Shown in pieces: positions 1-64,000 of a stretch of 64,000 nucleotides of DNA. Source of the DNA: Lactiplantibacillus daoliensis (lineage in GTDB: Bacteria; Bacillota; Bacilli; Lactobacillales; Lactobacillaceae). How positions within the stretch are numbered: the stretch's first letter is position 1; every line of letters starts with the position of its first letter. The position numbers and the translations under genes are program-made. Below the pieces are notes generated by a model. The model saw only the letters and a program-made list of their open reading frames with translations. It was not told the DNA's origin and did not search any database. The stretch spans positions 124,001-188,000 of the forward strand of contig NZ_BJDH01000002.1 of NCBI RefSeq assembly GCF_005405005.1. The letters are read 5' to 3'.

Positions 1-696
1 CCCGACTGCTTCCAAAATGTGACGGCCGCTAGTCGTGATAACTAGAAAAAGCACACTCCCAGCAAACGCAAACACAATGGCAAACGCTGGTGCAAGTAAC
101 CGCCAAGAAATACCAGAAACGAGAATCACACCACCTAAAATAGCGAAAAAGACTAACATTGTCCCAAAGTCATTTTGTAATTTTAATAAAATAATTAATG
201 GTATGGTATAAGCCACTAACTTACCAATTAACTGCCAATCACCAGGCGTTGTGTGGGCTGGATATTCCGTATTATGCGTCGTCACCACGCGCCCTAACAT
301 CAGAATAAATGCGGGCTTCATAATTTCAGACGGCTGGAATGTTAACGAGCCAACGGCAAACCAACTCTTCGCCCCAGTACTAGCATACATCGAGCGACTG
401 TAAAGTACTAAGACCGCCACTAACAGGAATATACCAAACCAGTAGGCAATCGGTGCGACCCGCCAAAGTTGTTCGGAGTCAAATTGCATAATGATGATGG
501 CTAACGTCGTCCCAATCACAAACCACATGACTTGCGTCACAACTTGCTTGGTCACGTTAACCACACTTGAATCGTGACTGGCAGCGACATAAATTGAGGC
601 CAGCCCAATCAAGCCTAGCATCATGATTGAGAAAATTATTCCCCAGTCAATCCGTGAATCTTCTGCTTGACCACGAAGTCTAGATTCTTCTGCCAC
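1..696 (-). CDS. rodA: RodA, SEDS-family peptidoglycan glycosyltransferase (C-terminus outside window)
   Basis: Partial gene: the frame is open for 232 codons from a GTG at 696 to the window edge. The GTG is preceded by AAGGAGCG at good spacing, and no upstream ATG is in frame. The product starts with a short polar segment (AEESRLRGQAEDSRIDWG) and continues through several hydrophobic membrane segments. SEDS-type stretches such as FQPSEIMKPAFILML and LLKLQNDFGTMLVFF are visible, ending near SGRHILEAVG. RodA polymerises glycan strands during lateral wall growth with class B PBPs and MreB-family filaments. Its downstream neighbours on this strand would lie left of base 1; upstream are DUF2969, yidD and mbl, a typical lactobacillar cluster. 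FtsW is the alternative, but the mbl neighbour favours RodA. Confidence 0.9.
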   Translation of the reverse strand, partial: MAEESRLRGQAEDSRIDWGIIFSIMMLGLIGLASIYVAASHDSSVVNVTKQVVTQVMWFVIGTTLAIIIMQFDSEQLWRVAPIAYWFGIFLLVAVLVLYSRSMYASTGAKSWFAVGSLTFQPSEIMKPAFILMLGRVVTTHNTEYPAHTTPGDWQLIGKLVAYTIPLIILLKLQNDFGTMLVFFAILGGVILVSGISWRLLAPAFAIVFAFAGSVLFLVITTSGRHILEAVG

Positions 697-788
697 AATA
701 ATAACGCTCCTTATTCTTCTAAGATAAGCTTGATTATACAACAACCTGGTGCCGAATGAACGGAACCAGGTTGAAGGTTAACTAAAAA

Positions 789-1016
789 TTAGCCTTTGTG
801 CAAATGGTACGCTGAAAGCACTTCTTGTAAACTTTCATCGAACGACTTGGTGTGTGCGAAGGGTTGTGAATCACTCGCCAACTCTGCATCAAACCGATCT
901 CCCATTTGGGTTACTTGGCCAATCACTTTTTTGCCAATCAAAACTTCAGTGATAGTTTGATCATTCACGGTCGTTTCGTTCAGCGTCACTGAAACTGCTT
1001 TATCTTTACTTGACAA
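789..1016 (-). CDS. DUF2969 family protein
   Basis: 75-residue acidic cytoplasmic protein of the DUF2969 family, found in lactobacilli beside mbl and rodA; function unknown. The start is a TTG at 1016 directly after the yidD stop codon, with the ribosome site AAGGAGGA lying inside the end of yidD, so translation is probably coupled. Visible core: TEVLIGKKVIGQV followed by a helix ending SLQEVLSAYH. No signal peptide or membrane segment. Being locked between yidD and rodA suggests a link to envelope biogenesis, which is inference only. Confidence 0.8.
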   Translation of the reverse strand: MSSKDKAVSVTLNETTVNDQTITEVLIGKKVIGQVTQMGDRFDAELASDSQPFAHTKSFDESLQEVLSAYHLHKG

Positions 1017-1271
1017 TTACTTTTCCTCCTTAAAGGCCGGATTACGACGTAATGAAAATTTCTCTGGCACCGGATCAAAGCCACCTTTGACAAAAGGTTG
1101 GCACCGTAAGACCCGGGCTGCCCCCATCAAGCCGCCACGTGCAGCGCCAAAACGGTCGATGGCTTCGATCGTGTACGCAGAACAAGTGGGCCAATAACGA
1201 CAGTGTGCCGGCGAAAACGCAGAAATCGCTCGTTGATACCAGCGAATACTGCTAATTAAGACGTGTTTCAT
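1017..1271 (-). CDS. yidD: YidD membrane protein insertion efficiency factor
   Basis: 84-residue protein of the YidD (UPF0161) family, a small amphipathic membrane-associated protein thought to assist YidC/Sec-dependent insertion. The hallmark [15 protein letters not shown] with two cysteines is present, as are [15 protein letters not shown] and GGFDPVP. I start it at the ATG at 1271 ([14 protein letters not shown]) because this matches the family N-terminus; an in-frame TTG two codons upstream abuts the mbl stop. It lies between mbl and DUF2969 with almost no spacing, so it is co-transcribed. Length is normal. Confidence 0.9.
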
Positions 1272-1277
1272 CGCCAA

Positions 1278-2273
1278 TTATTTTTTAGCACTCTTTTGCA
1301 TGTGTTCTAGCAAGATTCCGGCACCTTGCGCCACATTATTCAATGGGTGTTCGGCAACCATCACTGGAACCTTCAAGTTTTCACTGATTAACTGATCTAA
1401 GCCGCGAAGTAACGCGCCCCCACCAGTAAGCATAATCCCACGATCAATAATGTCCGCAGAAATTTCTGGTGGTAAGGTTTCCATCACATGATGCGCCGTT
1501 GAAACGATTTGCATCAAGGTGTCATGAATGGCAACTTCAACTTCATTGGAATCCATGTCAATTGACCGTGGCATCCCAGTCACCGTATCCCGACCCCGAA
1601 CTTGCATAACTTGGTCTTCATCCTCATCCTGCTTGAAGACTTGGGCAATCTGAATTTTGACATTTTCCGCAGTTCGTTCACCAATCAACAAGTGATGTTC
1701 ATCTTTGACGTAGTTGGCAATGTCTTGGTTCATCCGGTCGCCGGCCATCCGTAGTGAGCTGCTGGCAACAATATCCCCTAAGGATAAGACAGCGATGTCA
1801 CTAGTCCCACCACCAATATCGATAACCATGTTGCCACGTGGTTGGAAAATATCCATGCCAGCACCAATGGCCGCAACTTTAGGTTCAACTTCCAAGTAAA
1901 CTTTACTACCACCGGACTTTTCAGCCGCCTGTAAAATCGCCTTACGTTCGATTTCAGTGGTGTTCGTTGGGGTACAGATCATAATACTTGGGCGTGACAT
2001 AATCCCACGCACGTTTAATTTTTTAATGAAATAAGACAACATTTCTTCGGTAACATCAAAATCTGAAATTACCCCGTCCTTCAATGGTCGGATTGCCCGA
2101 ATGTTGCTAGGGGTCTTACCAACCATTTGGTAGGCTTCGGACCCGACTGCTAATACTTGATTTGTATTCGTATCGATGGCAACGACAGATGGTTCATTTA
2201 AAACGATGCCCTTTCCTGATACGTAAATCAAAACATTGGCAGTACCTAAGTCGATACCAATATCTAAAGCCAT
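1278..2273 (-). CDS. mbl: Mbl/MreB-family rod-shape actin homologue
   Basis: 331-residue bacterial actin that guides lateral peptidoglycan synthesis with RodA. Actin-fold nucleotide motifs are visible: GIDLGTANVLIYV at residues 5-17, VIDIGGGTSDIAVLS near 150-165 and MLTGGGALLRGL near 280. The start at 2273 (MALDIGIDLGT) is set by GAGAGGAGC 7 bases upstream; the longer reading frame upstream lacks family similarity. Mbl rather than MreB is preferred because there is no mreCD here and yidD-DUF2969-rodA follow. An operon with these genes is likely. Confidence 0.92.
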   Translation of the reverse strand: MALDIGIDLGTANVLIYVSGKGIVLNEPSVVAIDTNTNQVLAVGSEAYQMVGKTPSNIRAIRPLKDGVISDFDVTEEMLSYFIKKLNVRGIMSRPSIMICTPTNTTEIERKAILQAAEKSGGSKVYLEVEPKVAAIGAGMDIFQPRGNMVIDIGGGTSDIAVLSLGDIVASSSLRMAGDRMNQDIANYVKDEHHLLIGERTAENVKIQIAQVFKQDEDEDQVMQVRGRDTVTGMPRSIDMDSNEVEVAIHDTLMQIVSTAHHVMETLPPEISADIIDRGIMLTGGGALLRGLDQLISENLKVPVMVAEHPLNNVAQGAGILLEHMQKSAKK

Positions 2274-2457
2274 GTTTTTGCTCCTCTCAAACTTGCAGTT
2301 ATACAACTTTTCATTATAGCATACTCAATACCGCCTGCGAACTAGTCGTGTGCGGTATTTATTGGTTTCAATTTTAAAATCATTTTTGATCATGCACCTG
2401 AATGTGGTGTCCTTCAAGGGCCACTTCTCGATTCAAAGCATCTGTTGCCGTACTTAT

Positions 2458-3012
2458 CTAGTCATCACGCCGCTTGGACCATTCGTCAACCGTCAACGAA
2501 TAGACAGCCTCATCCTTGTATTGACCATTAATTAAAATGTTCTCACGCAAGGTCGCATCCAAATGATACTGACGGCGTTCGGCAACGGCACGACTATGCT
2601 TATTGACCACATCCGCGTTTAAATTTAATTTGTGCAAATCAAGTTCAGTAAAGGCGATTTCTTCGACACGTTCGAGTGCCTTAGTCATCACCCCATTGCC
2701 AACATAAGCTTCACCCAACCAATAGCCAATGTTACCGTGGTGGTTGACTGAACTGATGCTATGGACGTCAATCATCCCAGCAACTTCCCCATTCACCACG
2801 ATCGTCGCGATGAAGACTTCACCCTTAGCTTGTTTAGTCAACATGCTTTCAATAAAGTGACGTTCATCACTCACGGTTGCCGTACTCTCAACCCAAGGCA
2901 TCCAGGGCGTTAAATGTTGACGATTCGCATCTACCAAATTAAACAATGGTTCGGCATCTGCCACTTCCGTTGGTTTTAATGAGATATGTTTATCAATAAT
3001 ATTTATGAACAT
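2458..3012 (-). CDS. GNAT acetyltransferase, RimJ/RimL type
   Basis: 184-residue GNAT-fold N-acetyltransferase resembling ribosomal-protein-serine acetyltransferases of the RimL/YdaF type. The N-terminal strand ISLKPTEVADAEPLFNLV, the acetyl-CoA pyrophosphate loop around GEAYVGNGVM (about residues 97-106) and the C-terminal LHKLNLNADVVNKHSRAVAE helix region are visible. Strong ribosome site AGGAGGA before the ATG. It stands alone between the murA terminator and mbl. Substrate cannot be told from sequence; protein N-terminal or antibiotic-like small-molecule acetylation are both possible. Confidence 0.85.
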   Translation of the reverse strand: MFINIIDKHISLKPTEVADAEPLFNLVDANRQHLTPWMPWVESTATVSDERHFIESMLTKQAKGEVFIATIVVNGEVAGMIDVHSISSVNHHGNIGYWLGEAYVGNGVMTKALERVEEIAFTELDLHKLNLNADVVNKHSRAVAERRQYHLDATLRENILINGQYKDEAVYSLTVDEWSKRRDD

Positions 3013-3042
3013 ACTTGTTCCTCCTGAATGACTTTTTTCATA

Positions 3043-3084
3043 AAAAAACCTTCAAACACGAGTTTATCGCATTTTGAAGGTTTT
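3043..3084 (-). terminator. Rho-independent terminator of murA
   Basis: Minus-strand hairpin with arms AACCTTCAAA and TTTGAAGGTT, followed by a run of T. It lies 15 bases after the murA stop and is near-symmetrical. Confidence 0.85.
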
Positions 3085-3099
3085 GTAAGCTATTTTTTA

Positions 3100-4416
3100 C
3101 TATTCAGCCGCTTCGTGGGCAAAATCAGGATTCAATGCATAGACAGCTTCATCCGGCACATCGATACGTTCAATTTCTGCCCCTAACTTCGCTAATTTAC
3201 CATGGAAGTTAAAGTAGCCACGATCCAAATACTTCAAGTTCGTCACTTCTGTATACCCATGACTCACTAATCCAGCAATAACCAAGGCAGCGGCGGCACG
3301 TAAATCAGTTGCCGTCACTTGGGCCCCATTAAAATCAGTTGGGCCATACATGATCACAGAACGCCCTTCAATTTTAAAATCTGCGTTCATCCGTCGTAAT
3401 TCCTCCAGATGCATGAACCGATTTTCAAAGACCGTTTCCGTGAGCAAACTAGTGCCTTGTGCACAGAGTTGTAAAATGGTCATTTGTGGTTGCATGTCGG
3501 TTGGAAAGCCCGGATGCGGCATCGTCTTAACTGAAGTTGGTTTGAGCTTGGCTGGTCCAATGACCCGAATCCCGTCAGCTTCTTCAGTAACTCTAACACC
3601 CATCTCGCGCATTTTAGAAATCAAGGGCTTGTTATGTTCTGCAATCGCATCTTCAACCAGCACGTTACCTTGAGTCACCGCAGCAGCAACCATGAAAGTC
3701 CCTGCTTCGATCCGATCTTGAACGATACTATGTTCACAACCGTGCATGGCAGGAACACCTTCGATACGAATGGTTTCAGTTCCGGCCCCTGTCACCTTAG
3801 CACCCATTTGATTTAAAATATTCGCTAAGTCGACAATTTCTGGTTCGCGAGCCACATTTTCCATGACAGTGGTCCCTGCTGCTAAGGTGGCCGCCATCAT
3901 AATATTTTGCGTGGCACCCACGCTTGGAAAGTCTAAGTAAATTGAGGCACCGCGCAATTGAGTCGCGCGGGCTTCCACGTAGCCGTCGTGTCGTTCAATT
4001 TCAGCGCCAAGTGCGCTCAACCCTTTGAGATGCAAATCAATTGGTCGTGATCCAATGGCACAACCCCCTGGCATGGCAACTTTTGCATGTCCCAGCCGTG
4101 CCAATAACGGTCCCATCACAACGATTGAAGCCCGCATCTTAGAAACATATTGAAATGGCGCTTCCGCTGATAATTGCTGACTCGCATCAATATCAACCGT
4201 TTTATTTATTTCATCAAAATCAACTTTAGTATTTAAAAAACGTAACACATTATTCATCGTGAAGACATCTGATAATACTGGCACATTTGTTAAGTGTGTC
4301 GTGCCTGAACTAGCCAGCAACCCCGCTGCTAGAATCGGCAATACTGCATTCTTGGCACCTTCGATATGGACATTCCCTGTCAAACGATGACCGCCATGAA
4401 CTACAATTTCCTCCAT
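3100..4416 (-). CDS. murA: UDP-N-acetylglucosamine 1-carboxyvinyltransferase MurA
   Basis: 438-residue enzyme of the first committed peptidoglycan step, transferring enolpyruvate from PEP to UDP-GlcNAc in the cytoplasm. The catalytic K-N pair lies in [15 protein letters not shown] (about residues 20-34), and the PEP-binding, fosfomycin-target cysteine lies in [18 protein letters not shown] at about residue 119. The start at 4416 ([14 protein letters not shown]) has GGAGGG upstream; the 20-residue extension in frame is not family-like. Gram-positives often carry two paralogues; this one sits just downstream of the atp operon. It is monocistronic, with its own terminator. Confidence 0.95.
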
Positions 4417-5003
4417 GGATAACCCTCCATCACAAATGATTATAAACAAACCAGCTAGCAAAATTTTGGATGACACTTAAGCGGCACAAAAAGACATAAT
4501 TGACTGCTAGCCGCCTTGATTGGGTTCGCCAAGCAATTCTAGTCATATCTGAAGGTCGTGCACTGGTAGACAATCAGAATCCTTGTCATACCCAAAAAGC
4601 AATCCAAACACACAAAAGAACAACAAACAAAAAATTGGGTGATTCGCTGCACCTTTATCGCGATATCACTTGGTATTCCTAGTAGTTTCCTAATCATCAT
4701 AACATAAACCCTAAACGAATAAATATTACATTTTACAAAAATGTTACAATTTTAACATTTTGTCATCTACTTATAATTAGTTAACTAAATAGTACTTGCT
4801 AATGACAACTAGTGAATTTAAAGCCATTTTTTCGGACGTTAATCGTTGCATTGCCAAACTAAAATTTAACAGGGACAACCAGTAACCATCTGCCCGTGAA
4901 TAAGTTTACACTTTTTTCGTCAAGTCATCGCGTAAGCGCTTTATATTTCGCGCTTGTAATCGGTGACCTTACAAACTGACAGAGAAAATCCATTATTGAA
5001 CAT
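4417..5003. other. Long AT-rich intergenic region between atpC and murA
   Basis: About 590 bases with no convincing gene. It must hold the murA promoter on the minus strand; a TATGAT-like box near 4700 is a weak candidate. A palindrome at 4735-4763 (arms ACAAAATGTTA and TAACATTTTTGT in minus sense) could be an operator. A 60-codon plus-strand open frame at 4500-4682 lacks a ribosome site and looks random. Confidence 0.5.
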
Positions 5004-5041
5004 AAAAAAAGTATCTACAACCAACTGGCTGCAGATACTTT
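5004..5041 (-). terminator. Rho-independent terminator of the atp operon
   Basis: Minus-strand stem AAGTATCT with matching AGATACTT around a GC-containing loop, followed by seven T residues, 35 bases after the atpC stop. Confidence 0.9.
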
Positions 5042-5075
5042 TGATTTCGGTTTTAGAAACGTATTCGTAGAACTC

Positions 5076-5504
5076 TTACCGGTGAGCCACATGCAATCGG
5101 TTCACGGCACGCCGCAATGCGACTTGTGCCCGCGCCAACTCAGCATCATCATGCTTTTGTTGAGCTTCTTGAATCCGACTTTCAGCTCGTTTCCGGGCAT
5201 TTTCAGCCCGTGCAACATCAATATCATTCTGACGTTCAGCACTGTCAGCTACAATCGTAGCAACATTTTCACTGAACTCAACGAAACCACCATTAACAGC
5301 AATTTCATCGTCTTCTTGATCTGATTCTAGTTGCTTGATCCGAACTTCATCAATTGCTAGTGAAGCAATCACGGGAATGTGATTCGGTAAAATCCCTAAC
5401 TCGCCATTAATCGTGCGAACGATTAACATCGGCGTCTTACTTTCATAGACCTGACCGTCTGGAGTAACGATGCTAACGGTTAATAAGTTTGCATTGTCAG
5501 CCAT
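5076..5504 (-). CDS. atpC: F1Fo ATP synthase subunit epsilon
   Basis: 142-residue epsilon subunit of the F1 central stalk, last gene of the operon. The N-terminal beta-sandwich (LTVSIVTPDGQVYE, ELGILPNHIPVIASL) and C-terminal helical hairpin (ARAENARKRAESRIQEA, ARAQVALRRAVNRL) are both present, so full length. It starts 11 bases after the atpD stop, and a terminator follows. In lactobacilli the complex works mainly as a proton-pumping ATPase for pH homeostasis. Confidence 0.97.
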   Translation of the reverse strand: MADNANLLTVSIVTPDGQVYESKTPMLIVRTINGELGILPNHIPVIASLAIDEVRIKQLESDQEDDEIAVNGGFVEFSENVATIVADSAERQNDIDVARAENARKRAESRIQEAQQKHDDAELARAQVALRRAVNRLHVAHR

Positions 5505-5515
5505 GTTAACCCCTC

Positions 5516-6925
<1,410 letters not shown>

Positions 6926-6944
6926 TTAATTCCTCCCAAATTCG

Positions 6945-7889
6945 TTATTCTTGCGCAACCAAACCACCCGTAATTTCGGTGATTTCCGTCGTAATAGCAG
7001 CTTGACGTGCGCGGTTATATTTCAGATTCAACTTATCGATTAAATCGCCAGCATTATCTGATGCCGCCTTCATCGCCGTTGACGATGAGGCATGTTCAGC
7101 AGTCTTAGCGTCCAAGATTGCACCATAAACCAAGCTTTCAGCGTATTGTGGCAGCACGGCCGACAAAATGGCTTCTTCTGAAGGTTCCATTTCATACTCG
7201 GGACCCACATCAACTCGGCTATCCTTAGCTGGACGGTTATCTTTTTCACTTTGTGCAAACGTTTCTTCAGAGATGGGCAGCATTTTAACTGACCGGAACC
7301 CAGAAGAAAGCCGGTTGATAAAGTGATTATAGAAGACATACAGTTCATCAAAGACTTCATTATGGTACATCGAGGTAACTGTTTTAACGATTTCACGGAC
7401 TTCTTTAAAGGTTGGCACGTCTGAAACGCCACGATATTCGTAGGCAACATTCAAGCCATTCTTCTTGTAGAAATCCGCACCAGTGCCACCGACCGCCAAC
7501 ACAACGGCATTGTCAGCATTTAATTGGTGTTCGCGCATAAAGTCGTTCGTCTGCTTTAAGACGTTCGAATTATAGCTCCCAACCAACCCTCGATCAGAGG
7601 TAATGATTAACAAACCGGTGCGTTTAACGGGGCGTTGAGCCAATAATTCACTCACCGAAATGGTATTTGAATTACTGTTCGGAACACCAGCGCTCGCTGA
7701 CATCAGATGAGCTTTGGCAAGATGTGAAACGATGCTTTCAACTTTTGAAGCATACACCTGATACGTGCCAGTATGCTTTTGAATCTGGTTCAACTTAGAA
7801 GTTGAAACCATTTGCATTGCTGACGTGATCTGATGAGTCTTCTTGGTTGAGTCAATCCGGCGCTTGACATCCATTAATGATTCTGCCAT
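6945..7889 (-). CDS. atpG: F1Fo ATP synthase subunit gamma
   Basis: 314-residue rotor subunit coupling proton flow to the catalytic hexamer. Typical termini are present: [20 protein letters not shown] and a C-terminal helix [16 protein letters not shown]. The stretch [16 protein letters not shown] is also characteristic. Slightly longer than the E. coli form because of a mid-protein insert, usual in lactobacilli. Co-transcribed with atpA and atpD. Confidence 0.97.
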
Positions 7890-7919
7890 GCACTACTCAC
7901 CATCCTTTTCAGCCATAAC

Positions 7920-10004
<2,085 letters not shown>

Positions 10005-10015
<11 letters not shown>

Positions 10016-10523
10016 GCTTTCCCAACCCTTCAATATATGAATTAATTAATGCCTGTTGACCTTCAGGATCCAATTGCTTCTTAATGATCTTAGAAGCGAT
10101 TTGAACTGAAATGTCAGCCACGTCAGATTGGACGTTCTTCAAGGCATCTTGACGCTCCTGTTCAATATCTTTGCGGGCGTTTTGTTTATACTGCGTAGCT
10201 TCGTTTTGAGCGTCAGCGACAATCGTCGTGCGTTGCTTTTCACCACTTTGCTTGGCTTCAGCGACAATATCGCTAGCTTCGCTCCGTGAATGTGATAAGG
10301 CTTCACGCCGTTGTTCAGCTAAATCAGTGGCCTCTTGACGAGACTTTTTGGCTGAATCAATATCGTTGGCAATTTTGTCTGCTCGATCACCCATCATTTT
10401 TGTGACTGGGTTCCAAGCAACTTTGGCAATCAAAGCCATCAAAATGATAAAACTAATCGCAATAAATAACATATCGCCAAGGTATAAACTGGATGATGCA
10501 CCGAGAATTAAATGCGAGAGCAT
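10005..10523 (-). CDS. atpF: F1Fo ATP synthase subunit b
   Basis: 172-residue stator subunit: one N-terminal membrane helix (about residues 16-40, LFIAISFIILMALIAK), then a long charged coiled coil rich in K, E, Q and A. It follows atpE and overlaps atpH. Length and architecture are those of Gram-positive AtpF. Confidence 0.96.
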
Positions 10524-10577
10524 CTAATGACACCTCCTTCTTTCATTTTTCATTAAAATGAACTCGTTGATCAATGA

Positions 10578-11548
<971 letters not shown>

Positions 11549-11640
11549 TGAATATCACCTCTTTCCTTTAATTTCGGTGTTCACGATAACCATAACGTGT
11601 GGAACAATTAACGTCAATTGTATCGAAACATGAAATAGTA

Positions 11641-11660
11641 AATTAGAGCTACCTCTAATT
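11641..11660 (-). promoter_or_regulatory. Palindrome in the atp operon leader
   Basis: Arms AATTAGAG and CTCTAATT separated by 4 bases, about 95 bases upstream of atpB on the transcribed side. Could be an operator or a small leader hairpin; a weak promoter (TTGGTG, 18 bases, TATTTT) lies just upstream. Role not determined. Confidence 0.35.
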
Positions 11661-11731
11661 AAAATACAATGGTAATAATACCACCACCAACCTAAAAATT
11701 CAAAACAATTTCATTATTTCGTCACTTAGTA

Positions 11732-11775
11732 AAAATCCCACGACATCAGGCTTTCAGCCACTCTGACATCATGGA
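11732..11775 (-). terminator. Probable terminator of the uracil permease gene
   Basis: Imperfect minus-strand hairpin (CCATGATGTCAG paired with CTGATGTCGTGG across a short loop) followed by GATTTTT, about 50 bases after the permease stop. Mispairs and a short T run lower confidence. Confidence 0.5.
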
Positions 11776-11826
11776 ATTTTCATAAAGTTGGACATATTTT
11801 CATTTTTTACAGGTCAATGTTGCCGC

Positions 11827-13107
11827 TTACTTCTCATTAACTGCCGTCTTTGGTAGTACTAAGTTCATAATAATTCCTAACACGGTTGCGACCGCTAAAC
11901 CACTAAATTGAAAACTGCCAATTTGTAAATAGGCATTACCAATTCCAATAACTAAAACTGCTGACGCAATCATCAAATTTCTTTTTGAATTAAAATCAAT
12001 TTTATTATCAATCAGAATCCGCATCCCACTCGAAGCAATGACCCCGAAAAGTAGAAAGCTGACCCCACCAATTACTGGTGACGGAATACTTTGAATGAGC
12101 GCCGAAAGTTTACCCACAAAACTGAAGATAATCGCAAAGAACGCCGCGCCACCAAGCACATAAATACTGTGTACTCGCGTAATCGCTAAAACACCAATGT
12201 TTTCACCATAAGACGTTACGGGAGGACCACCGACAAAACCAGCAATAATGGAAGCTGTCCCATCACCGGCTAAGGTATGACTCAAGCCTGGATCCTTGAA
12301 GAAATTCCGTTTAGTCAACTTATTCAAAACCATGATATGCCCCATATGCTCTGACATTGTGACAAAGGCAATCGGTGCCATACTGAAAATCGCGCCCCAA
12401 TAAATACCAGGATGATAATTAATAAACGGAATTTGGAAATTGGGTAAAGCAAACCATTTTGCTTGCATTACTGGTGCAAAATCAACGATTCCGAATAAAA
12501 CCGCAATGATGTAACCTGAAACAATTCCTAACAAAATCGGAACTAGGCTCATGAACCCGCGCAAATACATATTAAAGATCACCGTCAAGATCATCGTTAA
12601 CATTGCCACTGCGAAGAAGCGAATGTCATAATTATTAGCATTCATGGTTGCATCTTTAGCGGCAGTACTTGCTAACGATAAGCCGATAACCATAACAATT
12701 GGTCCAACAACGATTGGTGGCAAGGCTTTGTCAATCCAATCCGAACCGATCAAAGTCACGAGCAAACTAACCAGTAAATAAACACAACCAACGGCAATCG
12801 TCCCTTGAGCAATCGCCGGATACCCAGCCGTTTTCATTAATGATTGCATCACGACAATAAATGAAAAACTAGAACCCATGTACGCAGGAATTTTATGGCG
12901 CGTAATCAAGATATACATCAAGGTCCCAACACCAGAACTAAATAGCGCAATTCCGGGATTTAACCCCACTAAAATTGGAACTAGAACCGTTGAACCGAAC
13001 ATTGAAAACAAATGCTGAATCGATAACCCGAGCCAACTACCAAACTTTGGTCGGTCATGAATGTCGAGCACGACATCATCATTATGAAATGGTTTTTGCT
13101 TTGCCAT
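11827..13107 (-). CDS. pyrP: Uracil permease (NCS2 nucleobase:cation symporter)
   Basis: 426-residue polytopic membrane protein of the NCS2 (uracil/xanthine) family; about 12-14 helices. Landmarks: GSTVLVPILVGLNPGIALFSSGVGTL near the N-terminus, the substrate-site region FVTMSEHMGHIM and GFVGGPPVTSYGENIGVLA, and ISSGMRIL-type C-terminal helices. I choose the ATG at 13107 (MAKQKPFHNDD) with GAGGGG upstream, not the longer frame, because that extension runs through the leader terminator. Regulated by the PyrR-type attenuator just upstream. It imports uracil for salvage by Upp, encoded next upstream. Confidence 0.93.
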   Translation of the reverse strand: MAKQKPFHNDDVVLDIHDRPKFGSWLGLSIQHLFSMFGSTVLVPILVGLNPGIALFSSGVGTLMYILITRHKIPAYMGSSFSFIVVMQSLMKTAGYPAIAQGTIAVGCVYLLVSLLVTLIGSDWIDKALPPIVVGPIVMVIGLSLASTAAKDATMNANNYDIRFFAVAMLTMILTVIFNMYLRGFMSLVPILLGIVSGYIIAVLFGIVDFAPVMQAKWFALPNFQIPFINYHPGIYWGAIFSMAPIAFVTMSEHMGHIMVLNKLTKRNFFKDPGLSHTLAGDGTASIIAGFVGGPPVTSYGENIGVLAITRVHSIYVLGGAAFFAIIFSFVGKLSALIQSIPSPVIGGVSFLLFGVIASSGMRILIDNKIDFNSKRNLMIASAVLVIGIGNAYLQIGSFQFSGLAVATVLGIIMNLVLPKTAVNEK

Positions 13108-13140
13108 AATGCACCCCTCACTATGAATTTTTGCATAAAG

Positions 13141-13245
13141 AAAAGACAGACCCCCACTCAAAGCGGCTGGTCTGTCTGAATTGGCTCCACCAATTGTAGG
13201 TGAAGATCCGATCAAATCCTTTTCAGCCTCTCTGAGCTAAATTAA
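13141..13245 (-). promoter_or_regulatory. PyrR-type RNA attenuator upstream of uracil permease
   Basis: On the minus strand the leader contains CTCAGAGAGGCTGAAAAGGA, matching the Bacillus-type PyrR binding loop (CNGNGAGGYUNNNARG). About 30 bases further is a strong terminator with stem GACAGACC/GGTCTGTC and a T-rich tail, ending about 35 bases before the permease ATG. Known logic for the family: with UMP, PyrR stabilises the binding loop and the terminator forms; when pyrimidines are low an antiterminator forms. PyrR itself is not in this window. Confidence 0.85.
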
Positions 13246-13266
13246 AGGAACTGTTTAATTGAAATA

Positions 13267-13295
13267 AGTTTACTTGAGTTGCTTTCCTTTGTCAA
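13267..13295 (-). promoter_or_regulatory. Sigma-A promoter of the uracil permease
   Basis: TTGACA at 13295-13290, 17-base spacer, TAAACT at 13272-13267 on the minus strand. Placed about 25 bases before the PyrR binding loop, as expected for a leader-attenuated gene. Confidence 0.8.
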
Positions 13296-13689
13296 TAGCG
13301 TTGGGAATAACTAGCAGACAATCAGCTTTTATCTATCGCTGGTCAGGAACATTAGTGCTGGTACGTCATGAATGACGATTACGCCAACGTCCACTCCCAA
13401 TGTCACTTTTTAATCAATTACTCTTTAATTTCGAGCCCCATCGCACCCAGCCAATGTATTTTCGTTTAAATACGTCAACACACGATGACTGTCCACCGCT
13501 TTGAGCCAACCATCCCAATAATTTAAAAACCGCTTATATCGACGTTTAACTCGGTTTAAGACGATTACAACAAAAGTCCTATATTATGGAAGAGAAATCA
13601 TTTCTGATAAAGAAATTTACGCTTAAATACAACTATTGATACTGCGATAGTTGTGATATTTTTGAGTCTTTCTACCTTTAGACTGAAAC
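13296..13689. other. Intergenic region with a repeat tail
   Basis: No gene seen. Bases 13651-13680 match 24550-24579 at 26 of 30 positions (ttgtgat..ttttgagtc core), so this is a fragment of the dispersed intergenic repeat described at 24336 and 48604. Confidence 0.5.
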
Positions 13690-13724
13690 TAAAAAATCTC
13701 GTCAGCATTAAGCCAACGAGATTC
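13690..13724 (-). terminator. Terminator of upp
   Basis: Stem AATCTCGT with ACGAGATT around a 12-base loop, then TTTTTT on the minus strand, 20 bases after the upp stop. Confidence 0.88.
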
Positions 13725-13742
13725 GAAAAAAGTTTCAATTAA

Positions 13743-14372
13743 TTACTTGGTCCCAAATAACCGGTCCCCAGCATCGCCCAAACCTGGAACGATATAGCCG
13801 TCTTCATTCAAATGATCATCAAGTGCGGCCGTGTAAATATCAACGTCTGGATGTGCTTCTTGAAGAGCTTTAACCCCTTCTGGAGCAGCAACTAAGCACA
13901 TAAACTTAATGTTGCTAGCGCCACGTTTCTTCAACATATCCATGGCCATGATGGCTGAACCACCAGTGGCTAACATTGGATCAACGACAAATAATTGACG
14001 TTGTGAAATGTCGCTTGGCAACTTCACGAAGTATTCAACTGGCTTCAACGTTTCTTCATCACGATACATGCCAACGTGACCGACTTTAGCCGCTGGAATC
14101 ATGTTTAAGACCCCATCGACCATCCCTAAACCGGCACGCAAAATTGGCACGATGGCCACTTTTTTACCAGCTAAAGTTTTTTGGGTCGTCTTTGTAATTG
14201 GGGTTTCAATTTCAATATCCTTTAATGGCATATCACGTGAAACTTCGTAAGCCATCAATGTGGATATTTCGTTGACCATTTCCCGAAATACTTTTGTCCC
14301 ACATTCTTTTTCCCGAATGATCGTTAACTTATGTTGAATGAGCGGATGATTCAAAACCTCAAACTTACCCAT
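13743..14372 (-). CDS. upp: Uracil phosphoribosyltransferase
   Basis: 209-residue cytoplasmic enzyme converting uracil and PRPP to UMP. The PRPP-binding loop [16 protein letters not shown] (about residues 129-144) and C-terminal [13 protein letters not shown] are diagnostic. I use the ATG at 14372 ([12 protein letters not shown]); a GTG four codons upstream abuts AAGGAGC too closely to serve. Its own terminator separates it from the permease, which has its own attenuated promoter. Confidence 0.96.
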
Positions 14373-14506
14373 GTTTCTGTGCACGCTCCTTAGTGATTTC
14401 TTTCTATTGTAGCTAATTTACCAACAAAAAACTAGGGCTCAGCGCGATTAGTTATGAAAACAGCAAAAAAAATCGCACTATTTTATTTATATCTGGCCTG
14501 AATTCG

Positions 14507-14537
14507 AAAAAACGACCAGCAAGTAGACTGGTCGTTG
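14507..14537 (-). terminator. Terminator of glyA
   Basis: Stem AACGACCAG/CTGGTCGTT with a 9-base loop followed by TTTTTTCG on the minus strand, 16 bases after the glyA stop. Confidence 0.9.
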
Positions 14538-14552
14538 CAAAGTTTGATTTAA

Positions 14553-15791
14553 TTAGTCGACATCAATAGGATGTTTGGCAGTTAATGCTAAGGCTTGCGC
14601 TTTAACGTCATCCAAATTAGCTTGGTCTTCAGGTGCGCCCAAAGCTTGCAGGATCAATTCAGCAACTTTAGCGGCATCGGCTTCATCAAAGCCCCGAGTC
14701 GTAATCGCTGGTGTGCCCAAACGAATCCCAGAAGTCTTGAAGGCTCCCAACGTTTCATTCGGAATGGCCTCCTTGTTGACGGTAATGTACACCGTATCCA
14801 ATAAGTCCTGGACTTGACGACCATTTAAACCAGACTTAGTGACATCAATCGTCATCAAATGGTTATCTGTCCCACCAGAAATGACCCGTACCAAATCAGA
14901 GTCGTTAAAGACTGCTGCCATGGCCTGTGCATTGGCAATAATTTGCTTAGCGTAAGTTTTGAATTCAGGTTGTAAATCTTCACCAAATGCAACTGCCTTA
15001 CCGGCAATCACATGGTCTAATGGTCCACCCTGGTTACCAGGGAAAACGGCAGAGTTAATTTTCTTACCATATTCAGCCTTAGCTAAAATCATCCCACCAC
15101 GGGGTCCCCGTAACGTTTTGTGCGTCGTGGTCGTCACCACGTCCGCGTATGGCACTGGATTCGGATGTAACCCTGCTGCAACTAACCCAGCGATGTGCGC
15201 CATATCAACCATTAGCATTGCCCCAACGGCATCCGCAATCTCACGGAATTTTGCAAAATCAATCACTCGACTGTATGCCGATGCCCCCGCAACGATTAAT
15301 TTTGGTTGAAATTCCTTTGCTTGTGCCAAAATGGCGTCATAATCCAATTCTTCCGTTTCTGGATTTAAGCCATAACCTTGAAAGTCGTACAATTTCCCGG
15401 AAAAGTTGACACTTGAGCCATGGGTTAAATGACCACCAGCATCCAAAGACATCCCCATCACCCGGTCACCTGGTTGAATCAGAGCCATATATGCCGCAGC
15501 ATTAGCTTGCGAGCCAGAATGTGGTTGCACGTTGGCATATTCCGCCCCAAACAACTTTTTGGCACGTTCAATCGCCAATGTTTCCACTTGATCGATAAAT
15601 TCATTACCGCCATAAAAACGATGACCAGGATAACCTTCGGAGTACTTGTTCGTCAAAACACTGCCTTGCGCAGCTCTTACACCTTTAGACACAATGTTTT
15701 CTGACGCAATCAACTCAATGTTATGTTGTTGGCGCGCCTGTTCCTTACTAATTGCAGCCCAAACTTCTGGATCTTGTTCTTGGTAATTCAT
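14553..15791 (-). CDS. glyA: Serine hydroxymethyltransferase
   Basis: 412-residue PLP enzyme interconverting serine and glycine and feeding one-carbon units to tetrahydrofolate. PLP lysine motif [16 protein letters not shown] near residues 220-235; substrate and PLP contacts in [13 protein letters not shown] and [14 protein letters not shown]. Start ATG at 15791 ([11 protein letters not shown]) directly after GGAGGAG. It is downstream of sua5 on the same strand with a 60-base gap, so may be co-transcribed with the sua5-prmC-prfA group. Confidence 0.97.
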
Positions 15792-15848
15792 GAATAATTC
15801 TCCTCCATTTCGCAAGTGACAACTTTCGGGTTTTCCCGATTTCCATCA

Positions 15849-16868
15849 TTATACACTAAAATGGGTCTGGCCGGCTGATTTATTTAATCGGTTCATATAT
15901 GCTGCCCCTAGGCCCTTGCTATCAAAGGCTTGGCACAGAATATCTTTAATTTCAGTTTCGGTATCAAAGTGTCGAAGACCGGCAAACAGTTCCCGGCTTG
16001 CCGATTGAACATTTGATCCTAAAGAAAATCGTTCGCAATTTGCTGGTAACTGATTAGCTGTCAAAATGGCGTCTGTTGCCATCACACCGATTTGAATTGA
16101 TTGGCGGCCTGCCCAAGCCAAAGCTGCTGGCCAATCAGTTGGTTGATCCACGATATAGACTTGTGCATCCGGCGCATAATGCTTGTACTTCATCCCAGGC
16201 GCTTTCGGAACTTCAGTCGCGCCAACGTGATGTTGTTCAGTTAAAACCCGTTCACCAATCACAGCTTCGATTTCTGATGCCGTAACGGCACCCGGCCGCA
16301 AAATTGCTGGTTGCTGCCCGGACAAATCCAACACTGTTGATTCAACCCCGACTTTGGTTGGACCATCGTCTAAGATACCGGCGATTTTACCATCCAGATC
16401 GTGCAACACATGTTGGGCGGTGGTTGGACTCGGCTTCCCCGAAGTATTCGCAGAAGGACCCACAATAGGCGTCCCAGCCGCGCGAATCAAGTTCAAGGTT
16501 GCGTCATTATTCGGATTACGGAAAGCCGCGGTCGTGAGTCCCCCCGTGACTGCTGGTGCGAGCGCATCCGGCTTTAAGTTAAAAATCATGGTCAATGGTC
16601 CTGGCCAAAAAGCCTTAATCAACTTTTTAGCAGCAACTGACAAAGGCTTGGCAAACCGTTCTACCGTTGGCACATCTGCCACATGAACAATCAACGGATT
16701 GTCACTTGGTCGACCTTTGGCTTGATAGACTTGTTTAACGGCCGCAACGTTGGTCGCATCAGCACCCAAGCCATAAACGGTTTCAGTTGGAAAAGCGACC
16801 AACTGGCCGGCCTGAATCAATTTTGCCGCCGCAGTCACTTCTGCGGGTTTAAAAACTTTAGTTTCCAT
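15849..16868 (-). CDS. ywlC: Threonylcarbamoyl-AMP synthase (Sua5/YwlC)
   Basis: 339-residue long-form Sua5: N-terminal YrdC domain (LVAFPTETVYGLGADATN, RPSDNPLIVHV, GPSANTSGKPSPT) of about 200 residues, then a linker and the C-terminal Sua5 domain. It makes threonylcarbamoyl-AMP for t6A37 modification of tRNAs reading ANN codons. Start at 16868 (METKVFKPAEV): an ATG four codons earlier touches its ribosome site GAAGG, so the second ATG at 11-base spacing is more likely. Directly downstream of prmC. Confidence 0.93.
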   Translation of the reverse strand: METKVFKPAEVTAAAKLIQAGQLVAFPTETVYGLGADATNVAAVKQVYQAKGRPSDNPLIVHVADVPTVERFAKPLSVAAKKLIKAFWPGPLTMIFNLKPDALAPAVTGGLTTAAFRNPNNDATLNLIRAAGTPIVGPSANTSGKPSPTTAQHVLHDLDGKIAGILDDGPTKVGVESTVLDLSGQQPAILRPGAVTASEIEAVIGERVLTEQHHVGATEVPKAPGMKYKHYAPDAQVYIVDQPTDWPAALAWAGRQSIQIGVMATDAILTANQLPANCERFSLGSNVQSASRELFAGLRHFDTETEIKDILCQAFDSKGLGAAYMNRLNKSAGQTHFSV

Positions 16869-16898
16869 AATAGTGTTCATCCTTCTTCATTTAAAATC

Positions 16899-17762
16899 TT
16901 ATTCTGACGCTAGTACAACTCGTAACATACGATCATGACCGGCCATATCTTGACGTAGCGTAACCGTGGCCTGTGGAAACGCAGTTGTAAATAATTTTTT
17001 AATGGCCGCACCTTGATGATAGCCAAATTCCAAGTACAATCGCCCATGTGGCGTTAGATGTTGGGCAACTTGCTGTGCCAACTGTTCATAAATTGCTAAA
17101 CCTTCATGTTCGGCGAACAGAGCTTGTTGTGGCTCATAATTCAAGACACTGGCATCCATGACCACTTTTTCATCAGCTGCAATATACGGTGGATTGCTGA
17201 CAATCACATCATACCGATGATCACCCAATTGCGCGAATAAATCACTCTGCTGAAAGGTGACTGGCAATTTTAAGCTGACCGCATTTTCCTGCGCCACTGC
17301 CAAGGCAGCCGCCGAGATATCGCTAGCTGTCACTTGCCAAGTCGGCTTTTCATGTTTCAAGGATAACGCGATTGCGCCGGAACCCGTCCCAATATCTAGT
17401 AGTGATAACGGCTTGTCAGTCAGTTCATCGGTTAGAATCCAGTCCACCAATTCCTCCGTCTCCACGCGTGGAATAAGCACGGCTGGCGTGACTTTGAGAG
17501 TCAGCCCATAAAACGGTGCTGTCCCCAGCACATATTGCGCCGGCTCACCAGCAACCACCCGTTGAACGGCTTTTTGATACGCCTGCCATAACGTGTTTGG
17601 CACTAAGTCGCGATAATGAACGAGTAATTGTGTTTGATCAAAGTGACTTAGCCCTAACAACAAGAAGCGGCCGGCATCAGTCGGTAACGTCGCCGTTTTT
17701 AGACAAAAAGAAGCCCATTGCTGGGCTTCAAAGAACGTTGGTTGTGCTGGTAACTTAGTCAT
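16899..17762 (-). CDS. prmC: Release factor glutamine methyltransferase PrmC
   Basis: 287-residue SAM methyltransferase that modifies the GGQ glutamine of release factors. Motif [16 protein letters not shown] and the catalytic NPPY in [14 protein letters not shown] are clear. N-terminal helical domain present. Its ATG overlaps the prfA stop by 8 bases (ATGACTAA), coupling enzyme and substrate. Confidence 0.96.
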
Positions 17763-18837
17763 TGGCTAACTGCTCGATCTTTTTAGTCTGGTCAGCTAAA
17801 ACTAAGGCATCAATGATTTCATCTAATTCACCGTTCATGACCCGATCCAACTTGTTTAAAGTTAAGCCGATGCGATGATCAGTCACCCGGTTTTGTGGGT
17901 AATTGTAAGTCCGAATCCGTTCTGAACGATCCCCGGTCCCAACGGCCGACTTCCGTTCAGCATCGTATTGGTTTTGTTCCCGTGATTGGTAATAGTCATA
18001 GACCCGGGCACGCAAAATTTCCATGGCTTTCGCCCGGTTTTGTTGTTGTGACCGTTGATCTTGCATGGAGACAACGATACCAGTTGGTAGATGGGTCATC
18101 CGCACGGCCGAAGACGTCTTGTTAATATGTTGACCACCGGCACCAGATGACCGGAACACGTCGACTCGAATATCTTTTTGTTCCAACTTAATATCCACAT
18201 CTTTGGCTTCCGGCATAATCCCAACTGTCGCAGTTGAGGTATGCACCCGGCCAGCTGATTCAGTGACTGGCACCCGTTGAACTCGATGCGCGCCACTCTC
18301 ATATTTCAGTTTAGAATAAACTTTATTCCCAGAAATAATCAAGACGATTTCTTTGAACCCACCGACTTCAGTTTCATTGCGATCAGCGACTTCAACATTC
18401 CAGCCTTGGCGTTCAGCATATTTTGAATACATGTTGAATAAATCAGCCGCGAACAAGCTGGCTTCATCACCACCGGCAGCCCCATGAATTTCCATGATGA
18501 TATTTTTATCATCATTAGGATCTTGTGGCAACATGAGTAAGGTGATCTCATGTTCGAGTTGATCTTTTTGGGCGTTCAATTGTTTCAAGTCGTCCTTGAC
18601 CATGGCGTTCATGTCATCGTCTAGCTTTTCACGCAACAATTCGTCATTTTCGGTGATTTGACTTGTCACGTCTTTATACTGATTATACTTTTCAACCGTT
18701 TCACGAATGCTACCCATTTCTTTAGAGAGCTTCATGAAGCGATCCGAATCAGCGATAACTTCTGGATCACTTAAAAGTTCGCCGAGTTCTTCATACCGGT
18801 CGGCAACCGCTTGTAATTTATCAAAAAACTTATCCAT
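17755..18837 (-). CDS. prfA: Peptide chain release factor 1
   Basis: 360-residue class I release factor for UAA and UAG. Catalytic GGQ loop in [17 protein letters not shown] (about residues 231-247); stop-codon recognition domain upstream, about residues 110-200 ([12 protein letters not shown] is close to the GGQ domain). Full length. It is followed by prmC, which methylates it. Confidence 0.97.
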
Positions 18838-18851
18838 ACTTGGTTAATTCC

Positions 18852-19430
18852 TCACTTTGTTAGTTTCGGCGGATAGAAGTAGTGACGACGACAAACGGGA
18901 TAGTAAGTTTCATTTCCCCCAATTTGGACTTGCTTACCTTCATAAACTGGTTCGCCTTCATGAAAGCGCAAATTCATAATCGCCTTTTTGCGGCAGAACC
19001 AACAGATGGTCTTCATTTCTTCAATTTTATCCGCATACAGCAACAGATATTTCGACCCTTCAAATAGGTCATTTCTAAAATCGTTTTTTAAACCAAAGGT
19101 CATCACGGGGATATTGAGTTCATCCACCACATGTGCCAGCTCTAAAACATGATGTTTTTTTAAAAATTGGGCCTCATCAATTAAGACACAAGCTGCATCT
19201 GAATTAGTCTTTTTAACAACTTCAAATATGTTTGTCTCATCAAACACCGGCATTGCCTCACGCTTCAGCCCGATTCGACTTTTGACAAAGCCAACACCAT
19301 CACGGTTGTCTAATCCGCTCGTCATAATGATCACGGATTTATTTTGTTCTTCATAGTTGTGAGCAACTTTTAAAATTTCAATGGTCTTCCCACTGTTCAT
19401 TGCGCCATATCGAAAAAATAACTGTGCCAA
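18852..19430 (-). CDS. tdk: Thymidine kinase (type II)
   Basis: 192-residue thymidine kinase of the pyrimidine salvage pathway. P-loop [16 protein letters not shown] near residues 6-21, DEAQF Walker-B-like motif, lasso region and the structural zinc cysteines in ICWFCRKKA and the C-terminal VCRRH. Ends 14 bases before prfA, so is probably the first gene of tdk-prfA-prmC-sua5. Confidence 0.97.
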
Positions 19431-19577
19431 AATCTCGGTCCCCTTTTCAAACCCATATTCTTTTTAATTATAGCTGATTTAACCGTTAATTTCAGCAACC
19501 AGCCGTGAAAAACCCTTAATGATTTCATAAATGCAGGTAACAAGCGGGATAAACGCTTTTCTTTTATAAGCGTTCAG

Positions 19578-19583
19578 TATAAA
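19578..19583 (+). promoter_or_regulatory. Possible -10 box for murT-gatD
   Basis: TATAAA about 65 bases before the murT ATG, with only a weak -35. An inverted repeat (AAACGCTT/AAGCGTT) around 19551-19574 overlaps the -35 zone and may affect expression. Confidence 0.35.
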
Positions 19584-19645
19584 ATACTTGAGAGAACAGC
19601 TGCAGAAGTCAGCTTTTATTTATACAGTTAGGGGTTCATATAATT

Positions 19646-20992
19646 ATGTCAATCAAAAGTACCGTGGCCACTTGGACCGGAAAATCCGCTTATTGGTTCT
19701 TGCACACCTTTCGTGGTGGCGGGAGCTCCTTACCGGGAAAACTCGCGTTAAAACTCGATCCAGCCATTTTAAAACAACTTGCCAAAAATTATGACGTCAT
19801 CGTCATTACGGGAACGAACGGGAAAACCTTGACAACCGCACTGACTGTCAAAGTATTAGGAGAACAATATTCTGACATTTTGACTAATCCGAGTGGATCT
19901 AATATGAAACAAGGCATCGTCACGACCTTCTTGACCGCCCCCAAGGCACACCAAAAACCATTAGCCGTCCTTGAAGTTGATGAAGCTAACGTGATCATGG
20001 TAACAAAATACATCACACCAAAAGCCTTCGTCTTCACGAATATTTTCCGCGATCAAATGGATCGTTATGGTGAAATCTATACGACCTATAAAAAAATCTT
20101 AGATGGTGTGGCATTGGCACCCGAAGCCACGATCATTGCCAACGGTGATTTACCGTTATTTAATTCTAAAAAATTACCGAACCCCATTTTATATTATGGT
20201 TTCGATTACCAGACTGATACCGATGAACAAGCTCCTGCCAATACCGATGGCTTGTTGTGTCCACGTTGTCAGCATATTTTGCACTACCACAGTCGGACCT
20301 ATAGCAACATGGGCAAGTACTTCTGCCCTCACTGTGGCTTCGAGCGGCCACAATTGACCTATAAGTTGAATGTCCTGACTAGCATGACACCAACTTCATC
20401 CGACTTTGAAATTAATGGTCAAGCGATGCATTTGAACATCGGTGGTCAATATAATATTTATAATGCGCTGGCAGCCTTTGCCGTTGGCCGTTTCATGGAC
20501 GTGAAACCAGCCAAGATTGCGCATGCACTAAGTGAAAATGATGAACAAGTCTTTGGTCGCCAAGAAATCTTCCATGTCGATGACAAAGACGTGACGTTAA
20601 TTCTAGTGAAGAATCCAGTTGGGTTGAACCAAGTCTTACAAATGATTAGCACGGATGAGCGACCATTCTCTTTTGCCGCCTTGCTCAATGCTAATTATGC
20701 CGATGGGATTGATACCAGTTGGATCTGGGATGGGGATTTCGAACAATTACCCAAATTAAACGTCCCCGCTTACATCAGTGGCGGTGAACGGTATCGCGAC
20801 ATCACCTTCCGTTTGAAGGTGGCCGGTGTCCCAACCGATAAGCTAACGATTGTCCCTGATTTAACGAAAATGACTGCTGAAATTCAAAAACTGCCAACGA
20901 AGCAAGTTTACGTGGTCGCTACTTATACCGCAATGCTTCAATTACGGAAACAACTTGCTAGTCAAGGCATTATTGATGGGGGGATGGCTTAA
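19646..20992 (+). CDS. murT: MurT, lipid II isoglutaminyl synthase ligase subunit
   Basis: 448-residue Mur-ligase-like subunit that, with GatD, amidates the D-glutamate of lipid II. P-loop VITGTNGKTLTTALTV near residues 54-69, a Cys4 zinc ribbon (LCPRCQHIL and YFCPHCGFERP, about residues 204-235) and the DUF1727 C-terminal domain are all present. ATG at 19646 follows AGGGG at rather long spacing. Overlap-free junction to gatD (1 base). Confidence 0.95.
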   Translation: MSIKSTVATWTGKSAYWFLHTFRGGGSSLPGKLALKLDPAILKQLAKNYDVIVITGTNGKTLTTALTVKVLGEQYSDILTNPSGSNMKQGIVTTFLTAPKAHQKPLAVLEVDEANVIMVTKYITPKAFVFTNIFRDQMDRYGEIYTTYKKILDGVALAPEATIIANGDLPLFNSKKLPNPILYYGFDYQTDTDEQAPANTDGLLCPRCQHILHYHSRTYSNMGKYFCPHCGFERPQLTYKLNVLTSMTPTSSDFEINGQAMHLNIGGQYNIYNALAAFAVGRFMDVKPAKIAHALSENDEQVFGRQEIFHVDDKDVTLILVKNPVGLNQVLQMISTDERPFSFAALLNANYADGIDTSWIWDGDFEQLPKLNVPAYISGGERYRDITFRLKVAGVPTDKLTIVPDLTKMTAEIQKLPTKQVYVVATYTAMLQLRKQLASQGIIDGGMA

Positions 20993-20993
20993 C

Positions 20994-21716
20994 ATGACCT
21001 ATACTTTAAACGCCGCCCACTTATACGGCGACTTAATGAACACGTACGGCGATATTGGCAATATCTTAGCAATGGGTTATTATGCCAAAGCTGTCGATGC
21101 AACAATTAACACCGAACTCATTAGTTTAGACAACCCATTTGATCCCGCCAAGTATGATTTCGTTCTCTTTGGTGGTGGTCAAGACTACGAACAAACGATT
21201 GTCTCAAAAGACTTACAAACCAAAAAGGCCCCATTAACTGACTACATCGAAGCCGGTGGCCCCTTCCTAGCAATCTGTGGTGGCTTTCAAATGCTTGGCC
21301 ATTACTACATCGGCGCCCAGGGTGAAAAAATCCCTGGGATCGGGGCCCTTGATCACTACACCCTGAGCCAAGACAACAATCGGTTCATTGGTAATATCAC
21401 CATTAAAAACGCCGAAACTGGTCAGACCTATTATGGTTTTGAAAACCATAACGGAACCACTTTCCTCGGCAAAGGTGAACGGCCACTCGGCGACGTCATC
21501 CAAGGTCATGGAAATAATGGCAAAGATCAAACCGAAGGCGTTATTTATAAGAATACTTTTGGTTCTTATTTCCACGGCCCAATCTTGGCTCGTAATGAAG
21601 CCCTCGCCAAGCGAATTCTAAAACTCGCCTTACAACGTAAATACCCAGATGGCGATTTTAGTACGCTCGATCAATTACATGAAGACCTCACAAAAAATGT
21701 GGTCGTTAAACCGTAA
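20994..21716 (+). CDS. gatD: GatD, lipid II isoglutaminyl synthase amidotransferase subunit
   Basis: 240-residue class-I glutamine amidotransferase (CobB/CobQ-like) supplying ammonia to MurT. Nucleophile cysteine near residue 95 in FLAICGGFQMLGHYY; catalytic histidine in GSYFHGPILARN. Start at the ATG at 20994 (MTYTLNAAHLYGDL), one base after the murT stop with GGGGGATGG upstream; the longer frame overlapping murT is not family-like. A terminator follows. Confidence 0.95.
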   Translation: MTYTLNAAHLYGDLMNTYGDIGNILAMGYYAKAVDATINTELISLDNPFDPAKYDFVLFGGGQDYEQTIVSKDLQTKKAPLTDYIEAGGPFLAICGGFQMLGHYYIGAQGEKIPGIGALDHYTLSQDNNRFIGNITIKNAETGQTYYGFENHNGTTFLGKGERPLGDVIQGHGNNGKDQTEGVIYKNTFGSYFHGPILARNEALAKRILKLALQRKYPDGDFSTLDQLHEDLTKNVVVKP

Positions 21717-21724
21717 AACGGTTT

Positions 21725-21760
21725 GCCCGCTCTCCAATTCATGGTGAGCGGGATTTTTTG
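21725..21760 (+). terminator. Terminator of murT-gatD
   Basis: Stem CCCGCTC/GAGCGGG (CCCGCTCtCC...GGTGAGCGGG) followed by ATTTTTTG on the plus strand, 9 bases after the gatD stop. Confidence 0.9.
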
Positions 21761-21851
21761 ACACAATTGAGACACCCCCTTAACCCATAAATAAAATTTA
21801 TAGACTTTTTGAAAGCGTTTCTGGATTTCCTGATAGTATCAGTTAATCACT

Positions 21852-21896
21852 AAAAAAAAGATTGATAATCGCAAATTACGATTATCAATCTTTTTT
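21852..21896 (-). terminator. Terminator of manA (bidirectional form)
   Basis: Near-perfect 16-base stem AAAAGATTGATAATCG/CGATTATCAATCTTTT with a 7-base loop and A/T runs on both sides, just after the manA stop. Confidence 0.9.
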
Positions 21897-21918
21897 ATAG
21901 TTTAAAGGGGTTAACTTT

Positions 21919-22884
21919 CTAAGCTTGATCCCCAGGTTCAGAAGCAATAATTTGTAAATCGCCAGCTAATGTCCATTGCTTGACATCGAATGGCAAAATA
22001 AAATGCACACCCTTTTCCAATGGATAAGCCTTACCGTCAACTGTGATACTCCCCTTACCTGCTAGAACAGAAACCAAGGTATAAGGTGCTTTACCACGAT
22101 TGAAGGTTGCTTGACCATCCGTTAAACGCCATTGCCAAACACCAAAGAATGGTGATTGAACATATTTCGTCACGGTAGCATCGCCAACTTGAGTCTTCGT
22201 AATGTCCAATTTAGGATCTTCGTGAGGCACGATCGTTGTATCAATCGATTGTTGTAAATGCAGTTCACGTTTTTGACCAGTCGTCTTGTCGACCCGATCC
22301 CAATCATACAACCGATAAGTCGTATCAGAACTCTGTTGCGTTTCTAAGACCATGATTCCTTTACCCACAGCATGAATTGTGCCAGATGGGACATAAAGAA
22401 AATCGCCAGGTTTAACGGGAACACGACGGAACAATTTGTCCCATTCGCCATTGTGAATCCAGTCAGCCAATTGTTGCTTAGTTTTAGCGTAATGACCGTA
22501 AATCATCGTTGCACCAGGTTCAGCAGCGATGACATACCAGCATTCTGTTTTGCCAAGTTCGTGTTCATGTTCGGCCGCGTAGGCGTCATCAGGATGAACT
22601 TGAACCGACAAATCTTCACTAGCATCCAAAATCTTCGTCAATAATGGGAAAACATCTCCCTTAGCATTGCCAAAAACATCACGATGTTCTGCCCAAACCT
22701 TGTCCAGAGTCATGCCTTTGTATGGCCCATTTTCAACCGTTGCTGGGCCATGGGGATGAGCGGAGATTGCCCAGCATTCACCAGTGTGGTCACTAGGAAT
22801 GTCATAACCAAAGTCAGATTTTAACCGGGAGCCACCCCAGATTTTTTCATGGAAAACAGGTTTTAAGAAATAAGGTTCACTCAT
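21919..22884 (-). CDS. manA: Mannose-6-phosphate isomerase, class I
   Basis: 321-residue zinc metalloisomerase interconverting mannose-6-P and fructose-6-P, linking mannose use to glycolysis and to mannosyl polymers. Zinc ligands lie in LSVQVHPDDAYAAEHEH and GKTECWYVI; cupin segment GDFLYVPSGTIHAVGKG. Start at ATG 22884 (MSEPYFLKPVFHEKIWGG) with GGAGCG upstream; the longer frame is upstream non-coding sequence. Downstream of the serine hydrolase with a 70-base gap. Confidence 0.95.
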   Translation of the reverse strand: MSEPYFLKPVFHEKIWGGSRLKSDFGYDIPSDHTGECWAISAHPHGPATVENGPYKGMTLDKVWAEHRDVFGNAKGDVFPLLTKILDASEDLSVQVHPDDAYAAEHEHELGKTECWYVIAAEPGATMIYGHYAKTKQQLADWIHNGEWDKLFRRVPVKPGDFLYVPSGTIHAVGKGIMVLETQQSSDTTYRLYDWDRVDKTTGQKRELHLQQSIDTTIVPHEDPKLDITKTQVGDATVTKYVQSPFFGVWQWRLTDGQATFNRGKAPYTLVSVLAGKGSITVDGKAYPLEKGVHFILPFDVKQWTLAGDLQIIASEPGDQA

Positions 22885-22955
22885 TATGTGCACGCTCCAT
22901 TTACTCAATTTATAGTTAAATTTTAGCATACATGAAAGCGGTTGTGAAACCGAAC

Positions 22956-23975
22956 CTAATGATTTGTAACCGCATCCGCAATCCAAGCAGCAATCAATCG
23001 CCGTCGCGCCGGTAAAAAGCTGGCATTGTTGACCACTGGATGCACCCGATTCGATAAGAAAATGAGCGCCGATTGACTTTCACGGTCCAACATCAAGAGC
23101 GTCCCCGTATAGCCCGTATGGAAAATAATTGGTTCATGATCCGCACCAGCATGCCACAAATTCCACCCAAAACTGCGCCGTAGATGATGATTCGGGGTCC
23201 AATCATGATACAGACTCGTAATGGTCGCAGGGGCTAGCACTGCGGTATTATCTGTTTGCCCCAACATAAACTTTGAAAATTGCACCAAATCGGCGACACT
23301 CGCAAACAACCCCGCTGAGCCACAGTGTTCACCTAAAATTTGGCCTTTCGGATCGTGCACAATGCCCTGTAATAACCCGGCTTTCTGCGAATAGGTCGTG
23401 GGCACTGCCTGTGCCGGATTCGGGTGAAAAGTGGCGTCTGGCAGTCCAAGCGGCCGAAGCACCCGCTCAGTCACCGCCGTTTGAATTGACTGCCCAAGGA
23501 TTTTTTCAATAATCATGCCAGTCAGAATCAACCCTAAATCAGTATAGACGACGCGATGGTTAAGATTAAACTGGCTAATGGGTAATTTTTGAATTGCAGC
23601 CAATAAGTCAGCCGCCGGTAAGCCATTACGGTTCTGAATATACCCGCTAATGCCGCTCGTATGGGTCATCAGGTTCAACACAGTCACCTCATGATTCTCA
23701 AAGTCCGGCAAATAATCGTGCACTGGCCGATCAATATCCAATCGACCGGTTGCCATCAGTTGTAGCGCCACAGTGGTCGTGCCAATGACTTTTGTCACTG
23801 ACGCCAAATCATATAGCGCATGTGGCCAAAGTGGCTTAGTTTCAGGCTCAATTTCAGCCACCCCGACTTGTGCTTGTTCAACCTTATCCCCACGAATGAC
23901 CGCATAGCTGGCACCCGGGATGATTTTACCAGTTACCATTCGCTGTATTTCTGTTTTTGTGCGTTCAAAACCCAT
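22956..23975 (-). CDS. Serine hydrolase, beta-lactamase/PBP-C family
   Basis: 339-residue member of the class C beta-lactamase-like hydrolases (AmpC/EstB/PBP4* group). The catalytic S-x-x-K is SVTK in YDLASVTKVIGTTTVAL (about residues 59-75). The second motif is YTD in VVYTDLGLILTGMI rather than YxN, as in several esterase-like members. No signal peptide, so cytosolic or non-classically located. Substrate is not predictable: D-amino peptides or small esters are possible. Confidence 0.85.
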   Translation of the reverse strand: MGFERTKTEIQRMVTGKIIPGASYAVIRGDKVEQAQVGVAEIEPETKPLWPHALYDLASVTKVIGTTTVALQLMATGRLDIDRPVHDYLPDFENHEVTVLNLMTHTSGISGYIQNRNGLPAADLLAAIQKLPISQFNLNHRVVYTDLGLILTGMIIEKILGQSIQTAVTERVLRPLGLPDATFHPNPAQAVPTTYSQKAGLLQGIVHDPKGQILGEHCGSAGLFASVADLVQFSKFMLGQTDNTAVLAPATITSLYHDWTPNHHLRRSFGWNLWHAGADHEPIIFHTGYTGTLLMLDRESQSALIFLSNRVHPVVNNASFLPARRRLIAAWIADAVTNH

Positions 23976-24110
23976 TTTTAACACTCATTTCTCTCAGATG
24001 TTGGCTAACTCATAACTTTTTTAATTAAATCCTAAAGCTTGAAAGTTAAAAAATGTCGGTCTGCGCCACTATGTCAATAATCAGGCGGTGAAAACTTGTC
24101 AATTACTTCC

Positions 24111-24281
24111 GGTTGTTGCTGATAACATGCGAACGAGGGACCGGTTCAAGCCATAGAAACGTCTTGAACCTCGCCCGGGAACTTTGCCAAAATCACAAAT
24201 CTCCCGGACCGTCCGTGGTGTATGACCGGCAAAAACGCCGGTCAAACGCCACCTGCACGTCCGATGTTATCAGCAACAACC
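24111..24281. repeat. Structured intergenic element with 18-bp terminal inverted repeats
   Basis: Perfect 18-base arms (ggttgttgctgataacat at 24111-24128; its reverse complement at 24264-24281) enclose internal hairpins: GGTTCAAG/CTTGAACC (24143-24170), CCGGGA/TCCCGG (24176-24207) and GACCGGC/GCCGGTC (24224-24243). The overall fold is a multi-arm cruciform. No open frame with a ribosome site. Part of it (24121-24144) resembles 48604-48626. Confidence 0.7.
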
Positions 24282-24335
24282 TCCAGCTAATCAGTATTTT
24301 TTAAGAGATAAATTAGTTATTTATTGATCAGCGGA

Positions 24336-24580
24336 GTCAGTCAGAATCGGTGTGCAGTGTCGACAAGAATAGTCTGCGTTCTTGGCTGACTATTCTTGTG
24401 GGGCAATTCAAAGACGTGTTTTATCGGCTTTAAATTGAGGCACCAGACCGTACTATGGCTGGCGCCGTCCCTCACAGCACACCGATTTTGACTGACGGAG
24501 CGCTGGGGCGAGTCTACTTTAGACGTAATGGTTACTGGTACTGGGACATTTGTGATGCTTTTGAGTCCTTCAACCTTTAG
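24336..24580. repeat. Dispersed palindromic intergenic repeat, copy A
   Basis: Arms gtcagtcagaatcggtgtgc (24336-24355) and gcacaccgattttgactgac (24477-24496) pair with one mismatch. An inner perfect 11-base stem CAAGAATAGTC/GACTATTCTTG lies at 24364-24398. The right half 24448-24528 is repeated at 48623-48707, and the tail 24550-24579 at 13651-13680. Not coding. Confidence 0.7.
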
Positions 24581-24691
24581 TTAACCTCAATTATAGTGGA
24601 AACGGCGGTAACTAACACGCCTAATTATGACTTTTTCAACTCACAAAAAAGCGCACCAGCCAATTTGACTAGCACGTTCAATGTTTTCAAC

Positions 24692-25720
24692 TTAATCTAA
24701 GTCTACCTTTTGAATCCAGCCTTCAGGCGCTTCACGGTCACCGAATTGAATCCCAGTTAATTCATCGTAAAGTTTCTTCGTAACCGGACCTACTTCAGTT
24801 TCACTATAGAACACGTGTAAGTTACCGTTGTGTTCAAGACCACCGATTGGGGAAATCACCGCCGCAGTCCCACACGCACCAGCTTCGGTGAAACGGTCTA
24901 AGTCGTCAATATACACGTCGCCTTGTTCCGTTTCCATACCAAATTTATGTTCAGCCAAATAAAGTAATGAATACTTTGTGACGGATGGCAAGATAGATGG
25001 TGACTTAGGAGTCACAAACTTATTGTCTTTAGTAATCCCAAAGAAGTTTGCGGAACCAACTTCTTCAATCTTCTTATGTTCAACGGGATCAAGATAGACA
25101 CAGTCAGAATAACCATTCGCATGAGCTTCTTGGCCTGGGAACAAGCTGGCCGCGTAATTCCCACCAACTTTATAAGCCCCGGTCCCTTTATGGGCAGCTC
25201 GGTCATAGTTGGACGTTGTGAAGTTCGTTGGCGTCATCCCACCCTTGAAATAACTCCCAACGGGCATTGCAAAGACCGTAAAAATATATTCTTGTGCCGG
25301 ATGGACACCGATATTACCGCCGACCCCAATCATCAAAGGACGTAGGTACAGGGTTGCACCGGTACCATATGGTGGCACATAGTCTTGGTTAGCTTTAACG
25401 ACTTGCTTTACCGCATCCACGAACATGTCTGTTGGCACTTGTGGCATTAATAGCCGTTCACAACTCGTTTGCATCCGCGCCGCATTGCGATCTGGACGGA
25501 ATAATTGGACGCTACCGTCCTTGGTCCGATAAGCCTTTAAGCCTTCAAAATCTTGTTGACCATAGTGTAAGGCAGTGGAGCCTTCACTAATATGTAAAGT
25601 TGCATCACCAGTTAATTCATGCTTAACCCATTCGCCATCTTTATAATAAGCGCGATAACGATAAGGGAGATTCCGATAATTGAACCCCAAGTTATTCCAA
25701 TCTAGTTGTACATCTGCCAT
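24692..25720 (-). CDS. bcaT: Branched-chain amino acid aminotransferase
   Basis: 342-residue class IV PLP aminotransferase (type II BCAT). It interconverts branched-chain amino acids and their 2-oxo acids with glutamate/2-oxoglutarate. In lactobacilli, which often lack complete branched-chain synthesis, it mainly serves catabolism and flavour formation. Motifs: HYGQQDFEGLKAYRTKDG, PLP lysine in GAYKVGGNYAASL (about residue 185) and FTEAGACGTAAVISPIG. Own promoter at 25813-25841; leader of about 90 bases with no T-box seen. Confidence 0.95.
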   Translation of the reverse strand: MADVQLDWNNLGFNYRNLPYRYRAYYKDGEWVKHELTGDATLHISEGSTALHYGQQDFEGLKAYRTKDGSVQLFRPDRNAARMQTSCERLLMPQVPTDMFVDAVKQVVKANQDYVPPYGTGATLYLRPLMIGVGGNIGVHPAQEYIFTVFAMPVGSYFKGGMTPTNFTTSNYDRAAHKGTGAYKVGGNYAASLFPGQEAHANGYSDCVYLDPVEHKKIEEVGSANFFGITKDNKFVTPKSPSILPSVTKYSLLYLAEHKFGMETEQGDVYIDDLDRFTEAGACGTAAVISPIGGLEHNGNLHVFYSETEVGPVTKKLYDELTGIQFGDREAPEGWIQKVDLD

Positions 25721-25812
25721 TTAAGTCAACTTCCTTTATATGTAATTTATTCCAACTCAACTTGCTAACTGGTTCAGCAAAACAAAAGTTAATTAATTGG
25801 AATTTAATTAAA

Positions 25813-25841
25813 AGATTAATAGTTTATGAGAGCTTTGTCAA
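25813..25841 (-). promoter_or_regulatory. Promoter of bcaT
   Basis: TTGACA (25841-25836), 17-base spacer, TAATCT (25818-25813) on the minus strand, about 90 bases upstream of the bcaT start. Confidence 0.8.
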
Positions 25842-25885
25842 GTCACTCCTGAAAAGATTTTTCATGAATAGCGGTTGTTTTTTGG

Positions 25886-25891
25886 TATAAT
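25886..25891 (+). promoter_or_regulatory. -10 box for the hypothetical gene at 25923
   Basis: TATAAT preceded by TTGG (near extended -10), 32 bases before the GTG start. No clear -35. Divergent from the bcaT promoter. Confidence 0.5.
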
Positions 25892-25922
25892 AGACTCAAA
25901 TTTAACAAAGGACTGGTTCGTC

Positions 25923-26252
25923 GTGGCTATTAATTCTGATTCAATTTATAATGTCTTGTTCTATATCGTCCATCACCCGGCCGAAATCACCTTTACCACG
26001 CCGGAATATACCAATGTCGTGCGGATGGCGATTCCTGATCGAATCAAAGTTGCGAATCCCGAAATTTACTTTCCAAACGACAAACTACTCGTCAATCGTT
26101 TTGAAGATGAATTCGTTGCTAAAAACGGTAACCTGTTAGACTTCTTCTTCGATTATACCGAGAAAAAAGTCCCTAATTATCATGAGGTCTGGGTCTCAAC
26201 TGCCCATTTACCAAGCAAAAATCGCTATTTCTTAGAACTATCGTTTGAATAA
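25923..26252 (+). CDS. Conserved hypothetical protein, 109 residues
   Basis: Start GTG at 25923 (read MAINSDSIYNVLFYIV), preceded by AAAGGA at 9 bases; the frame reaches further upstream but overlaps the promoter -10 box. Soluble, acidic, aromatic-rich (FDYTEKKVPNYHEVW, NRYFLELSFE); no signal peptide, membrane segment or recognised motif. Single gene with its own promoter and terminator between bcaT and a lipoprotein gene. Function unknown. Confidence 0.75.
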   Translation: MAINSDSIYNVLFYIVHHPAEITFTTPEYTNVVRMAIPDRIKVANPEIYFPNDKLLVNRFEDEFVAKNGNLLDFFFDYTEKKVPNYHEVWVSTAHLPSKNRYFLELSFE

Positions 26253-26314
26253 GCTGAGTTATTCTTATCAATCATAAGCAGAGACGCTACTATTCAATTG
26301 TTTATCGCGCACAC

Positions 26315-26361
26315 AAAAAAGCACTTACCATCGCCGTTTGGCGGTTGGTAAGTGCTTTTTT
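26315..26361 (+). terminator. Bidirectional terminator
   Basis: Long stem AAAAAGCACTTACCA.../...TGGTAAGTGCTTTTT with loop GC pairing. It serves the plus-strand gene ending at 26252 and the minus-strand lipoprotein ending at 26369. Confidence 0.92.
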
Positions 26362-26368
26362 GATCCTG

Positions 26369-27337
26369 CTATTTTGTCATAAAGATAAACAAATCAGAAC
26401 TAGAAACACCGATCGTAAAGTGCACACCTTTCGAGACAATTGGATCAATCGTCGTGGTACTGCTCTTATTACTCTTAGTTTCTTTGCCAAATTTCTTCAT
26501 CACTTGCTTGGCATTGGCACCAGAAGTGCTACTCAATAATGCAAAGGCCGTGCCAAAGTTCTTTTGACGCGTTTTGTCTTTGAAAGCCTTCGTTGGGACG
26601 ATCATCGCGGTCCCCATCACATCACCTGATTGGACGTTCATCCGAATCTTGTAATCCTTAGTGGTTAACACGTTGGTCACGCCGGTGGGCGCTTTGGTAG
26701 GTAATAATTCACCCTTGGCTTTCGCTTTTGCCGTCTTCATGCCCGCCGCAACGGTCTTTTGGCTCGCTTGTAAGCTTGCTGCTTGAGTTTGAAGTTTAGC
26801 GGCAGCGGTTTGTTGTGCCTGTAACGATGCTGCGCCAGTCGCCGCTTCACTCCCACCAGCGGCAACTTGAGCTTTCGCCTTCGTTACTGCAGCCTGCATT
26901 GACGCTTGCTGTTTTTTCAAAGCGGCGCCTTGAACTTGCAACTTTTGGGCAGCCTTTTGCTGCGATTTGGTCATTTTCGACCCAATCAGTGCTTGATTAT
27001 AGGCCGTTGCCATTTGTTTATACGTCGTTAGCCGTTTAGCACTTTTGACATAAACTGTCTTTTTAGCATTCCCGGCTGTCAACTTGACCGTTTGGCGGGT
27101 TGTCTTGGGTGGTACTTGAATAATAAACGTATTGTTATGGACTTTAGCCGTTTTGGTTTTCTGACCATCTAAGCGGTAACTGACCGTCTTCTGATTACTG
27201 TGGCCCTTGACACTTGCAACCAGTCCACTGCGTGTGTACGTCGATTTAGTCGTCGTTAAACTGTCCTGACCACAACCGGCTAACACGACGGCGAGTAATC
27301 CAGCGGTAACGGCAACGAATGCTGTTTTTCGAAACAC
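26369..27337 (-). CDS. Lipoprotein with alanine/glutamine-rich coiled coil
   Basis: 322 residues. Type II signal peptide with lipobox LAGC (cysteine near residue 22). Next is a small beta-rich Ser/Thr/Lys segment with repeated KTxxxx motifs to about residue 105, then a coiled-coil-like stretch rich in A, Q and K (about 105-210, e.g. KQQASMQAAVTKAKAQ). The C-terminal domain (about 215-322) contains GDVMGTAMIVPTKAFKDK. Anchored on the outer face of the membrane. It begins 15 bases after the ABC exporter pair and may share their transcript. No known function; substrate-binding or stress-sensing roles are guesses. Confidence 0.75.
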   Translation of the reverse strand: MFRKTAFVAVTAGLLAVVLAGCGQDSLTTTKSTYTRSGLVASVKGHSNQKTVSYRLDGQKTKTAKVHNNTFIIQVPPKTTRQTVKLTAGNAKKTVYVKSAKRLTTYKQMATAYNQALIGSKMTKSQQKAAQKLQVQGAALKKQQASMQAAVTKAKAQVAAGGSEAATGAASLQAQQTAAAKLQTQAASLQASQKTVAAGMKTAKAKAKGELLPTKAPTGVTNVLTTKDYKIRMNVQSGDVMGTAMIVPTKAFKDKTRQKNFGTAFALLSSTSGANAKQVMKKFGKETKSNKSSTTTIDPIVSKGVHFTIGVSSSDLFIFMTK

Positions 27338-27351
27338 TTGACACCCCTCCT

Positions 27352-29241
27352 TTAATCTAAGCTAATATTGCCGGTAAATTGACTGTTATACAAATCAGCG
27401 TAGAAGCCGTTTTGCGCCATCAATTCTTCATGCGTCCCAGTTTCAACTACCGAGCCATGATTCATCACAATAATGTTATCAGCGCCTTGAATGGTCGAGA
27501 GTCGATGAGCAACCACGAAACTCGTCCGATTCTTCAAAAGCCGTTCCATCGCATGCTGAATATGAACTTCGGTCCGGGTATCAACAGAACTAGTCGCTTC
27601 ATCCAAAATCAGGATTTCAGGATCCGCCACGAAGGCCCGCGCAATCGTCAACAATTGCCGTTGTCCTTGCGAAATATTTGAGGCTTCTTCATTTAAAATC
27701 GTTTGGTAACCGTCTGGCAATTTACGAACAAATTCATCGACATGGGCCGCTTTCGCCGCCGCATAGATTTCATCATCTGTTGCATCTTCACGACCATACT
27801 TTAAGTTATCAAAAATCGTCCCAGTAAACAGCCACGTATCTTGTAAGACCATGGCAAAATGCGACCGTAACGCTTCACGCTTCAAATCACGCGTGTCCAC
27901 GCCGTTGAGTCGAATTGAACCACCCTTGATGTCGTAGAAGCGTTCCAACAAGTTTATGATGGTCGTCTTCCCAGCCCCAGTAGGTCCAACGATGGCCACC
28001 TGTTGGCCACGCTTAACATCTAAGTTGTAGTCTTTCATCAAAAGAGCATCGTCGCTATAGCCGAATTGGACATGTTCCAAACTAATTAAGTTATCGGTGT
28101 CCGTTTTCGCTGGAATTTCTGACTTCGTGTCAGTCATTTCATTTTCGTCCAAGACGTCAAAGACCCGCTCCGCAGATGCAATCGTCGATTGAATGGTGTT
28201 CATTAAGTTCGCAAGTTGCGAAATAGGCTGCGAGAATTGTTGGGTATATTGCAGAAAGGCTTGAATATTCCCTAAAGTAACATTCCCGTGAGCGACATCA
28301 ATCCCACCAATAATGGCAACAAAGACATAACCAATGTTGTTCAAGAACATCATCAATGGCATGATAATCCCAGAAATAAATTGTGCTTTCCAGGCTGATT
28401 GATAATAATTTTCATTTTGTTCTTCGAAGTCATCAATCGCATCTTGTTCCTTGTTGAAACTCTTGATAACCACGTGACCAGCATAGTTTTCTTCAACTTG
28501 GTTATTTAATAACCCTAAACTCTTTTGTTGCACGCTAAAGAATTTTTGTGATTTCGGTGCAATCACACCAACAACGACCACACTCAATGGAATCGTAACC
28601 AGTGCAATTAAGGTTAACTTCCAACTAATCGAAAGCATCATCCATAACGTCCCGATAAATGTGACGGTACTCGTGACCAATTGCGTTAAATTTTGTTGCA
28701 ACGTATTAGCAATGTTATCCATATCGTTGACGGCCCGACTCATAATATCCCCATTTGAATGGGTATCATAATATGAGATTGGGACATTTTGCATCTTACC
28801 CTTGAAGGAACGACGTAACTTGTAAACCGTCCCTTGAGAGATCCGCGTCATGATGTATTGTTGGATAAAGTTAAACAGCGCTGAAGCCACATACATTAAG
28901 ATGACGACGAGGATAATTTCCCCAATTTTTTCAAAGTTAATGGGATAACCGGATTGGCTAATGCCCGCTTTTTGCTGAGCAGCCCCTTTCATAATCCCTT
29001 TATAGATTTCAGTGGTTGCTTCCCCTAAAATCTTAGGCGTCCGAATTTGGAAGACCACGGATGCAATCGCGAAAACCATGACGACCGCTAAACCGATCCA
29101 ACGATCAGACATATACTTCATTAAGCGCCAAGTCGTTTTCCAAAAACTTTTGGGCTTTTCAACAAGGCCACGACCACCGGGGCCATGCCCTGGGCCGGCT
29201 GGACGCGCCGTGTTAACCGAAGAAGATTTCTTTTCACTCAT
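27352..29241 (-). CDS. ABC exporter half-transporter (consensus ATPase partner)
   Basis: 629-residue exporter subunit: basic Gly/Pro-rich N-terminus, six-helix membrane domain (about residues 40-340), then ATPase with Walker A GPTGAGKTTIINLL, Walker B and catalytic glutamate ILILDEATSSVDT and H-loop VVAHRLST. The signature is altered to NISQGQRQL in place of LSGGQ. It overlaps the upstream partner by one base (TAATG). Known heterodimers of the LmrCD type have one degenerate site, and this pair fits. Probably multidrug or lipid export. Confidence 0.9.
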   Translation of the reverse strand: MSEKKSSSVNTARPAGPGHGPGGRGLVEKPKSFWKTTWRLMKYMSDRWIGLAVVMVFAIASVVFQIRTPKILGEATTEIYKGIMKGAAQQKAGISQSGYPINFEKIGEIILVVILMYVASALFNFIQQYIMTRISQGTVYKLRRSFKGKMQNVPISYYDTHSNGDIMSRAVNDMDNIANTLQQNLTQLVTSTVTFIGTLWMMLSISWKLTLIALVTIPLSVVVVGVIAPKSQKFFSVQQKSLGLLNNQVEENYAGHVVIKSFNKEQDAIDDFEEQNENYYQSAWKAQFISGIIMPLMMFLNNIGYVFVAIIGGIDVAHGNVTLGNIQAFLQYTQQFSQPISQLANLMNTIQSTIASAERVFDVLDENEMTDTKSEIPAKTDTDNLISLEHVQFGYSDDALLMKDYNLDVKRGQQVAIVGPTGAGKTTIINLLERFYDIKGGSIRLNGVDTRDLKREALRSHFAMVLQDTWLFTGTIFDNLKYGREDATDDEIYAAAKAAHVDEFVRKLPDGYQTILNEEASNISQGQRQLLTIARAFVADPEILILDEATSSVDTRTEVHIQHAMERLLKNRTSFVVAHRLSTIQGADNIIVMNHGSVVETGTHEELMAQNGFYADLYNSQFTGNISLD

Positions 29242-30971
29242 TACAGTTGATCCTCCTCTCGTAATTGTGACTTCATGATTTCTTGATAAACTTCATTGTT
29301 AGCTTTCAATTCCGCATGAGTTCCTTTACCAACTAACTTCCCGTTATCTAATACAAGAATCAAGTCAGCATCCGCAACCGTCGCGATTCGTTGGGCCACA
29401 ATCACGACAACCCCTTGTTGTACCTGGGCGTCTTGCCGTAATTCAGCTCGTAACTGTGCATCAGTCTTAAAGTCCAACGCCGAGAACGAGTCATCAAAAA
29501 CATAAACAGAGGCCTGTTTAACCAAAGCACGCGCAATCGCTAATCGTTGCCGTTGTCCACCGGAGAAGTTACCCCCACCTTGTTCAACATGCGCATCTAA
29601 GCCGCCTTCTTCTTTAACGAAGTCCGTTGAACGGGCGATTTCAAGTGCGTGCCAAATTTGGTCATCGGTGGCATTATCGTTACCGAATTTCATATTGTCG
29701 CGAATTGTCCCGGTAAATAAGGTCGCAGTCTGTGGCACAAATGAAATGGCTCGGTGTAAGTCGGCCGTCTTCAAGTCACGAATATCTTGACCATCAAGTT
29801 TGATTTGACCAGACTCGATATCATAGAAACGTGGCATCAAATTGACCAGGGTCGTTTTCCCAGAACCGGTCCCACCAATAATGGCAACGGTCTGACCGGA
29901 ATGCGCACTAAAATCGATATCCGACAATGCCAACTCTTCGGCACTTTGATATCGATAATCAACGTGATCGAACACTAAGTTGTGTTCCGTTGCAGCTGGT
30001 AAAGTCACGGGCTTTTCTGGATCATTAATTTTAGTTTTAATATCTAAGACTTCTTGAATCCGTGAGGCTGACGCAGCCGCCCGTGGAATCAGGGCAAAGA
30101 CCATCGCCAACAACATGAAACTCATTAAAACTTGCATGGCGTAAGTCATAAACGCGATCATATTCCCAACTTGCATCGTTTGGCTACTGATTAATCGACC
30201 ACCAAACCAAACAATCGCAACGTTGGTTCCACTCATGATTAAAGTCATAATTGGAAAGGCTAACGCCACAATGGTATTAACTTTAATTGCATTTTTCGTA
30301 AAATCTTGGTTGGCATCTTCAAACCGATCTTGTTCAAATTTATCTTGTCGGAATGCGCGAATGACCCGCACACCGGTTAAACCTTCCCGGAAAACTAAGT
30401 TGATCCGGTCAGTTTTGGTCTGCATTGCTCGGAACAATGGAATTGCAAACGCCATAATAATTCCAATAAAAATTAATAACACTGGGATCGACACAACGAA
30501 GATCCAAGTTAATTCATGACTCTTAGTGTAAGCTAAAAAGCTCGCACCAACCAACATGATTGGTGCCATGATCATCATCCGCAACGCCATCATCGCAACG
30601 TTTTGAATTTGAACCACATCATTAGTTGTCCGTGTAATTAATGAAGAGGTTTCGACTTTATCGAATTCGTCATTCGAAAAATTAATAACCTTCTTATAGA
30701 TATCCGAACGTAAATTCTTCCCTAATTTTTGTGACGACCGCGCAGCTAGGAAAACATTCCCAAAGGCGGCAACAACTGACAGCAATGAAAAACCAATCAT
30801 TTCAAAACCGATCTTCCAAATGTAACTAATATCACCAGTGGCGACCCCGTTATTCACAATATTGGAGGTCAAACTAGGTAGATTCAAATTGGCAATGACT
30901 TGAACAATCATAAATAAAATTGCTCCGACAACTGCCGCAATTGAGATCCGCCCTTTCGCTATTTTAAGCAT
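29241..30971 (-). CDS. ABC exporter half-transporter (degenerate-site partner)
   Basis: 576-residue exporter subunit, first gene of the pair. Six-helix membrane domain, Walker A GGTGSGKTTLVNLM, canonical signature NFSGGQRQRLAIARAL. The Walker B is VYVFDDSFSALD, aspartate replacing the catalytic glutamate, and the H-loop reads IVAQRIAT with glutamine for histidine. These changes mark the non-hydrolysing site of a heterodimer. ATG at 30971 (MLKIAKGRISI) has AAGGGGAG upstream; a GTG six codons before coincides with the ribosome site. Promoter at 31024-31052. Confidence 0.9.
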   Translation of the reverse strand: MLKIAKGRISIAAVVGAILFMIVQVIANLNLPSLTSNIVNNGVATGDISYIWKIGFEMIGFSLLSVVAAFGNVFLAARSSQKLGKNLRSDIYKKVINFSNDEFDKVETSSLITRTTNDVVQIQNVAMMALRMMIMAPIMLVGASFLAYTKSHELTWIFVVSIPVLLIFIGIIMAFAIPLFRAMQTKTDRINLVFREGLTGVRVIRAFRQDKFEQDRFEDANQDFTKNAIKVNTIVALAFPIMTLIMSGTNVAIVWFGGRLISSQTMQVGNMIAFMTYAMQVLMSFMLLAMVFALIPRAAASASRIQEVLDIKTKINDPEKPVTLPAATEHNLVFDHVDYRYQSAEELALSDIDFSAHSGQTVAIIGGTGSGKTTLVNLMPRFYDIESGQIKLDGQDIRDLKTADLHRAISFVPQTATLFTGTIRDNMKFGNDNATDDQIWHALEIARSTDFVKEEGGLDAHVEQGGGNFSGGQRQRLAIARALVKQASVYVFDDSFSALDFKTDAQLRAELRQDAQVQQGVVVIVAQRIATVADADLILVLDNGKLVGKGTHAELKANNEVYQEIMKSQLREEDQL

Positions 30972-31023
30972 CAACACGCTCCCCTTCACTAATATAATTA
31001 TGCTAATGATAGTGCAATTATCT

Positions 31024-31052
31024 AATTTATCTAAAAATCAGTGTTTTGTCAA
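31024..31052 (-). promoter_or_regulatory. Promoter of the heterodimeric ABC exporter operon
   Basis: TTGACA (31052-31047), 17-base spacer, TAAATT (31029-31024). Between this and the start codon lies an imperfect palindrome (ATAATT...AATTAT, 30996-31023) that could bind a MarR/TetR-type repressor. Confidence 0.75.
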
Positions 31053-31247
31053 CCATCTTTACAAGTCTCACGCAAACTATTGTAACGCAACTCAAGGCAT
31101 TTGACAGCTAAAAGGCGTTAACTTTTTTAAAATTCTAGCATGTCGCTGAACACTATGATTAATGCCAGCAGATACGGCTCAAGTCAACTCATCCTCACAG
31201 TCTCCGCTTACCGCCAATCGCATGTGATTCAGGGTAAGTCTGTACGC
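31053..31247. other. Intergenic, nothing recognised
   Basis: About 195 bases between the ABC promoter and the yxeA-like terminator. No open frame with a ribosome site and no clear repeat. Confidence 0.5.
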
Positions 31248-31275
31248 AAAAAGAGCAACCCAAGTTAGGTTGCTC
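31248..31275 (-). terminator. Terminator of the YxeA-family gene
   Basis: Stem GAGCAACC/GGTTGCTC (with TAACTT loop) followed by TTTTTGCG on the minus strand, about 15 bases after the stop. Confidence 0.88.
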
Positions 31276-31290
31276 CGACTTTAATTGTGA

Positions 31291-31683
31291 TTAGCTTTCA
31301 ACGAGTTGTTGCACTACTGCTTTTGGAACAGCTTGTAAGCTAACGGCTTCCCAGCTGTTAACATTCTGCCCCTTCGTCTCAATTCGCAAATACTTATTCA
31401 GTTTCAACCGCTTGTCAGCCGTAAAGGTCAACCAGCGGGCCTGTCGATTAACATCATAGGTTTTGATCCGATACGTATAAATATCTTCACCAACGCCGCC
31501 TTTTCCTTTTTTGACGGCCGCATTGGTAATACCGTAAACGGTACTAGTCTTGATTAGTGGATTGACATTATCCATGGCCATCGACAGCTCAGAACCACTG
31601 TCTTTCGTCACTGCCCCTGCACCAAAAAGTACGCCAGCCCCAAGACCAATAATCACTAACAATCCAATAATTACTTTTTTCAT
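31291..31683 (-). CDS. YxeA family (DUF1093) exported protein
   Basis: 130-residue secreted or membrane-anchored protein: N-terminal hydrophobic segment (MKKVIIGLLVIIGLGAGVLF), then an OB-like beta domain with the family pattern YTYRIKTYDVNRQARWLTF and LRIETKGQNVNSWEAVS. YxeA proteins are small envelope proteins of unknown function in Firmicutes. Ribosome site GGGGGAA. Single gene with its own terminator. Confidence 0.85.
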   Translation of the reverse strand: MKKVIIGLLVIIGLGAGVLFGAGAVTKDSGSELSMAMDNVNPLIKTSTVYGITNAAVKKGKGGVGEDIYTYRIKTYDVNRQARWLTFTADKRLKLNKYLRIETKGQNVNSWEAVSLQAVPKAVVQQLVES

Positions 31684-31940
31684 ACTTATTCCCCCGCAAG
31701 AGTAATTTTTTTGATTACAAAAATCATTTTATCAAGTTCAAACACCACTGCCTAGGGGGATAAGGCATTCTTAAGCGAGTTAAACAATTACTAATAAAGC
31801 CAACGAATTCTTAATTAGCCTTCCTTGCCAACTTCATTTACCAACTGACTCAAACAATTAAGAATTTTATTATAAAACCACGCCATTTTAACTAAAATCC
31901 GTTAAAATTAAAACTAATCAGGATTTCAGGGGGATTAATT

Positions 31941-32780
31941 ATGCATTCTAGGGGTTTTAAACAGGCGGTCAGCCTCGGCTTACTAATATTAGCTATCGGC
32001 TTTTTAACGGGCTGTGGTCACCAATCAACAGCGTCGAAAACGAACAGTTCCAGCATCTCATCAAAAAAAGTGACCCACATCACCACGAAAACGAAAAAAT
32101 CACCATATGCAACTTGGCATTCCGTCAAAACCGTTAAATTACCAATTTTGATGTATCACAGTATTTCCAGTGGCAATCCACTCAAAGTGCCCGCAACCGA
32201 ATTCAAAGCTGAAATGGCTTATTTGAAGCAACATCATTATCGGACCTTAACTACCACGGAAGCTGTTTACGCGCTATCACACCACCGGATTCCACAACAA
32301 AAAATTGTCTGGGTGACTTTGGATGATAGTTATACCGATAATAAAACCGCGGGCTGGCCAATTTTAAAAGCCAACCATCAACACGCCACGATTAATTTCA
32401 TTACGGGATTTGCCACGCACCCGAACCACTTAACACTGGCTGATGCAAAAAAGATGCAAGCATCCGGTACGATTGACTTTCAGAGCCATACCGTCAGACA
32501 TCTTGACTTGAATACACTGACCTACGAAGAACAATTAAAAGAACTCACCGACTCCAAACGTTGGCTGGATCAAAAGTTGCATCAACGGACAGCGGTAATC
32601 TGTTACCCAGCTGGCCGAGCGAACCAAGCGACGATCCGAGCCGCTAAAACAGCTGGTTATCACTACGCGCTATCAACTGCACCTGGCATTACGACTAGTG
32701 ATACCGCGCCCTATAACTTGACTCGTCAACGGGTCACCCCGGGGATGTCCTTACAAACTTTTGCAAAATTACTTCATTAA
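31941..32780 (+). CDS. Polysaccharide deacetylase lipoprotein
   Basis: 279 residues. Lipobox LTGC (cysteine near residue 25), a Ser/Lys/Thr-rich linker, then a NodB-like domain from about residue 65: LPILMYHSI, the metal/base motif VTLDDSY (two aspartates), the zinc histidines in DFQSHTVRHLDL and late motif CYPAGRAN. CE4 enzymes deacetylate GlcNAc polymers, such as peptidoglycan or poly-GlcNAc. Being lipid-anchored it would act at the outer membrane face. ATG preceded by AGGGGG; terminator follows. Confidence 0.88.
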   Translation: MHSRGFKQAVSLGLLILAIGFLTGCGHQSTASKTNSSSISSKKVTHITTKTKKSPYATWHSVKTVKLPILMYHSISSGNPLKVPATEFKAEMAYLKQHHYRTLTTTEAVYALSHHRIPQQKIVWVTLDDSYTDNKTAGWPILKANHQHATINFITGFATHPNHLTLADAKKMQASGTIDFQSHTVRHLDLNTLTYEEQLKELTDSKRWLDQKLHQRTAVICYPAGRANQATIRAAKTAGYHYALSTAPGITTSDTAPYNLTRQRVTPGMSLQTFAKLLH

Positions 32781-32782
32781 AC

Positions 32783-32834
32783 AAAGAGCAACGTCCAAGA
32801 CGACAAACTAGGTCATCGTTGGACGTTGCTCTTT
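32783..32834 (+). terminator. Bidirectional terminator
   Basis: Stem AAAGAGCAACGTCCAA/TTGGACGTTGCTCTTT with a 20-base loop. Ends the deacetylase (plus) and the 90-residue protein gene (minus). Confidence 0.88.
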
Positions 32835-32852
32835 ACTACTATAGATTTAATC

Positions 32853-33125
32853 TTACAAATTAATGGCTAATGAATAAAGGATGAAACCAACCACCAACAT
32901 GCCAATCACCGCTAATATCGCCCACAACACCTTACGGCTCAATCGACGAACGCGCTGTTGCACATGATAATGAGATTGCGCGTGTTCATGTTCCGCATTG
33001 AATAACGACGCACTCTCATTTTTGACCCAATCGGCACCATGAATCCCGTAAAATGGATTGTTACGAGCTTTCCCATGACGCGGCACACGGCCATTTGATT
33101 TGGTTAACGGTTGATACAATCGCAT
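32853..33125 (-). CDS. Small C-tail membrane protein, 90 residues
   Basis: Polar, His/Arg/Asn-rich N-terminal part (PRHGKARNNPFYGIHG, NAEHEHAQSHYHVQQ) followed by one C-terminal membrane helix (about residues 66-88, VLWAILAVIGMLVVGFILY). No signal peptide and no recognised family. Starts 26 bases downstream of the 75-residue gene on the same strand, so probably co-transcribed. Function unknown. Confidence 0.7.
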   Translation of the reverse strand: MRLYQPLTKSNGRVPRHGKARNNPFYGIHGADWVKNESASLFNAEHEHAQSHYHVQQRVRRLSRKVLWAILAVIGMLVVGFILYSLAINL

Positions 33126-33151
33126 CTAAATCCTCTTTTCAATCGGCCCCT

Positions 33152-33379
33152 TTAACCCTTTTGTGCTTTATAAGGAACCGCATAATTTTTTGGTGCGTCG
33201 CTAGCCTTGGCATATTTCCAGTGCCCAGACATCTTTTTTTCTAGTGGCGCATCCTTCTTAATACATGTAAATCGTGATCCAACTTCATTTTCAATAATAA
33301 AAATTCGGTTGAATTCATGTCGGGTCTGCACAATGTGACAATCTTCGTGGTCGATGCCAAATACATCTTTATATACCAA
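33152..33379 (-). CDS. Conserved hypothetical protein, 75 residues
   Basis: TTG start at 33379 (read MVYKDVFGIDHEDC) with AAGGAG 10 bases upstream. Small soluble protein, mixed charge, two cysteines, pattern FNRIFIIENEVGSRFTC. A competing 64-codon frame at 33241-33435 has no ribosome site and no plausible protein character, so I prefer this one. Function unknown. Confidence 0.6.
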   Translation of the reverse strand: MVYKDVFGIDHEDCHIVQTRHEFNRIFIIENEVGSRFTCIKKDAPLEKKMSGHWKYAKASDAPKNYAVPYKAQKG

Positions 33380-33533
33380 AAATCATGATCTCCTTTATTT
33401 TGACTTTTTAACAGTAAATTTTTAACCAACGTCAAGTCTACTTGACGTTACCCATCTAGCTACATTTCTATTATAGTCCCCATTTAGCCATCGTAAACCT
33501 AATTTGTTTACCAAATTAAAAAGATTCCAAACA

Positions 33534-33579
33534 AAAAGCTTTAACAAACACCGTATAATCAGTGTTTATCAAAGCTTTT
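33534..33579 (-). terminator. Terminator after tRNA-Glu
   Basis: Long minus-strand stem AAAGCTTTGATAAACACTG/CGGTGTTTGTTAAAGCTTT with wobble pairs, then TTTTTG, about 25 bases after the tRNA. Confidence 0.85.
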
Positions 33580-33602
33580 CGTTCTCCCAAGGTGTGTCTA
33601 AA

Positions 33603-33675
33603 TCGCCCGCACGAGGATCGAACTCGTAACTCCGCCTTGAGAGGGCGACGTCTTAACCAATTTGACCAGCGGGCA
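33603..33675 (-). tRNA. tRNA-Glu (CTC)
   Basis: Cloverleaf on the minus strand: acceptor TGCCCGC/GCGGGCG, D-arm GTC...GAC with TTGG, anticodon stem TCGCC/GGCGG with loop CTCTCAA (anticodon CTC), T-arm ACGAG-TTCGATC-CTCGT. CCA is not encoded. The first pair is U-G, which is unusual. Own promoter and terminator, single gene. Confidence 0.88.
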
Positions 33676-33688
33676 AAATTCATTAACT

Positions 33689-33717
33689 ATCTTACCGAAA
33701 AATAGCGGTCCTGTCAA
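33689..33717 (-). promoter_or_regulatory. Promoter of tRNA-Glu
   Basis: TTGACA (33717-33712), 17-base spacer, TAAGAT (33694-33689) on the minus strand, 13 bases before the tRNA. Confidence 0.88.
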
Positions 33718-33721
33718 TCAC

Positions 33722-33928
33722 TCATTTAACACGTAACCGCCAAATCGTCACGACGACTAATCCAATGAACAAAATGAGACAATAAGCGACACTACACCAG
33801 AACACAAAGGTTAGGAGCCGTGGCAAAAGGAATGACCGCATCACCGCTAATCCAATCGCCGTCACTGCCCACACGATCAACTGTTGGCGCAAATGATTGA
33901 ACAGTTGCGTCAATTCTTTGGCTGTCAT
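33722..33928 (-). CDS. Small membrane protein, 68 residues
   Basis: Two hydrophobic segments (about residues 17-32 and 38-62) after a short polar N-terminus MTAKELTQLFNHLRQQ; C-terminus is basic (WRLRVK). Ribosome site GGAGGGTGG. Follows the 160-residue membrane protein by 17 bases; the two form a likely operon. No family recognised. Confidence 0.7.
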   Translation of the reverse strand: MTAKELTQLFNHLRQQLIVWAVTAIGLAVMRSFLLPRLLTFVFWCSVAYCLILFIGLVVVTIWRLRVK

Positions 33929-33945
33929 TCAACCACCCTCCTTTC

Positions 33946-34428
33946 CTAGATGAAGAAGAAGCTCGTTGCCCCAGCAGCGAGCAACATTAACCCGAACGTC
34001 CGCAACCACCGGTAGCTAAAATGCCGTTGACGAGTCGTCACAGCCGTTAAATCGAAGTCCTGATCAATTGGCGGATACTGTTCCCAAAAGCGCACACAGC
34101 GCGCGGGAAGCCATTGTTGAAAGACCAATAAGTAGCCCAAGAACCCCAAGTCAAAGCTCGTCGCAAATAATCGTGTTGCAGCTTGCTTGAAAGCCACCAA
34201 AGCGGTGACGATACAAGTGACAACGAATATCCCAGCAACAATGACTAACGTCCGTTGCCAAAGCCGAAAATCAATGAATGGCGAGAAATTGAATAATCGC
34301 TTGGCAGTGGTCACATCCGTACCAGCTGTCACCGTAAATAGTGGCTGCTTACTCATGCCACGAACTGCCAGCAATGTCACCACGAGACCAACCACAACCA
34401 TGGTAAAACTCAAGATAATGAACAACAT
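33946..34428 (-). CDS. Membrane protein, 160 residues
   Basis: Four predicted membrane segments: an N-terminal helix (MLFIILSFTMVVVGLVVTLL), helices near residues 60-85 and 92-107, and a C-terminal helix (FGLMLLAAGATSFFF). Polar loops hold FNFSPFIDFRLWQR. The start is an ATG with GGAAGGCGGTGG upstream. Not assignable to a family; it lies between the two tRNA genes. Confidence 0.7.
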   Translation of the reverse strand: MLFIILSFTMVVVGLVVTLLAVRGMSKQPLFTVTAGTDVTTAKRLFNFSPFIDFRLWQRTLVIVAGIFVVTCIVTALVAFKQAATRLFATSFDLGFLGYLLVFQQWLPARCVRFWEQYPPIDQDFDLTAVTTRQRHFSYRWLRTFGLMLLAAGATSFFFI

Positions 34429-34544
34429 GTGACCACCGCCTTCCTTTTATAATTGTTTTAATCGTACAACAGTCCACCGGCCGAACACAAGCCCTCAGTT
34501 ATCATCAACTTACACAAAAAATAGTGCTAAATCCATGATTAGTG

Positions 34545-34573
34545 TTGACATGATTTGTGCATAAAGTTAAAAT
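34545..34573 (+). promoter_or_regulatory. Promoter of tRNA-Gln
   Basis: TTGACA (34545-34550), 17-base spacer, TAAAAT (34568-34573), 15 bases before the tRNA. Confidence 0.9.
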
Positions 34574-34588
34574 TGAATAGTTGTTTAT

Positions 34589-34661
34589 TGGGTATTCGCC
34601 AAATTGGTAAGGCAGCGGACTCTGAATCCGTAATTTACTGGTTCGAGCCCAGTATACCCAA
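34589..34661 (+). tRNA. tRNA-Gln (CTG)
   Basis: Acceptor TGGGTAT/ATACCCA with discriminator A, D-arm with AATTGGTAA, anticodon stem GCGGA/TCCGT and loop CTCTGAA (anticodon CTG), T-arm ACTGG-TTCGAGC-CCAGT. U1-A72 is normal for tRNA-Gln. CCA is not encoded. Confidence 0.93.
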
Positions 34662-34675
34662 TTGGAACCAATCGT

Positions 34676-34718
34676 AAAGACATGTAATCAGTCGAAATGA
34701 TGATTACGTGTCTTTTTT
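34676..34718 (+). terminator. Terminator of tRNA-Gln
   Basis: Stem AAGACATGTAATC/GATTACGTGTCTT with TTTTTT following, 15 bases after the tRNA. Confidence 0.9.
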
Positions 34719-34742
34719 CATTTTCTAAAATCAAATAATGAT

Positions 34743-35018
34743 CAGTGCACACGCTTGGTGCTAGTTGTAATTGCAGCCTGCCGGTTGGTTCAGTTTATGG
34801 TCGACAATAGATAAGCGTTAATTTTCGTTAATTAACGCCGGGCGGGCCAAAATTGGCTCAGTGGTGTCGTTTATCTTAGTCGGTGATTTTCCGACTTAGA
34901 TAAAGCCCGGCTTGGAAGACCGCACTTTGGCTTCCAAACGTGGCCACCACGTTCCAGCCGATTCTGGACCAACCAGAGTGGTAATTTAAGTCAACTAGCA
35001 CCAAGCGTACCAGTGCAC
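34743..35018. repeat. Large structured intergenic palindrome
   Basis: Outer arms share acgcttggtgctagttg (34751-34767) with its exact reverse complement at 34992-35008, extended by GTGCAC on both sides. Inner hairpins: GCGTTAAT/ATTAACGC (34815-34838), TTATCTTAGTCGG/CCGACTTAGATAA (34871-34903, one mispair) and TTGGAAG/CTTCCAA (34912-34937). No gene. Same design as 24111-24281 but different sequence. Confidence 0.65.
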
Positions 35019-35120
35019 CTGTTTTTCACCACCGCTTGCTAATTAATTAGTCCTCGTATCATCAAACCAACTCACAAGTCTGAATGACACAGCATTTTTC
35101 GCACAAACACCCACGACAGC

Positions 35121-35162
35121 AAAAAAATGGTGCTACCTCCCAACGGAAGATAACACCATTTG
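35121..35162 (-). terminator. Terminator of the marR-containing operon
   Basis: Stem AAATGGTG/CACCATTT with inner pairing TTCC/GGGA and a run of T on the minus strand, directly after the MarR stop. Confidence 0.85.
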
Positions 35163-35164
35163 AA

Positions 35165-35638
35165 CTACCCTTTTATTTCTTTAGTATCAACTAATACCTT
35201 GTTAACCATTTTAAGCTCATCACTTAATTCTGACGTTCGGATACGACCGAACTCATCGAGAAACTTTTGTAGTCGTTCTTCATTAACTTTTTCAATTAGA
35301 TGCGCAGCAGTTTCGCCCTTGCTAGTCAGCGTCAAGTAACGATACCGACGATCATATGGATCGATCTTTAATATAATGAAATCATTATTAATTAAATAAG
35401 TCAGTTTTCTTGAAATTGCTGATGAAGAAACGTGTCGATCGGCTGCAAGTTCTTTAACCGTAATCCGATGATCCGAACTATGGTCCAAGTAGTACAGGAT
35501 CAAGAACTGTTCAAACGAAATATCGAAATCGGCAACCATCGTTTGAATAATTTCGCGCAAGTGGCTTTCCAACCAAGACATCCCAACTAAAATTTTTTCA
35601 AATAACTCTTCATCGCTATATTTTTCCTTTTTATCCAT
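35165..35638 (-). CDS. MarR family transcriptional regulator
   Basis: 157-residue winged-helix regulator. The dimerisation helices flank a wHTH at about residues 55-120 (VKELAADRHVSSSAISRKLT recognition region; wing DPYDRRYRYLTLT). ATG at 35638 is chosen (MDKKEKYSDEE); a GGAG lies about 17 bases upstream, so initiation may rely on coupling to the preceding gene. It is the last gene after the coiled-coil/GtfB-like gene and would be a natural regulator of the peptide and surface-protein locus, but no operator is proven. Confidence 0.85.
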   Translation of the reverse strand: MDKKEKYSDEELFEKILVGMSWLESHLREIIQTMVADFDISFEQFLILYYLDHSSDHRITVKELAADRHVSSSAISRKLTYLINNDFIILKIDPYDRRYRYLTLTSKGETAAHLIEKVNEERLQKFLDEFGRIRTSELSDELKMVNKVLVDTKEIKG

Positions 35639-35711
35639 AGTATCAGCTTTCAATTCTCCAACCCCATTTGTGATCGTCGTGTCTAGCTGGTATCCTTCAC
35701 GACTATTGCTT

Positions 35712-37682
35712 TTAGACGCGTTCCGCAACATCGGGCATCACTGTGATTTCCAAGTCACGCGTCATTTGTTTTTCAATTGCTTTTTGCACATCAGCATCAG
35801 TTGCTACCAAGGACGTTAACTGGCTCTTGCCGGCAATGATGTCTTTAACATGGGCATTATCCAAATCATCTGCTGATACAATTGGTAAAATGTGGAAATT
35901 GTCATCAGTTGCTTTAAGACATTCGTCGAATAATGGTGTATTAACACCCATCAATAAGACGCTGTTTTGTTGCTTCATGACAGAATCTAACCACCATACT
36001 AATAATTGCTCTTCAGAATGGAAAACATTAGTAATTGATTCTTCTTCGTTAACTAATTGAATCGATAATTCATGATTATTACCGTATTGTTTGATCATAG
36101 CAATTGAATGATCTGGACGATAGAAGTTTTCTAAGGTCACTTGAGCATTGTTGGCACGATCAAGGTATTGCGTAACTGATAAGAAACCAGCAGCATCATA
36201 GACATCACGACGCGTTGCAATTGAACCATTGAAGTACGTAATGTACCAGATAGCCCCGTCTTTGCGGTACTTCAAGTCCATAATCAAATTGCCACCATCA
36301 TCCGCGATTGAAACAATTTGCTTGGCTTCATTGCGTTTGTAATCCCATGCGGGGTTGCTAGGCAATTCTAACTTAGTCTTGGCAACTTCGCCAGGAACTT
36401 TTTCTTGAATGGTGTAATACAGGTTATATAAACCGGCGTCTTTTGAAACCAAACCGTTGTCATGATAACCCTTCCAGATAGTTGGTAAGTTATCATTATA
36501 ATTAACCGTAATCACACTAGGTGCACTCTTAACTTCGTCGCCTAACAAGCCCATTACCATCTTGATTGAGGTTTGTTCCTCAGGTGACAGTGACTGGATT
36601 AAATCGTTGCTGAATAAGAAGTAACGAGACGTTTGGTCAAACTCAACAGGTGAAACCAAATGGGTCGTCCCATAATCTGATTGGAGCTTATTGTCGATGT
36701 TGGCAATTTTCTTTTCCAAAGCATCCGCATTTTGAGCATTTTGATCATAATCGTGTTGTAAACGATTGATCTTTTGTTTCAATAAGCTCAAAGCCCGGTC
36801 TTGTTCATCAGCGGCACTCTTCTTCTTACGGTCATAGGCTACTAAGGTATCTTGTGCAGTATGTAACGCCTTTTCAGCAGTCGTAATGGCATGTTCTTTG
36901 TTCGCACGTTGCCGCGTTTCAGATTGTTCACGTTTTTGCAGTTTAACGAGTTCACTGTTAATAGCGTCACTCTTTGAATAAAGCTCCTGTGCTTGCTTTT
37001 CTTGTTGCTTCATGAGGACAAATAACTTCTTCAAGTCTTGTTCGCCTTGAATAGCTTTCCGCATGTCGGCTTCAGTCTTCCGCAAGTCTGCTAAACTTTG
37101 TTCTGATTTACTAATCTTCTTAGCTAATGAGCTTAAAGTTTGATCACTCTTAGCAAGTGTCGCTTTGGCATCGTTATACGCAGTTTGTTCAGCTGTGATC
37201 TTAGTAACCATGGCTTGACGTTCGTCATCATTCGTTTCGACGACCTTGTCTTGGTTCTTAAAGGCTAACTTAGCATCTGCTAATTGTTGTCTTAGGTTAG
37301 CCTGATCTGCAACAACTGTCTCACGTTGGCGACTTTCATGCTTACGATCTTGAACTAATTGAACCTTTAATTCTCCCCGTAAAACTTGATATTGTTTGTT
37401 CAAGTCAGCCATTTCACGTTCTAGTGCTTGACTATTTTTGGCAGCTTTTTGACTAGCACGACGCTGACTAACCCGATTTTGTCCTTTTACGGGAGTCGAT
37501 GGCGAAGTCGTTGCACTAGTACTTCTTGCTGGCCGTGAGCTTGTCGGCCGCGTACTTGGGCTTGTGGTACTTTGGGTATCTTTGGGCTTCTGTGCGGCAA
37601 CAGTTGAAGTGGCCGTCGCGCGCCCAGAATCACTCGCAAATTCTTCATCTTTATCTTTGCGCTTTAAACTGAACATCTTCAT
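35712..37682 (-). CDS. Coiled-coil protein with C-terminal GtfB-like (glycosylation chaperone) domain
   Basis: 656 residues in three parts. Residues 1-90: basic Ser/Thr/Pro-rich disordered segment. Residues about 85-335: long heptad-like coiled coil rich in K, Q, E and A. Residues about 340-656: a domain like GtfB/TagE-type accessory subunits, with RRDVYDAAGFLSVTQYLDRA, NFYRPDHS and a C-terminal half with LLMGVNTPLFDECL. The same pattern (RRDYYDTRGFLSVAQYFD) is seen in the N-terminal half of the glycosyltransferase at 44391. In known pairs (GtfA-GtfB, O-GlcNAc transfer to Ser/Thr proteins) GtfB is a non-catalytic substrate-binding partner. No signal peptide: cytoplasmic. Fusion to so long a coiled coil is unusual. 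Confidence 0.7.
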   Translation of the reverse strand: MKMFSLKRKDKDEEFASDSGRATATSTVAAQKPKDTQSTTSPSTRPTSSRPARSTSATTSPSTPVKGQNRVSQRRASQKAAKNSQALEREMADLNKQYQVLRGELKVQLVQDRKHESRQRETVVADQANLRQQLADAKLAFKNQDKVVETNDDERQAMVTKITAEQTAYNDAKATLAKSDQTLSSLAKKISKSEQSLADLRKTEADMRKAIQGEQDLKKLFVLMKQQEKQAQELYSKSDAINSELVKLQKREQSETRQRANKEHAITTAEKALHTAQDTLVAYDRKKKSAADEQDRALSLLKQKINRLQHDYDQNAQNADALEKKIANIDNKLQSDYGTTHLVSPVEFDQTSRYFLFSNDLIQSLSPEEQTSIKMVMGLLGDEVKSAPSVITVNYNDNLPTIWKGYHDNGLVSKDAGLYNLYYTIQEKVPGEVAKTKLELPSNPAWDYKRNEAKQIVSIADDGGNLIMDLKYRKDGAIWYITYFNGSIATRRDVYDAAGFLSVTQYLDRANNAQVTLENFYRPDHSIAMIKQYGNNHELSIQLVNEEESITNVFHSEEQLLVWWLDSVMKQQNSVLLMGVNTPLFDECLKATDDNFHILPIVSADDLDNAHVKDIIAGKSQLTSLVATDADVQKAIEKQMTRDLEITVMPDVAERV

Positions 37683-37785
37683 AATGCAACTCCTCCATAA
37701 AACTTGATTGTTTGCTCAAAGAATAGAAAGGTCGGCGAACCGATCTTTCCATCCGTTCAGCAAATAATCAAGTCGCTATTAATAA

Positions 37786-40254
37786 TTAAGCTTGGTGCTT
37801 CCGACGTTTAGTCGCGCCAAAGAACAATGCTGAACCCATCACTAAGGTGCTGAGACCTAAGACAGCTAAAGCAGTCCCATTTTCTTCATCTGTTTGAGGT
37901 AAAGTCGTGGCATCTGACTTCTTAGTTGCTTGGTCAGCAGAACTTACGACTGGCTTCAAGACAGTGTTAGTAGGAACAACTCCGGCAGTACCATTGTCGG
38001 TAGCAGTCAAAGTGTCGCCACTAGCAGTGGTGTCGGTATCTGGCGTCGTTGCTGGCGCAGTAGTCGTGCCACCATTGTTATTGTCTTCACCAGGGTTGAT
38101 CGTATCTGGATCAGAAACATCTGGGTCAGTTGGTGCGGTTGTAGGAGCCGTTGTTGAGGCACCGTTCTTACCATAGGTTAAGGTCAAAACAGTATCGCCA
38201 GCAACAGTCCCACTCAAATCACCATCTGCTTCTTTGTAAGTGTAACCATTGATTGCAGGTGTATCTACAGAATAGCTATCACCAACATTGTATTGCGAAG
38301 AAGTTGATGGTTGGATTTCATCACCATTTTCATCAACATACTTAACCGTAACAGTCCCAGTCTTCACTGGATCAACTGCATTGGCTTTGTAAGTCAAGTT
38401 AATGGTTGAATCGCCAGCAACTTCACCGCTTAAGTCAGCATTAGCCGACACATAACTGTAGCCATCAATTTTTGGTGTGTCAACATTGTAAGTATCACCG
38501 ACAGCATATTCAGTTGAAGTAGCAGCCTTGATAACATTACCAGCTTCATCTAAATAGTTGACCGTAACAGTTGCTTTATCAACAGGCGTTGCATCCTTGG
38601 TGTAAGTTAAGGTAATTGTCGTATTACCGGCAACAGTCCCCTCCAAGTCACCAACTGCAGAAGTATATTCGTACCCTGCAATTTCAGGTGTTTCAACCGT
38701 ATAAGGATCGCCAACGGTATATTCAGTTGATGTAGCAGGTGAAATTTCGTTACCAGCAGCATCAACGTAGTTAACCGTAACAGTTGCTTTTTCAGCAGGA
38801 ACTGCTTCGTATACAAAGGTTACATTGTTGTTGCCTGCAGCTAAAGTTCCTTTAGCCACGTCACTAGCATCTCTGGCTGTGACATCGTCACCAATCTTAT
38901 AACCAACTAAGTTATAACCATCAATCTTAGGTGCAGTAACTTCATAGGTCCCGCCAGCACGAGTTAAGGTACCATCAGCACCGTTAACAAAATTTTGGTC
39001 AGCAGCAACTGTACTACCGTCTGCAGTTTGATACTTGGTTGTTAAGCCAGTGTTTTCCATGTACATCAAGGCAACATGGGCACCACCCTTAGCAAGGGTA
39101 CCAGTTAATGCATATTGAGCATTAGTTTGATCTTGTGGAATATAAGTATATCCTGCTAAGTCTGCTGGGGTAATCGTATAGGTCCCGCCAACTTCGCCGT
39201 TTTGAACAACTTCAGCGGCAGCGTCATCTGCAGTACCATTGATACGTTTAACATTAGGCGTACCGTCCGCATTAACACCAACGACAACAAAGTAATAAAC
39301 GTTAACATCATCAGTATCAGCTACTGGCGTTGTCGTATTGTCATCGGTCGTAACCGTAGTAGTATAGTTCCAGCCAACTTTTGTGACATCAGTTTCAGCA
39401 TTAGCATCAGGAACATCAGTGAATGTTAAACCACCGGTAGGACTTGAAGTAACCGCGTTATAAACGTAGTTCAAGATAACTGAATCATTATCACCAATTG
39501 CACTATAGTTGACAGACCCCATAGCAGCTGCTTCATTGTCTGTTAAGGTAGTTGTCTTACCACCGATTACATAAGAAGCAAGCTTCCAAGTACCAGTATC
39601 AGATGCAACATTACCCTTGATAGAAAATTGACCAGTAGTGTTAGACCAATCAACATCTGAATTCTTAGTTAAAGTTACTTGAACATTGTAGTTCTTACCT
39701 GCTTCAGCGTTGAATTGAGTTCCATCAACAGTTGCGCCGACAGCCTGTGCAGCACTATCTTTTTTAACTTCACCGGCACCTGAAGCAACTGGAGTTGCAG
39801 CAGTTGAGGTAGCTTGACTGGAAGCATTAGAAGTAACAGTGACGCTTGCAGGAGTGCTTACAGTCACTTCAGCATCAGAAGCTGGTGCTGAAACTACAGG
39901 AGCAGCTTGACTAACAGAAGCTGCGGCTGGTGTAGCTGGTGTTTCAGCAGCTGGTTGAGCAGGTGCTGCAGCATCAGTTTTTACTGGTGTTTGAGTTGCT
40001 TCGGCAGTTGCTGGGGCAGCTTGTTGATCATTTTGTGATACAGAACCGGCATCACTATTGGTTACAACTTGTTCTTGTTGTGGTTCAGCTGAACCATTAT
40101 TAGTCGTATCAGCTGAAGCGTTAACATTTGCAAAAACGAGGCCTGCTGCTAAGGCTAAAGTAGTCGCGCCAGCATAAACCCATTTTTTGCCATCTTTATA
40201 CATCTTTACCCGATAAACTGAATCACCGGTCATTTTTTGATTATCTTTTGACAT
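37786..40254 (-). CDS. KxYKxGKxW-signal, LPXTG-anchored surface protein with MucBP-like repeats
   Basis: 822 residues. N-terminal KxYKxGKxW-type signal (YRVKMYKDGKKWVYAG, about residues 14-29) with cleavage probable after ANVNASA. Then an A/T/S/P/V-rich low-complexity region to about 170, suitable for O-glycosylation, and a beta-rich domain of about 170-330. Repeats follow: two divergent ones, then three tandem MucBP-like repeats of about 65 residues, each with TVNYxDxxGN and GYxYxxxxxDLxGxVAG. A T/P/D-rich spacer and sortase motif LPQTDEENG, membrane helix and tail RRKHQA end the protein. Ribosome site GGGGAGGA. Likely mucin or glycan adhesin. The signal type is known from glycosylated serine-rich adhesins. 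Confidence 0.9.
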   Translation of the reverse strand: MSKDNQKMTGDSVYRVKMYKDGKKWVYAGATTLALAAGLVFANVNASADTTNNGSAEPQQEQVVTNSDAGSVSQNDQQAAPATAEATQTPVKTDAAAPAQPAAETPATPAAASVSQAAPVVSAPASDAEVTVSTPASVTVTSNASSQATSTAATPVASGAGEVKKDSAAQAVGATVDGTQFNAEAGKNYNVQVTLTKNSDVDWSNTTGQFSIKGNVASDTGTWKLASYVIGGKTTTLTDNEAAAMGSVNYSAIGDNDSVILNYVYNAVTSSPTGGLTFTDVPDANAETDVTKVGWNYTTTVTTDDNTTTPVADTDDVNVYYFVVVGVNADGTPNVKRINGTADDAAAEVVQNGEVGGTYTITPADLAGYTYIPQDQTNAQYALTGTLAKGGAHVALMYMENTGLTTKYQTADGSTVAADQNFVNGADGTLTRAGGTYEVTAPKIDGYNLVGYKIGDDVTARDASDVAKGTLAAGNNNVTFVYEAVPAEKATVTVNYVDAAGNEISPATSTEYTVGDPYTVETPEIAGYEYTSAVGDLEGTVAGNTTITLTYTKDATPVDKATVTVNYLDEAGNVIKAATSTEYAVGDTYNVDTPKIDGYSYVSANADLSGEVAGDSTINLTYKANAVDPVKTGTVTVKYVDENGDEIQPSTSSQYNVGDSYSVDTPAINGYTYKEADGDLSGTVAGDTVLTLTYGKNGASTTAPTTAPTDPDVSDPDTINPGEDNNNGGTTTAPATTPDTDTTASGDTLTATDNGTAGVVPTNTVLKPVVSSADQATKKSDATTLPQTDEENGTALAVLGLSTLVMGSALFFGATKRRKHQA

Positions 40255-40303
40255 TTGGATATCCTCCCCGGATACAACCTTAAAAAGCTTTTTTTACGAA
40301 AAT

Positions 40304-40333
40304 GATGGGTGACAAGTTTGTCAACCCACCATC
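40304..40333 (-). promoter_or_regulatory. Hairpin between peptide array and surface-protein gene
   Basis: Minus-strand GATGGTGGGTTGACAAACTT followed by GTCACCCATC forms TGACA/TGTCA plus GGG/CCC pairing with a bulge, then ATTTTCG. Could be a weak attenuator that lowers read-through from peptides into the surface gene. Confidence 0.35.
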
Positions 40334-40401
40334 TTCATCCCGCTTATATGCGTTGCGTCATGGTATCAGTATTGAGACCGATATCAATTTACAATGGTTG
40401 T

Positions 40402-40539
40402 TTAGAACAAACCTTTAAGTGCTGAGATTAAGTTCAAAACAAAGCTATGGAAACCACCAAAAATGTCGTTTGAGACACTTGATGTGTATGATGAAGTATG
40501 GGTACCTGGTAATACGTGAAAATCATTGAAGAAACTCAT
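40402..40539 (-). CDS. Tandem small peptide, copy 1 (45 aa, subfamily A)
   Basis: 45 residues, last of nine tandem paralogues in transcription order. N-terminus MSFFNDFHVLPGTHTSSYTS, then SVSNDIFGGFHSFVLNLISA and end LKGLF. No cysteine, no signal peptide. A Ser/Thr-rich segment (residues 13-23) precedes a hydrophobic C-terminal half that can form an amphipathic helix with one lysine. Strong ribosome site GGGAGGA. I know no family by sequence. Architecture recalls leaderless membrane-active peptides such as PSM-beta or leaderless bacteriocins. Confidence 0.85.
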   Translation of the reverse strand: MSFFNDFHVLPGTHTSSYTSSVSNDIFGGFHSFVLNLISALKGLF

Positions 40540-40590
40540 GATGTAAATCCTCCCTTTTTATTAAGTATTGTTCGCTAGTTTTAGTGGCCC

Positions 40591-40734
40591 CTATTTTGAG
40601 AACAAGCCTTTGAATGCTGAAACTAAGTTTAAGATGAAGCTGTGTAAACCACCAAAGATATCGTTTGAAACACTTGATGTATATGATGAAGTATGGGTAC
40701 CTGGTAATACGTGGAAATCATTGAAAAAGCTCAT
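40591..40734 (-). CDS. Tandem small peptide, copy 2 (47 aa, subfamily A)
   Basis: 47 residues; same first 29 residues as copy 1, then LHSFILNLVSAFKGLFSK. The two-residue SK extension gives a second C-terminal lysine, shared with copy 4. Ribosome site AAAGGGGA. Confidence 0.85.
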   Translation of the reverse strand: MSFFNDFHVLPGTHTSSYTSSVSNDIFGGLHSFILNLVSAFKGLFSK

Positions 40735-40761
40735 AATTTAAATCCCCTTTAATTGTTTGTT

Positions 40762-40899
40762 TTAGAAGAAGCCTTTGATCGCTGAGATCAGGTTCAATAC
40801 GAAGCTGTGGAAGCCACCGAAGATATCGTTTGAAACGCTTGATGTATATGATGAAGTATGGGTACCTGGTAATACGTGAAAATCATTGAAAAAGCTCAT
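40762..40899 (-). CDS. Tandem small peptide, copy 3 (45 aa, subfamily A)
   Basis: 45 residues, C-terminal half FHSFVLNLISAIKGFF. Protein identical to copy 5; DNA differs by a few silent bases. Ribosome site AAAGGGGA. Confidence 0.85.
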   Translation of the reverse strand: MSFFNDFHVLPGTHTSSYTSSVSNDIFGGFHSFVLNLISAIKGFF

Positions 40900-40939
40900 A
40901 ATTTAAATCCCCTTTAATTTTGTGTTTTTAATTTAGTGC

Positions 40940-41083
40940 TTATTTTGAAAATAAGCCTTTGAATGCTGAAACTAAGTTCAAGATGAAACTGTGGAAACCA
41001 CCAAAGATGTCATTTGAAACACTTGATGTATATGATGAAGTATGAGTACCTGGTAATACGTGGAAATCATTGAAAAAGCTCAT
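40940..41083 (-). CDS. Tandem small peptide, copy 4 (47 aa, subfamily A)
   Basis: 47 residues, C-terminal half FHSFILNLVSAFKGLFSK; pairs with copy 2 as the SK-ending type. Ribosome site AAAGGAGA. Confidence 0.85.
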   Translation of the reverse strand: MSFFNDFHVLPGTHTSSYTSSVSNDIFGGFHSFILNLVSAFKGLFSK

Positions 41084-41109
41084 AATTTAAATCTCCTTTA
41101 ATTTTAGTT

Positions 41110-41247
41110 TTAGAAAAAGCCTTTGATAGCTGAGATCAAGTTCAATACGAAGCTGTGGAAACCACCGAAGATATCGTTTGAAACACTTGATGTATATGAT
41201 GAAGTATGGGTACCTGGTAATACATGGAAATCATTGAAAAAGCTCAT
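41110..41247 (-). CDS. Tandem small peptide, copy 5 (45 aa, subfamily A)
   Basis: 45 residues, identical in protein sequence to copy 3 (FHSFVLNLISAIKGFF end). Ribosome site AAAGGGGA. Confidence 0.85.
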   Translation of the reverse strand: MSFFNDFHVLPGTHTSSYTSSVSNDIFGGFHSFVLNLISAIKGFF

Positions 41248-41273
41248 AATTTAAATCCCCTTTAATTTTAGTT

Positions 41274-41411
41274 TTAGAAGAAGCCTTTGATAGCTGAGAT
41301 CAAGTTCAATACGAAGCTGTGGAAACCACCGAAGATATCGTTTGAAACACTTGATGTATATGATGAAGTATGGGTACCTGGTAAAATGTGAAAATCATTG
41401 AAAAAGCTCAT
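41274..41411 (-). CDS. Tandem small peptide, copy 6 (45 aa, subfamily A)
   Basis: 45 residues; differs from copies 3 and 5 only by isoleucine for valine at position 9 (FHILPGTHT). Ribosome site AAAGGGGA. Confidence 0.85.
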   Translation of the reverse strand: MSFFNDFHILPGTHTSSYTSSVSNDIFGGFHSFVLNLISAIKGFF

Positions 41412-41436
41412 AATTTAAATCCCCTTTAATTTTGTT

Positions 41437-41574
41437 TTAGAAGAAGCCTTTGATAGCTGAGATAACGTTCAAAACGAATTGGTAGAACGTACCGAGTGGT
41501 TGGTTACTTACTGAACTGGTATGTGATGAAGTATGCGTACCTGGTAATAAATGCAAATCACTGAAGAAACTCAT
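41437..41574 (-). CDS. Tandem small peptide, copy 7 (45 aa, subfamily B)
   Basis: 45 residues: MSFFSDLHLLPGTHTSSHTS, then SVSNQPLGTFYQFVLNVISA and IKGFF. NQPxGTxYQF replaces the NDIFGGxHSF of subfamily A while both ends are kept, so it may be the second component of a two-peptide pair. Ribosome site AAAGGAGG. Confidence 0.85.
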   Translation of the reverse strand: MSFFSDLHLLPGTHTSSHTSSVSNQPLGTFYQFVLNVISAIKGFF

Positions 41575-41640
41575 AATTAATTGCCTCCTTTAAGAATTGA
41601 AATGTTTAACTGTTAGGTGCAATAGCACGTCAGCGGTTGA

Positions 41641-41772
41641 CTAGCCCTTAAATGCTGCAATCACATTTAAGATGAATTGGTAAAGCGTCCCAAATGGTTG
41701 GTTGCTTACTGAACTAGTATGTGATGAAGTATGCGTACCTGGTAATAAATGTAAATCACTGAAGAAACTCAT
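41641..41772 (-). CDS. Tandem small peptide, copy 8 (43 aa, subfamily B)
   Basis: 43 residues: subfamily B core NQPFGTLYQFILNVIAAFKG, stopping two residues earlier than copy 7. Ribosome site AGGAGGG. Confidence 0.85.
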   Translation of the reverse strand: MSFFSDLHLLPGTHTSSHTSSVSNQPFGTLYQFILNVIAAFKG

Positions 41773-41868
41773 GTGAATACCCTCCTAAATTAGTGACATA
41801 ATCATTGGTCATGCAAACCGAACTTAAATCATTTAAAAATTCAATTTTTAAACGATTAGGTTACTGAA

Positions 41869-41997
41869 CTATTTAAATAAACTAATCAGATTCAAAATAA
41901 AGCTGTGTAATCCGCCGAAGATATCATTGGAAACTGAGCTTGTATGTGAAGCTGTATGGGTCCCAGGTAAAACATGAAGATCAGTAAAGAAACTCAT
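41869..41997 (-). CDS. Tandem small peptide, copy 9 (42 aa, divergent subfamily A)
   Basis: 42 residues, first gene of the array: MSFFTDLHVLPGTHTASHTS, then SVSNDIFGGLHSFILNLISL and FK. Shortest and most divergent, with the tail replaced by LFK. Ribosome site AGGGGG. About 130 bases of leader separate it from the candidate promoter. Confidence 0.85.
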   Translation of the reverse strand: MSFFTDLHVLPGTHTASHTSSVSNDIFGGLHSFILNLISLFK

Positions 41998-42123
41998 TTT
42001 GTTAACCCCCTAGATTATTTTTTAGAACTGCACATCACTCAAATGAAAATAATAAATTCATATAAAAATCTTACTTTCTTCACTCGATGTGTATGTGAAA
42101 CAAGTAACCTTGTTTACGAGTAA

Positions 42124-42153
42124 ATACTAACCAATCAACGGCAGTTGAGTCAA
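42124..42153 (-). promoter_or_regulatory. Candidate promoter of the peptide array
   Basis: TTGACT (42153-42148), 18-base spacer, TAGTAT (42129-42124) on the minus strand, about 130 bases before copy 9. Boxes are fair but not perfect. Confidence 0.45.
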
Positions 42154-42556
42154 TAAAATAACTAATATTCGAATGAATTACAGGTAGTATCACATTACGA
42201 CCTCAAATGTACATACTGTGTAACAAACAAGTACTTAACTAAGATACTAAAAACGCTCTGAACCCAGGGCACGCTTGACGGAGTTACTGATTGTCTTTTG
42301 TCCTACCAAGTACCCTATGAAAACCACTTATACCGCTGATTTAACAAGTAACCGCTTAACACCTGATAACCAGATTTTTGTCCATAGGTCAATTTGTGTT
42401 GTCATAACGATTGATTATATTGCCCCCTTTTTTTGTGTTTTTTATAAATAATTTCTATTCAAACTAGAATAAATAACTAAATCCACCTGCTATCATCAGT
42501 TGTTTTTATCAATTTTAAGTCACCACACTTTTACCAGTATTTAACACAAAATCTGC
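42154..42556. other. Intergenic region upstream of the peptide array
   Basis: About 400 AT-rich bases, no gene seen on either strand. Short palindromes such as TTCTA-N7-TAGAA near 42451-42467 may be operators. This is where regulation of the peptide operon should reside. Confidence 0.5.
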
Positions 42557-42603
42557 TAAAAAGAGCCGTTCACAATCTCGGCGATTGTGAACGGCTCTTT
42601 TTA
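42557..42603 (-). terminator. Terminator of the MacB-like/GtfA-like/ABC operon
   Basis: Stem AAAGAGCCGTTCACAATC/GATTGTGAACGGCTCTTT, nearly perfect, followed by T residues on the minus strand. It separates the exporter operon from the peptide operon. Confidence 0.92.
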
Positions 42604-42640
42604 TTTCACTTTTCGATGACTTTGACTCAAATTAGCCACT

Positions 42641-44419
42641 TTAACCGTGCCGATATTGCAACTGATAAAAGTCGCGATAACTGTCATGGGTCGCCAACAA
42701 CTGATCATGATTACCATCACCAGTAATTTGACCGTGTTCCATAAATAGAATCCGTGGATAAGCCTCAATCTGATTCAAACGATGCACAATTGTAATCGTC
42801 GTCAAGTCCTTCGGCAACGTTGCTAATAGTTCCGTTACCCGTTCCTGATTACGATTATCTAGACTGGCCGTCGCTTCATCCAAGATCAACAACGATGGCT
42901 TACGCACCAAAGCACGCACAATTGCTAACCGTTGTCGCTGGCCCCCAGAGACGTTCAAGCCACGTTCACCGACATCAGTATCTAAGCCTGCTGGTAGCTC
43001 CTGAACCCAAGCTGTAAGACCGACTTGGCCTAACAAATCAACTAAATGCGTGTCACTAACTGCTGTCGTCGACCCTAATAATAAATTATCCCGAATTGTG
43101 CCAGGCATTAAGTCGACTTCTTGACTAACATAACCAATCCGATTACGTAGCGCTGGGATGGCAAAGTCCACCATAGGGTCGCCATTGATGGTCAAATTCC
43201 CACTAGTTGGTGCGTAATATGACTCTAGCAAGGACACTAAGGTCGTCTTACCACTCCCACTTTCACCAATCAACGCGATTCGTTCCCCTTGTTGAATGGT
43301 CAAATCAATATCTTTCAAAATCATTTTATCCGTTTGATAGCCGAAATTAACGTGATCAAAACTAATTTTGTCAATATTTGCTAAATCTTTGCCGTCAACC
43401 CGTTTATCTTCAACGGGACTATCCAGGATATTATCAATCCGTTCCGTTGCCCCTACCGTTTGTTGAACAGCAGTGACTAAACCTGTCACACTACTCAAAG
43501 GTGAAATCATCTGGACTGCGTACATCAAGAACGCCACCAAGCTACCAATCGTGAGTGCCTTAGTTTGAACCAGAATTCCGCCATACACAATAATGATAAA
43601 AATGGCAGCTAACAAAATAATGTTCAAAATTGGATTCAAAATGGAAACTAATTTGATTTGATTGACGCTGAAACCTTTAATGCGATTAACCTGATCCGTC
43701 CCTTGTTGTTTCAAAGACTTTTCAGCAACCATTGCCTTGACCAAACGATTTTGTGAAATCATTTGAACAGCTGCACTGTTCAAGTTGGCAGTTTCCTTTT
43801 GAATTGCTTTCGAAATCCGCGCCAGAATCTGTCCCATTGGCACAATAATCGCTGCCATAATTGGCACAATAATCAAAATAATAATAGTCAACTTGAAATT
43901 TAACATCAACATCAAGACCAGCGACCCAATGATCGAAATAATCCCGTTGATCGCATTTGAAAATTGGCTGGAAATCAATTCAAAAATCGTCGAAGTATCG
44001 TTGACGACCCGACTGGAAAGTTCACCGGTTCGATTTTGATCGAAGTACGGAATCGGTAAGTCCACGATATGTTCCCACAACTTGCTACGTAGTGTTGAAA
44101 CCGCGTCAACTCCGGTGTAGTTCAGTAAAAAGCTCGAACTAACACTTGCCAGCAATTGAAACACAATAATCAAGGACAACTGCACAAGTAAGTGACCAGA
44201 TGTTCCATGATTAAAAGCATCAATAAATTGTTTTAATAATAAGGTAATTGATAAACTACAGATCGTTGCCACAAAGGACAACAGGATGCCGACTAAGAAC
44301 AGCCCCTTTTTCGGGTGCGCATAATGCGTAATTAACCGTAATAAATCCCGCGTCCCATATTTGCGATGCGACTTGTGATCAACTAAGTTATCAGCTGATG
44401 TTACCGATTGTGTTGCCAT
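42641..44419 (-). CDS. ABC exporter, six-TM half-transporter with ATPase
   Basis: 592 residues. Six-helix membrane domain (about 35-330) and ATPase with Walker A GESGSGKTTLVSLL, signature NVSGGQRQRLAIVRAL, Walker B LLILDEATASLD and H-loop VHRLNQ, all canonical, so it can act as a homodimer. There is no N-terminal C39 peptidase domain, so it does not cleave double-glycine leaders. Its start overlaps the glycosyltransferase stop by 29 bases: coupled translation. Best guess: exporter for the leaderless peptides or an immunity pump. Confidence 0.88.
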   Translation of the reverse strand: MATQSVTSADNLVDHKSHRKYGTRDLLRLITHYAHPKKGLFLVGILLSFVATICSLSITLLLKQFIDAFNHGTSGHLLVQLSLIIVFQLLASVSSSFLLNYTGVDAVSTLRSKLWEHIVDLPIPYFDQNRTGELSSRVVNDTSTIFELISSQFSNAINGIISIIGSLVLMLMLNFKLTIIILIIVPIMAAIIVPMGQILARISKAIQKETANLNSAAVQMISQNRLVKAMVAEKSLKQQGTDQVNRIKGFSVNQIKLVSILNPILNIILLAAIFIIIVYGGILVQTKALTIGSLVAFLMYAVQMISPLSSVTGLVTAVQQTVGATERIDNILDSPVEDKRVDGKDLANIDKISFDHVNFGYQTDKMILKDIDLTIQQGERIALIGESGSGKTTLVSLLESYYAPTSGNLTINGDPMVDFAIPALRNRIGYVSQEVDLMPGTIRDNLLLGSTTAVSDTHLVDLLGQVGLTAWVQELPAGLDTDVGERGLNVSGGQRQRLAIVRALVRKPSLLILDEATASLDNRNQERVTELLATLPKDLTTITIVHRLNQIEAYPRILFMEHGQITGDGNHDQLLATHDSYRDFYQLQYRHG

Positions 44420-45968
44420 AACGATGATCCTCCCTCATTGCTTGGATATCTGGTTGCACCACTCGGTCATTCCAGTGTTGCCAAACCATGGCTTCTGAAA
44501 AACGAGCACTATTACCATAAGCAGCTTCACTCATCATTGCCAATTTTTCTGGTTGTTCAAATAAACTCAAAATAACCTGACCCAGTTCCAATAAATTATT
44601 GGCCGGCACTAACCGACCGTTCTTCCCATCCGTAATCATTTCAGATGGCCCATATTTAATATCATAGGCGACCACGGGAACGCCATGACTCAGCGATTCC
44701 AAAGTTCCCAAGTTAAAACCTTCATACGAACTCGTTAAGACCATCATTTGAGCCTTATTATAAACATCCGTTAAATCATTTCGAAACCCTTTGAAATGAA
44801 TAAATGACTGCCACTGTTGTGAATCAACGAGGGTCCGCAGCTTTTTGTCTTCCTTGAAACCAGTCCAAGAATCGCCGTAGCCGTAAATATCCAAAGTCGC
44901 CTGCGGATACTTACCATGTACATAAGCGACTGCCTTAATCAATTGATCTAATTGTTTTTCAACCGATAGCCGCGCAATCGCGATAATTTTTCCAGGTGTT
45001 CTTTCACTGAAATCAATGGGCTTGGTCCCCATTTGTTCATCACTGACACTGCCGACCGGAATCGGAATCGTCGGTACCACATTATGGATATGGTTCGTCA
45101 TATCTTCACATTCCGCCGCAGTTGACATGATAAAGCCAGCCATTTGGTCTGCGTGATCTAGGCCGATTTGGGTGTATGGCACAATCGGCGAGTTAACAAC
45201 GTCCAGTGGGTCTTGTGTGAAGTTGCTGTGTAAAAATTCGTACTTGCGTGCATCCGAAGTCATTTCAACAATCGGATTCATGCCAGCATCGCTACGATCC
45301 ACGATCATCGTGCCACGACCACCATATTCATTATTGAGGGCATCCAAGAAAAAGGCCGTCAATTGATCCCAGTCTTCAAACTCATAGTCGTGCCCATGAA
45401 AATTAAGTAGCCGCTGATGCGTCGCGATTGGCTGCTTTTTGGCATTTGGCCGAAAATACGTCTCCAACACCGGTTCGTGTTTCAAATTACAATGTTGCTC
45501 CAAGACAATATTTTGATTTTGATCAAAATATTGAGCGACTGATAAGAAACCGCGAGTATCATAATAATCGCGCCGACTGACAGCCCCTTGCGGATTAAAC
45601 ACATTGACGTAATCAATGTTTCCCTTGCCGTTTAAGATGAGTGCCTTTTGCCGAATTCCCCGTTGCACGACATCAAACTCGTTCTTATTAATGAGCTCTA
45701 ACGTTTCGCCATTCACCCTTGGATAATTGGCCGGCGTTAAGCCCTCACCTTCATAATCAGTCGTCCCTTGAAAATAATCATACATATTAACCAGAAAATC
45801 ATCATCCAACCCGACCGCACGCATATTCTTATGCAAATCACGTACATAGTTACGTGTCACGATCAATGATGGGACGCGATGCTTTGTAAATAAGCGCTGT
45901 CGTTGAATCATGGCAATTTCAATCGCAGACGGCGTCGAATCAATTTTAGTCGTAATGAAAAAGTACAT
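44391..45968 (-). CDS. GT4 glycosyltransferase of the GtfA/TagE type
   Basis: 525 residues; start ATG 45968 (MYFFITTKIDSTPSAIE) after GAGGGGAA. The N-terminal half carries the GtfA/TagE add-on domain with RRDYYDTRGFLSVAQYFD. The GT-B catalytic half has ARLSVEKQLDQLIKAV, SSYEGFNLGTLESLSHG and AYDIKYGPSEMI, i.e. the EX7E region of family 4. L. plantarum GtfA/GtfB (formerly TagE5/TagE6) O-glycosylate surface proteins, while other TagE homologues glucosylate teichoic acid, so protein or wall-polymer targets are both possible. The GtfB-like protein at 35712 is the candidate partner. Confidence 0.85.
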   Translation of the reverse strand: MYFFITTKIDSTPSAIEIAMIQRQRLFTKHRVPSLIVTRNYVRDLHKNMRAVGLDDDFLVNMYDYFQGTTDYEGEGLTPANYPRVNGETLELINKNEFDVVQRGIRQKALILNGKGNIDYVNVFNPQGAVSRRDYYDTRGFLSVAQYFDQNQNIVLEQHCNLKHEPVLETYFRPNAKKQPIATHQRLLNFHGHDYEFEDWDQLTAFFLDALNNEYGGRGTMIVDRSDAGMNPIVEMTSDARKYEFLHSNFTQDPLDVVNSPIVPYTQIGLDHADQMAGFIMSTAAECEDMTNHIHNVVPTIPIPVGSVSDEQMGTKPIDFSERTPGKIIAIARLSVEKQLDQLIKAVAYVHGKYPQATLDIYGYGDSWTGFKEDKKLRTLVDSQQWQSFIHFKGFRNDLTDVYNKAQMMVLTSSYEGFNLGTLESLSHGVPVVAYDIKYGPSEMITDGKNGRLVPANNLLELGQVILSLFEQPEKLAMMSEAAYGNSARFSEAMVWQHWNDRVVQPDIQAMREDHRYGNTIGNIS

Positions 45969-45988
45969 ACTGCTTCCCCTCACTTCAA

Positions 45989-47986
45989 TTATTCATGTGA
46001 CAGACTTTCAACTGGATCAAGTCGTGCAGCCATGTGAGCCGGTGCTAAGGCCGCCAACAAACTGATAACAACACTGACAGTGACCCCTCCGAGCATCGCT
46101 GCGCCAGAAATCCGCACAATTGGATATTTAATTAAACTATAAACGGCCGCATTCCCCAAGGCTTGCCATAACTGACCAAAGATCAAGCCGACAATCGCTG
46201 CCAGTACCCCAATGGTCAACGCTTCTGCGAAGAATAAGTGACTGATATCACGTTTACGCGCACCCAAGGCCCGTAAGACCCCAATTTCACGGGTTCGTTC
46301 TGAAACACTGACATATAAGACGACAATAATCATGATGGCCGAAACCAATAGTGCAATCCCAGCTACCCCTGTTAAGACGTTAGTTGCCAATCGAATATAA
46401 GTGTTCAATGAATCAACCAAATCACCAATTCCTGTATAATTAAACTTTTGCTTCTTGTCACTAGTCTTAAATTGCTTGATTTGATGTTCAACTGCCTTAA
46501 CGTGCGATAATTTGCTGATTTGGACAATCGTAAAGTTTGGCCGGTAGGTGACATTTTGTTTCTGATACATGGCTTTTAAAGTCTTCGCTGGCACAACCAT
46601 TGAAAGGTCATTACTACCTGTAATCCCACTAACCTTCAGATTACGATTAATTGTCACTGCCGTATTTTTATTATCAACAGCCGACAATTTGACCGTGATC
46701 GACTTATTCAAAGCCTGCTTGTAATGCTTAGTGCCAACCAACTTTTTAGCCAATTTGCGACCAATCAAGACTTCATTACCTTTTGGCCGCTTACCTTGTT
46801 TGATAGTCTTATCCAAAACAGTGGTATTGTCTGTTTGCAAGGAAGACGTAACCGTTTTCTTTTGATAACCAGTTGTCGCAGCTGCTGAATAATAACCGAG
46901 CTTAGCAGAATCAACATAATTGAGCTTGGCTAATTGCTTAGCCTCACTTGCTGTCACTTGAGCATTCTTTTCAGCAGTCGTCTGAGTCTTATTGACTGCG
47001 GCCTTATACTCAGCGGCCGTCTTCGCATCTTTTTGATCAGCCGGATCAACAGCCTTGGTCTTCTTCGACACCTGTACCGCGGTTGGGTTCACCTGTGACG
47101 TAATTTGATGATTCATGTAGTTTTGAATCCCACTACCGAGACCAAGCATGACCACAATACTACTGATCCCAATCGATGATCCAAAGATAATGAGCAGGTA
47201 ACGCAACCACATCCGACGCATGTGTTGCATCGACATTTTAAACATCTGGCGAAAACCTAGCGTCCGATATTTAGTCGGTTTCTTAGCCACTTCGTCAAAT
47301 GGCGCCCCGATCACTAATTCGTCATGAATTTGACCATCATCTAAGTGAACGATCCGTGTTCCATAGTCTGCCACTTCTTGCGAGTGGGTTACGGTAATCA
47401 CCAATTTACCCTCGGCAGCGATTGAATAGAGAATATCCATAACTTCTAACGTATTCTGACTATCCAATGCCCCAGTTGGTTCATCAGCAATGATAATATC
47501 TGGATCACTCGCTAAGGCCCGCGCAATAGCGACCCGTTGCTTTTGTCCACCAGATAATTCATTTGGATATTGATGAGCTTGTGGTTCCAGTCCGACCCGT
47601 TTCAGTAACGAGGCGGCTTTTTTCACTTGTTCAGCATGTGACTGTTTTGTCATCTTTAATGAAAGCAAGACATTATCTAGGACACTTAAATAACTAACCA
47701 GATTAAAGTTTTGAAAGATAAAACCAATTGTTTCACGCCGATATTCTGTCAGACGTCGTTCGTTCATGGAACGGAGCGATTCGCCCTCAATTAACACGTC
47801 CCCTTCATATTGATGATCCAACCCACCGATGATATTCATCAAGGTCGATTTACCCCCACCAGATTCACCTAAGATAGAGATAAATTCCCCGCGATCAAAA
47901 TTCAAATTAATGCCCTTTAATATCACATTTTCGTGGTGATTTAAAGTGTAGGCTTTATGAATATTATGTAGTTCTAAAAAGCTCAT
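45989..47986 (-). CDS. MacB-like ABC transporter (ATPase fused to FtsX permease)
   Basis: 665 residues. N-terminal ATPase (about 1-230): Walker [15 protein letters not shown], signature [15 protein letters not shown], Walker [13 protein letters not shown]. Then one membrane helix (about 265-290), a large Lys/Thr/Ala-rich extracellular domain (about 300-530) and three C-terminal helices with the FtsX motif [20 protein letters not shown]. MacB-type machines extract substrates from the membrane outer leaflet; in Firmicutes they often give peptide resistance. ATG at 47986 after GGGAGGA; 20 bases before gtfA-like, first gene of the operon. Confidence 0.9.
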
Positions 47987-48167
47987 ACTAGTTCCTCCCA
48001 TGATTTATTTCGGAGTACGTCCCCACTGATCATTTCCTCATTTATACCATGCGATTAATAGTGAATGATGTAAAGCATTATCGAATACCAGGGGTAACGA
48101 TTTATTCGTGGGACGTTCCAACGTCAAATCCCTTTAATGACAAGGTTTTTACGCCAATCATCCAACC

Positions 48168-48226
48168 AAAAATGCCACCATTTAGACATCAAACTAAGTT
48201 GATATATCTAAACGGTGACATTTTTT
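48168..48226 (-). terminator. Terminator after the small membrane protein gene
   Basis: Long stem AAAATGTCACCGTTTAGA/TCTAAATGGTGGCATTTT with few mispairs and a T-rich tail on the minus strand. Confidence 0.85.
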
Positions 48227-48258
48227 AGATGTGTTTTTAACTCGTAAAAGTAATCACA

Positions 48259-48450
48259 TTATTTCAAAAAACTTTTCTTCGCAACAATCCGGTAGATGGC
48301 ATCACTCAGCCCAGTCACAAACACCAAGATCAGCCCAGCATACTGTAACCAAGGTGCTGCTTGCTGAATGCTAGCAACTTTACTCCCTAGACCAAACATG
48401 ATTAGTCCAACAACAATGACGATACTCTCAATAATATTTAAAGTTTTCAT
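48259..48450 (-). CDS. Small membrane protein, 63 residues
   Basis: Start at the second ATG (48450, MKTLNIIESIVIVVG): AAGGAG lies 8 bases upstream of it but only 2 from the first ATG. Two membrane segments (about residues 7-24 and 35-53) and a basic C-terminus RIVAKKSFLK. No family known to me. Own terminator. Confidence 0.7.
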   Translation of the reverse strand: MKTLNIIESIVIVVGLIMFGLGSKVASIQQAAPWLQYAGLILVFVTGLSDAIYRIVAKKSFLK

Positions 48451-48603
48451 GTCCATACTCCTTGATTGACGTGTCCTGATTGTTAAATCATCGCACGGTC
48501 ACCGAACTTTTGCAACTGGGTTAAAACTTAAGCTTGCTGTTCCACCACGGTAATAATCAGACTATGGAAAATAGTCAAATACTGCCGCTTCTGGATGTTA
48601 CCG

Positions 48604-48740
48604 CTATCATGCGGACGAGGGACCGTACTTTGGCTGGCGCCGTCCCCACAGCACACCGCTTCTGGCTGACGGAGCACTGAATTTGGGCAAGTCTACTTTA
48701 GACGTAACAGTTGCTAGTAATGCTTTTAACCTTTAGCCTA
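48604..48740. repeat. Dispersed intergenic repeat, copy B (partial)
   Basis: 48623-48707 matches 24448-24528, sharing ggctggcgccgtccc, cagcacaccg, ctgacggagc and gtctactttagacgtaa. 48604-48626 matches 24121-24144 (catgcgRacgagggaccg), and the end shares cttttaaccttta-like sequence with copy A. It lacks the left palindrome arm of copy A, so is truncated or a different family member. Confidence 0.65.
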
Positions 48741-48746
48741 ACAACT

Positions 48747-48781
48747 AAAAAACGTCCTCAACACCGAGATGTTGAAGACGC
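48747..48781 (-). terminator. Terminator of pgi
   Basis: Stem GCGTCTTCAACA/TGTTGAGGACGT with TCTCGG loop, then TTTTTT on the minus strand. Confidence 0.92.
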
Positions 48782-48806
48782 TCAAATTTTTTAAATTTTA
48801 TTGTGC

Positions 48807-50156
48807 TTATTTAAGGCGTGAGGTTAACTTCTTAGTTAATTCTTCGTAGCCTGGTTTGCCAAGTAAAGCGAACATGTTGTTCTTGTAAGCTTCGACACCT
48901 GGTTGGTTGAATGGATTGATCCCGTTCAAGTAACCAGAAATAGCAACAGCTGATTCGAAGAAGTAAATCATGTAGCCCAAGGTGTAAGCATCTTGGCTAG
49001 GAATGTTAACGACCATGTTAGGAACACCGCCATCAACGTGGGCCATAATAACCCCTTCAAAGGCTTTGGTGTTAACTTGTGCCATCGTCTTACCTTCAAG
49101 ATACTTCAAACCATCAAGGTTTTCAGCTTCTTTAGGGATGTCAACGTCACTAGTGGCGTTTTCAACTTTGATGACAGTTTCCATCAAGTTACGACGACCT
49201 TCTTGGATATATTGACCCAATGAATGTAAGTCAGTCGTAAAGTTAGCTGATGATGGGTAGATACCCTTTTGGTCTTTCCCTTCGGATTCGCCCATTAATT
49301 GCTTCCACCATTCTGAGAACATCGCCATATTTGGTTCGTAGTTTTCAAGAATTTCAGTAGTATAGCCCTTCCGGTATAAAATGTTCCGGAAAGCAGCATA
49401 TTGGTATGCTTCGTTCTTAGTCAAATCAGCATCACTGTATTGACTGCGACCATCAGCAGCACCCTTCATTAATGAATCGATGTCGCCGCCTGAAACAGCA
49501 ATTGGCAATAAACCAACTGGGGTCAAAACAGTGAAACGACCACCAACATCATCAGGAATAACGAATGTTTCGTAACCTTCAGCGTCGGCTTCTTGCTTCA
49601 ACGCACCACGTTTGCGGTCAGTTGTGGCAAAAATACGGCCTTTGGCAGCTTCTTCACCATACTTAGCAATTAACTTTTCCTTGAATACTCGGAAAGCGAT
49701 TGATGGTTCAGTCGTTGTCCCAGATTTTGAGATAATGTTAACAGAGAAGTCACGGTCACCGATCATGTGCACTAGATCGTTGACGTATGAAGGTGAGATA
49801 GAGTTCCCAGCAAAGACAACTTGTGGGAATTTACGGTCTTCACGTGAAAGTGATGACCAGAATGTTTCATGTAAGAATTCAATGGCTGCCCGGGCGCCGA
49901 GGTATGAACCACCGATCCCGATTACTACTAAGACATCTGAGTCTGATTGAATCTTCTTTGCTGCCGCTTTGATGCGGGCAAATTCTTCCTTGTCGTAATC
50001 TGTTGGTAAGTCAATCCAGCCGCGGAAATCATTTCCGGCGCCAGTGCCTTCACGCAGCTCCTTGTCAGCAGCTGTGACCATAGCTTGCATTTCGCCAAGT
50101 TCGTTATCATGAACGAAGTTAGTTAAATTAGAGCTGTCAAATGAAATGTGTGCCAT
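48807..50156 (-). CDS. pgi: Glucose-6-phosphate isomerase
   Basis: 449-residue cytoplasmic enzyme interconverting glucose-6-P and fructose-6-P. Phosphate-binding [15 protein letters not shown] (about residues 141-155), [16 protein letters not shown], and the signature region [18 protein letters not shown] near the C-terminus. Full length for the Firmicute type. TATAAT at 50200-50195 is its probable -10; terminator downstream. Confidence 0.97.
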
Positions 50157-50283
50157 TTATTATTACCTCTTCCTATACATATTTAACAACTCATATTATA
50201 CAATACGAGCGAACCTAATGAACAGCGCTTACCTCGCTTTTTCGTAAATTTTCGCGAATTATGTAAAAAATAAGCAAATTTAT

Positions 50284-50324
50284 AGCAAAAAAAAGGCGCT
50301 GATAACGAAAAGTTATCGCGTCTG
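50284..50324 (-). terminator. Terminator of the sugar transporter gene
   Basis: Stem GCGATAAC/GTTATC-GCGCC with one bulge and a run of eight T on the minus strand, 55 bases after the stop. Confidence 0.8.
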
Positions 50325-50379
50325 ATTACGTTTTGACCCATAAAAAAATAAATTAACTAATTTTCAAATAATACATTGC

Positions 50380-51237
50380 CTAAGCCTTCATCAAAGACAG
50401 CGCAATCCCACCTATGATGACTAAAATCGACCCGATGACGACGTAAACCATTTCACGTTTCGTCTTATGCTCGCCTAACAGATAAATACTCCCGAAAGTT
50501 GAAATCACAATTCCCATCTGTGATAGTGAATATGCGATTGCTTGACCGATCTGGGCCATCGCCATAAACATGAACAAGTTACCAACGCCCCATACAAGGC
50601 CGGTAACGATGTTACGATACGTTGCTTGGTCTTTCCAAGGCTTATCTTTAAAGGACCAGATTAACGCCCCAATCAACATCCCGACGGCTTGTGGCATTAC
50701 GACCGCCTGTGCATTCACATTACCATAATGCACAACAATGGTGTAACCCGCGAAACCAATCGTCGAGATGATTAGTGCCCGAATCCCAACGCCCCAGCTT
50801 TCAGAAGCGCGCCGGTTCGGATCTGAACGGTCAGTCAATGACGTCAGAACGGCCCCAGTAATCAAAACAATGACTGAGATTGAGCCAATCCAGTACATGT
50901 TTCCGTGCCATTCATTAAATAGCAATACTCCGGCTAAGGCATTGGCCACTAACTGCATCCCAGTTGACATTGGGGTTGTCCGTGAAATCCCAATCGCCTT
51001 CATTGACGTGAATTGTTGTCCCTGACCAACACTCCAGAATAACCCGGAGATGATCCCAGTCACCCAGACCGCCGTAGTTAAGGATGGTTGTTTCACAATC
51101 CAAAGAATGAGTCCAAAAACCAAAGCACCCATTGTCATACCAAGGGTCTGTTGCCGCGCAGAACCACCCATATGACCACTAATTAAGCCGATACTACCCC
51201 ACGCAATCGCAGGAATCAGTGCAATTAGAATTCCCAT
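50380..51237 (-). CDS. glcU: GRP-family sugar uptake protein (GlcU/RbsU type)
   Basis: 285 residues with ten membrane helices of the drug/metabolite-transporter fold. Family marks: AIAWGSIGLISGHMGG at the N-terminus, SVGQGQQFTSMKAIGISRTTP, GNLFMFMAMAQIGQAIAYSLSQM and GSIYLLGEHKTKREM. GlcU imports glucose and RbsU ribose by proton symport; sequence alone does not choose. The adjacent pgi fits glucose use. Single gene. Confidence 0.88.
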   Translation of the reverse strand: MGILIALIPAIAWGSIGLISGHMGGSARQQTLGMTMGALVFGLILWIVKQPSLTTAVWVTGIISGLFWSVGQGQQFTSMKAIGISRTTPMSTGMQLVANALAGVLLFNEWHGNMYWIGSISVIVLITGAVLTSLTDRSDPNRRASESWGVGIRALIISTIGFAGYTIVVHYGNVNAQAVVMPQAVGMLIGALIWSFKDKPWKDQATYRNIVTGLVWGVGNLFMFMAMAQIGQAIAYSLSQMGIVISTFGSIYLLGEHKTKREMVYVVIGSILVIIGGIALSLMKA

Positions 51238-51390
51238 TAATCATAATCCTCATTTCTATTTTTTCTCTCGTGCCTAACGACAAGAAATAATTTTATCAGG
51301 AAAGTAACCGTTTTACCAGCGTTAAATAGCGTTACAGGCTAGAATATAATTATTTTTATATTTTCATGAATTCGTTTTCTTTATCAATAG

Positions 51391-51420
51391 AGACCGTTTT
51401 CAAGTACTGAAAACGGCCTC
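51391..51420 (-). terminator. Probable terminator of the RlmI-like gene
   Basis: Stem GAGGCCGTTTTCA/TGAAAACGGTCTC with a short loop, but a weak T tail, 45 bases after the stop. Confidence 0.6.
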
Positions 51421-51464
51421 CAAAATACGGTTTAAATTTTTTTTATTTACGCAGTTATTTTGGC

Positions 51465-52646
51465 CTATTTATCTAATGTTAAGACCAAAACCTTTAAATA
51501 GTTACTTGCAAGATATGCCTTGCGCGTCACAAAATCTTCTGGCAAGCGCAACGTTTCAGTAACCGTATAAGTCCGATCACTACCAATGAAGGCATCGTCA
51601 ACAGCTTCACTGAAACGCTTCATGGAGAAATTATTTGCAGTCGTTGCCACGACCAATTGACCATCACGACGGACCGTTGGTAAAGCTTGTGCTAATAAAT
51701 CAGTCAAATCCATTGCCACTTGGAACTTTTGCTTCTTCACCCGGGCAAAGGTTGGTGCGGTCACAACAACCACATCATAACTTAAATGATGCTTAGCCGT
51801 GTAATCCAAGTAATTTGGCACTTCAATCGTCCGAATTTCATGCTTGTCGGGGTCAATGTTATTCATTGCCAATTGTTCAGCAGTAGCAGTGGCACCTTTT
51901 TTAGTCGTTTCAATTGAAATCGTCTTGGCAGCCCCAGCGACAGCGGCAGCCGCAGTGATTCCATTTTCCTGGCTAAATAAATTCAAAACCGTTTTACCTT
52001 GTAATTCGGCACTTGCAACCCAATCACGAATGGGACGCATATCAAGCAAGAGACCGGTCGTCAAATCATCTGCCAAATGAACGGGGTAAGTCACTTCACC
52101 TTCAGTAACCAATAATGGTTCGGGGGCAGCAGTCCCAGTCACGAGCTGACTCTTCAAGTTGGCTTCACCAACGTTGAAACGTAACTTCGCATACAGTCCT
52201 TTAAATTGATGATCAGTGGCCGTTTCAAAAGCGGCATAAATCATTTCGCGTTGTTGATAAACGCCTTCTGCGTACCAAGTGAAGACATAATAGTCATCAT
52301 ATCGATCAATCGTGACACCACCCAAGCCATCACCAGCCGCATTAAACACCCGTTGTGGGACGCCAGCTGGCATCGTTGTTTGCCGCCGTACCAAAGCCGT
52401 TTTAAATAATTTGCGGAAATAATCCACCGTTGGCGTTTGGGTTTCGTCCACACTCAAGACCCAGCCGAGTTGGCGACGATGCTTCGCAATTAAGGCATAG
52501 CCCATGAATTGCGTGCTAGCCATTAAGGTTACAAATGAGCCATCCGTCAATTTCATGCTTGGATCTTTAAGGTCATCTTCAACTAATAAGGGATAACCAT
52601 CCTTAACTTTCCGTTGAGAATTCCCGGTAATTTGTACTTTTTGCAT
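51465..52646 (-). CDS. RlmI/RlmL-like class I rRNA methyltransferase with altered motifs
   Basis: 393 residues: N-terminal PUA-like domain (about 1-75), EEHEE-like domain, and a Rossmann SAM domain (about 200-393). Family parts GLYAKLRF, DDLTTGLLLDMRPIRDWV and VLNLFSQENGITAAAAVAGA are visible. The expected catalytic-site motif DPPxF is replaced by TAPTFAR, and the SAM loop LFSYTGG is LFSQENG. RlmI methylates 23S rRNA C1962 to m5C, but with these changes activity is uncertain. Single gene. Confidence 0.75.
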   Translation of the reverse strand: MQKVQITGNSQRKVKDGYPLLVEDDLKDPSMKLTDGSFVTLMASTQFMGYALIAKHRRQLGWVLSVDETQTPTVDYFRKLFKTALVRRQTTMPAGVPQRVFNAAGDGLGGVTIDRYDDYYVFTWYAEGVYQQREMIYAAFETATDHQFKGLYAKLRFNVGEANLKSQLVTGTAAPEPLLVTEGEVTYPVHLADDLTTGLLLDMRPIRDWVASAELQGKTVLNLFSQENGITAAAAVAGAAKTISIETTKKGATATAEQLAMNNIDPDKHEIRTIEVPNYLDYTAKHHLSYDVVVVTAPTFARVKKQKFQVAMDLTDLLAQALPTVRRDGQLVVATTANNFSMKRFSEAVDDAFIGSDRTYTVTETLRLPEDFVTRKAYLASNYLKVLVLTLDK

Positions 52647-52827
52647 AGTTTGTTGCTCCTATTCGTTCAATTCTGGCGAAACTAGCCGCGACCTTTTGCG
52701 GACGGACCAGTTTCTACTTATTTATCTAAAATAGCGGTAAATCGCTGTTCACAGCCATGTTAAGAGTAACATACTCACGGCTTGAGCGCGACCAGTAGTT
52801 CACGTCTCACGCTATTAATGAGACAAG

Positions 52828-52864
52828 CAAAAAGTGGCTCAAGTAAACTGCACTCAAACCACTC
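52828..52864 (-). terminator. Probable terminator of the two-component operon
   Basis: Imperfect stem AGTGGTTTGAGT/ACTTGAGCCACT followed by TTTTTG on the minus strand, about 20 bases after the kinase stop. Confidence 0.55.
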
Positions 52865-52880
52865 GCTATCAAACCACTAT

Positions 52881-54398
52881 TTAATCTTCAATAATTGGTT
52901 TATCAAAGCCCTCATCTGGGAATGTCACGGTGAAGCGTGTTCCTTGATCCGGTTCACTTTCAACTTCAATCGTCCCACCATGTTGCTGGACCAATTGATG
53001 TGAAATCGCTAACCCTAAGCCAGATTCACCATACTTGGTGTTTTTCCGCGATGGGTCAGCCTTGTAGTACCGTTCCCAAATATTCTTGACCTGATCCGGC
53101 GTCATGCCAATACCATGATCTTGTACGACAACAACCGTGGTATGGGGGCCACGACTAGCCGTCACTTCGATAGTTCCCTGCTGGGAGAACTGGATGGCAT
53201 TTTGCATAATGTTAAATAACACTTGGACAAAGCGATCGTAGTCCGCCCAGACCGGTAATGTTTCTGGTGTGCTGAGCTCAAATTGATCCTCAGAAGCAGC
53301 TGCTTTCTTTGTGAGTTGTTCAACTAAGTTATGCAAAACTTCGCTTCCATCAAAATTGGTCTTGTTCAATGCAATCTGACCGGTGCGAATTTTTTCATAA
53401 TCCAAGTTTTCGTTAACCAAACGAATCAAGCGTTTAGTCTCATTTTGCATCAATTCGATTGAATGTGCCTTATCCTCTTCGGGAATCGCATCATAGGCGA
53501 GTCCTTCCAAGATTCCGTTAATGGTCGTTAGCGGTGTCCGCATTTCATGAGCCGCATCCGCCATAAACTCTCGACGACGTTTCTCTTGGCGTTTAATCTC
53601 TTCATTAGAAGCTCGTAGTGAACTGACCATGCCATTAAAGTCATCCGCCAAATCGTCAATTTCATCTTTATGATTACTATCCACGTGGATATCAAAGTCA
53701 CCACTTGCAACCGAATGCGTCGCATAACGTAGGCGATTAATTCGCCGAACCGAGTAACGCGCAAGGATGTAGCTGAGCAGTAATGCGGCAATCCCGGAAA
53801 CTAGCAACGCAATAAACAAGTTATTTTCAATCTGTTGCTCATTAGCTTGCAACGTCTGTTCAAATGACCCAATCGAGATTGCGCCGACAAACTTTTTAGC
53901 CGTACCATTTTTATAGAACAACGGTACCAGGACGTCAATGGTCCGTAGTGCCGGCGTATTGACCGGCCGATCATGATTACGTGACTTGAACGAAACATGT
54001 GGTGACTTCGTAATAGTCTTATTCTGTTTCAGCTTCTGCCAGTCCTCTGGTGAGATGCTGGGCGCATAAAAAGACCCGTTCGGCATACTATCCAAGCCAA
54101 TTGAGGTGGGGTAAACGACCCGTTTGTTGGCATCGTATACCGAAAAATGAATGTTTTGATCACGTAAAATTGCAGTCCCATCATTTAGAAACTGTTGGTT
54201 AAACCCCACGACTTTCTTGGTTTGCGTGTTATACCGAATCGCTTCTTTTTCGATACTCGTCGCATACTGTTGAAGTTGTTGCCAAGAGTTTTGGTAAATC
54301 ATGGTTTTAGTCGTTCGGATAAACGCAAATCCCAAAACGACAATTACCGTGATAATAACTGCGAAAAACGCCAGCATTTGTTGGTAAATCAGTTTCAT
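52881..54398 (-). CDS. Membrane histidine kinase (HAMP-HisKA-HATPase)
   Basis: 505 residues. N-terminal helix (about 8-28), extracellular sensor of about 160 residues, second helix (about 192-214), HAMP (to about 270), HisKA with phospho-accepting histidine in DAAHEMRTPLTTINGI (about residue 285), N box LFNIMQNAIQFS, G1 QDHGIGM and G2 YGESGLGLAIS. Overlaps the response regulator by 4 bases. Signal unknown; wall or stress sensing is typical for this PhoR/ResE-like architecture. Confidence 0.93.
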   Translation of the reverse strand: MKLIYQQMLAFFAVIITVIVVLGFAFIRTTKTMIYQNSWQQLQQYATSIEKEAIRYNTQTKKVVGFNQQFLNDGTAILRDQNIHFSVYDANKRVVYPTSIGLDSMPNGSFYAPSISPEDWQKLKQNKTITKSPHVSFKSRNHDRPVNTPALRTIDVLVPLFYKNGTAKKFVGAISIGSFEQTLQANEQQIENNLFIALLVSGIAALLLSYILARYSVRRINRLRYATHSVASGDFDIHVDSNHKDEIDDLADDFNGMVSSLRASNEEIKRQEKRRREFMADAAHEMRTPLTTINGILEGLAYDAIPEEDKAHSIELMQNETKRLIRLVNENLDYEKIRTGQIALNKTNFDGSEVLHNLVEQLTKKAAASEDQFELSTPETLPVWADYDRFVQVLFNIMQNAIQFSQQGTIEVTASRGPHTTVVVVQDHGIGMTPDQVKNIWERYYKADPSRKNTKYGESGLGLAISHQLVQQHGGTIEVESEPDQGTRFTVTFPDEGFDKPIIED

Positions 54399-55123
54399 TT
54401 AGCGTCAAGGCCACTGTCATCGAACTTGTAGCCTACCCCCCAGACCGTTTGAATAATTTGAGGACCGGCTTTTTCAATTTTCTGACGTAATTTTTTAATG
54501 TGCGCATCAACCGTTCGTTCGTCACCATAATATTCATAATCCCAAACTAATTGGAGTAATTGTTCACGTGAGAAGACTTGGCGCGGTTTTTGAGCTAACG
54601 TCTTCAGCAAATCAAATTCCTTCGGCGTCAAGTCTTCAATCTGCTTGCCAGCCAAGTAAGCTTCACGCGTCTTCGTATTTAACTTAAAGTGATCCGTTTG
54701 CACATCAAAGTCACTGATGGCATCATCCGCCTGTTCGGCCGGTGCTGCCTTGCTTAAATCGGCGCGCCGATGTAAGGCTTTAATCCGTGCAATCAATGTA
54801 ATTGGGGAAAATGGCTTGGTGACGTAATCATCCGCGCCCATTTCCAATCCCAAAACTTGGTCACTTTCGGAGTCACGCGCCGTCAGCATAATAATTGGTA
54901 CAGTTGGTGAAGCCTTGCGAATATCTGCACTAACCGCCATGCCGTCTTTTCCTGGCAAATTAAGGTCCAACGTAATCATGTCCCAGCTATCAACATCCTC
55001 ATTGAACATGTCAACCGCTTCATTCCCGTCATACGCGAAATGGGCATCCCATTGTTCTTTCTTAAAAAACATCGCCATCATTTCTGAGACGGATTTGTTA
55101 TCTTCAATCATTAATAATTTCAT
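54395..55123 (-). CDS. OmpR/PhoB-family response regulator
   Basis: 242 residues. Receiver domain with acid pocket ED (7-8), phosphorylation Asp53 in ITLDLNLPGKDG and lysine in DYVTKPFSP, then a winged-helix effector domain (EDLTPKEFDLLKTLA, YYGDERTVDAHIKKLRQKI). Functions with the kinase encoded immediately after it (4-base overlap). Upstream region of 280 bases before the divergent LytTR gene holds its promoter. Confidence 0.95.
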   Translation of the reverse strand: MKLLMIEDNKSVSEMMAMFFKKEQWDAHFAYDGNEAVDMFNEDVDSWDMITLDLNLPGKDGMAVSADIRKASPTVPIIMLTARDSESDQVLGLEMGADDYVTKPFSPITLIARIKALHRRADLSKAAPAEQADDAISDFDVQTDHFKLNTKTREAYLAGKQIEDLTPKEFDLLKTLAQKPRQVFSREQLLQLVWDYEYYGDERTVDAHIKKLRQKIEKAGPQIIQTVWGVGYKFDDSGLDAK

Positions 55124-55404
55124 TTACATCGTCCTCCAAGTTTATCGGTTTAATGACACGATAAATTCAGTTGGCATCCGGTGAGTCACCAAACACTCAA
55201 CCCAAGTTTAATCATACCCCACTTGAGGTTAATTATCAGTGTTAGTATATCAAGAAATTTGTAACAAATCGTGGTTCAATTGTGAAAGAAATGTGGCGAT
55301 AACCACTTAGTCCGCTAAAGTGACCAATTGGCTGTCATCGCTAGTCAACTGATCCACCCACCATTTATACTGATGCTATAACCAGTTAGAAGGAGTGCGA
55401 GATA
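55124..55404. promoter_or_regulatory. Divergent promoter region of the two-component and LytTR operons
   Basis: 280 bases without a gene; promoters of both operons must lie here. A TATGAT box near 55213 (minus) is a weak candidate. No clear operator seen. Confidence 0.4.
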
Positions 55405-55854
55405 ATGAAAATCACGTATGATCTATCCGTCAAACTCTTGTCAACATTTGTCACGATCCACACCGCCCACCAAGATGCGCAGACCAATGCGCTTGCTCAA
55501 GCTATTCAACAAGCCGCCGAGCCACTGACCGTCATCGGGCACAGCAATAAGCGACGGCGCGCCATTCCGATCTATACAATCAATCGTTGTTACCACGAAG
55601 GCAAACACGTTTATTGTGAGCTGGTTGATGATTCTGAGCGCTACCAACTATCACAACCCATTTATCAGCTCGCCGACCTGCTTCCTACCAATCTATTTTT
55701 ACGGGTCTCACAGTCAGAAATTATCCGAATTGCTTTTATCAAAAATTTCAGTCTAACCAAGGCTGGCATGTATCAAGTCAACCTTCGTGACGGCACGACG
55801 ACCTTTGCGTCACGCCGTTACACTCAGAAGTTAAGAAAGGACGTTTTAAAATGA
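55405..55854 (+). CDS. LytTR DNA-binding regulator
   Basis: 149 residues: short N-terminal region, then a LytTR domain (about 50-148), with IPIYTINRCYHEGKHVYCEL and FLRVSQSEIIRIAFIKNFSL typical of the family. No receiver domain, as usual in the LytTR-DUF3021 pairs. ATG after AGAAGGAG. Overlaps the next gene by 4 bases (ATGA). Known pairs form membrane-tethered inhibition modules, where the membrane protein restrains the regulator. Confidence 0.9.
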   Translation: MKITYDLSVKLLSTFVTIHTAHQDAQTNALAQAIQQAAEPLTVIGHSNKRRRAIPIYTINRCYHEGKHVYCELVDDSERYQLSQPIYQLADLLPTNLFLRVSQSEIIRIAFIKNFSLTKAGMYQVNLRDGTTTFASRRYTQKLRKDVLK

Positions 55855-56297
55855 CTAAATTACTAAAACTCATTATGCGCAGTGCCACAATCGGCATCAC
55901 GATTGGTTATCTAGTTGCGCTAAGCTTTTCCGAGATTTATCAGACACACGATTTTGTCCCCTCCGCGTCGGCCTATGTCACTAGTTTTTCATCACCATTA
56001 ATGGCAACCTTAACTTCCACCGGGCTTTGGGCCATGATTGGAATCGTCTTCGGTCTGGCTAGCCTAACATTTAAACGGTCAAGCTGGAGTATTACTCGTC
56101 AAACCGTCGTCAACTTCTGCCTCACCTACCTGGGATTCACCCCACTAGCCATCTTATGCGGCTGGTTCCCACTTAATGTGCAATGGCTCCTGAGTTTTAC
56201 CGGCATTTTCATTCTCATGTATGCTGGTATCTGGCTTAATTACTACCTGGCAAACTATCACGAGGTCAAGCGTCTCAATCGCCTCTTAAAAAAGTAG
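55851..56297 (+). CDS. DUF3021 membrane protein, LytTR partner
   Basis: 148 residues, four membrane helices (about 10-28, 54-74, 87-107, 115-135) and basic C-terminus NRLLKK. Belongs to DUF3021, nearly always encoded with a LytTR gene. Probable role is membrane control of that regulator. Translationally coupled to it. Confidence 0.88.
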   Translation: MTKLLKLIMRSATIGITIGYLVALSFSEIYQTHDFVPSASAYVTSFSSPLMATLTSTGLWAMIGIVFGLASLTFKRSSWSITRQTVVNFCLTYLGFTPLAILCGWFPLNVQWLLSFTGIFILMYAGIWLNYYLANYHEVKRLNRLLKK

Positions 56298-56343
56298 TCA
56301 CTTCCTGCTATATTAATATAGGAATAAAAAGGAGCGACTCTCG

Positions 56344-56976
56344 ATGCAAACACCTAGAATTAACTTTGCTGGTTTAAGTACTACCGATTTTCGTGAAATC
56401 TACACCAATGAAGATCAACTACTCACGAATGCCTCAGTAACTGATCAACTTATTGCAACTCAAAACGCCGAGCACTTCATTATTGAACAAAGCCAATTTA
56501 AAAAAACGACTTTTTCAGCAGATAACTTTTTTCGGATTGAAGTCACAGATGTTATTTTCAAAGATTGTGACCTCTCCAATTGTCAATTCGAAAAATCGAG
56601 CTGGTACCGCGTCCAATTTATCAATTGTAAATTAGTCGGCACAACTTTTGATCACAGTCTTTTTAAAGCCGTCAGTTTTGACAACTGTAACCTCAACTTT
56701 GCCAATCTAAATGAAATGAAACTGGTCAATGTGACCGCCAAGGACAGTCAGCTGACTGAAATCAACTGTATGGAAACGAGTCTCAAAACAGTCCATCTCA
56801 CCGATTGCAATCTGAATAATGCCGATTTTACCAACACACCGCTGAATAATAGTGATCTGCGTCGCTGTGAATTTGACGCACTCCGAGTACAACCAATCGA
56901 CATTCGCGGTTGCCGCGTCTCTGCCGCCCAGGCGCTCTATTTCGCAAACCAGTTTTTAGCGTTACGCATCGACTGA
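56344..56976 (+). CDS. Pentapeptide repeat protein
   Basis: 210 residues. Central region (about 50-190) made of imperfect A(D/N)LXX-type repeats: VIFKDCDLSNCQFEKSS, FINCKLVGTTFDHSLF, VSFDNCNLNFANLNEM, NNADFTNTPLNNSDLR. This forms a right-handed quadrilateral beta helix. Qnr-like gyrase protectors share the fold, but sequence alone does not support that function. Ribosome site AAAGGAGCG. Close downstream of DUF3021 (46 bases). Confidence 0.85.
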   Translation: MQTPRINFAGLSTTDFREIYTNEDQLLTNASVTDQLIATQNAEHFIIEQSQFKKTTFSADNFFRIEVTDVIFKDCDLSNCQFEKSSWYRVQFINCKLVGTTFDHSLFKAVSFDNCNLNFANLNEMKLVNVTAKDSQLTEINCMETSLKTVHLTDCNLNNADFTNTPLNNSDLRRCEFDALRVQPIDIRGCRVSAAQALYFANQFLALRID

Positions 56977-57069
56977 CTTGTTAGAGCTATAGTCTACCCT
57001 AAACTAATAACTTCATGATAATTGCGTGAAGAATCACTGACGTCACCGCTTATGTTGACTAAGCTTTGT

Positions 57070-57075
57070 TATAAT
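57070..57075 (+). promoter_or_regulatory. -10 box for the EamA transporter transcript
   Basis: TATAAT, 41 bases before the short leader ORF; no good -35 at normal spacing (a TTGACT lies only 9 bases away). Confidence 0.45.
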
Positions 57076-57115
57076 GAAAAACGCTGGTTAATTTTCAGAA
57101 TAAGGGGTGTCATCA

Positions 57116-57160
57116 ATGATTTTAAAAGTTACACGTGACGGGGAGGCACCTGTCCAATGA
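57116..57160 (+). CDS. 14-codon leader ORF coupled to the EamA gene
   Basis: ATG at 57116 with AAGGGG upstream encodes MILKVTRDGEAPVQ and ends in TGA overlapping the EamA ATG (ATGA). The EamA gene has its own GGGGAGG inside this ORF. Probably a translational-coupling leader rather than a functional peptide. Confidence 0.5.
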   Translation: MILKVTRDGEAPVQ

Positions 57161-58083
57161 CGCGCCAACATCATTTACGCGGGGTCTTACTCGCGAGTAT
57201 CGCTTGCATCCTCTGGGGGATTTCCGGAGTAGCAGCTAGTACCCTTTTCATCAATAATGCTCACATCACGCCACTTTGGCTCACACAAATTCGAATGATT
57301 AGTGCCGGCATCATCATGTTGGCTTGGGGGCAGTTAGCTGGGACTAAGCCACTCGCCATTTGGCATCAACGGCATGATACGTTTCAGGTCATCTGCTACG
57401 GTTTGTTAGGTCTGATTCCGGTACAGCTCTGCTACTTTGAGGCAGTTAAGTTCGGAAATGCGCCCATCGCAACCATTATTCAATTTCTAGGACCGTTTAT
57501 TATTAGTGCCTATTATTTCTTATTTAAGCATACCAAGCCGCACCGCGCCGAAGCAATCGGCATGTTGATGGCCTTCGTTGGCACACTGCTAATTGTGACT
57601 CACGGCCATCTGAATAGCCTAGCCATTTCACCGGTCGTGCTCTTCTGGGGTGGCCTGTCGGCAGTTGGCGTTGCCACCAACACGTTGATTCCACGACCGT
57701 TATTGCCGAAATATGGCGCTTTGACCGTTACTGGTTGGGGATTATTAATTGCCGGGATTTTTCTAATGTTTTTGAAACCAGCTTGGACCATCAAGCTAAG
57801 CCTAACGCCAACTGAATGGTTGCTGATTGCAGTCATTATTCTCTTAGGGACAGTGGCACCATTCTTCATGTTTGCACGGAGTTTAAATGATATCTTGCCG
57901 ACCACAGCGAGTTTGTTGGATGCCTTTGAACCACTGGCCGCAACAGTTTTTTCTGTGACTTTCTTGAACGTTCAACTGACCGGCTTTGATTTATTTGGTG
58001 GCGTCCTGATTATCCTTGCCGTCATGGCACTATCGATAAATGTTCGCAAGATGATGGCCTACCTGCACCGTCAAACTGACTGA
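57157..58083 (+). CDS. EamA/DMT-family transporter
   Basis: 308 residues, ten helices in two EamA repeats. Repeat 1 begins LLASIACILWGISGVAAS; GLLGLIPVQLCYFEAVKFG and IIQFLGPFIISAYY are characteristic, and repeat 2 ends with SLLDAFEPLAATVFSV. Drug/metabolite transporter superfamily, likely an exporter of amino acids or other metabolites; substrate not predictable. tmRNA follows. Confidence 0.9.
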   Translation: MTRQHHLRGVLLASIACILWGISGVAASTLFINNAHITPLWLTQIRMISAGIIMLAWGQLAGTKPLAIWHQRHDTFQVICYGLLGLIPVQLCYFEAVKFGNAPIATIIQFLGPFIISAYYFLFKHTKPHRAEAIGMLMAFVGTLLIVTHGHLNSLAISPVVLFWGGLSAVGVATNTLIPRPLLPKYGALTVTGWGLLIAGIFLMFLKPAWTIKLSLTPTEWLLIAVIILLGTVAPFFMFARSLNDILPTTASLLDAFEPLAATVFSVTFLNVQLTGFDLFGGVLIILAVMALSINVRKMMAYLHRQTD

Positions 58084-58103
58084 AAACGATACAAACATAT
58101 TAG

Positions 58104-58132
58104 TTGGCAGTGCACTGGCACTATGCTAAACT
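58104..58132 (+). promoter_or_regulatory. Promoter of tmRNA
   Basis: TTGGCA (58104-58109), 17-base spacer, TAAACT (58127-58132), 17 bases before the mature 5 prime end. Confidence 0.6.
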
Positions 58133-58149
58133 AAATATGTATCGAATTT

Positions 58150-58515
58150 GGGGATGTTCTGGATTCGACAGGTATAGTTTGAGTTCGGATTGCGATTCGT
58201 GGTTGTGCCACGTAAAACCACTCAGTTTATTTATAACTGCAAAAAATAATAACAATTCTTACGCTTTAGCTGCCTAAACAGCGCTAACCGTAGATCCTCC
58301 TAAGATCGTCCATGTCTTAGATCTGGGTCCTAAATTTAGTGGACTTACGCTCAATGCTCACACCTGAAGCAACGAGAAGAGACTAATCGGGTTAGCTGTT
58401 ACTGGGTGCCCTGACATACGGCGTTTGTAATGGCGAATTTCAAATAGTATGCATATGATCGTAGATATTCGAAAGGCAATATGCTTGGACGCGAGTTCGA
58501 CTCTCGCCATCTCCA
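58150..58515 (+). ncRNA. ssrA: Transfer-messenger RNA
   Basis: Starts GGGGATGTTCTGGATTCGAC and ends GTTCGACTCTCGCCATCTCC plus A; the two ends pair as an acceptor stem (GGGGATG/CATCTCC with one wobble) and the T-arm GCGAG-TTCGACT-CTCGC is present. Tag ORF at 58239-58277 encodes AKNNNNSYALAA then TAA. It rescues stalled ribosomes with SmpB. CCA is not encoded. A strong terminator follows. Confidence 0.97.
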
Positions 58516-58547
58516 TAACAGTTAGTCACCTACCAGAACAGGTGCGC

Positions 58548-58578
58548 AGGAATGCCGGTATGACGGCATTCCTTTTTT
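58548..58578 (+). terminator. Terminator of ssrA
   Basis: Stem AGGAATGCCG/CGGCATTCCT, loop GTATGA, then TTTTTT. Confidence 0.95.
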
Positions 58579-58661
58579 TTGTTTTAAGAACTGATAAGAA
58601 GCATTTGGAACACTAAAGGAAACATTTTGGAAACATCCTAAGCTTAAAAATCAGAATAGCC

Positions 58662-58704
58662 AAAGAAGCAGCACCTCCCCAAAACGGGAAGTGCTGCTTC
58701 TTTG
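58662..58704 (-). terminator. Terminator of the ECF S-component gene
   Basis: Stem AAAGAAGCAGCAC/GTGCTGCTTCTTT with inner TCCC/GGGA pairing; T tail short. About 10 bases after the stop. Confidence 0.8.
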
Positions 58705-58713
58705 TTTGCTCAC

Positions 58714-59268
58714 TCAGCTAAACCGTTTTCGACTAAAACCAAGTTGAGCCAGCAATTTATAGATTAATGGGACTAATACAAAACAGGCTACCGAATTGAT
58801 AGTTGCTGCTAATAGACTTGAAAAAGCCCCAATCATCGCAACCTTCAGGGACGTCCCAGCCATTAACGCAACAATCACACCGTTGCCCCACGACGTGATA
58901 ATTTTAATCACACCGGCAGCTAATGAAACCACGTACAACTTCGACAAGTGTTGTTCATCATAACCCATGAGGCGGAAAAACAAACTAACCGTGGCGGCTA
59001 AGATAAGTGCCTCTAAAACGGTTAACCACGATGTGGCAGCATAGCCATTCAGAATATCAAATAATCCAAGCCCAATTGCACCAGCAGCGGCACCATAGCC
59101 AAATCCCAATTGCATGACGGCGATAACTGTTAGTATGTTACCAAAGTGAATAAACGGTCGACCTACAATTGCGGGTAACGGAATTCGTAAAATACTAATC
59201 CCAATAAAAATAATTGCAGCAAACAGTCCCGCAAAAACAATCTTTCTCAATTGGACATTTTTTCCCAT
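58714..59268 (-). CDS. ECF transporter substrate-binding (S) component
   Basis: 184 residues, about six membrane helices. N-terminal ALPHA-type start RKIVFAGLFAAIIFIGI with the small-residue helix for docking on EcfT. Segments PFIHFGNILTVIAVMQLGFG and GAIGLGLFDILNG fit the DUF1393/ECF S fold. Docks to a shared EcfAAT module encoded elsewhere. Substrate (a vitamin or precursor) is unknown; no riboswitch seen in the leader. Confidence 0.85.
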   Translation of the reverse strand: MGKNVQLRKIVFAGLFAAIIFIGISILRIPLPAIVGRPFIHFGNILTVIAVMQLGFGYGAAAGAIGLGLFDILNGYAATSWLTVLEALILAATVSLFFRLMGYDEQHLSKLYVVSLAAGVIKIITSWGNGVIVALMAGTSLKVAMIGAFSSLLAATINSVACFVLVPLIYKLLAQLGFSRKRFS

Positions 59269-59361
59269 AGGGCACCTCTTTCAACAATTTACTAATTTCA
59301 TTTTAATGCAATTGTCAGTAAAATCATAGTCCTGTTTTCCAGGTGCCACTCACGCCTAGCC

Positions 59362-59700
59362 CTAAGAACGATCACGTCTCAAAGACATCAGTTGTCCGGG
59401 TTGCGCTGGTGATGTCATCACTAATTGAGTGACGGCTAATAAGTCGTAAGCTGCGCGGGGCATCTGGTACTCATGGCAAAATAAATAGTAGCCCAGATCT
59501 ACGCCGATTTGACGCGCCACTGCCGCACTATCCCCTGTCAGCTGGAGACGATGTCCCGCTCGCCGCACTAACCGTTGCAACACCGGATCTCGCCGAATTT
59601 CAACATTTGCGCTCGCCAACATTAACTGTGACCGCAAACGCGCACTCTGCTCAGCCTTCACACGTAATTCCGCATTTACCATTTTCTTCACCCCGCTCAT
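59362..59700 (-). CDS. Possible enterocin-A-type bacteriocin immunity protein
   Basis: 112-residue, helical, arginine-rich protein (about 15 R), base composition richer in GC than neighbours. The pattern RRDPVLQRLVRRA, then IGVDLGYYLFCHEYQMPRAAYDLL, matches the layout of EntA-immunity four-helix proteins (DP near the start of helix 2, aromatic stretch in helix 3, short turn, helix 4). No bacteriocin gene is adjacent, so it would be an orphan immunity gene. Similarity is by eye; medium-low certainty. Confidence 0.5.
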   Translation of the reverse strand: MSGVKKMVNAELRVKAEQSARLRSQLMLASANVEIRRDPVLQRLVRRAGHRLQLTGDSAAVARQIGVDLGYYLFCHEYQMPRAAYDLLAVTQLVMTSPAQPGQLMSLRRDRS

Positions 59701-59892
59701 ATTATCGGCTTAATCATAGGTGTTATTTATAGGACTCGCAACCCAATGCACCTCTAAAAAGGCCCATCGAACGGGGATTTTATCGAATGATAAATGAATT
59801 TATTGCCATACATTCACGACTCATCAGTCGTTGTCGAACAACTGCCGAACATCAATCCATTTGAAAATTATATTACGAAACTATTTTGTCAT

Positions 59893-59921
59893 AAAAAAAA
59901 CTTGGATAATTAATATCCAAG
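59893..59921 (-). terminator. Terminator of the MFS gene
   Basis: Stem CTTGGATATT/AATATCCAAG-type palindrome (ACTTGGATAttaATTATCCAAG in minus sense) followed by eight T residues. Confidence 0.9.
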
Positions 59922-59939
59922 TCTACATTTGAAACAGTG

Positions 59940-61112
59940 TTAACGATCTTCATCGTGCAGACCGACCAATAGGACGATAACGCCAATAATTAGCGCACCG
60001 ACAAAGACCATAAAAATTGCTGGAATCTTGAAACCAACTGCAATTAATGACCCTACAAGGTATGGCCCGATGGTTGCGCCAATTCGACCAATGGATTGGG
60101 CAAAGCCCATCCCCATCCCACGTACAGACACATCAAATTGTCCAGGTGTAAAAGCAATCATAATTCCCCACGCACCTAATGTAAAGAACGATAACCAAGC
60201 ACCACTAATGAGAATCATTGTCTCCGTCGTGGCGGTTCCAAATGCCCAGGCACTCAGCATCGTGCCCAACAAATAAACAGTCAAAACGGCCTTGCGTGGT
60301 AATTTGCCGATTAACCAAGCCGCTAAGTAGTAGCCAGGTAATTGTGCCAAGCTCATGAGCACCGTGTAACCAAAACTATGCACCACGGAAAAACCGCGCA
60401 TCACTAGTACACTTGGTAGCCACAAGAACATGCCGTAATAAGCGAACATGATTATGAACCATAACGTGCTCAAACAGAACGTCGCACGGCGGTACTGCGC
60501 TGACCAGACTTCTTTCAGTGCTGGCCCAAAACCAAGTTTATTAGTTTCCTCAGTGAGTGTCTTTTCAGGTAAATGCCGTCGCATTAGTAGCGCATAAAGC
60601 CCCATCAAAGCAGTGATGAGCACCGTCACTCGCCAGCCAAATTTCGGCATAACCACAAATGACAAGATTGACGCCAGAATCCACCCAAATGCCCAAAAAC
60701 TATCAACTAAGACTAACATCCGAGCCCGTTTCGTTCCGGTAAAATGGTCGGCAATAATCGTTGCGGCTACTGGTAATTCGCCCCCAAGACCAATCCCAGT
60801 AATAAAACGGACCGCTAAGAACCAACCCACGTTTGGTGCCATCGTCAAAAGCAAATTCCCGAATGAGAATAATAGTAACGTCATAATCAAGATTGGCTTA
60901 CGACCGATCTTATCAGCTAAGTAGCCACAGCCTAAGGCCCCAATCATCATCCCTAACGAGGTCACCGCACTGACCGCACCCATTTCACTAGCGGACAAGT
61001 GCCAACTTTGCTTAATCACTGGCATGATAAATGACAGTAACGCCACATCCAAGGCGTCAAAAAGCCACGCCGTCCCAATTAATAATAAGAGCTTATTACC
61101 CTTTACTTCCAT
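59940..61112 (-). CDS. MFS transporter, sugar/acid symporter type; candidate niacin importer
   Basis: 390 residues, 12 helices. MFS signatures GYLADKIGRKPILI (loop 2-3), RFITGIGLGGELPVAATI (helix 4) and GIMIAFTPGQFDVSVRGMGMGF (helices 10-11) fit the AAHS/NiaP group, whose first helix carries FDALDVALLSFIMP. It lies directly downstream of an NrtR-like regulator gene, and such regulators often control NAD-precursor transporters, so niacin uptake (NiaP) is the leading guess; other aromatic acids are possible. ATG after GGGGGATT. Confidence 0.8.
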   Translation of the reverse strand: MEVKGNKLLLLIGTAWLFDALDVALLSFIMPVIKQSWHLSASEMGAVSAVTSLGMMIGALGCGYLADKIGRKPILIMTLLLFSFGNLLLTMAPNVGWFLAVRFITGIGLGGELPVAATIIADHFTGTKRARMLVLVDSFWAFGWILASILSFVVMPKFGWRVTVLITALMGLYALLMRRHLPEKTLTEETNKLGFGPALKEVWSAQYRRATFCLSTLWFIIMFAYYGMFLWLPSVLVMRGFSVVHSFGYTVLMSLAQLPGYYLAAWLIGKLPRKAVLTVYLLGTMLSAWAFGTATTETMILISGAWLSFFTLGAWGIMIAFTPGQFDVSVRGMGMGFAQSIGRIGATIGPYLVGSLIAVGFKIPAIFMVFVGALIIGVIVLLVGLHDEDR

Positions 61113-61159
61113 TATGCCAATCCCCCATGATTGTCCTAAATAACAGCACTGTTTGATTT

Positions 61160-61174
61160 AGGTATTTTATACCT
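61160..61174 (-). promoter_or_regulatory. Palindromic operator candidate upstream of the MFS gene
   Basis: Perfect inverted repeat AGGTAT-TTT-ATACCT, 48 bases before the MFS start and 39 after the regulator stop. Size and placement suit binding by the NrtR-like dimer. Confidence 0.55.
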
Positions 61175-61212
61175 TTAAGGTGCCATCAGATTACCATGTG
61201 ATTTTTTGACTG

Positions 61213-61980
61213 TCAACTGCGGGTCTTCAAAGTATACACTTTCGCCGGTCGACCAGAAGCCTGTTGATGAGCTAGACCAATTTCGTTAAAGAGATGGACA
61301 TGTGTCTTGCGAAAATTTGAATTATCAATGGCACTCAACGGTTTACGCAAAATAATCGCATACAGTTCACGCGCCTGTTTCAGCGTAAATTGCGGACCAA
61401 GCACTAACAAAATCGTGGGCGCATAATCCAAACGGTTACGCACGCGAATTAAGGCGGTTCGTAAAATCAACGTATGATCTGCCGTTAGACCATTCTTCGT
61501 CACAAATGGGGCTTGATCCTGATAATAAGTTGCTGCCGGAACCGTCTCTGGTAGTCCTGTAAACGTTAAGTGATGTCCTTGTAAATTATAACCTTTAGAA
61601 TCTGGACAAATTGCGAACCAGTCAACTGCCCGGGCCCCATAGCCTGGAACTAGTTTGGGCATCGTTGGTAAATAGACCATATAGGTCAGCGCCAGTTCAC
61701 GATCACCCGGCCCACGATGAGGATTCGTAAACGTCGCCAACTGTTCGGTATGCCCAATTGGCAAACGTAAGCCTAACTTTTCACGGACTAACCGCAGTGA
61801 CGCAGCATCTGCACTTTCATCTGCCCGTAAATAAGTGGTCGGCAAACCCCAGGTGCCTTGAAATGGCGCCTCTGAACGCTGTAATAATAGTACCAGCAAT
61901 TGTTGCGTGGTTGCATCAAAACTCCAGATCACATTCGTAATACTGATCAAGGGGCGATTAACGACTTGATTGCCACTCAT
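61213..61980 (-). CDS. NrtR-like Nudix/winged-helix transcriptional regulator
   Basis: 255 residues: N-terminal Nudix-fold domain (about 8-150) and a C-terminal winged helix (about 180-255, LRKPLSAIDNSNFRKT, ASGRPAKVYTLK). The Nudix box is degenerate (TYLRADESADAASLRLVREKLGL; canonical REUXEE glutamates missing), as in NrtR repressors that sense ADP-ribose rather than hydrolyse it. NrtR members control NAD synthesis and niacin uptake genes. Upstream of the MFS gene in the same direction, likely same regulon. Confidence 0.85.
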   Translation of the reverse strand: MSGNQVVNRPLISITNVIWSFDATTQQLLVLLLQRSEAPFQGTWGLPTTYLRADESADAASLRLVREKLGLRLPIGHTEQLATFTNPHRGPGDRELALTYMVYLPTMPKLVPGYGARAVDWFAICPDSKGYNLQGHHLTFTGLPETVPAATYYQDQAPFVTKNGLTADHTLILRTALIRVRNRLDYAPTILLVLGPQFTLKQARELYAIILRKPLSAIDNSNFRKTHVHLFNEIGLAHQQASGRPAKVYTLKTRS

Positions 61981-61997
61981 ATTGAAACCATCTCCTA

Positions 61998-62029
61998 CAA
62001 AAAGGCCACGACAAGTTGCGTCGTGGCCT
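61998..62029 (-). terminator. Terminator after the 53-residue gene
   Basis: Stem GGCCACGAC/GTCGTGGCC, 7-base loop, then TTTTTG on the minus strand. Confidence 0.92.
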
Positions 62030-62040
62030 ACCGTTATTTT

Positions 62041-62202
62041 TTAATTCATTTGTAAAGCTTGTACGGTCCAGCCATTGATTGCTGACTTTTCGATAATCGC
62101 TTTTTTGATTTCCCAGACATCCGCCTTGATGTAGCGTTGTCGAGCGGTCATTAACGGAATATCGGAATAAACCTGTTGACCTTTATTAATTGTTACGCGC
62201 AT
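62041..62202 (-). CDS. Small hypothetical protein, 53 residues
   Basis: ATG at 62202 with GGGAAGGA upstream; stop TAA at 62041, followed at once by a strong terminator. Product begins MRVTINKGQQVYSDIPLMTA and contains KADVWEIKKAIIEKS. Mixed charge, soluble, no signal. A ribosome site, own terminator and sensible codon use support a real gene. Function unknown. Confidence 0.75.
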   Translation of the reverse strand: MRVTINKGQQVYSDIPLMTARQRYIKADVWEIKKAIIEKSAINGWTVQALQMN

Positions 62203-62508
62203 TTAATTACGTCCTTCCCTAATGCTCAGGAAATTTGGTAAATAATTCTGTGTATTGATACTGGGGCAGAGTACTTTATACTAAAAATTACTTTCTTCAA
62301 AATCTGAGATGCTTATTTAAGCCATGGTTCGGTTGATCCACATATCCCGAACCAAGTATTAACTCTAACATACTCCCCCATCTTTAGCTAATGGTTTGAC
62401 CTTGAGTTTGATTTTTCTTAAACTTTTCAATCAAATCAGAGTTGTTAGCGTTGTCATTTTGAGCTAATCGCTATAAACTTGAGATGGTTAATTAAGGGGG
62501 TACTAGTC
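62203..62508. other. Intergenic region, nothing recognised
   Basis: About 305 AT-rich bases between two divergent small genes. Must contain their promoters; no clear boxes or repeats found. Confidence 0.4.
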
Positions 62509-62619
62509 ATGCGCAATTATAAAACTTTAGTTTATGGCGGCATCTCAGCTGTTTATCTTGTCGCTTTGTTCGCCCTATATCACTTGATTCGCTTAGCTTA
62601 TTTTATTTTCTTCCTATAA
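62509..62619 (+). CDS. Small single-pass membrane protein, 36 residues
   Basis: ATG at 62509 with AAGGGGG 7 bases upstream; stop TAA at 62617-62619 followed by a terminator. MRNYKTLVYGGISAVYLVAL begins a single long hydrophobic helix ending IFFL. Only start-adjacent positive charges (R2, K5), so the N-terminus is probably inside. Function unknown. Confidence 0.65.
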   Translation: MRNYKTLVYGGISAVYLVALFALYHLIRLAYFIFFL

Positions 62620-62620
62620 T

Positions 62621-62654
62621 AAAAGCGCTGACCCTCAAAAAGTCAGCGCTTTAT
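62621..62654 (+). terminator. Bidirectional terminator
   Basis: Stem AAAGCGCTGAC/GTCAGCGCTTT with CCTCAAAAA-type loop, between the 36-residue gene (plus) and the DUF915 gene (minus). Confidence 0.88.
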
Positions 62655-62662
62655 TTGTTCGC

Positions 62663-63535
62663 TTAACGATGCCACAAATAATTATCGACCGCTAAAGCCA
62701 CTTTAGGATTTTCATGTAATTGGCTATGTTGTGCCTTTTTACCATGGAAATCTTTCTCAGTGTAAGCCACCTGACGACCACGTAATAGATACTTGATTGA
62801 CCGCGCCGAAACATTCGTCACGAAACCATCCTCATTGGAACCATCGTCTAAATTACCAACAATATTGAGTAAGTGAACGCCCTTAGGGAAGTTGGTCCGT
62901 TTGGCAACCAGTAATTGGTAAGCCGCGTGTAATTCCGCAGGTTTCCCAGAAGCTAAAAAGCTATTTTGATTGGCGACATCGTCCTCACCAACAACCCCAT
63001 CAAACGGCCCGGCAATCGTCACTAACTTATTCACTTTTGGGAAGCCACTAGTCTGCTTGGTCATCAACATATTGACACTCGCCACACAACCAGCGGAATG
63101 GGCCACGATGTTATACGACTTGAAAGTATGTTGGGCTTTAACTGCACTAATCACGGCAGCCAGCCAAGCACTCTGTTGATCATACTGGGCTAAATTATTT
63201 TTAAAAACCACCTGAATAATTGGATTCCGGGTGCCATTTTTCCAACTGCCGTTCAGGCTAATCGTCCCATCAGTCCCAACGGTCGCCACGATGACCTTAT
63301 GTGCATGCGCCGTTTTTTCAGCGTGAGCAATCAGCGTATTGGTCGATTTAGCACTACCTTGGAACCCATGAACATAAAACGTTGGCCGCTGACTCGTCAC
63401 GTATGGTGACTGAACTGTTTTCGTACTGGCACTTGTCGCCGACTTAGTTGCTGGTGCTGATTTACCACAACCACTTAACCCAACGATCACTAATAATCCT
63501 AGACATAGCCATTTTATTAAACTTAACTTGCGCAC
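62663..63535 (-). CDS. DUF915-family alpha/beta hydrolase lipoprotein
   Basis: 290 residues. Lipobox LSGC (cysteine near residue 23), Ser/Thr/Ala linker, then an alpha/beta hydrolase: oxyanion strand PTFYVHGFQGSAKS, nucleophile elbow AHSAGCV (serine near residue 147), acid region IVGNLDDGSNEDG and late histidine near AQHSQLHEN. DUF915 proteins are cell-surface hydrolases of unknown substrate in lactobacilli and staphylococci. Terminator downstream; lies 25 bases after the NlpC/P60 gene. Confidence 0.9.
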   Translation of the reverse strand: MRKLSLIKWLCLGLLVIVGLSGCGKSAPATKSATSASTKTVQSPYVTSQRPTFYVHGFQGSAKSTNTLIAHAEKTAHAHKVIVATVGTDGTISLNGSWKNGTRNPIIQVVFKNNLAQYDQQSAWLAAVISAVKAQHTFKSYNIVAHSAGCVASVNMLMTKQTSGFPKVNKLVTIAGPFDGVVGEDDVANQNSFLASGKPAELHAAYQLLVAKRTNFPKGVHLLNIVGNLDDGSNEDGFVTNVSARSIKYLLRGRQVAYTEKDFHGKKAQHSQLHENPKVALAVDNYLWHR

Positions 63536-63560
63536 TTTGATGTTTCCTCAATCTCCTTAA

Positions 63561-64000
63561 TTAGGCCCAATTTCTTCTAATCTGGACTAATTCATCTTTT
63601 AAATATGTTGCTGAAAGCTGTAAATACGTCACGTGCTTCCCAGGCGTCGGTGAATGCAACAGCCAACCATCACCTGCGTACAACGCGACATGATGTAAAG
63701 CGCCCTGGCCCTGTTGATGCGCAAAGAAACATAAATCACCCGGTTGCGCATCAGTTAACGCAACTTGGGACCCATTAAATACTTGGCCACTCACATCACG
63801 GGCAAGCGTTACCCCCAGACAACGATGCAAGCTGTAGACAAAACCGGAGCAATCAAAACCATACGCACTGACACCACCCCATAGATAACGCAAATCTAAG
63901 AACGCGGCGCCTAATTTCACCAAAATTTCGCCACGGGTTAAATCCGCGGTCGGAAAATCAAATTGGGTCGCACGCTTAGCGACCTTAGCCGGCCCCAATG
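63561..64000 (-). CDS. NlpC/P60 endopeptidase, C-terminal part (start outside window)
   Basis: The frame is open to the right edge; a TTG at 63998 is not a convincing start, so the gene continues outside. The 145 visible residues are an NlpC/P60 domain: catalytic cysteine in YGFDCSGFVYSLHRCLG, histidine in ALHHVALYAGDGWLLHS and third polar residue near SPTPGKHV. YkfC/dipeptidyl-peptidase VI-like enzymes cleave gamma-D-Glu-diamino-acid bonds of wall peptides. Any N-terminal SH3 or signal region is unseen. Confidence 0.88.
   Translation of the reverse strand, partial: LGPAKVAKRATQFDFPTADLTRGEILVKLGAAFLDLRYLWGGVSAYGFDCSGFVYSLHRCLGVTLARDVSGQVFNGSQVALTDAQPGDLCFFAHQQGQGALHHVALYAGDGWLLHSPTPGKHVTYLQLSATYLKDELVQIRRNWA

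Follow-up and report, generated by a model that had tools for sequence, protein, structure and literature searches.

Tandem genes for an unnamed family of small peptides in two subtypes adjoin a BmrA/LmrA-type ABC exporter in Lactiplantibacillus

The analysed stretch of DNA, referred to here as the window, comprises 64,000 nucleotides of the Lactiplantibacillus daoliensis genome (contig NZ_BJDH01000002.1, positions 124,001 to 188,000). On its minus strand, region 40402-41997 contains nine intact open reading frames of 42-47 codons, which are separated by spacers of 25-96 nt and are each preceded by a purine-rich ribosome site. Gene 1 (41869-41997, 42 aa) is a diverged first copy that resembles the first copies in two other carrier genomes (G010 and G009). 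It is followed by genes 2 (41641-41772, 43 aa) and 3 (41437-41574, 45 aa), which the tree described below assigns to subtype B, and by genes 4 (41274-41411, 45 aa), 5 (41110-41247, 45 aa), 6 (40940-41083, 47 aa), 7 (40762-40899, 45 aa), 8 (40591-40734, 47 aa) and 9 (40402-40539, 45 aa), which like gene 1 belong to subtype A. All nine peptides start with MSFF and carry the motif MSFFxDxHxLPGTHTxSxTSSVSN; 23 alignment columns are invariant. When one peptide was used as query against its own genome (2.63 Mb), all nine were recovered with E values from 1.6e-25 to 2.7e-15. The initial annotation of this DNA, which had described nine minus-strand genes with their own ribosome sites and a common motif, was borne out by these reading frames. 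Its statement that the genes fall below gene-calling cut-offs is doubtful, because common gene callers accept reading frames down to about 30 codons and the PHROGs collection already includes the family.

The gene order in Lactiplantibacillus is a MacB-type ABC protein (45989-48001 in the window), a GtfA/SdgA-like glycosyltransferase (44391-45983), a BmrA/LmrA-type ABC exporter of 592 aa (42641-44419), the peptide array, a cell-wall adhesin with a KxYKxGKxW signal, five MucBP stretches and LPXTG (37786-40254), a coiled-coil-like protein of 656 aa with an SdgA-similar stretch (35712-37682), and a MarR-family regulator (35165-35731). In the window all of these are encoded on the minus strand, and both the 656-aa protein and the regulator are conserved neighbours. 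About 38 nt past the stop codon of the exporter gene lies a perfect 20-pair palindrome with A and T runs (42557-42603). It was listed for the plus strand in the terminator scan, its minus-strand reading also ends in T5, and it is a probable terminator between the exporter gene and the array, possibly a bidirectional one. A probable array promoter, TTGACT-18-TAGTAT, was located at 42124-42153 on the minus strand; TTGAC is kept in seven of seven aligned genomes and the second box varies, and the promoter scan as such was not above chance (8 sites found versus 10.1 expected). The inverted repeat AAACAAG-GTTA-CTTGTTT (42098-42115, minus strand) lies close to where the array mRNA would be expected to start; it is perfect in four of seven genomes, G003 and G005 each have a single G-T pair in it, and in G009 it is disrupted. 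No other perfect copy occurs in the genome. Chance alone should give one match per window once two mismatches are permitted, and at up to two mismatches across the genome a backwards control gave three matches versus two for the real repeat. The 5' region of the window array folds well (z -4.63), and we interpret the repeat as a hairpin at the 5' end of the mRNA; it might instead be an operator. In the upstream alignment of seven carriers, mean column identity was 68%, and about 120 nt stand out. Past the last copy and before the adhesin gene, a strong hairpin (40296-40338, minus strand) lies in a 161-nt region with a z score of -4.27; it is absent from the listing of the terminator scan and is a probable terminator or attenuator. 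The Rfam search of 39000-48600 gave no match at the gathering threshold. The nine genes would be expressed from one mRNA with its own promoter and a possible 5' hairpin, yielding seven peptides of subtype A and two of subtype B.

Selection was analysed on copies extracted with a motif script, which returned 84 from 12 carrier genomes, 82 of them complete and free of N. The profile search gave 89 matches in the 12 carriers; the script missed five of these, namely three truncated at contig ends (G004, G011 and G018), one with N runs (G016) and a divergent orphan in G018. All 82 complete copies have a GG-rich stretch upstream. Between genomes (3037 pairs of the 82 copies) the pN/pS ratio was 0.230, with a pS of 0.64 and a pN of 0.15. 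Similar ratios were obtained within genomes (0.236) and among the nine window genes (0.244). In the control frames of the same DNA the ratio was 1.17 (+1) and 3.93 (+2), and the reverse frames gave 1.28, 0.42 and 3.21, where 0.42 is a value expected if third positions oppose each other. Because selection is frame-specific, a chance occurrence or a non-coding repeat was ruled out, and the nine reading frames are confirmed as real coding genes.

The N-terminal half of the peptides is polar and rich in Ser, Thr and His, with a constant FxxH[VILF]LPGTHT...SN pattern and on average 7.7 Ser/Thr among residues 13-24. The C-terminal half is hydrophobic and contains an invariant Lys42. Among the 59 distinct peptides, net charge is 0 in 32, -1 in 21, -2 in 3 and +1 in 3. 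The C-terminal moment averages 0.36, a value reached by 4% of composition-matched shuffles (average over the 59 peptides). Structure prediction of a single peptide, which had been proposed with the annotation, was performed with AlphaFold on peptide 5. A helix was predicted for residues 17-44, with pLDDT values of 89 for residues 31-40 and 78 for residues 41-45; overall confidence was low (pLDDT 66.9, pTM 0.33), the helix being confident only in its C-terminal part. Foldseek comparison of this model with the PDB gave no match. Glycocins have a cysteine-containing glycosylated core, whereas column counts of the 82 copies gave no Cys. Inspection by eye revealed no signal peptide. The earlier description of peptides lacking cysteines and a recognisable leader is upheld.

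Two subtypes were distinguished. Subtype A combines D25 with H31 in 62 of 62 copies, and subtype B combines a residue other than D25 with Y31 in 20 of 20. In the DNA tree a single branch parts A from B (support 93/93, below the tool's mark of 95; present in 92% of 200 bootstrap trees), and none of 500 shuffles was as low for this split. The alignment of 81 rows has just 126 columns, so that many other forks did not resolve; two B copies, from G016 and G004, were placed close to A. Both subtypes occur together in 11 of the 12 carriers; in the remaining one, G011, two copies are complete and the contig is cut. Two B copies were counted in nine genomes, one in G016 (where the second contains N) and in G004 (contig-cut), and none in G011, together with one to eight A copies per genome. 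The arrays reach up to ten similar copies. The earlier suggestion for the copy number was dosage or combinatorial function; the coexistence of the subtypes in these 11 carriers favours the latter.

Subtype A carries GlyGly at positions 28-29, as does one of the 20 B copies, and therefore the peptides were evaluated as double-glycine precursors, in which residues 1-29 would form a leader cut after Gly28-Gly29 and the remainder would be the mature peptide. Such an arrangement would agree with the stronger conservation of the N-terminal half (pN/pS 0.184 versus 0.279 for the C-terminal half). The outcome was nevertheless unfavourable: position 29 is Thr, Ala or Ser in 19 of 20 B copies, both glycines are absent from the relatives in two other genera described below, and the adjacent exporter has no match to a C39 peptidase domain. 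A C39 peptidase was absent from five of the six carriers searched, namely the host (G000) and the four carriers outside the genus (G026, G088, G081 and G113); the sixth, G005, encodes one far from its array. Because of the lack of C39 peptidase in the host and these four genomes, we regard a double-glycine leader as very improbable.

A profile search across Lactobacillaceae, another of the proposed checks, was performed. The family was found in 12 of 21 Lactiplantibacillus genomes. With a wider profile, 22 of 397 Lactobacillaceae genomes matched at E <= 0.01: the 12 Lactiplantibacillus carriers, two genomes each of two other Lactobacillaceae genera (g7 and g56), and six weak matches (L065-L070) that were rejected as chance, lying antisense to or inside longer genes. 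A profile that included the G018 orphan returned the same 16 carriers and six weak matches (L065-L067 and L152-L154), of which the last three lie in open frames of 333, 539 and 76, the shortest with an internal TGA. Five of the many matches at E <= 1 were inspected and rejected; all overlap longer reading frames, four of them antisense. Among 395 Lactobacillales genomes, two Lactiplantibacillus genomes matched along with two chance matches (L099 and L100), both antisense. Both genome sets are samples of larger groups. The plasmid search yielded two chance matches only (E 3 and 4), and the search of phage records gave no match to the peptides. Among the named loci compared, the closest is L. 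pingfangensis 382-1, with 95% for the best peptide and 93-99% for six flanking proteins. The array locus may correspond to the lp_2486 region of WCFS1.

The g7 and g56 peptides (MFSLDFWHILPGSSNTTHTSNSNNSPLANVFAFILRLFGK and near copies) stand two or three in a row. They are 25-28% identical to the window type and keep M1, H8, L10, P11, G12, N24, F33 and L35. In g56, copies 1 and 2 each have a promoter-like site (11 of 12 positions matching) in front and a terminator-like hairpin behind (scan totals, five promoters versus 3.6 by chance and five terminators versus 0.9). Both g7 copies likewise have promoter-like sites in front, and no terminator-like site was listed on that strand. The flanking genes in these genera differ from those in Lactiplantibacillus and presumably encode a phosphoketolase, a HAD hydrolase, a ribose-phosphate pyrophosphokinase and others.

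Peptide copies are also present in ten IMG/VR loci (L039-L048). A prophage origin was considered and rejected: all six of the ten loci that were compared carry the chromosomal adhesin, 656-aa protein and MarR flank, and these copies are therefore read as host flank. Several of the IMG/VR contigs start or stop inside the peptide array. Since assemblies break at the array repeats, copy numbers from draft genomes are lower bounds.

The exporter encoded in the window has BmrA as its best PDB sequence match (E 4.4e-137). A same-strand BmrA-type gene adjoins the array in all ten Lactiplantibacillus contigs that reach that side (the window, G003, G019, G005, G009, G018, G010, G016, G004 and G015). 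In g7 and g56, a same-strand ABC exporter gene lies 3' of the peptides within about 170-250 nt; no other gene intervenes in G026 (g7) and G081 (g56), which were read directly, and it stands at a matching distance in G088 (g7) and G113 (g56). The position thus differs, in Lactiplantibacillus 5' of the array behind the probable terminator and in g7/g56 on the 3' side. The peptidase-less BmrA/LmrA-type exporter is the sole array neighbour common to all three genera and is therefore the main clue to function.

To compare the exporters, the G081 protein was searched against the 397 Lactobacillaceae genomes, with three candidates scored per genome. Matches at E <= 1e-90 were found in 11 genomes. In eight of them the match is the peptide-adjacent gene (four g7/g56 and four Lactiplantibacillus genomes; the other eight of the 12 Lactiplantibacillus carriers did not pass), and the remaining three are g13 genomes, where no peptide array adjoins. 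With the window exporter as query, the peptide-adjacent gene was the best match in G081 and G113 and the second in G026 and G088. Identity of the window exporter to BmrA-type genes of three other genera is 38-41%, and each of the 21 genomes in this search had at least two ABC matches. Judged by these matches, the exporter class is shared across the three genera, and orthology is not clean. Since BmrA-type exporters are common, chance adjacency of exporter and array is possible. The adjacent protein belongs to the same class as the BmrA/LmrA-type multidrug exporters, of which 12 other loci in 11 genomes, including another G088 exporter, were read; the ORF filter applied revealed no tandem array of peptides at any of them.

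The adjacency and the hydrophobic C-terminal helix would also suit a role as small membrane proteins retained by the cell, where they would regulate or assist the ABC protein encoded next to them. We consider this quite improbable: up to ten similar copies in two subtypes would, on general knowledge, be unusual for a regulator, and the array probably has its own promoter and is set apart by a terminator, which does not point to fixed co-expression. In g13, a reading frame of 31 aa with a good ribosome site (MSFSNVLHFILNILGFTFGWNNGSKINGKDV; L094:1226-1321 and L126:3116-3211) adjoins a related ABC exporter. It could encode an unrelated exported peptide and is not similar enough to be claimed as a family member.

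On the far side of the array, an adhesin match was found in 11 of 11 cases; these adhesins have diverged (33-91%), and for G005 and G018 the best-matching piece spans just the N-terminal region. Close orthologues of the transferase (at least 61%) and of the 656-aa protein (at least 43%) occur in exactly the 12 carriers, other matches reaching at most 36% and 24%, respectively. The Lactiplantibacillus block may be kept or lost as one unit. This flank, together with the high Ser/Thr content of residues 13-24, would be consistent with surface or biofilm peptides that work with the adjoining adhesin through coating, aggregation or glycosylation of the Ser/Thr half by the neighbouring transferase. 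However, the co-occurrence concerns one contiguous block, a hairpin separates the array from the adhesin gene, and g7 and g56 have the peptides with no adhesin or glycosyltransferase beside them in the about 20 kb read. A role of this kind is in our view unlikely. The adhesin was also compared with msa (lp_1229). According to PMC8493755, marR follows msa after 11 bp; because a 656-aa gene stands between adhesin and marR in the window, this identity was rejected. The 656-aa protein, whose SdgA-like stretch is C-terminal, may be a helper in adhesin glycosylation or export that has gone unrecognised. Distant paralogues were observed in G020 (L086), next to a KxYKxGKxW-type protein of 2573 aa, and elsewhere in G000 (L087); no small-peptide array was found at either locus by the ORF filter.

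The initial annotation did not recognise the family. Pfam gave no family at E <= 1 for five window peptides and 11 family members, NCBIfam no match for the nine window peptides, and PADLOC no match to the peptides; a profile search of PDB sequences returned one chance-level match only (E 0.1). All nine window peptides matched phrog_32203 of PHROGs v4 (best E 2.8e-29), and two g7/g56 peptides matched it weakly (E 3.6e-5 and 2.7e-4). This entry is the peptide family itself, with neither name nor function attached; it probably entered a phage library through host flanks carried on prophage contigs. In the open-licence PMC literature no study of the family was found and 'LPGTHT' occurred in none, which is not proof that it is unpublished.

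The annotation had likened the tandem, leaderless layout to PSM-beta peptides and leaderless bacteriocins, and this resemblance stands, as does its remark that neither matches. The PSM-beta peptides of staphylococci are about 44 aa long, leaderless, encoded in tandem and near-neutral, form an amphipathic helix and are ABC-exported via Pmt under the control of agr. The peptides of the array share the length of about 44 aa, the tandem order, the near-neutral charge, the amphipathic helix (confident C-terminally) and the lack of a visible leader, and would likewise be exported. Unlike PSM-beta they have no Pfam match and a different N-terminal motif, differences that rest on the profile search and the known features of PSM-beta, and a single half-transporter gene adjoins the array in contrast to the Pmt system. 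Aureocin A70 and garvicin KS resemble the array in that a number of small peptides, leaderless in those systems and with no recognisable leader here, are encoded one after another next to transport genes. In the published descriptions of these two given in PMC6131525 they are peptides of 30-34 aa with charges of +4 to +5, and the passages there on leaderless bacteriocins give a range of +4 to +8, compared with 42-47 aa and -2 to +1 for the 59 distinct peptides of this family. Because no profile matched and charge is about 0 instead of +4 to +8, the peptides are assigned to neither PSM-beta nor the leaderless bacteriocins.

A multi-peptide leaderless bacteriocin, in which A and B would act jointly to kill close competitors, with export and immunity provided by the ABC protein, is nonetheless a tentative reading. 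It draws on the several tandem small peptides without recognisable leader beside an ABC exporter, on the joint maintenance of two subtypes and on the patchy presence in the genus; the charge, the empty Pfam and NCBIfam searches (E <= 1) and the finding of no PH-domain or known immunity family among the scanned flanking proteins of at least 130 aa make it rather doubtful.

The reading that we prefer, and to which we give an even chance, is that the peptides are near-neutral, amphipathic and leaderless, are exported by the adjoining ABC protein and act as a mixed surface-active set, in a manner comparable to PSM-beta or multi-peptide leaderless bacteriocins. The peptidase-less exporter would carry the peptides out uncut. 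The mixture of A and B would then act on membranes or the cell surface, in a surface-active or membrane-permeabilising manner, and the ABC pump might also protect the maker of the peptides. Export and membrane activity are probable, and their mechanism is inferred; the net charge of about 0, unlike that of cationic pore-formers, counts against this reading. A related proposal that we consider somewhat unlikely is a two-component ABC-exported class, neither a known bacteriocin class nor PSM, in which the constant N-terminal half (FxxHxLPGTHT..SN) would be an uncleaved recognition signal for the peptidase-less exporter, the variable helix the effector and a set A/B mix the active assembly. The interpretation offered by the initial annotation was upheld in part, for a real, unnamed tandem family; it had overlooked the exporter, the split into A and B, the relatives in other genera, and the conservation of both the control region and the adhesin/glycosyltransferase flank.

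Lactiplantibacillus, which includes L. plantarum, is widely used in food and as a probiotic, and the array might account in part for the way in which these bacteria compete or coat themselves. If tied to one simple ABC pump, it would show a multidrug-type protein turned peptide exporter without a leader-cutting domain. The orphan member in G018 (MGIYIFWKAGLPTTSSASHTSSVSNDPFGGLHSFILNLITSAKN; L136:1021-1155) stands apart from any array. It has an open frame of 44 codons, its own ribosome site and, by eye, a terminator-like hairpin; its N-terminus is changed and its C-terminal half is kept.
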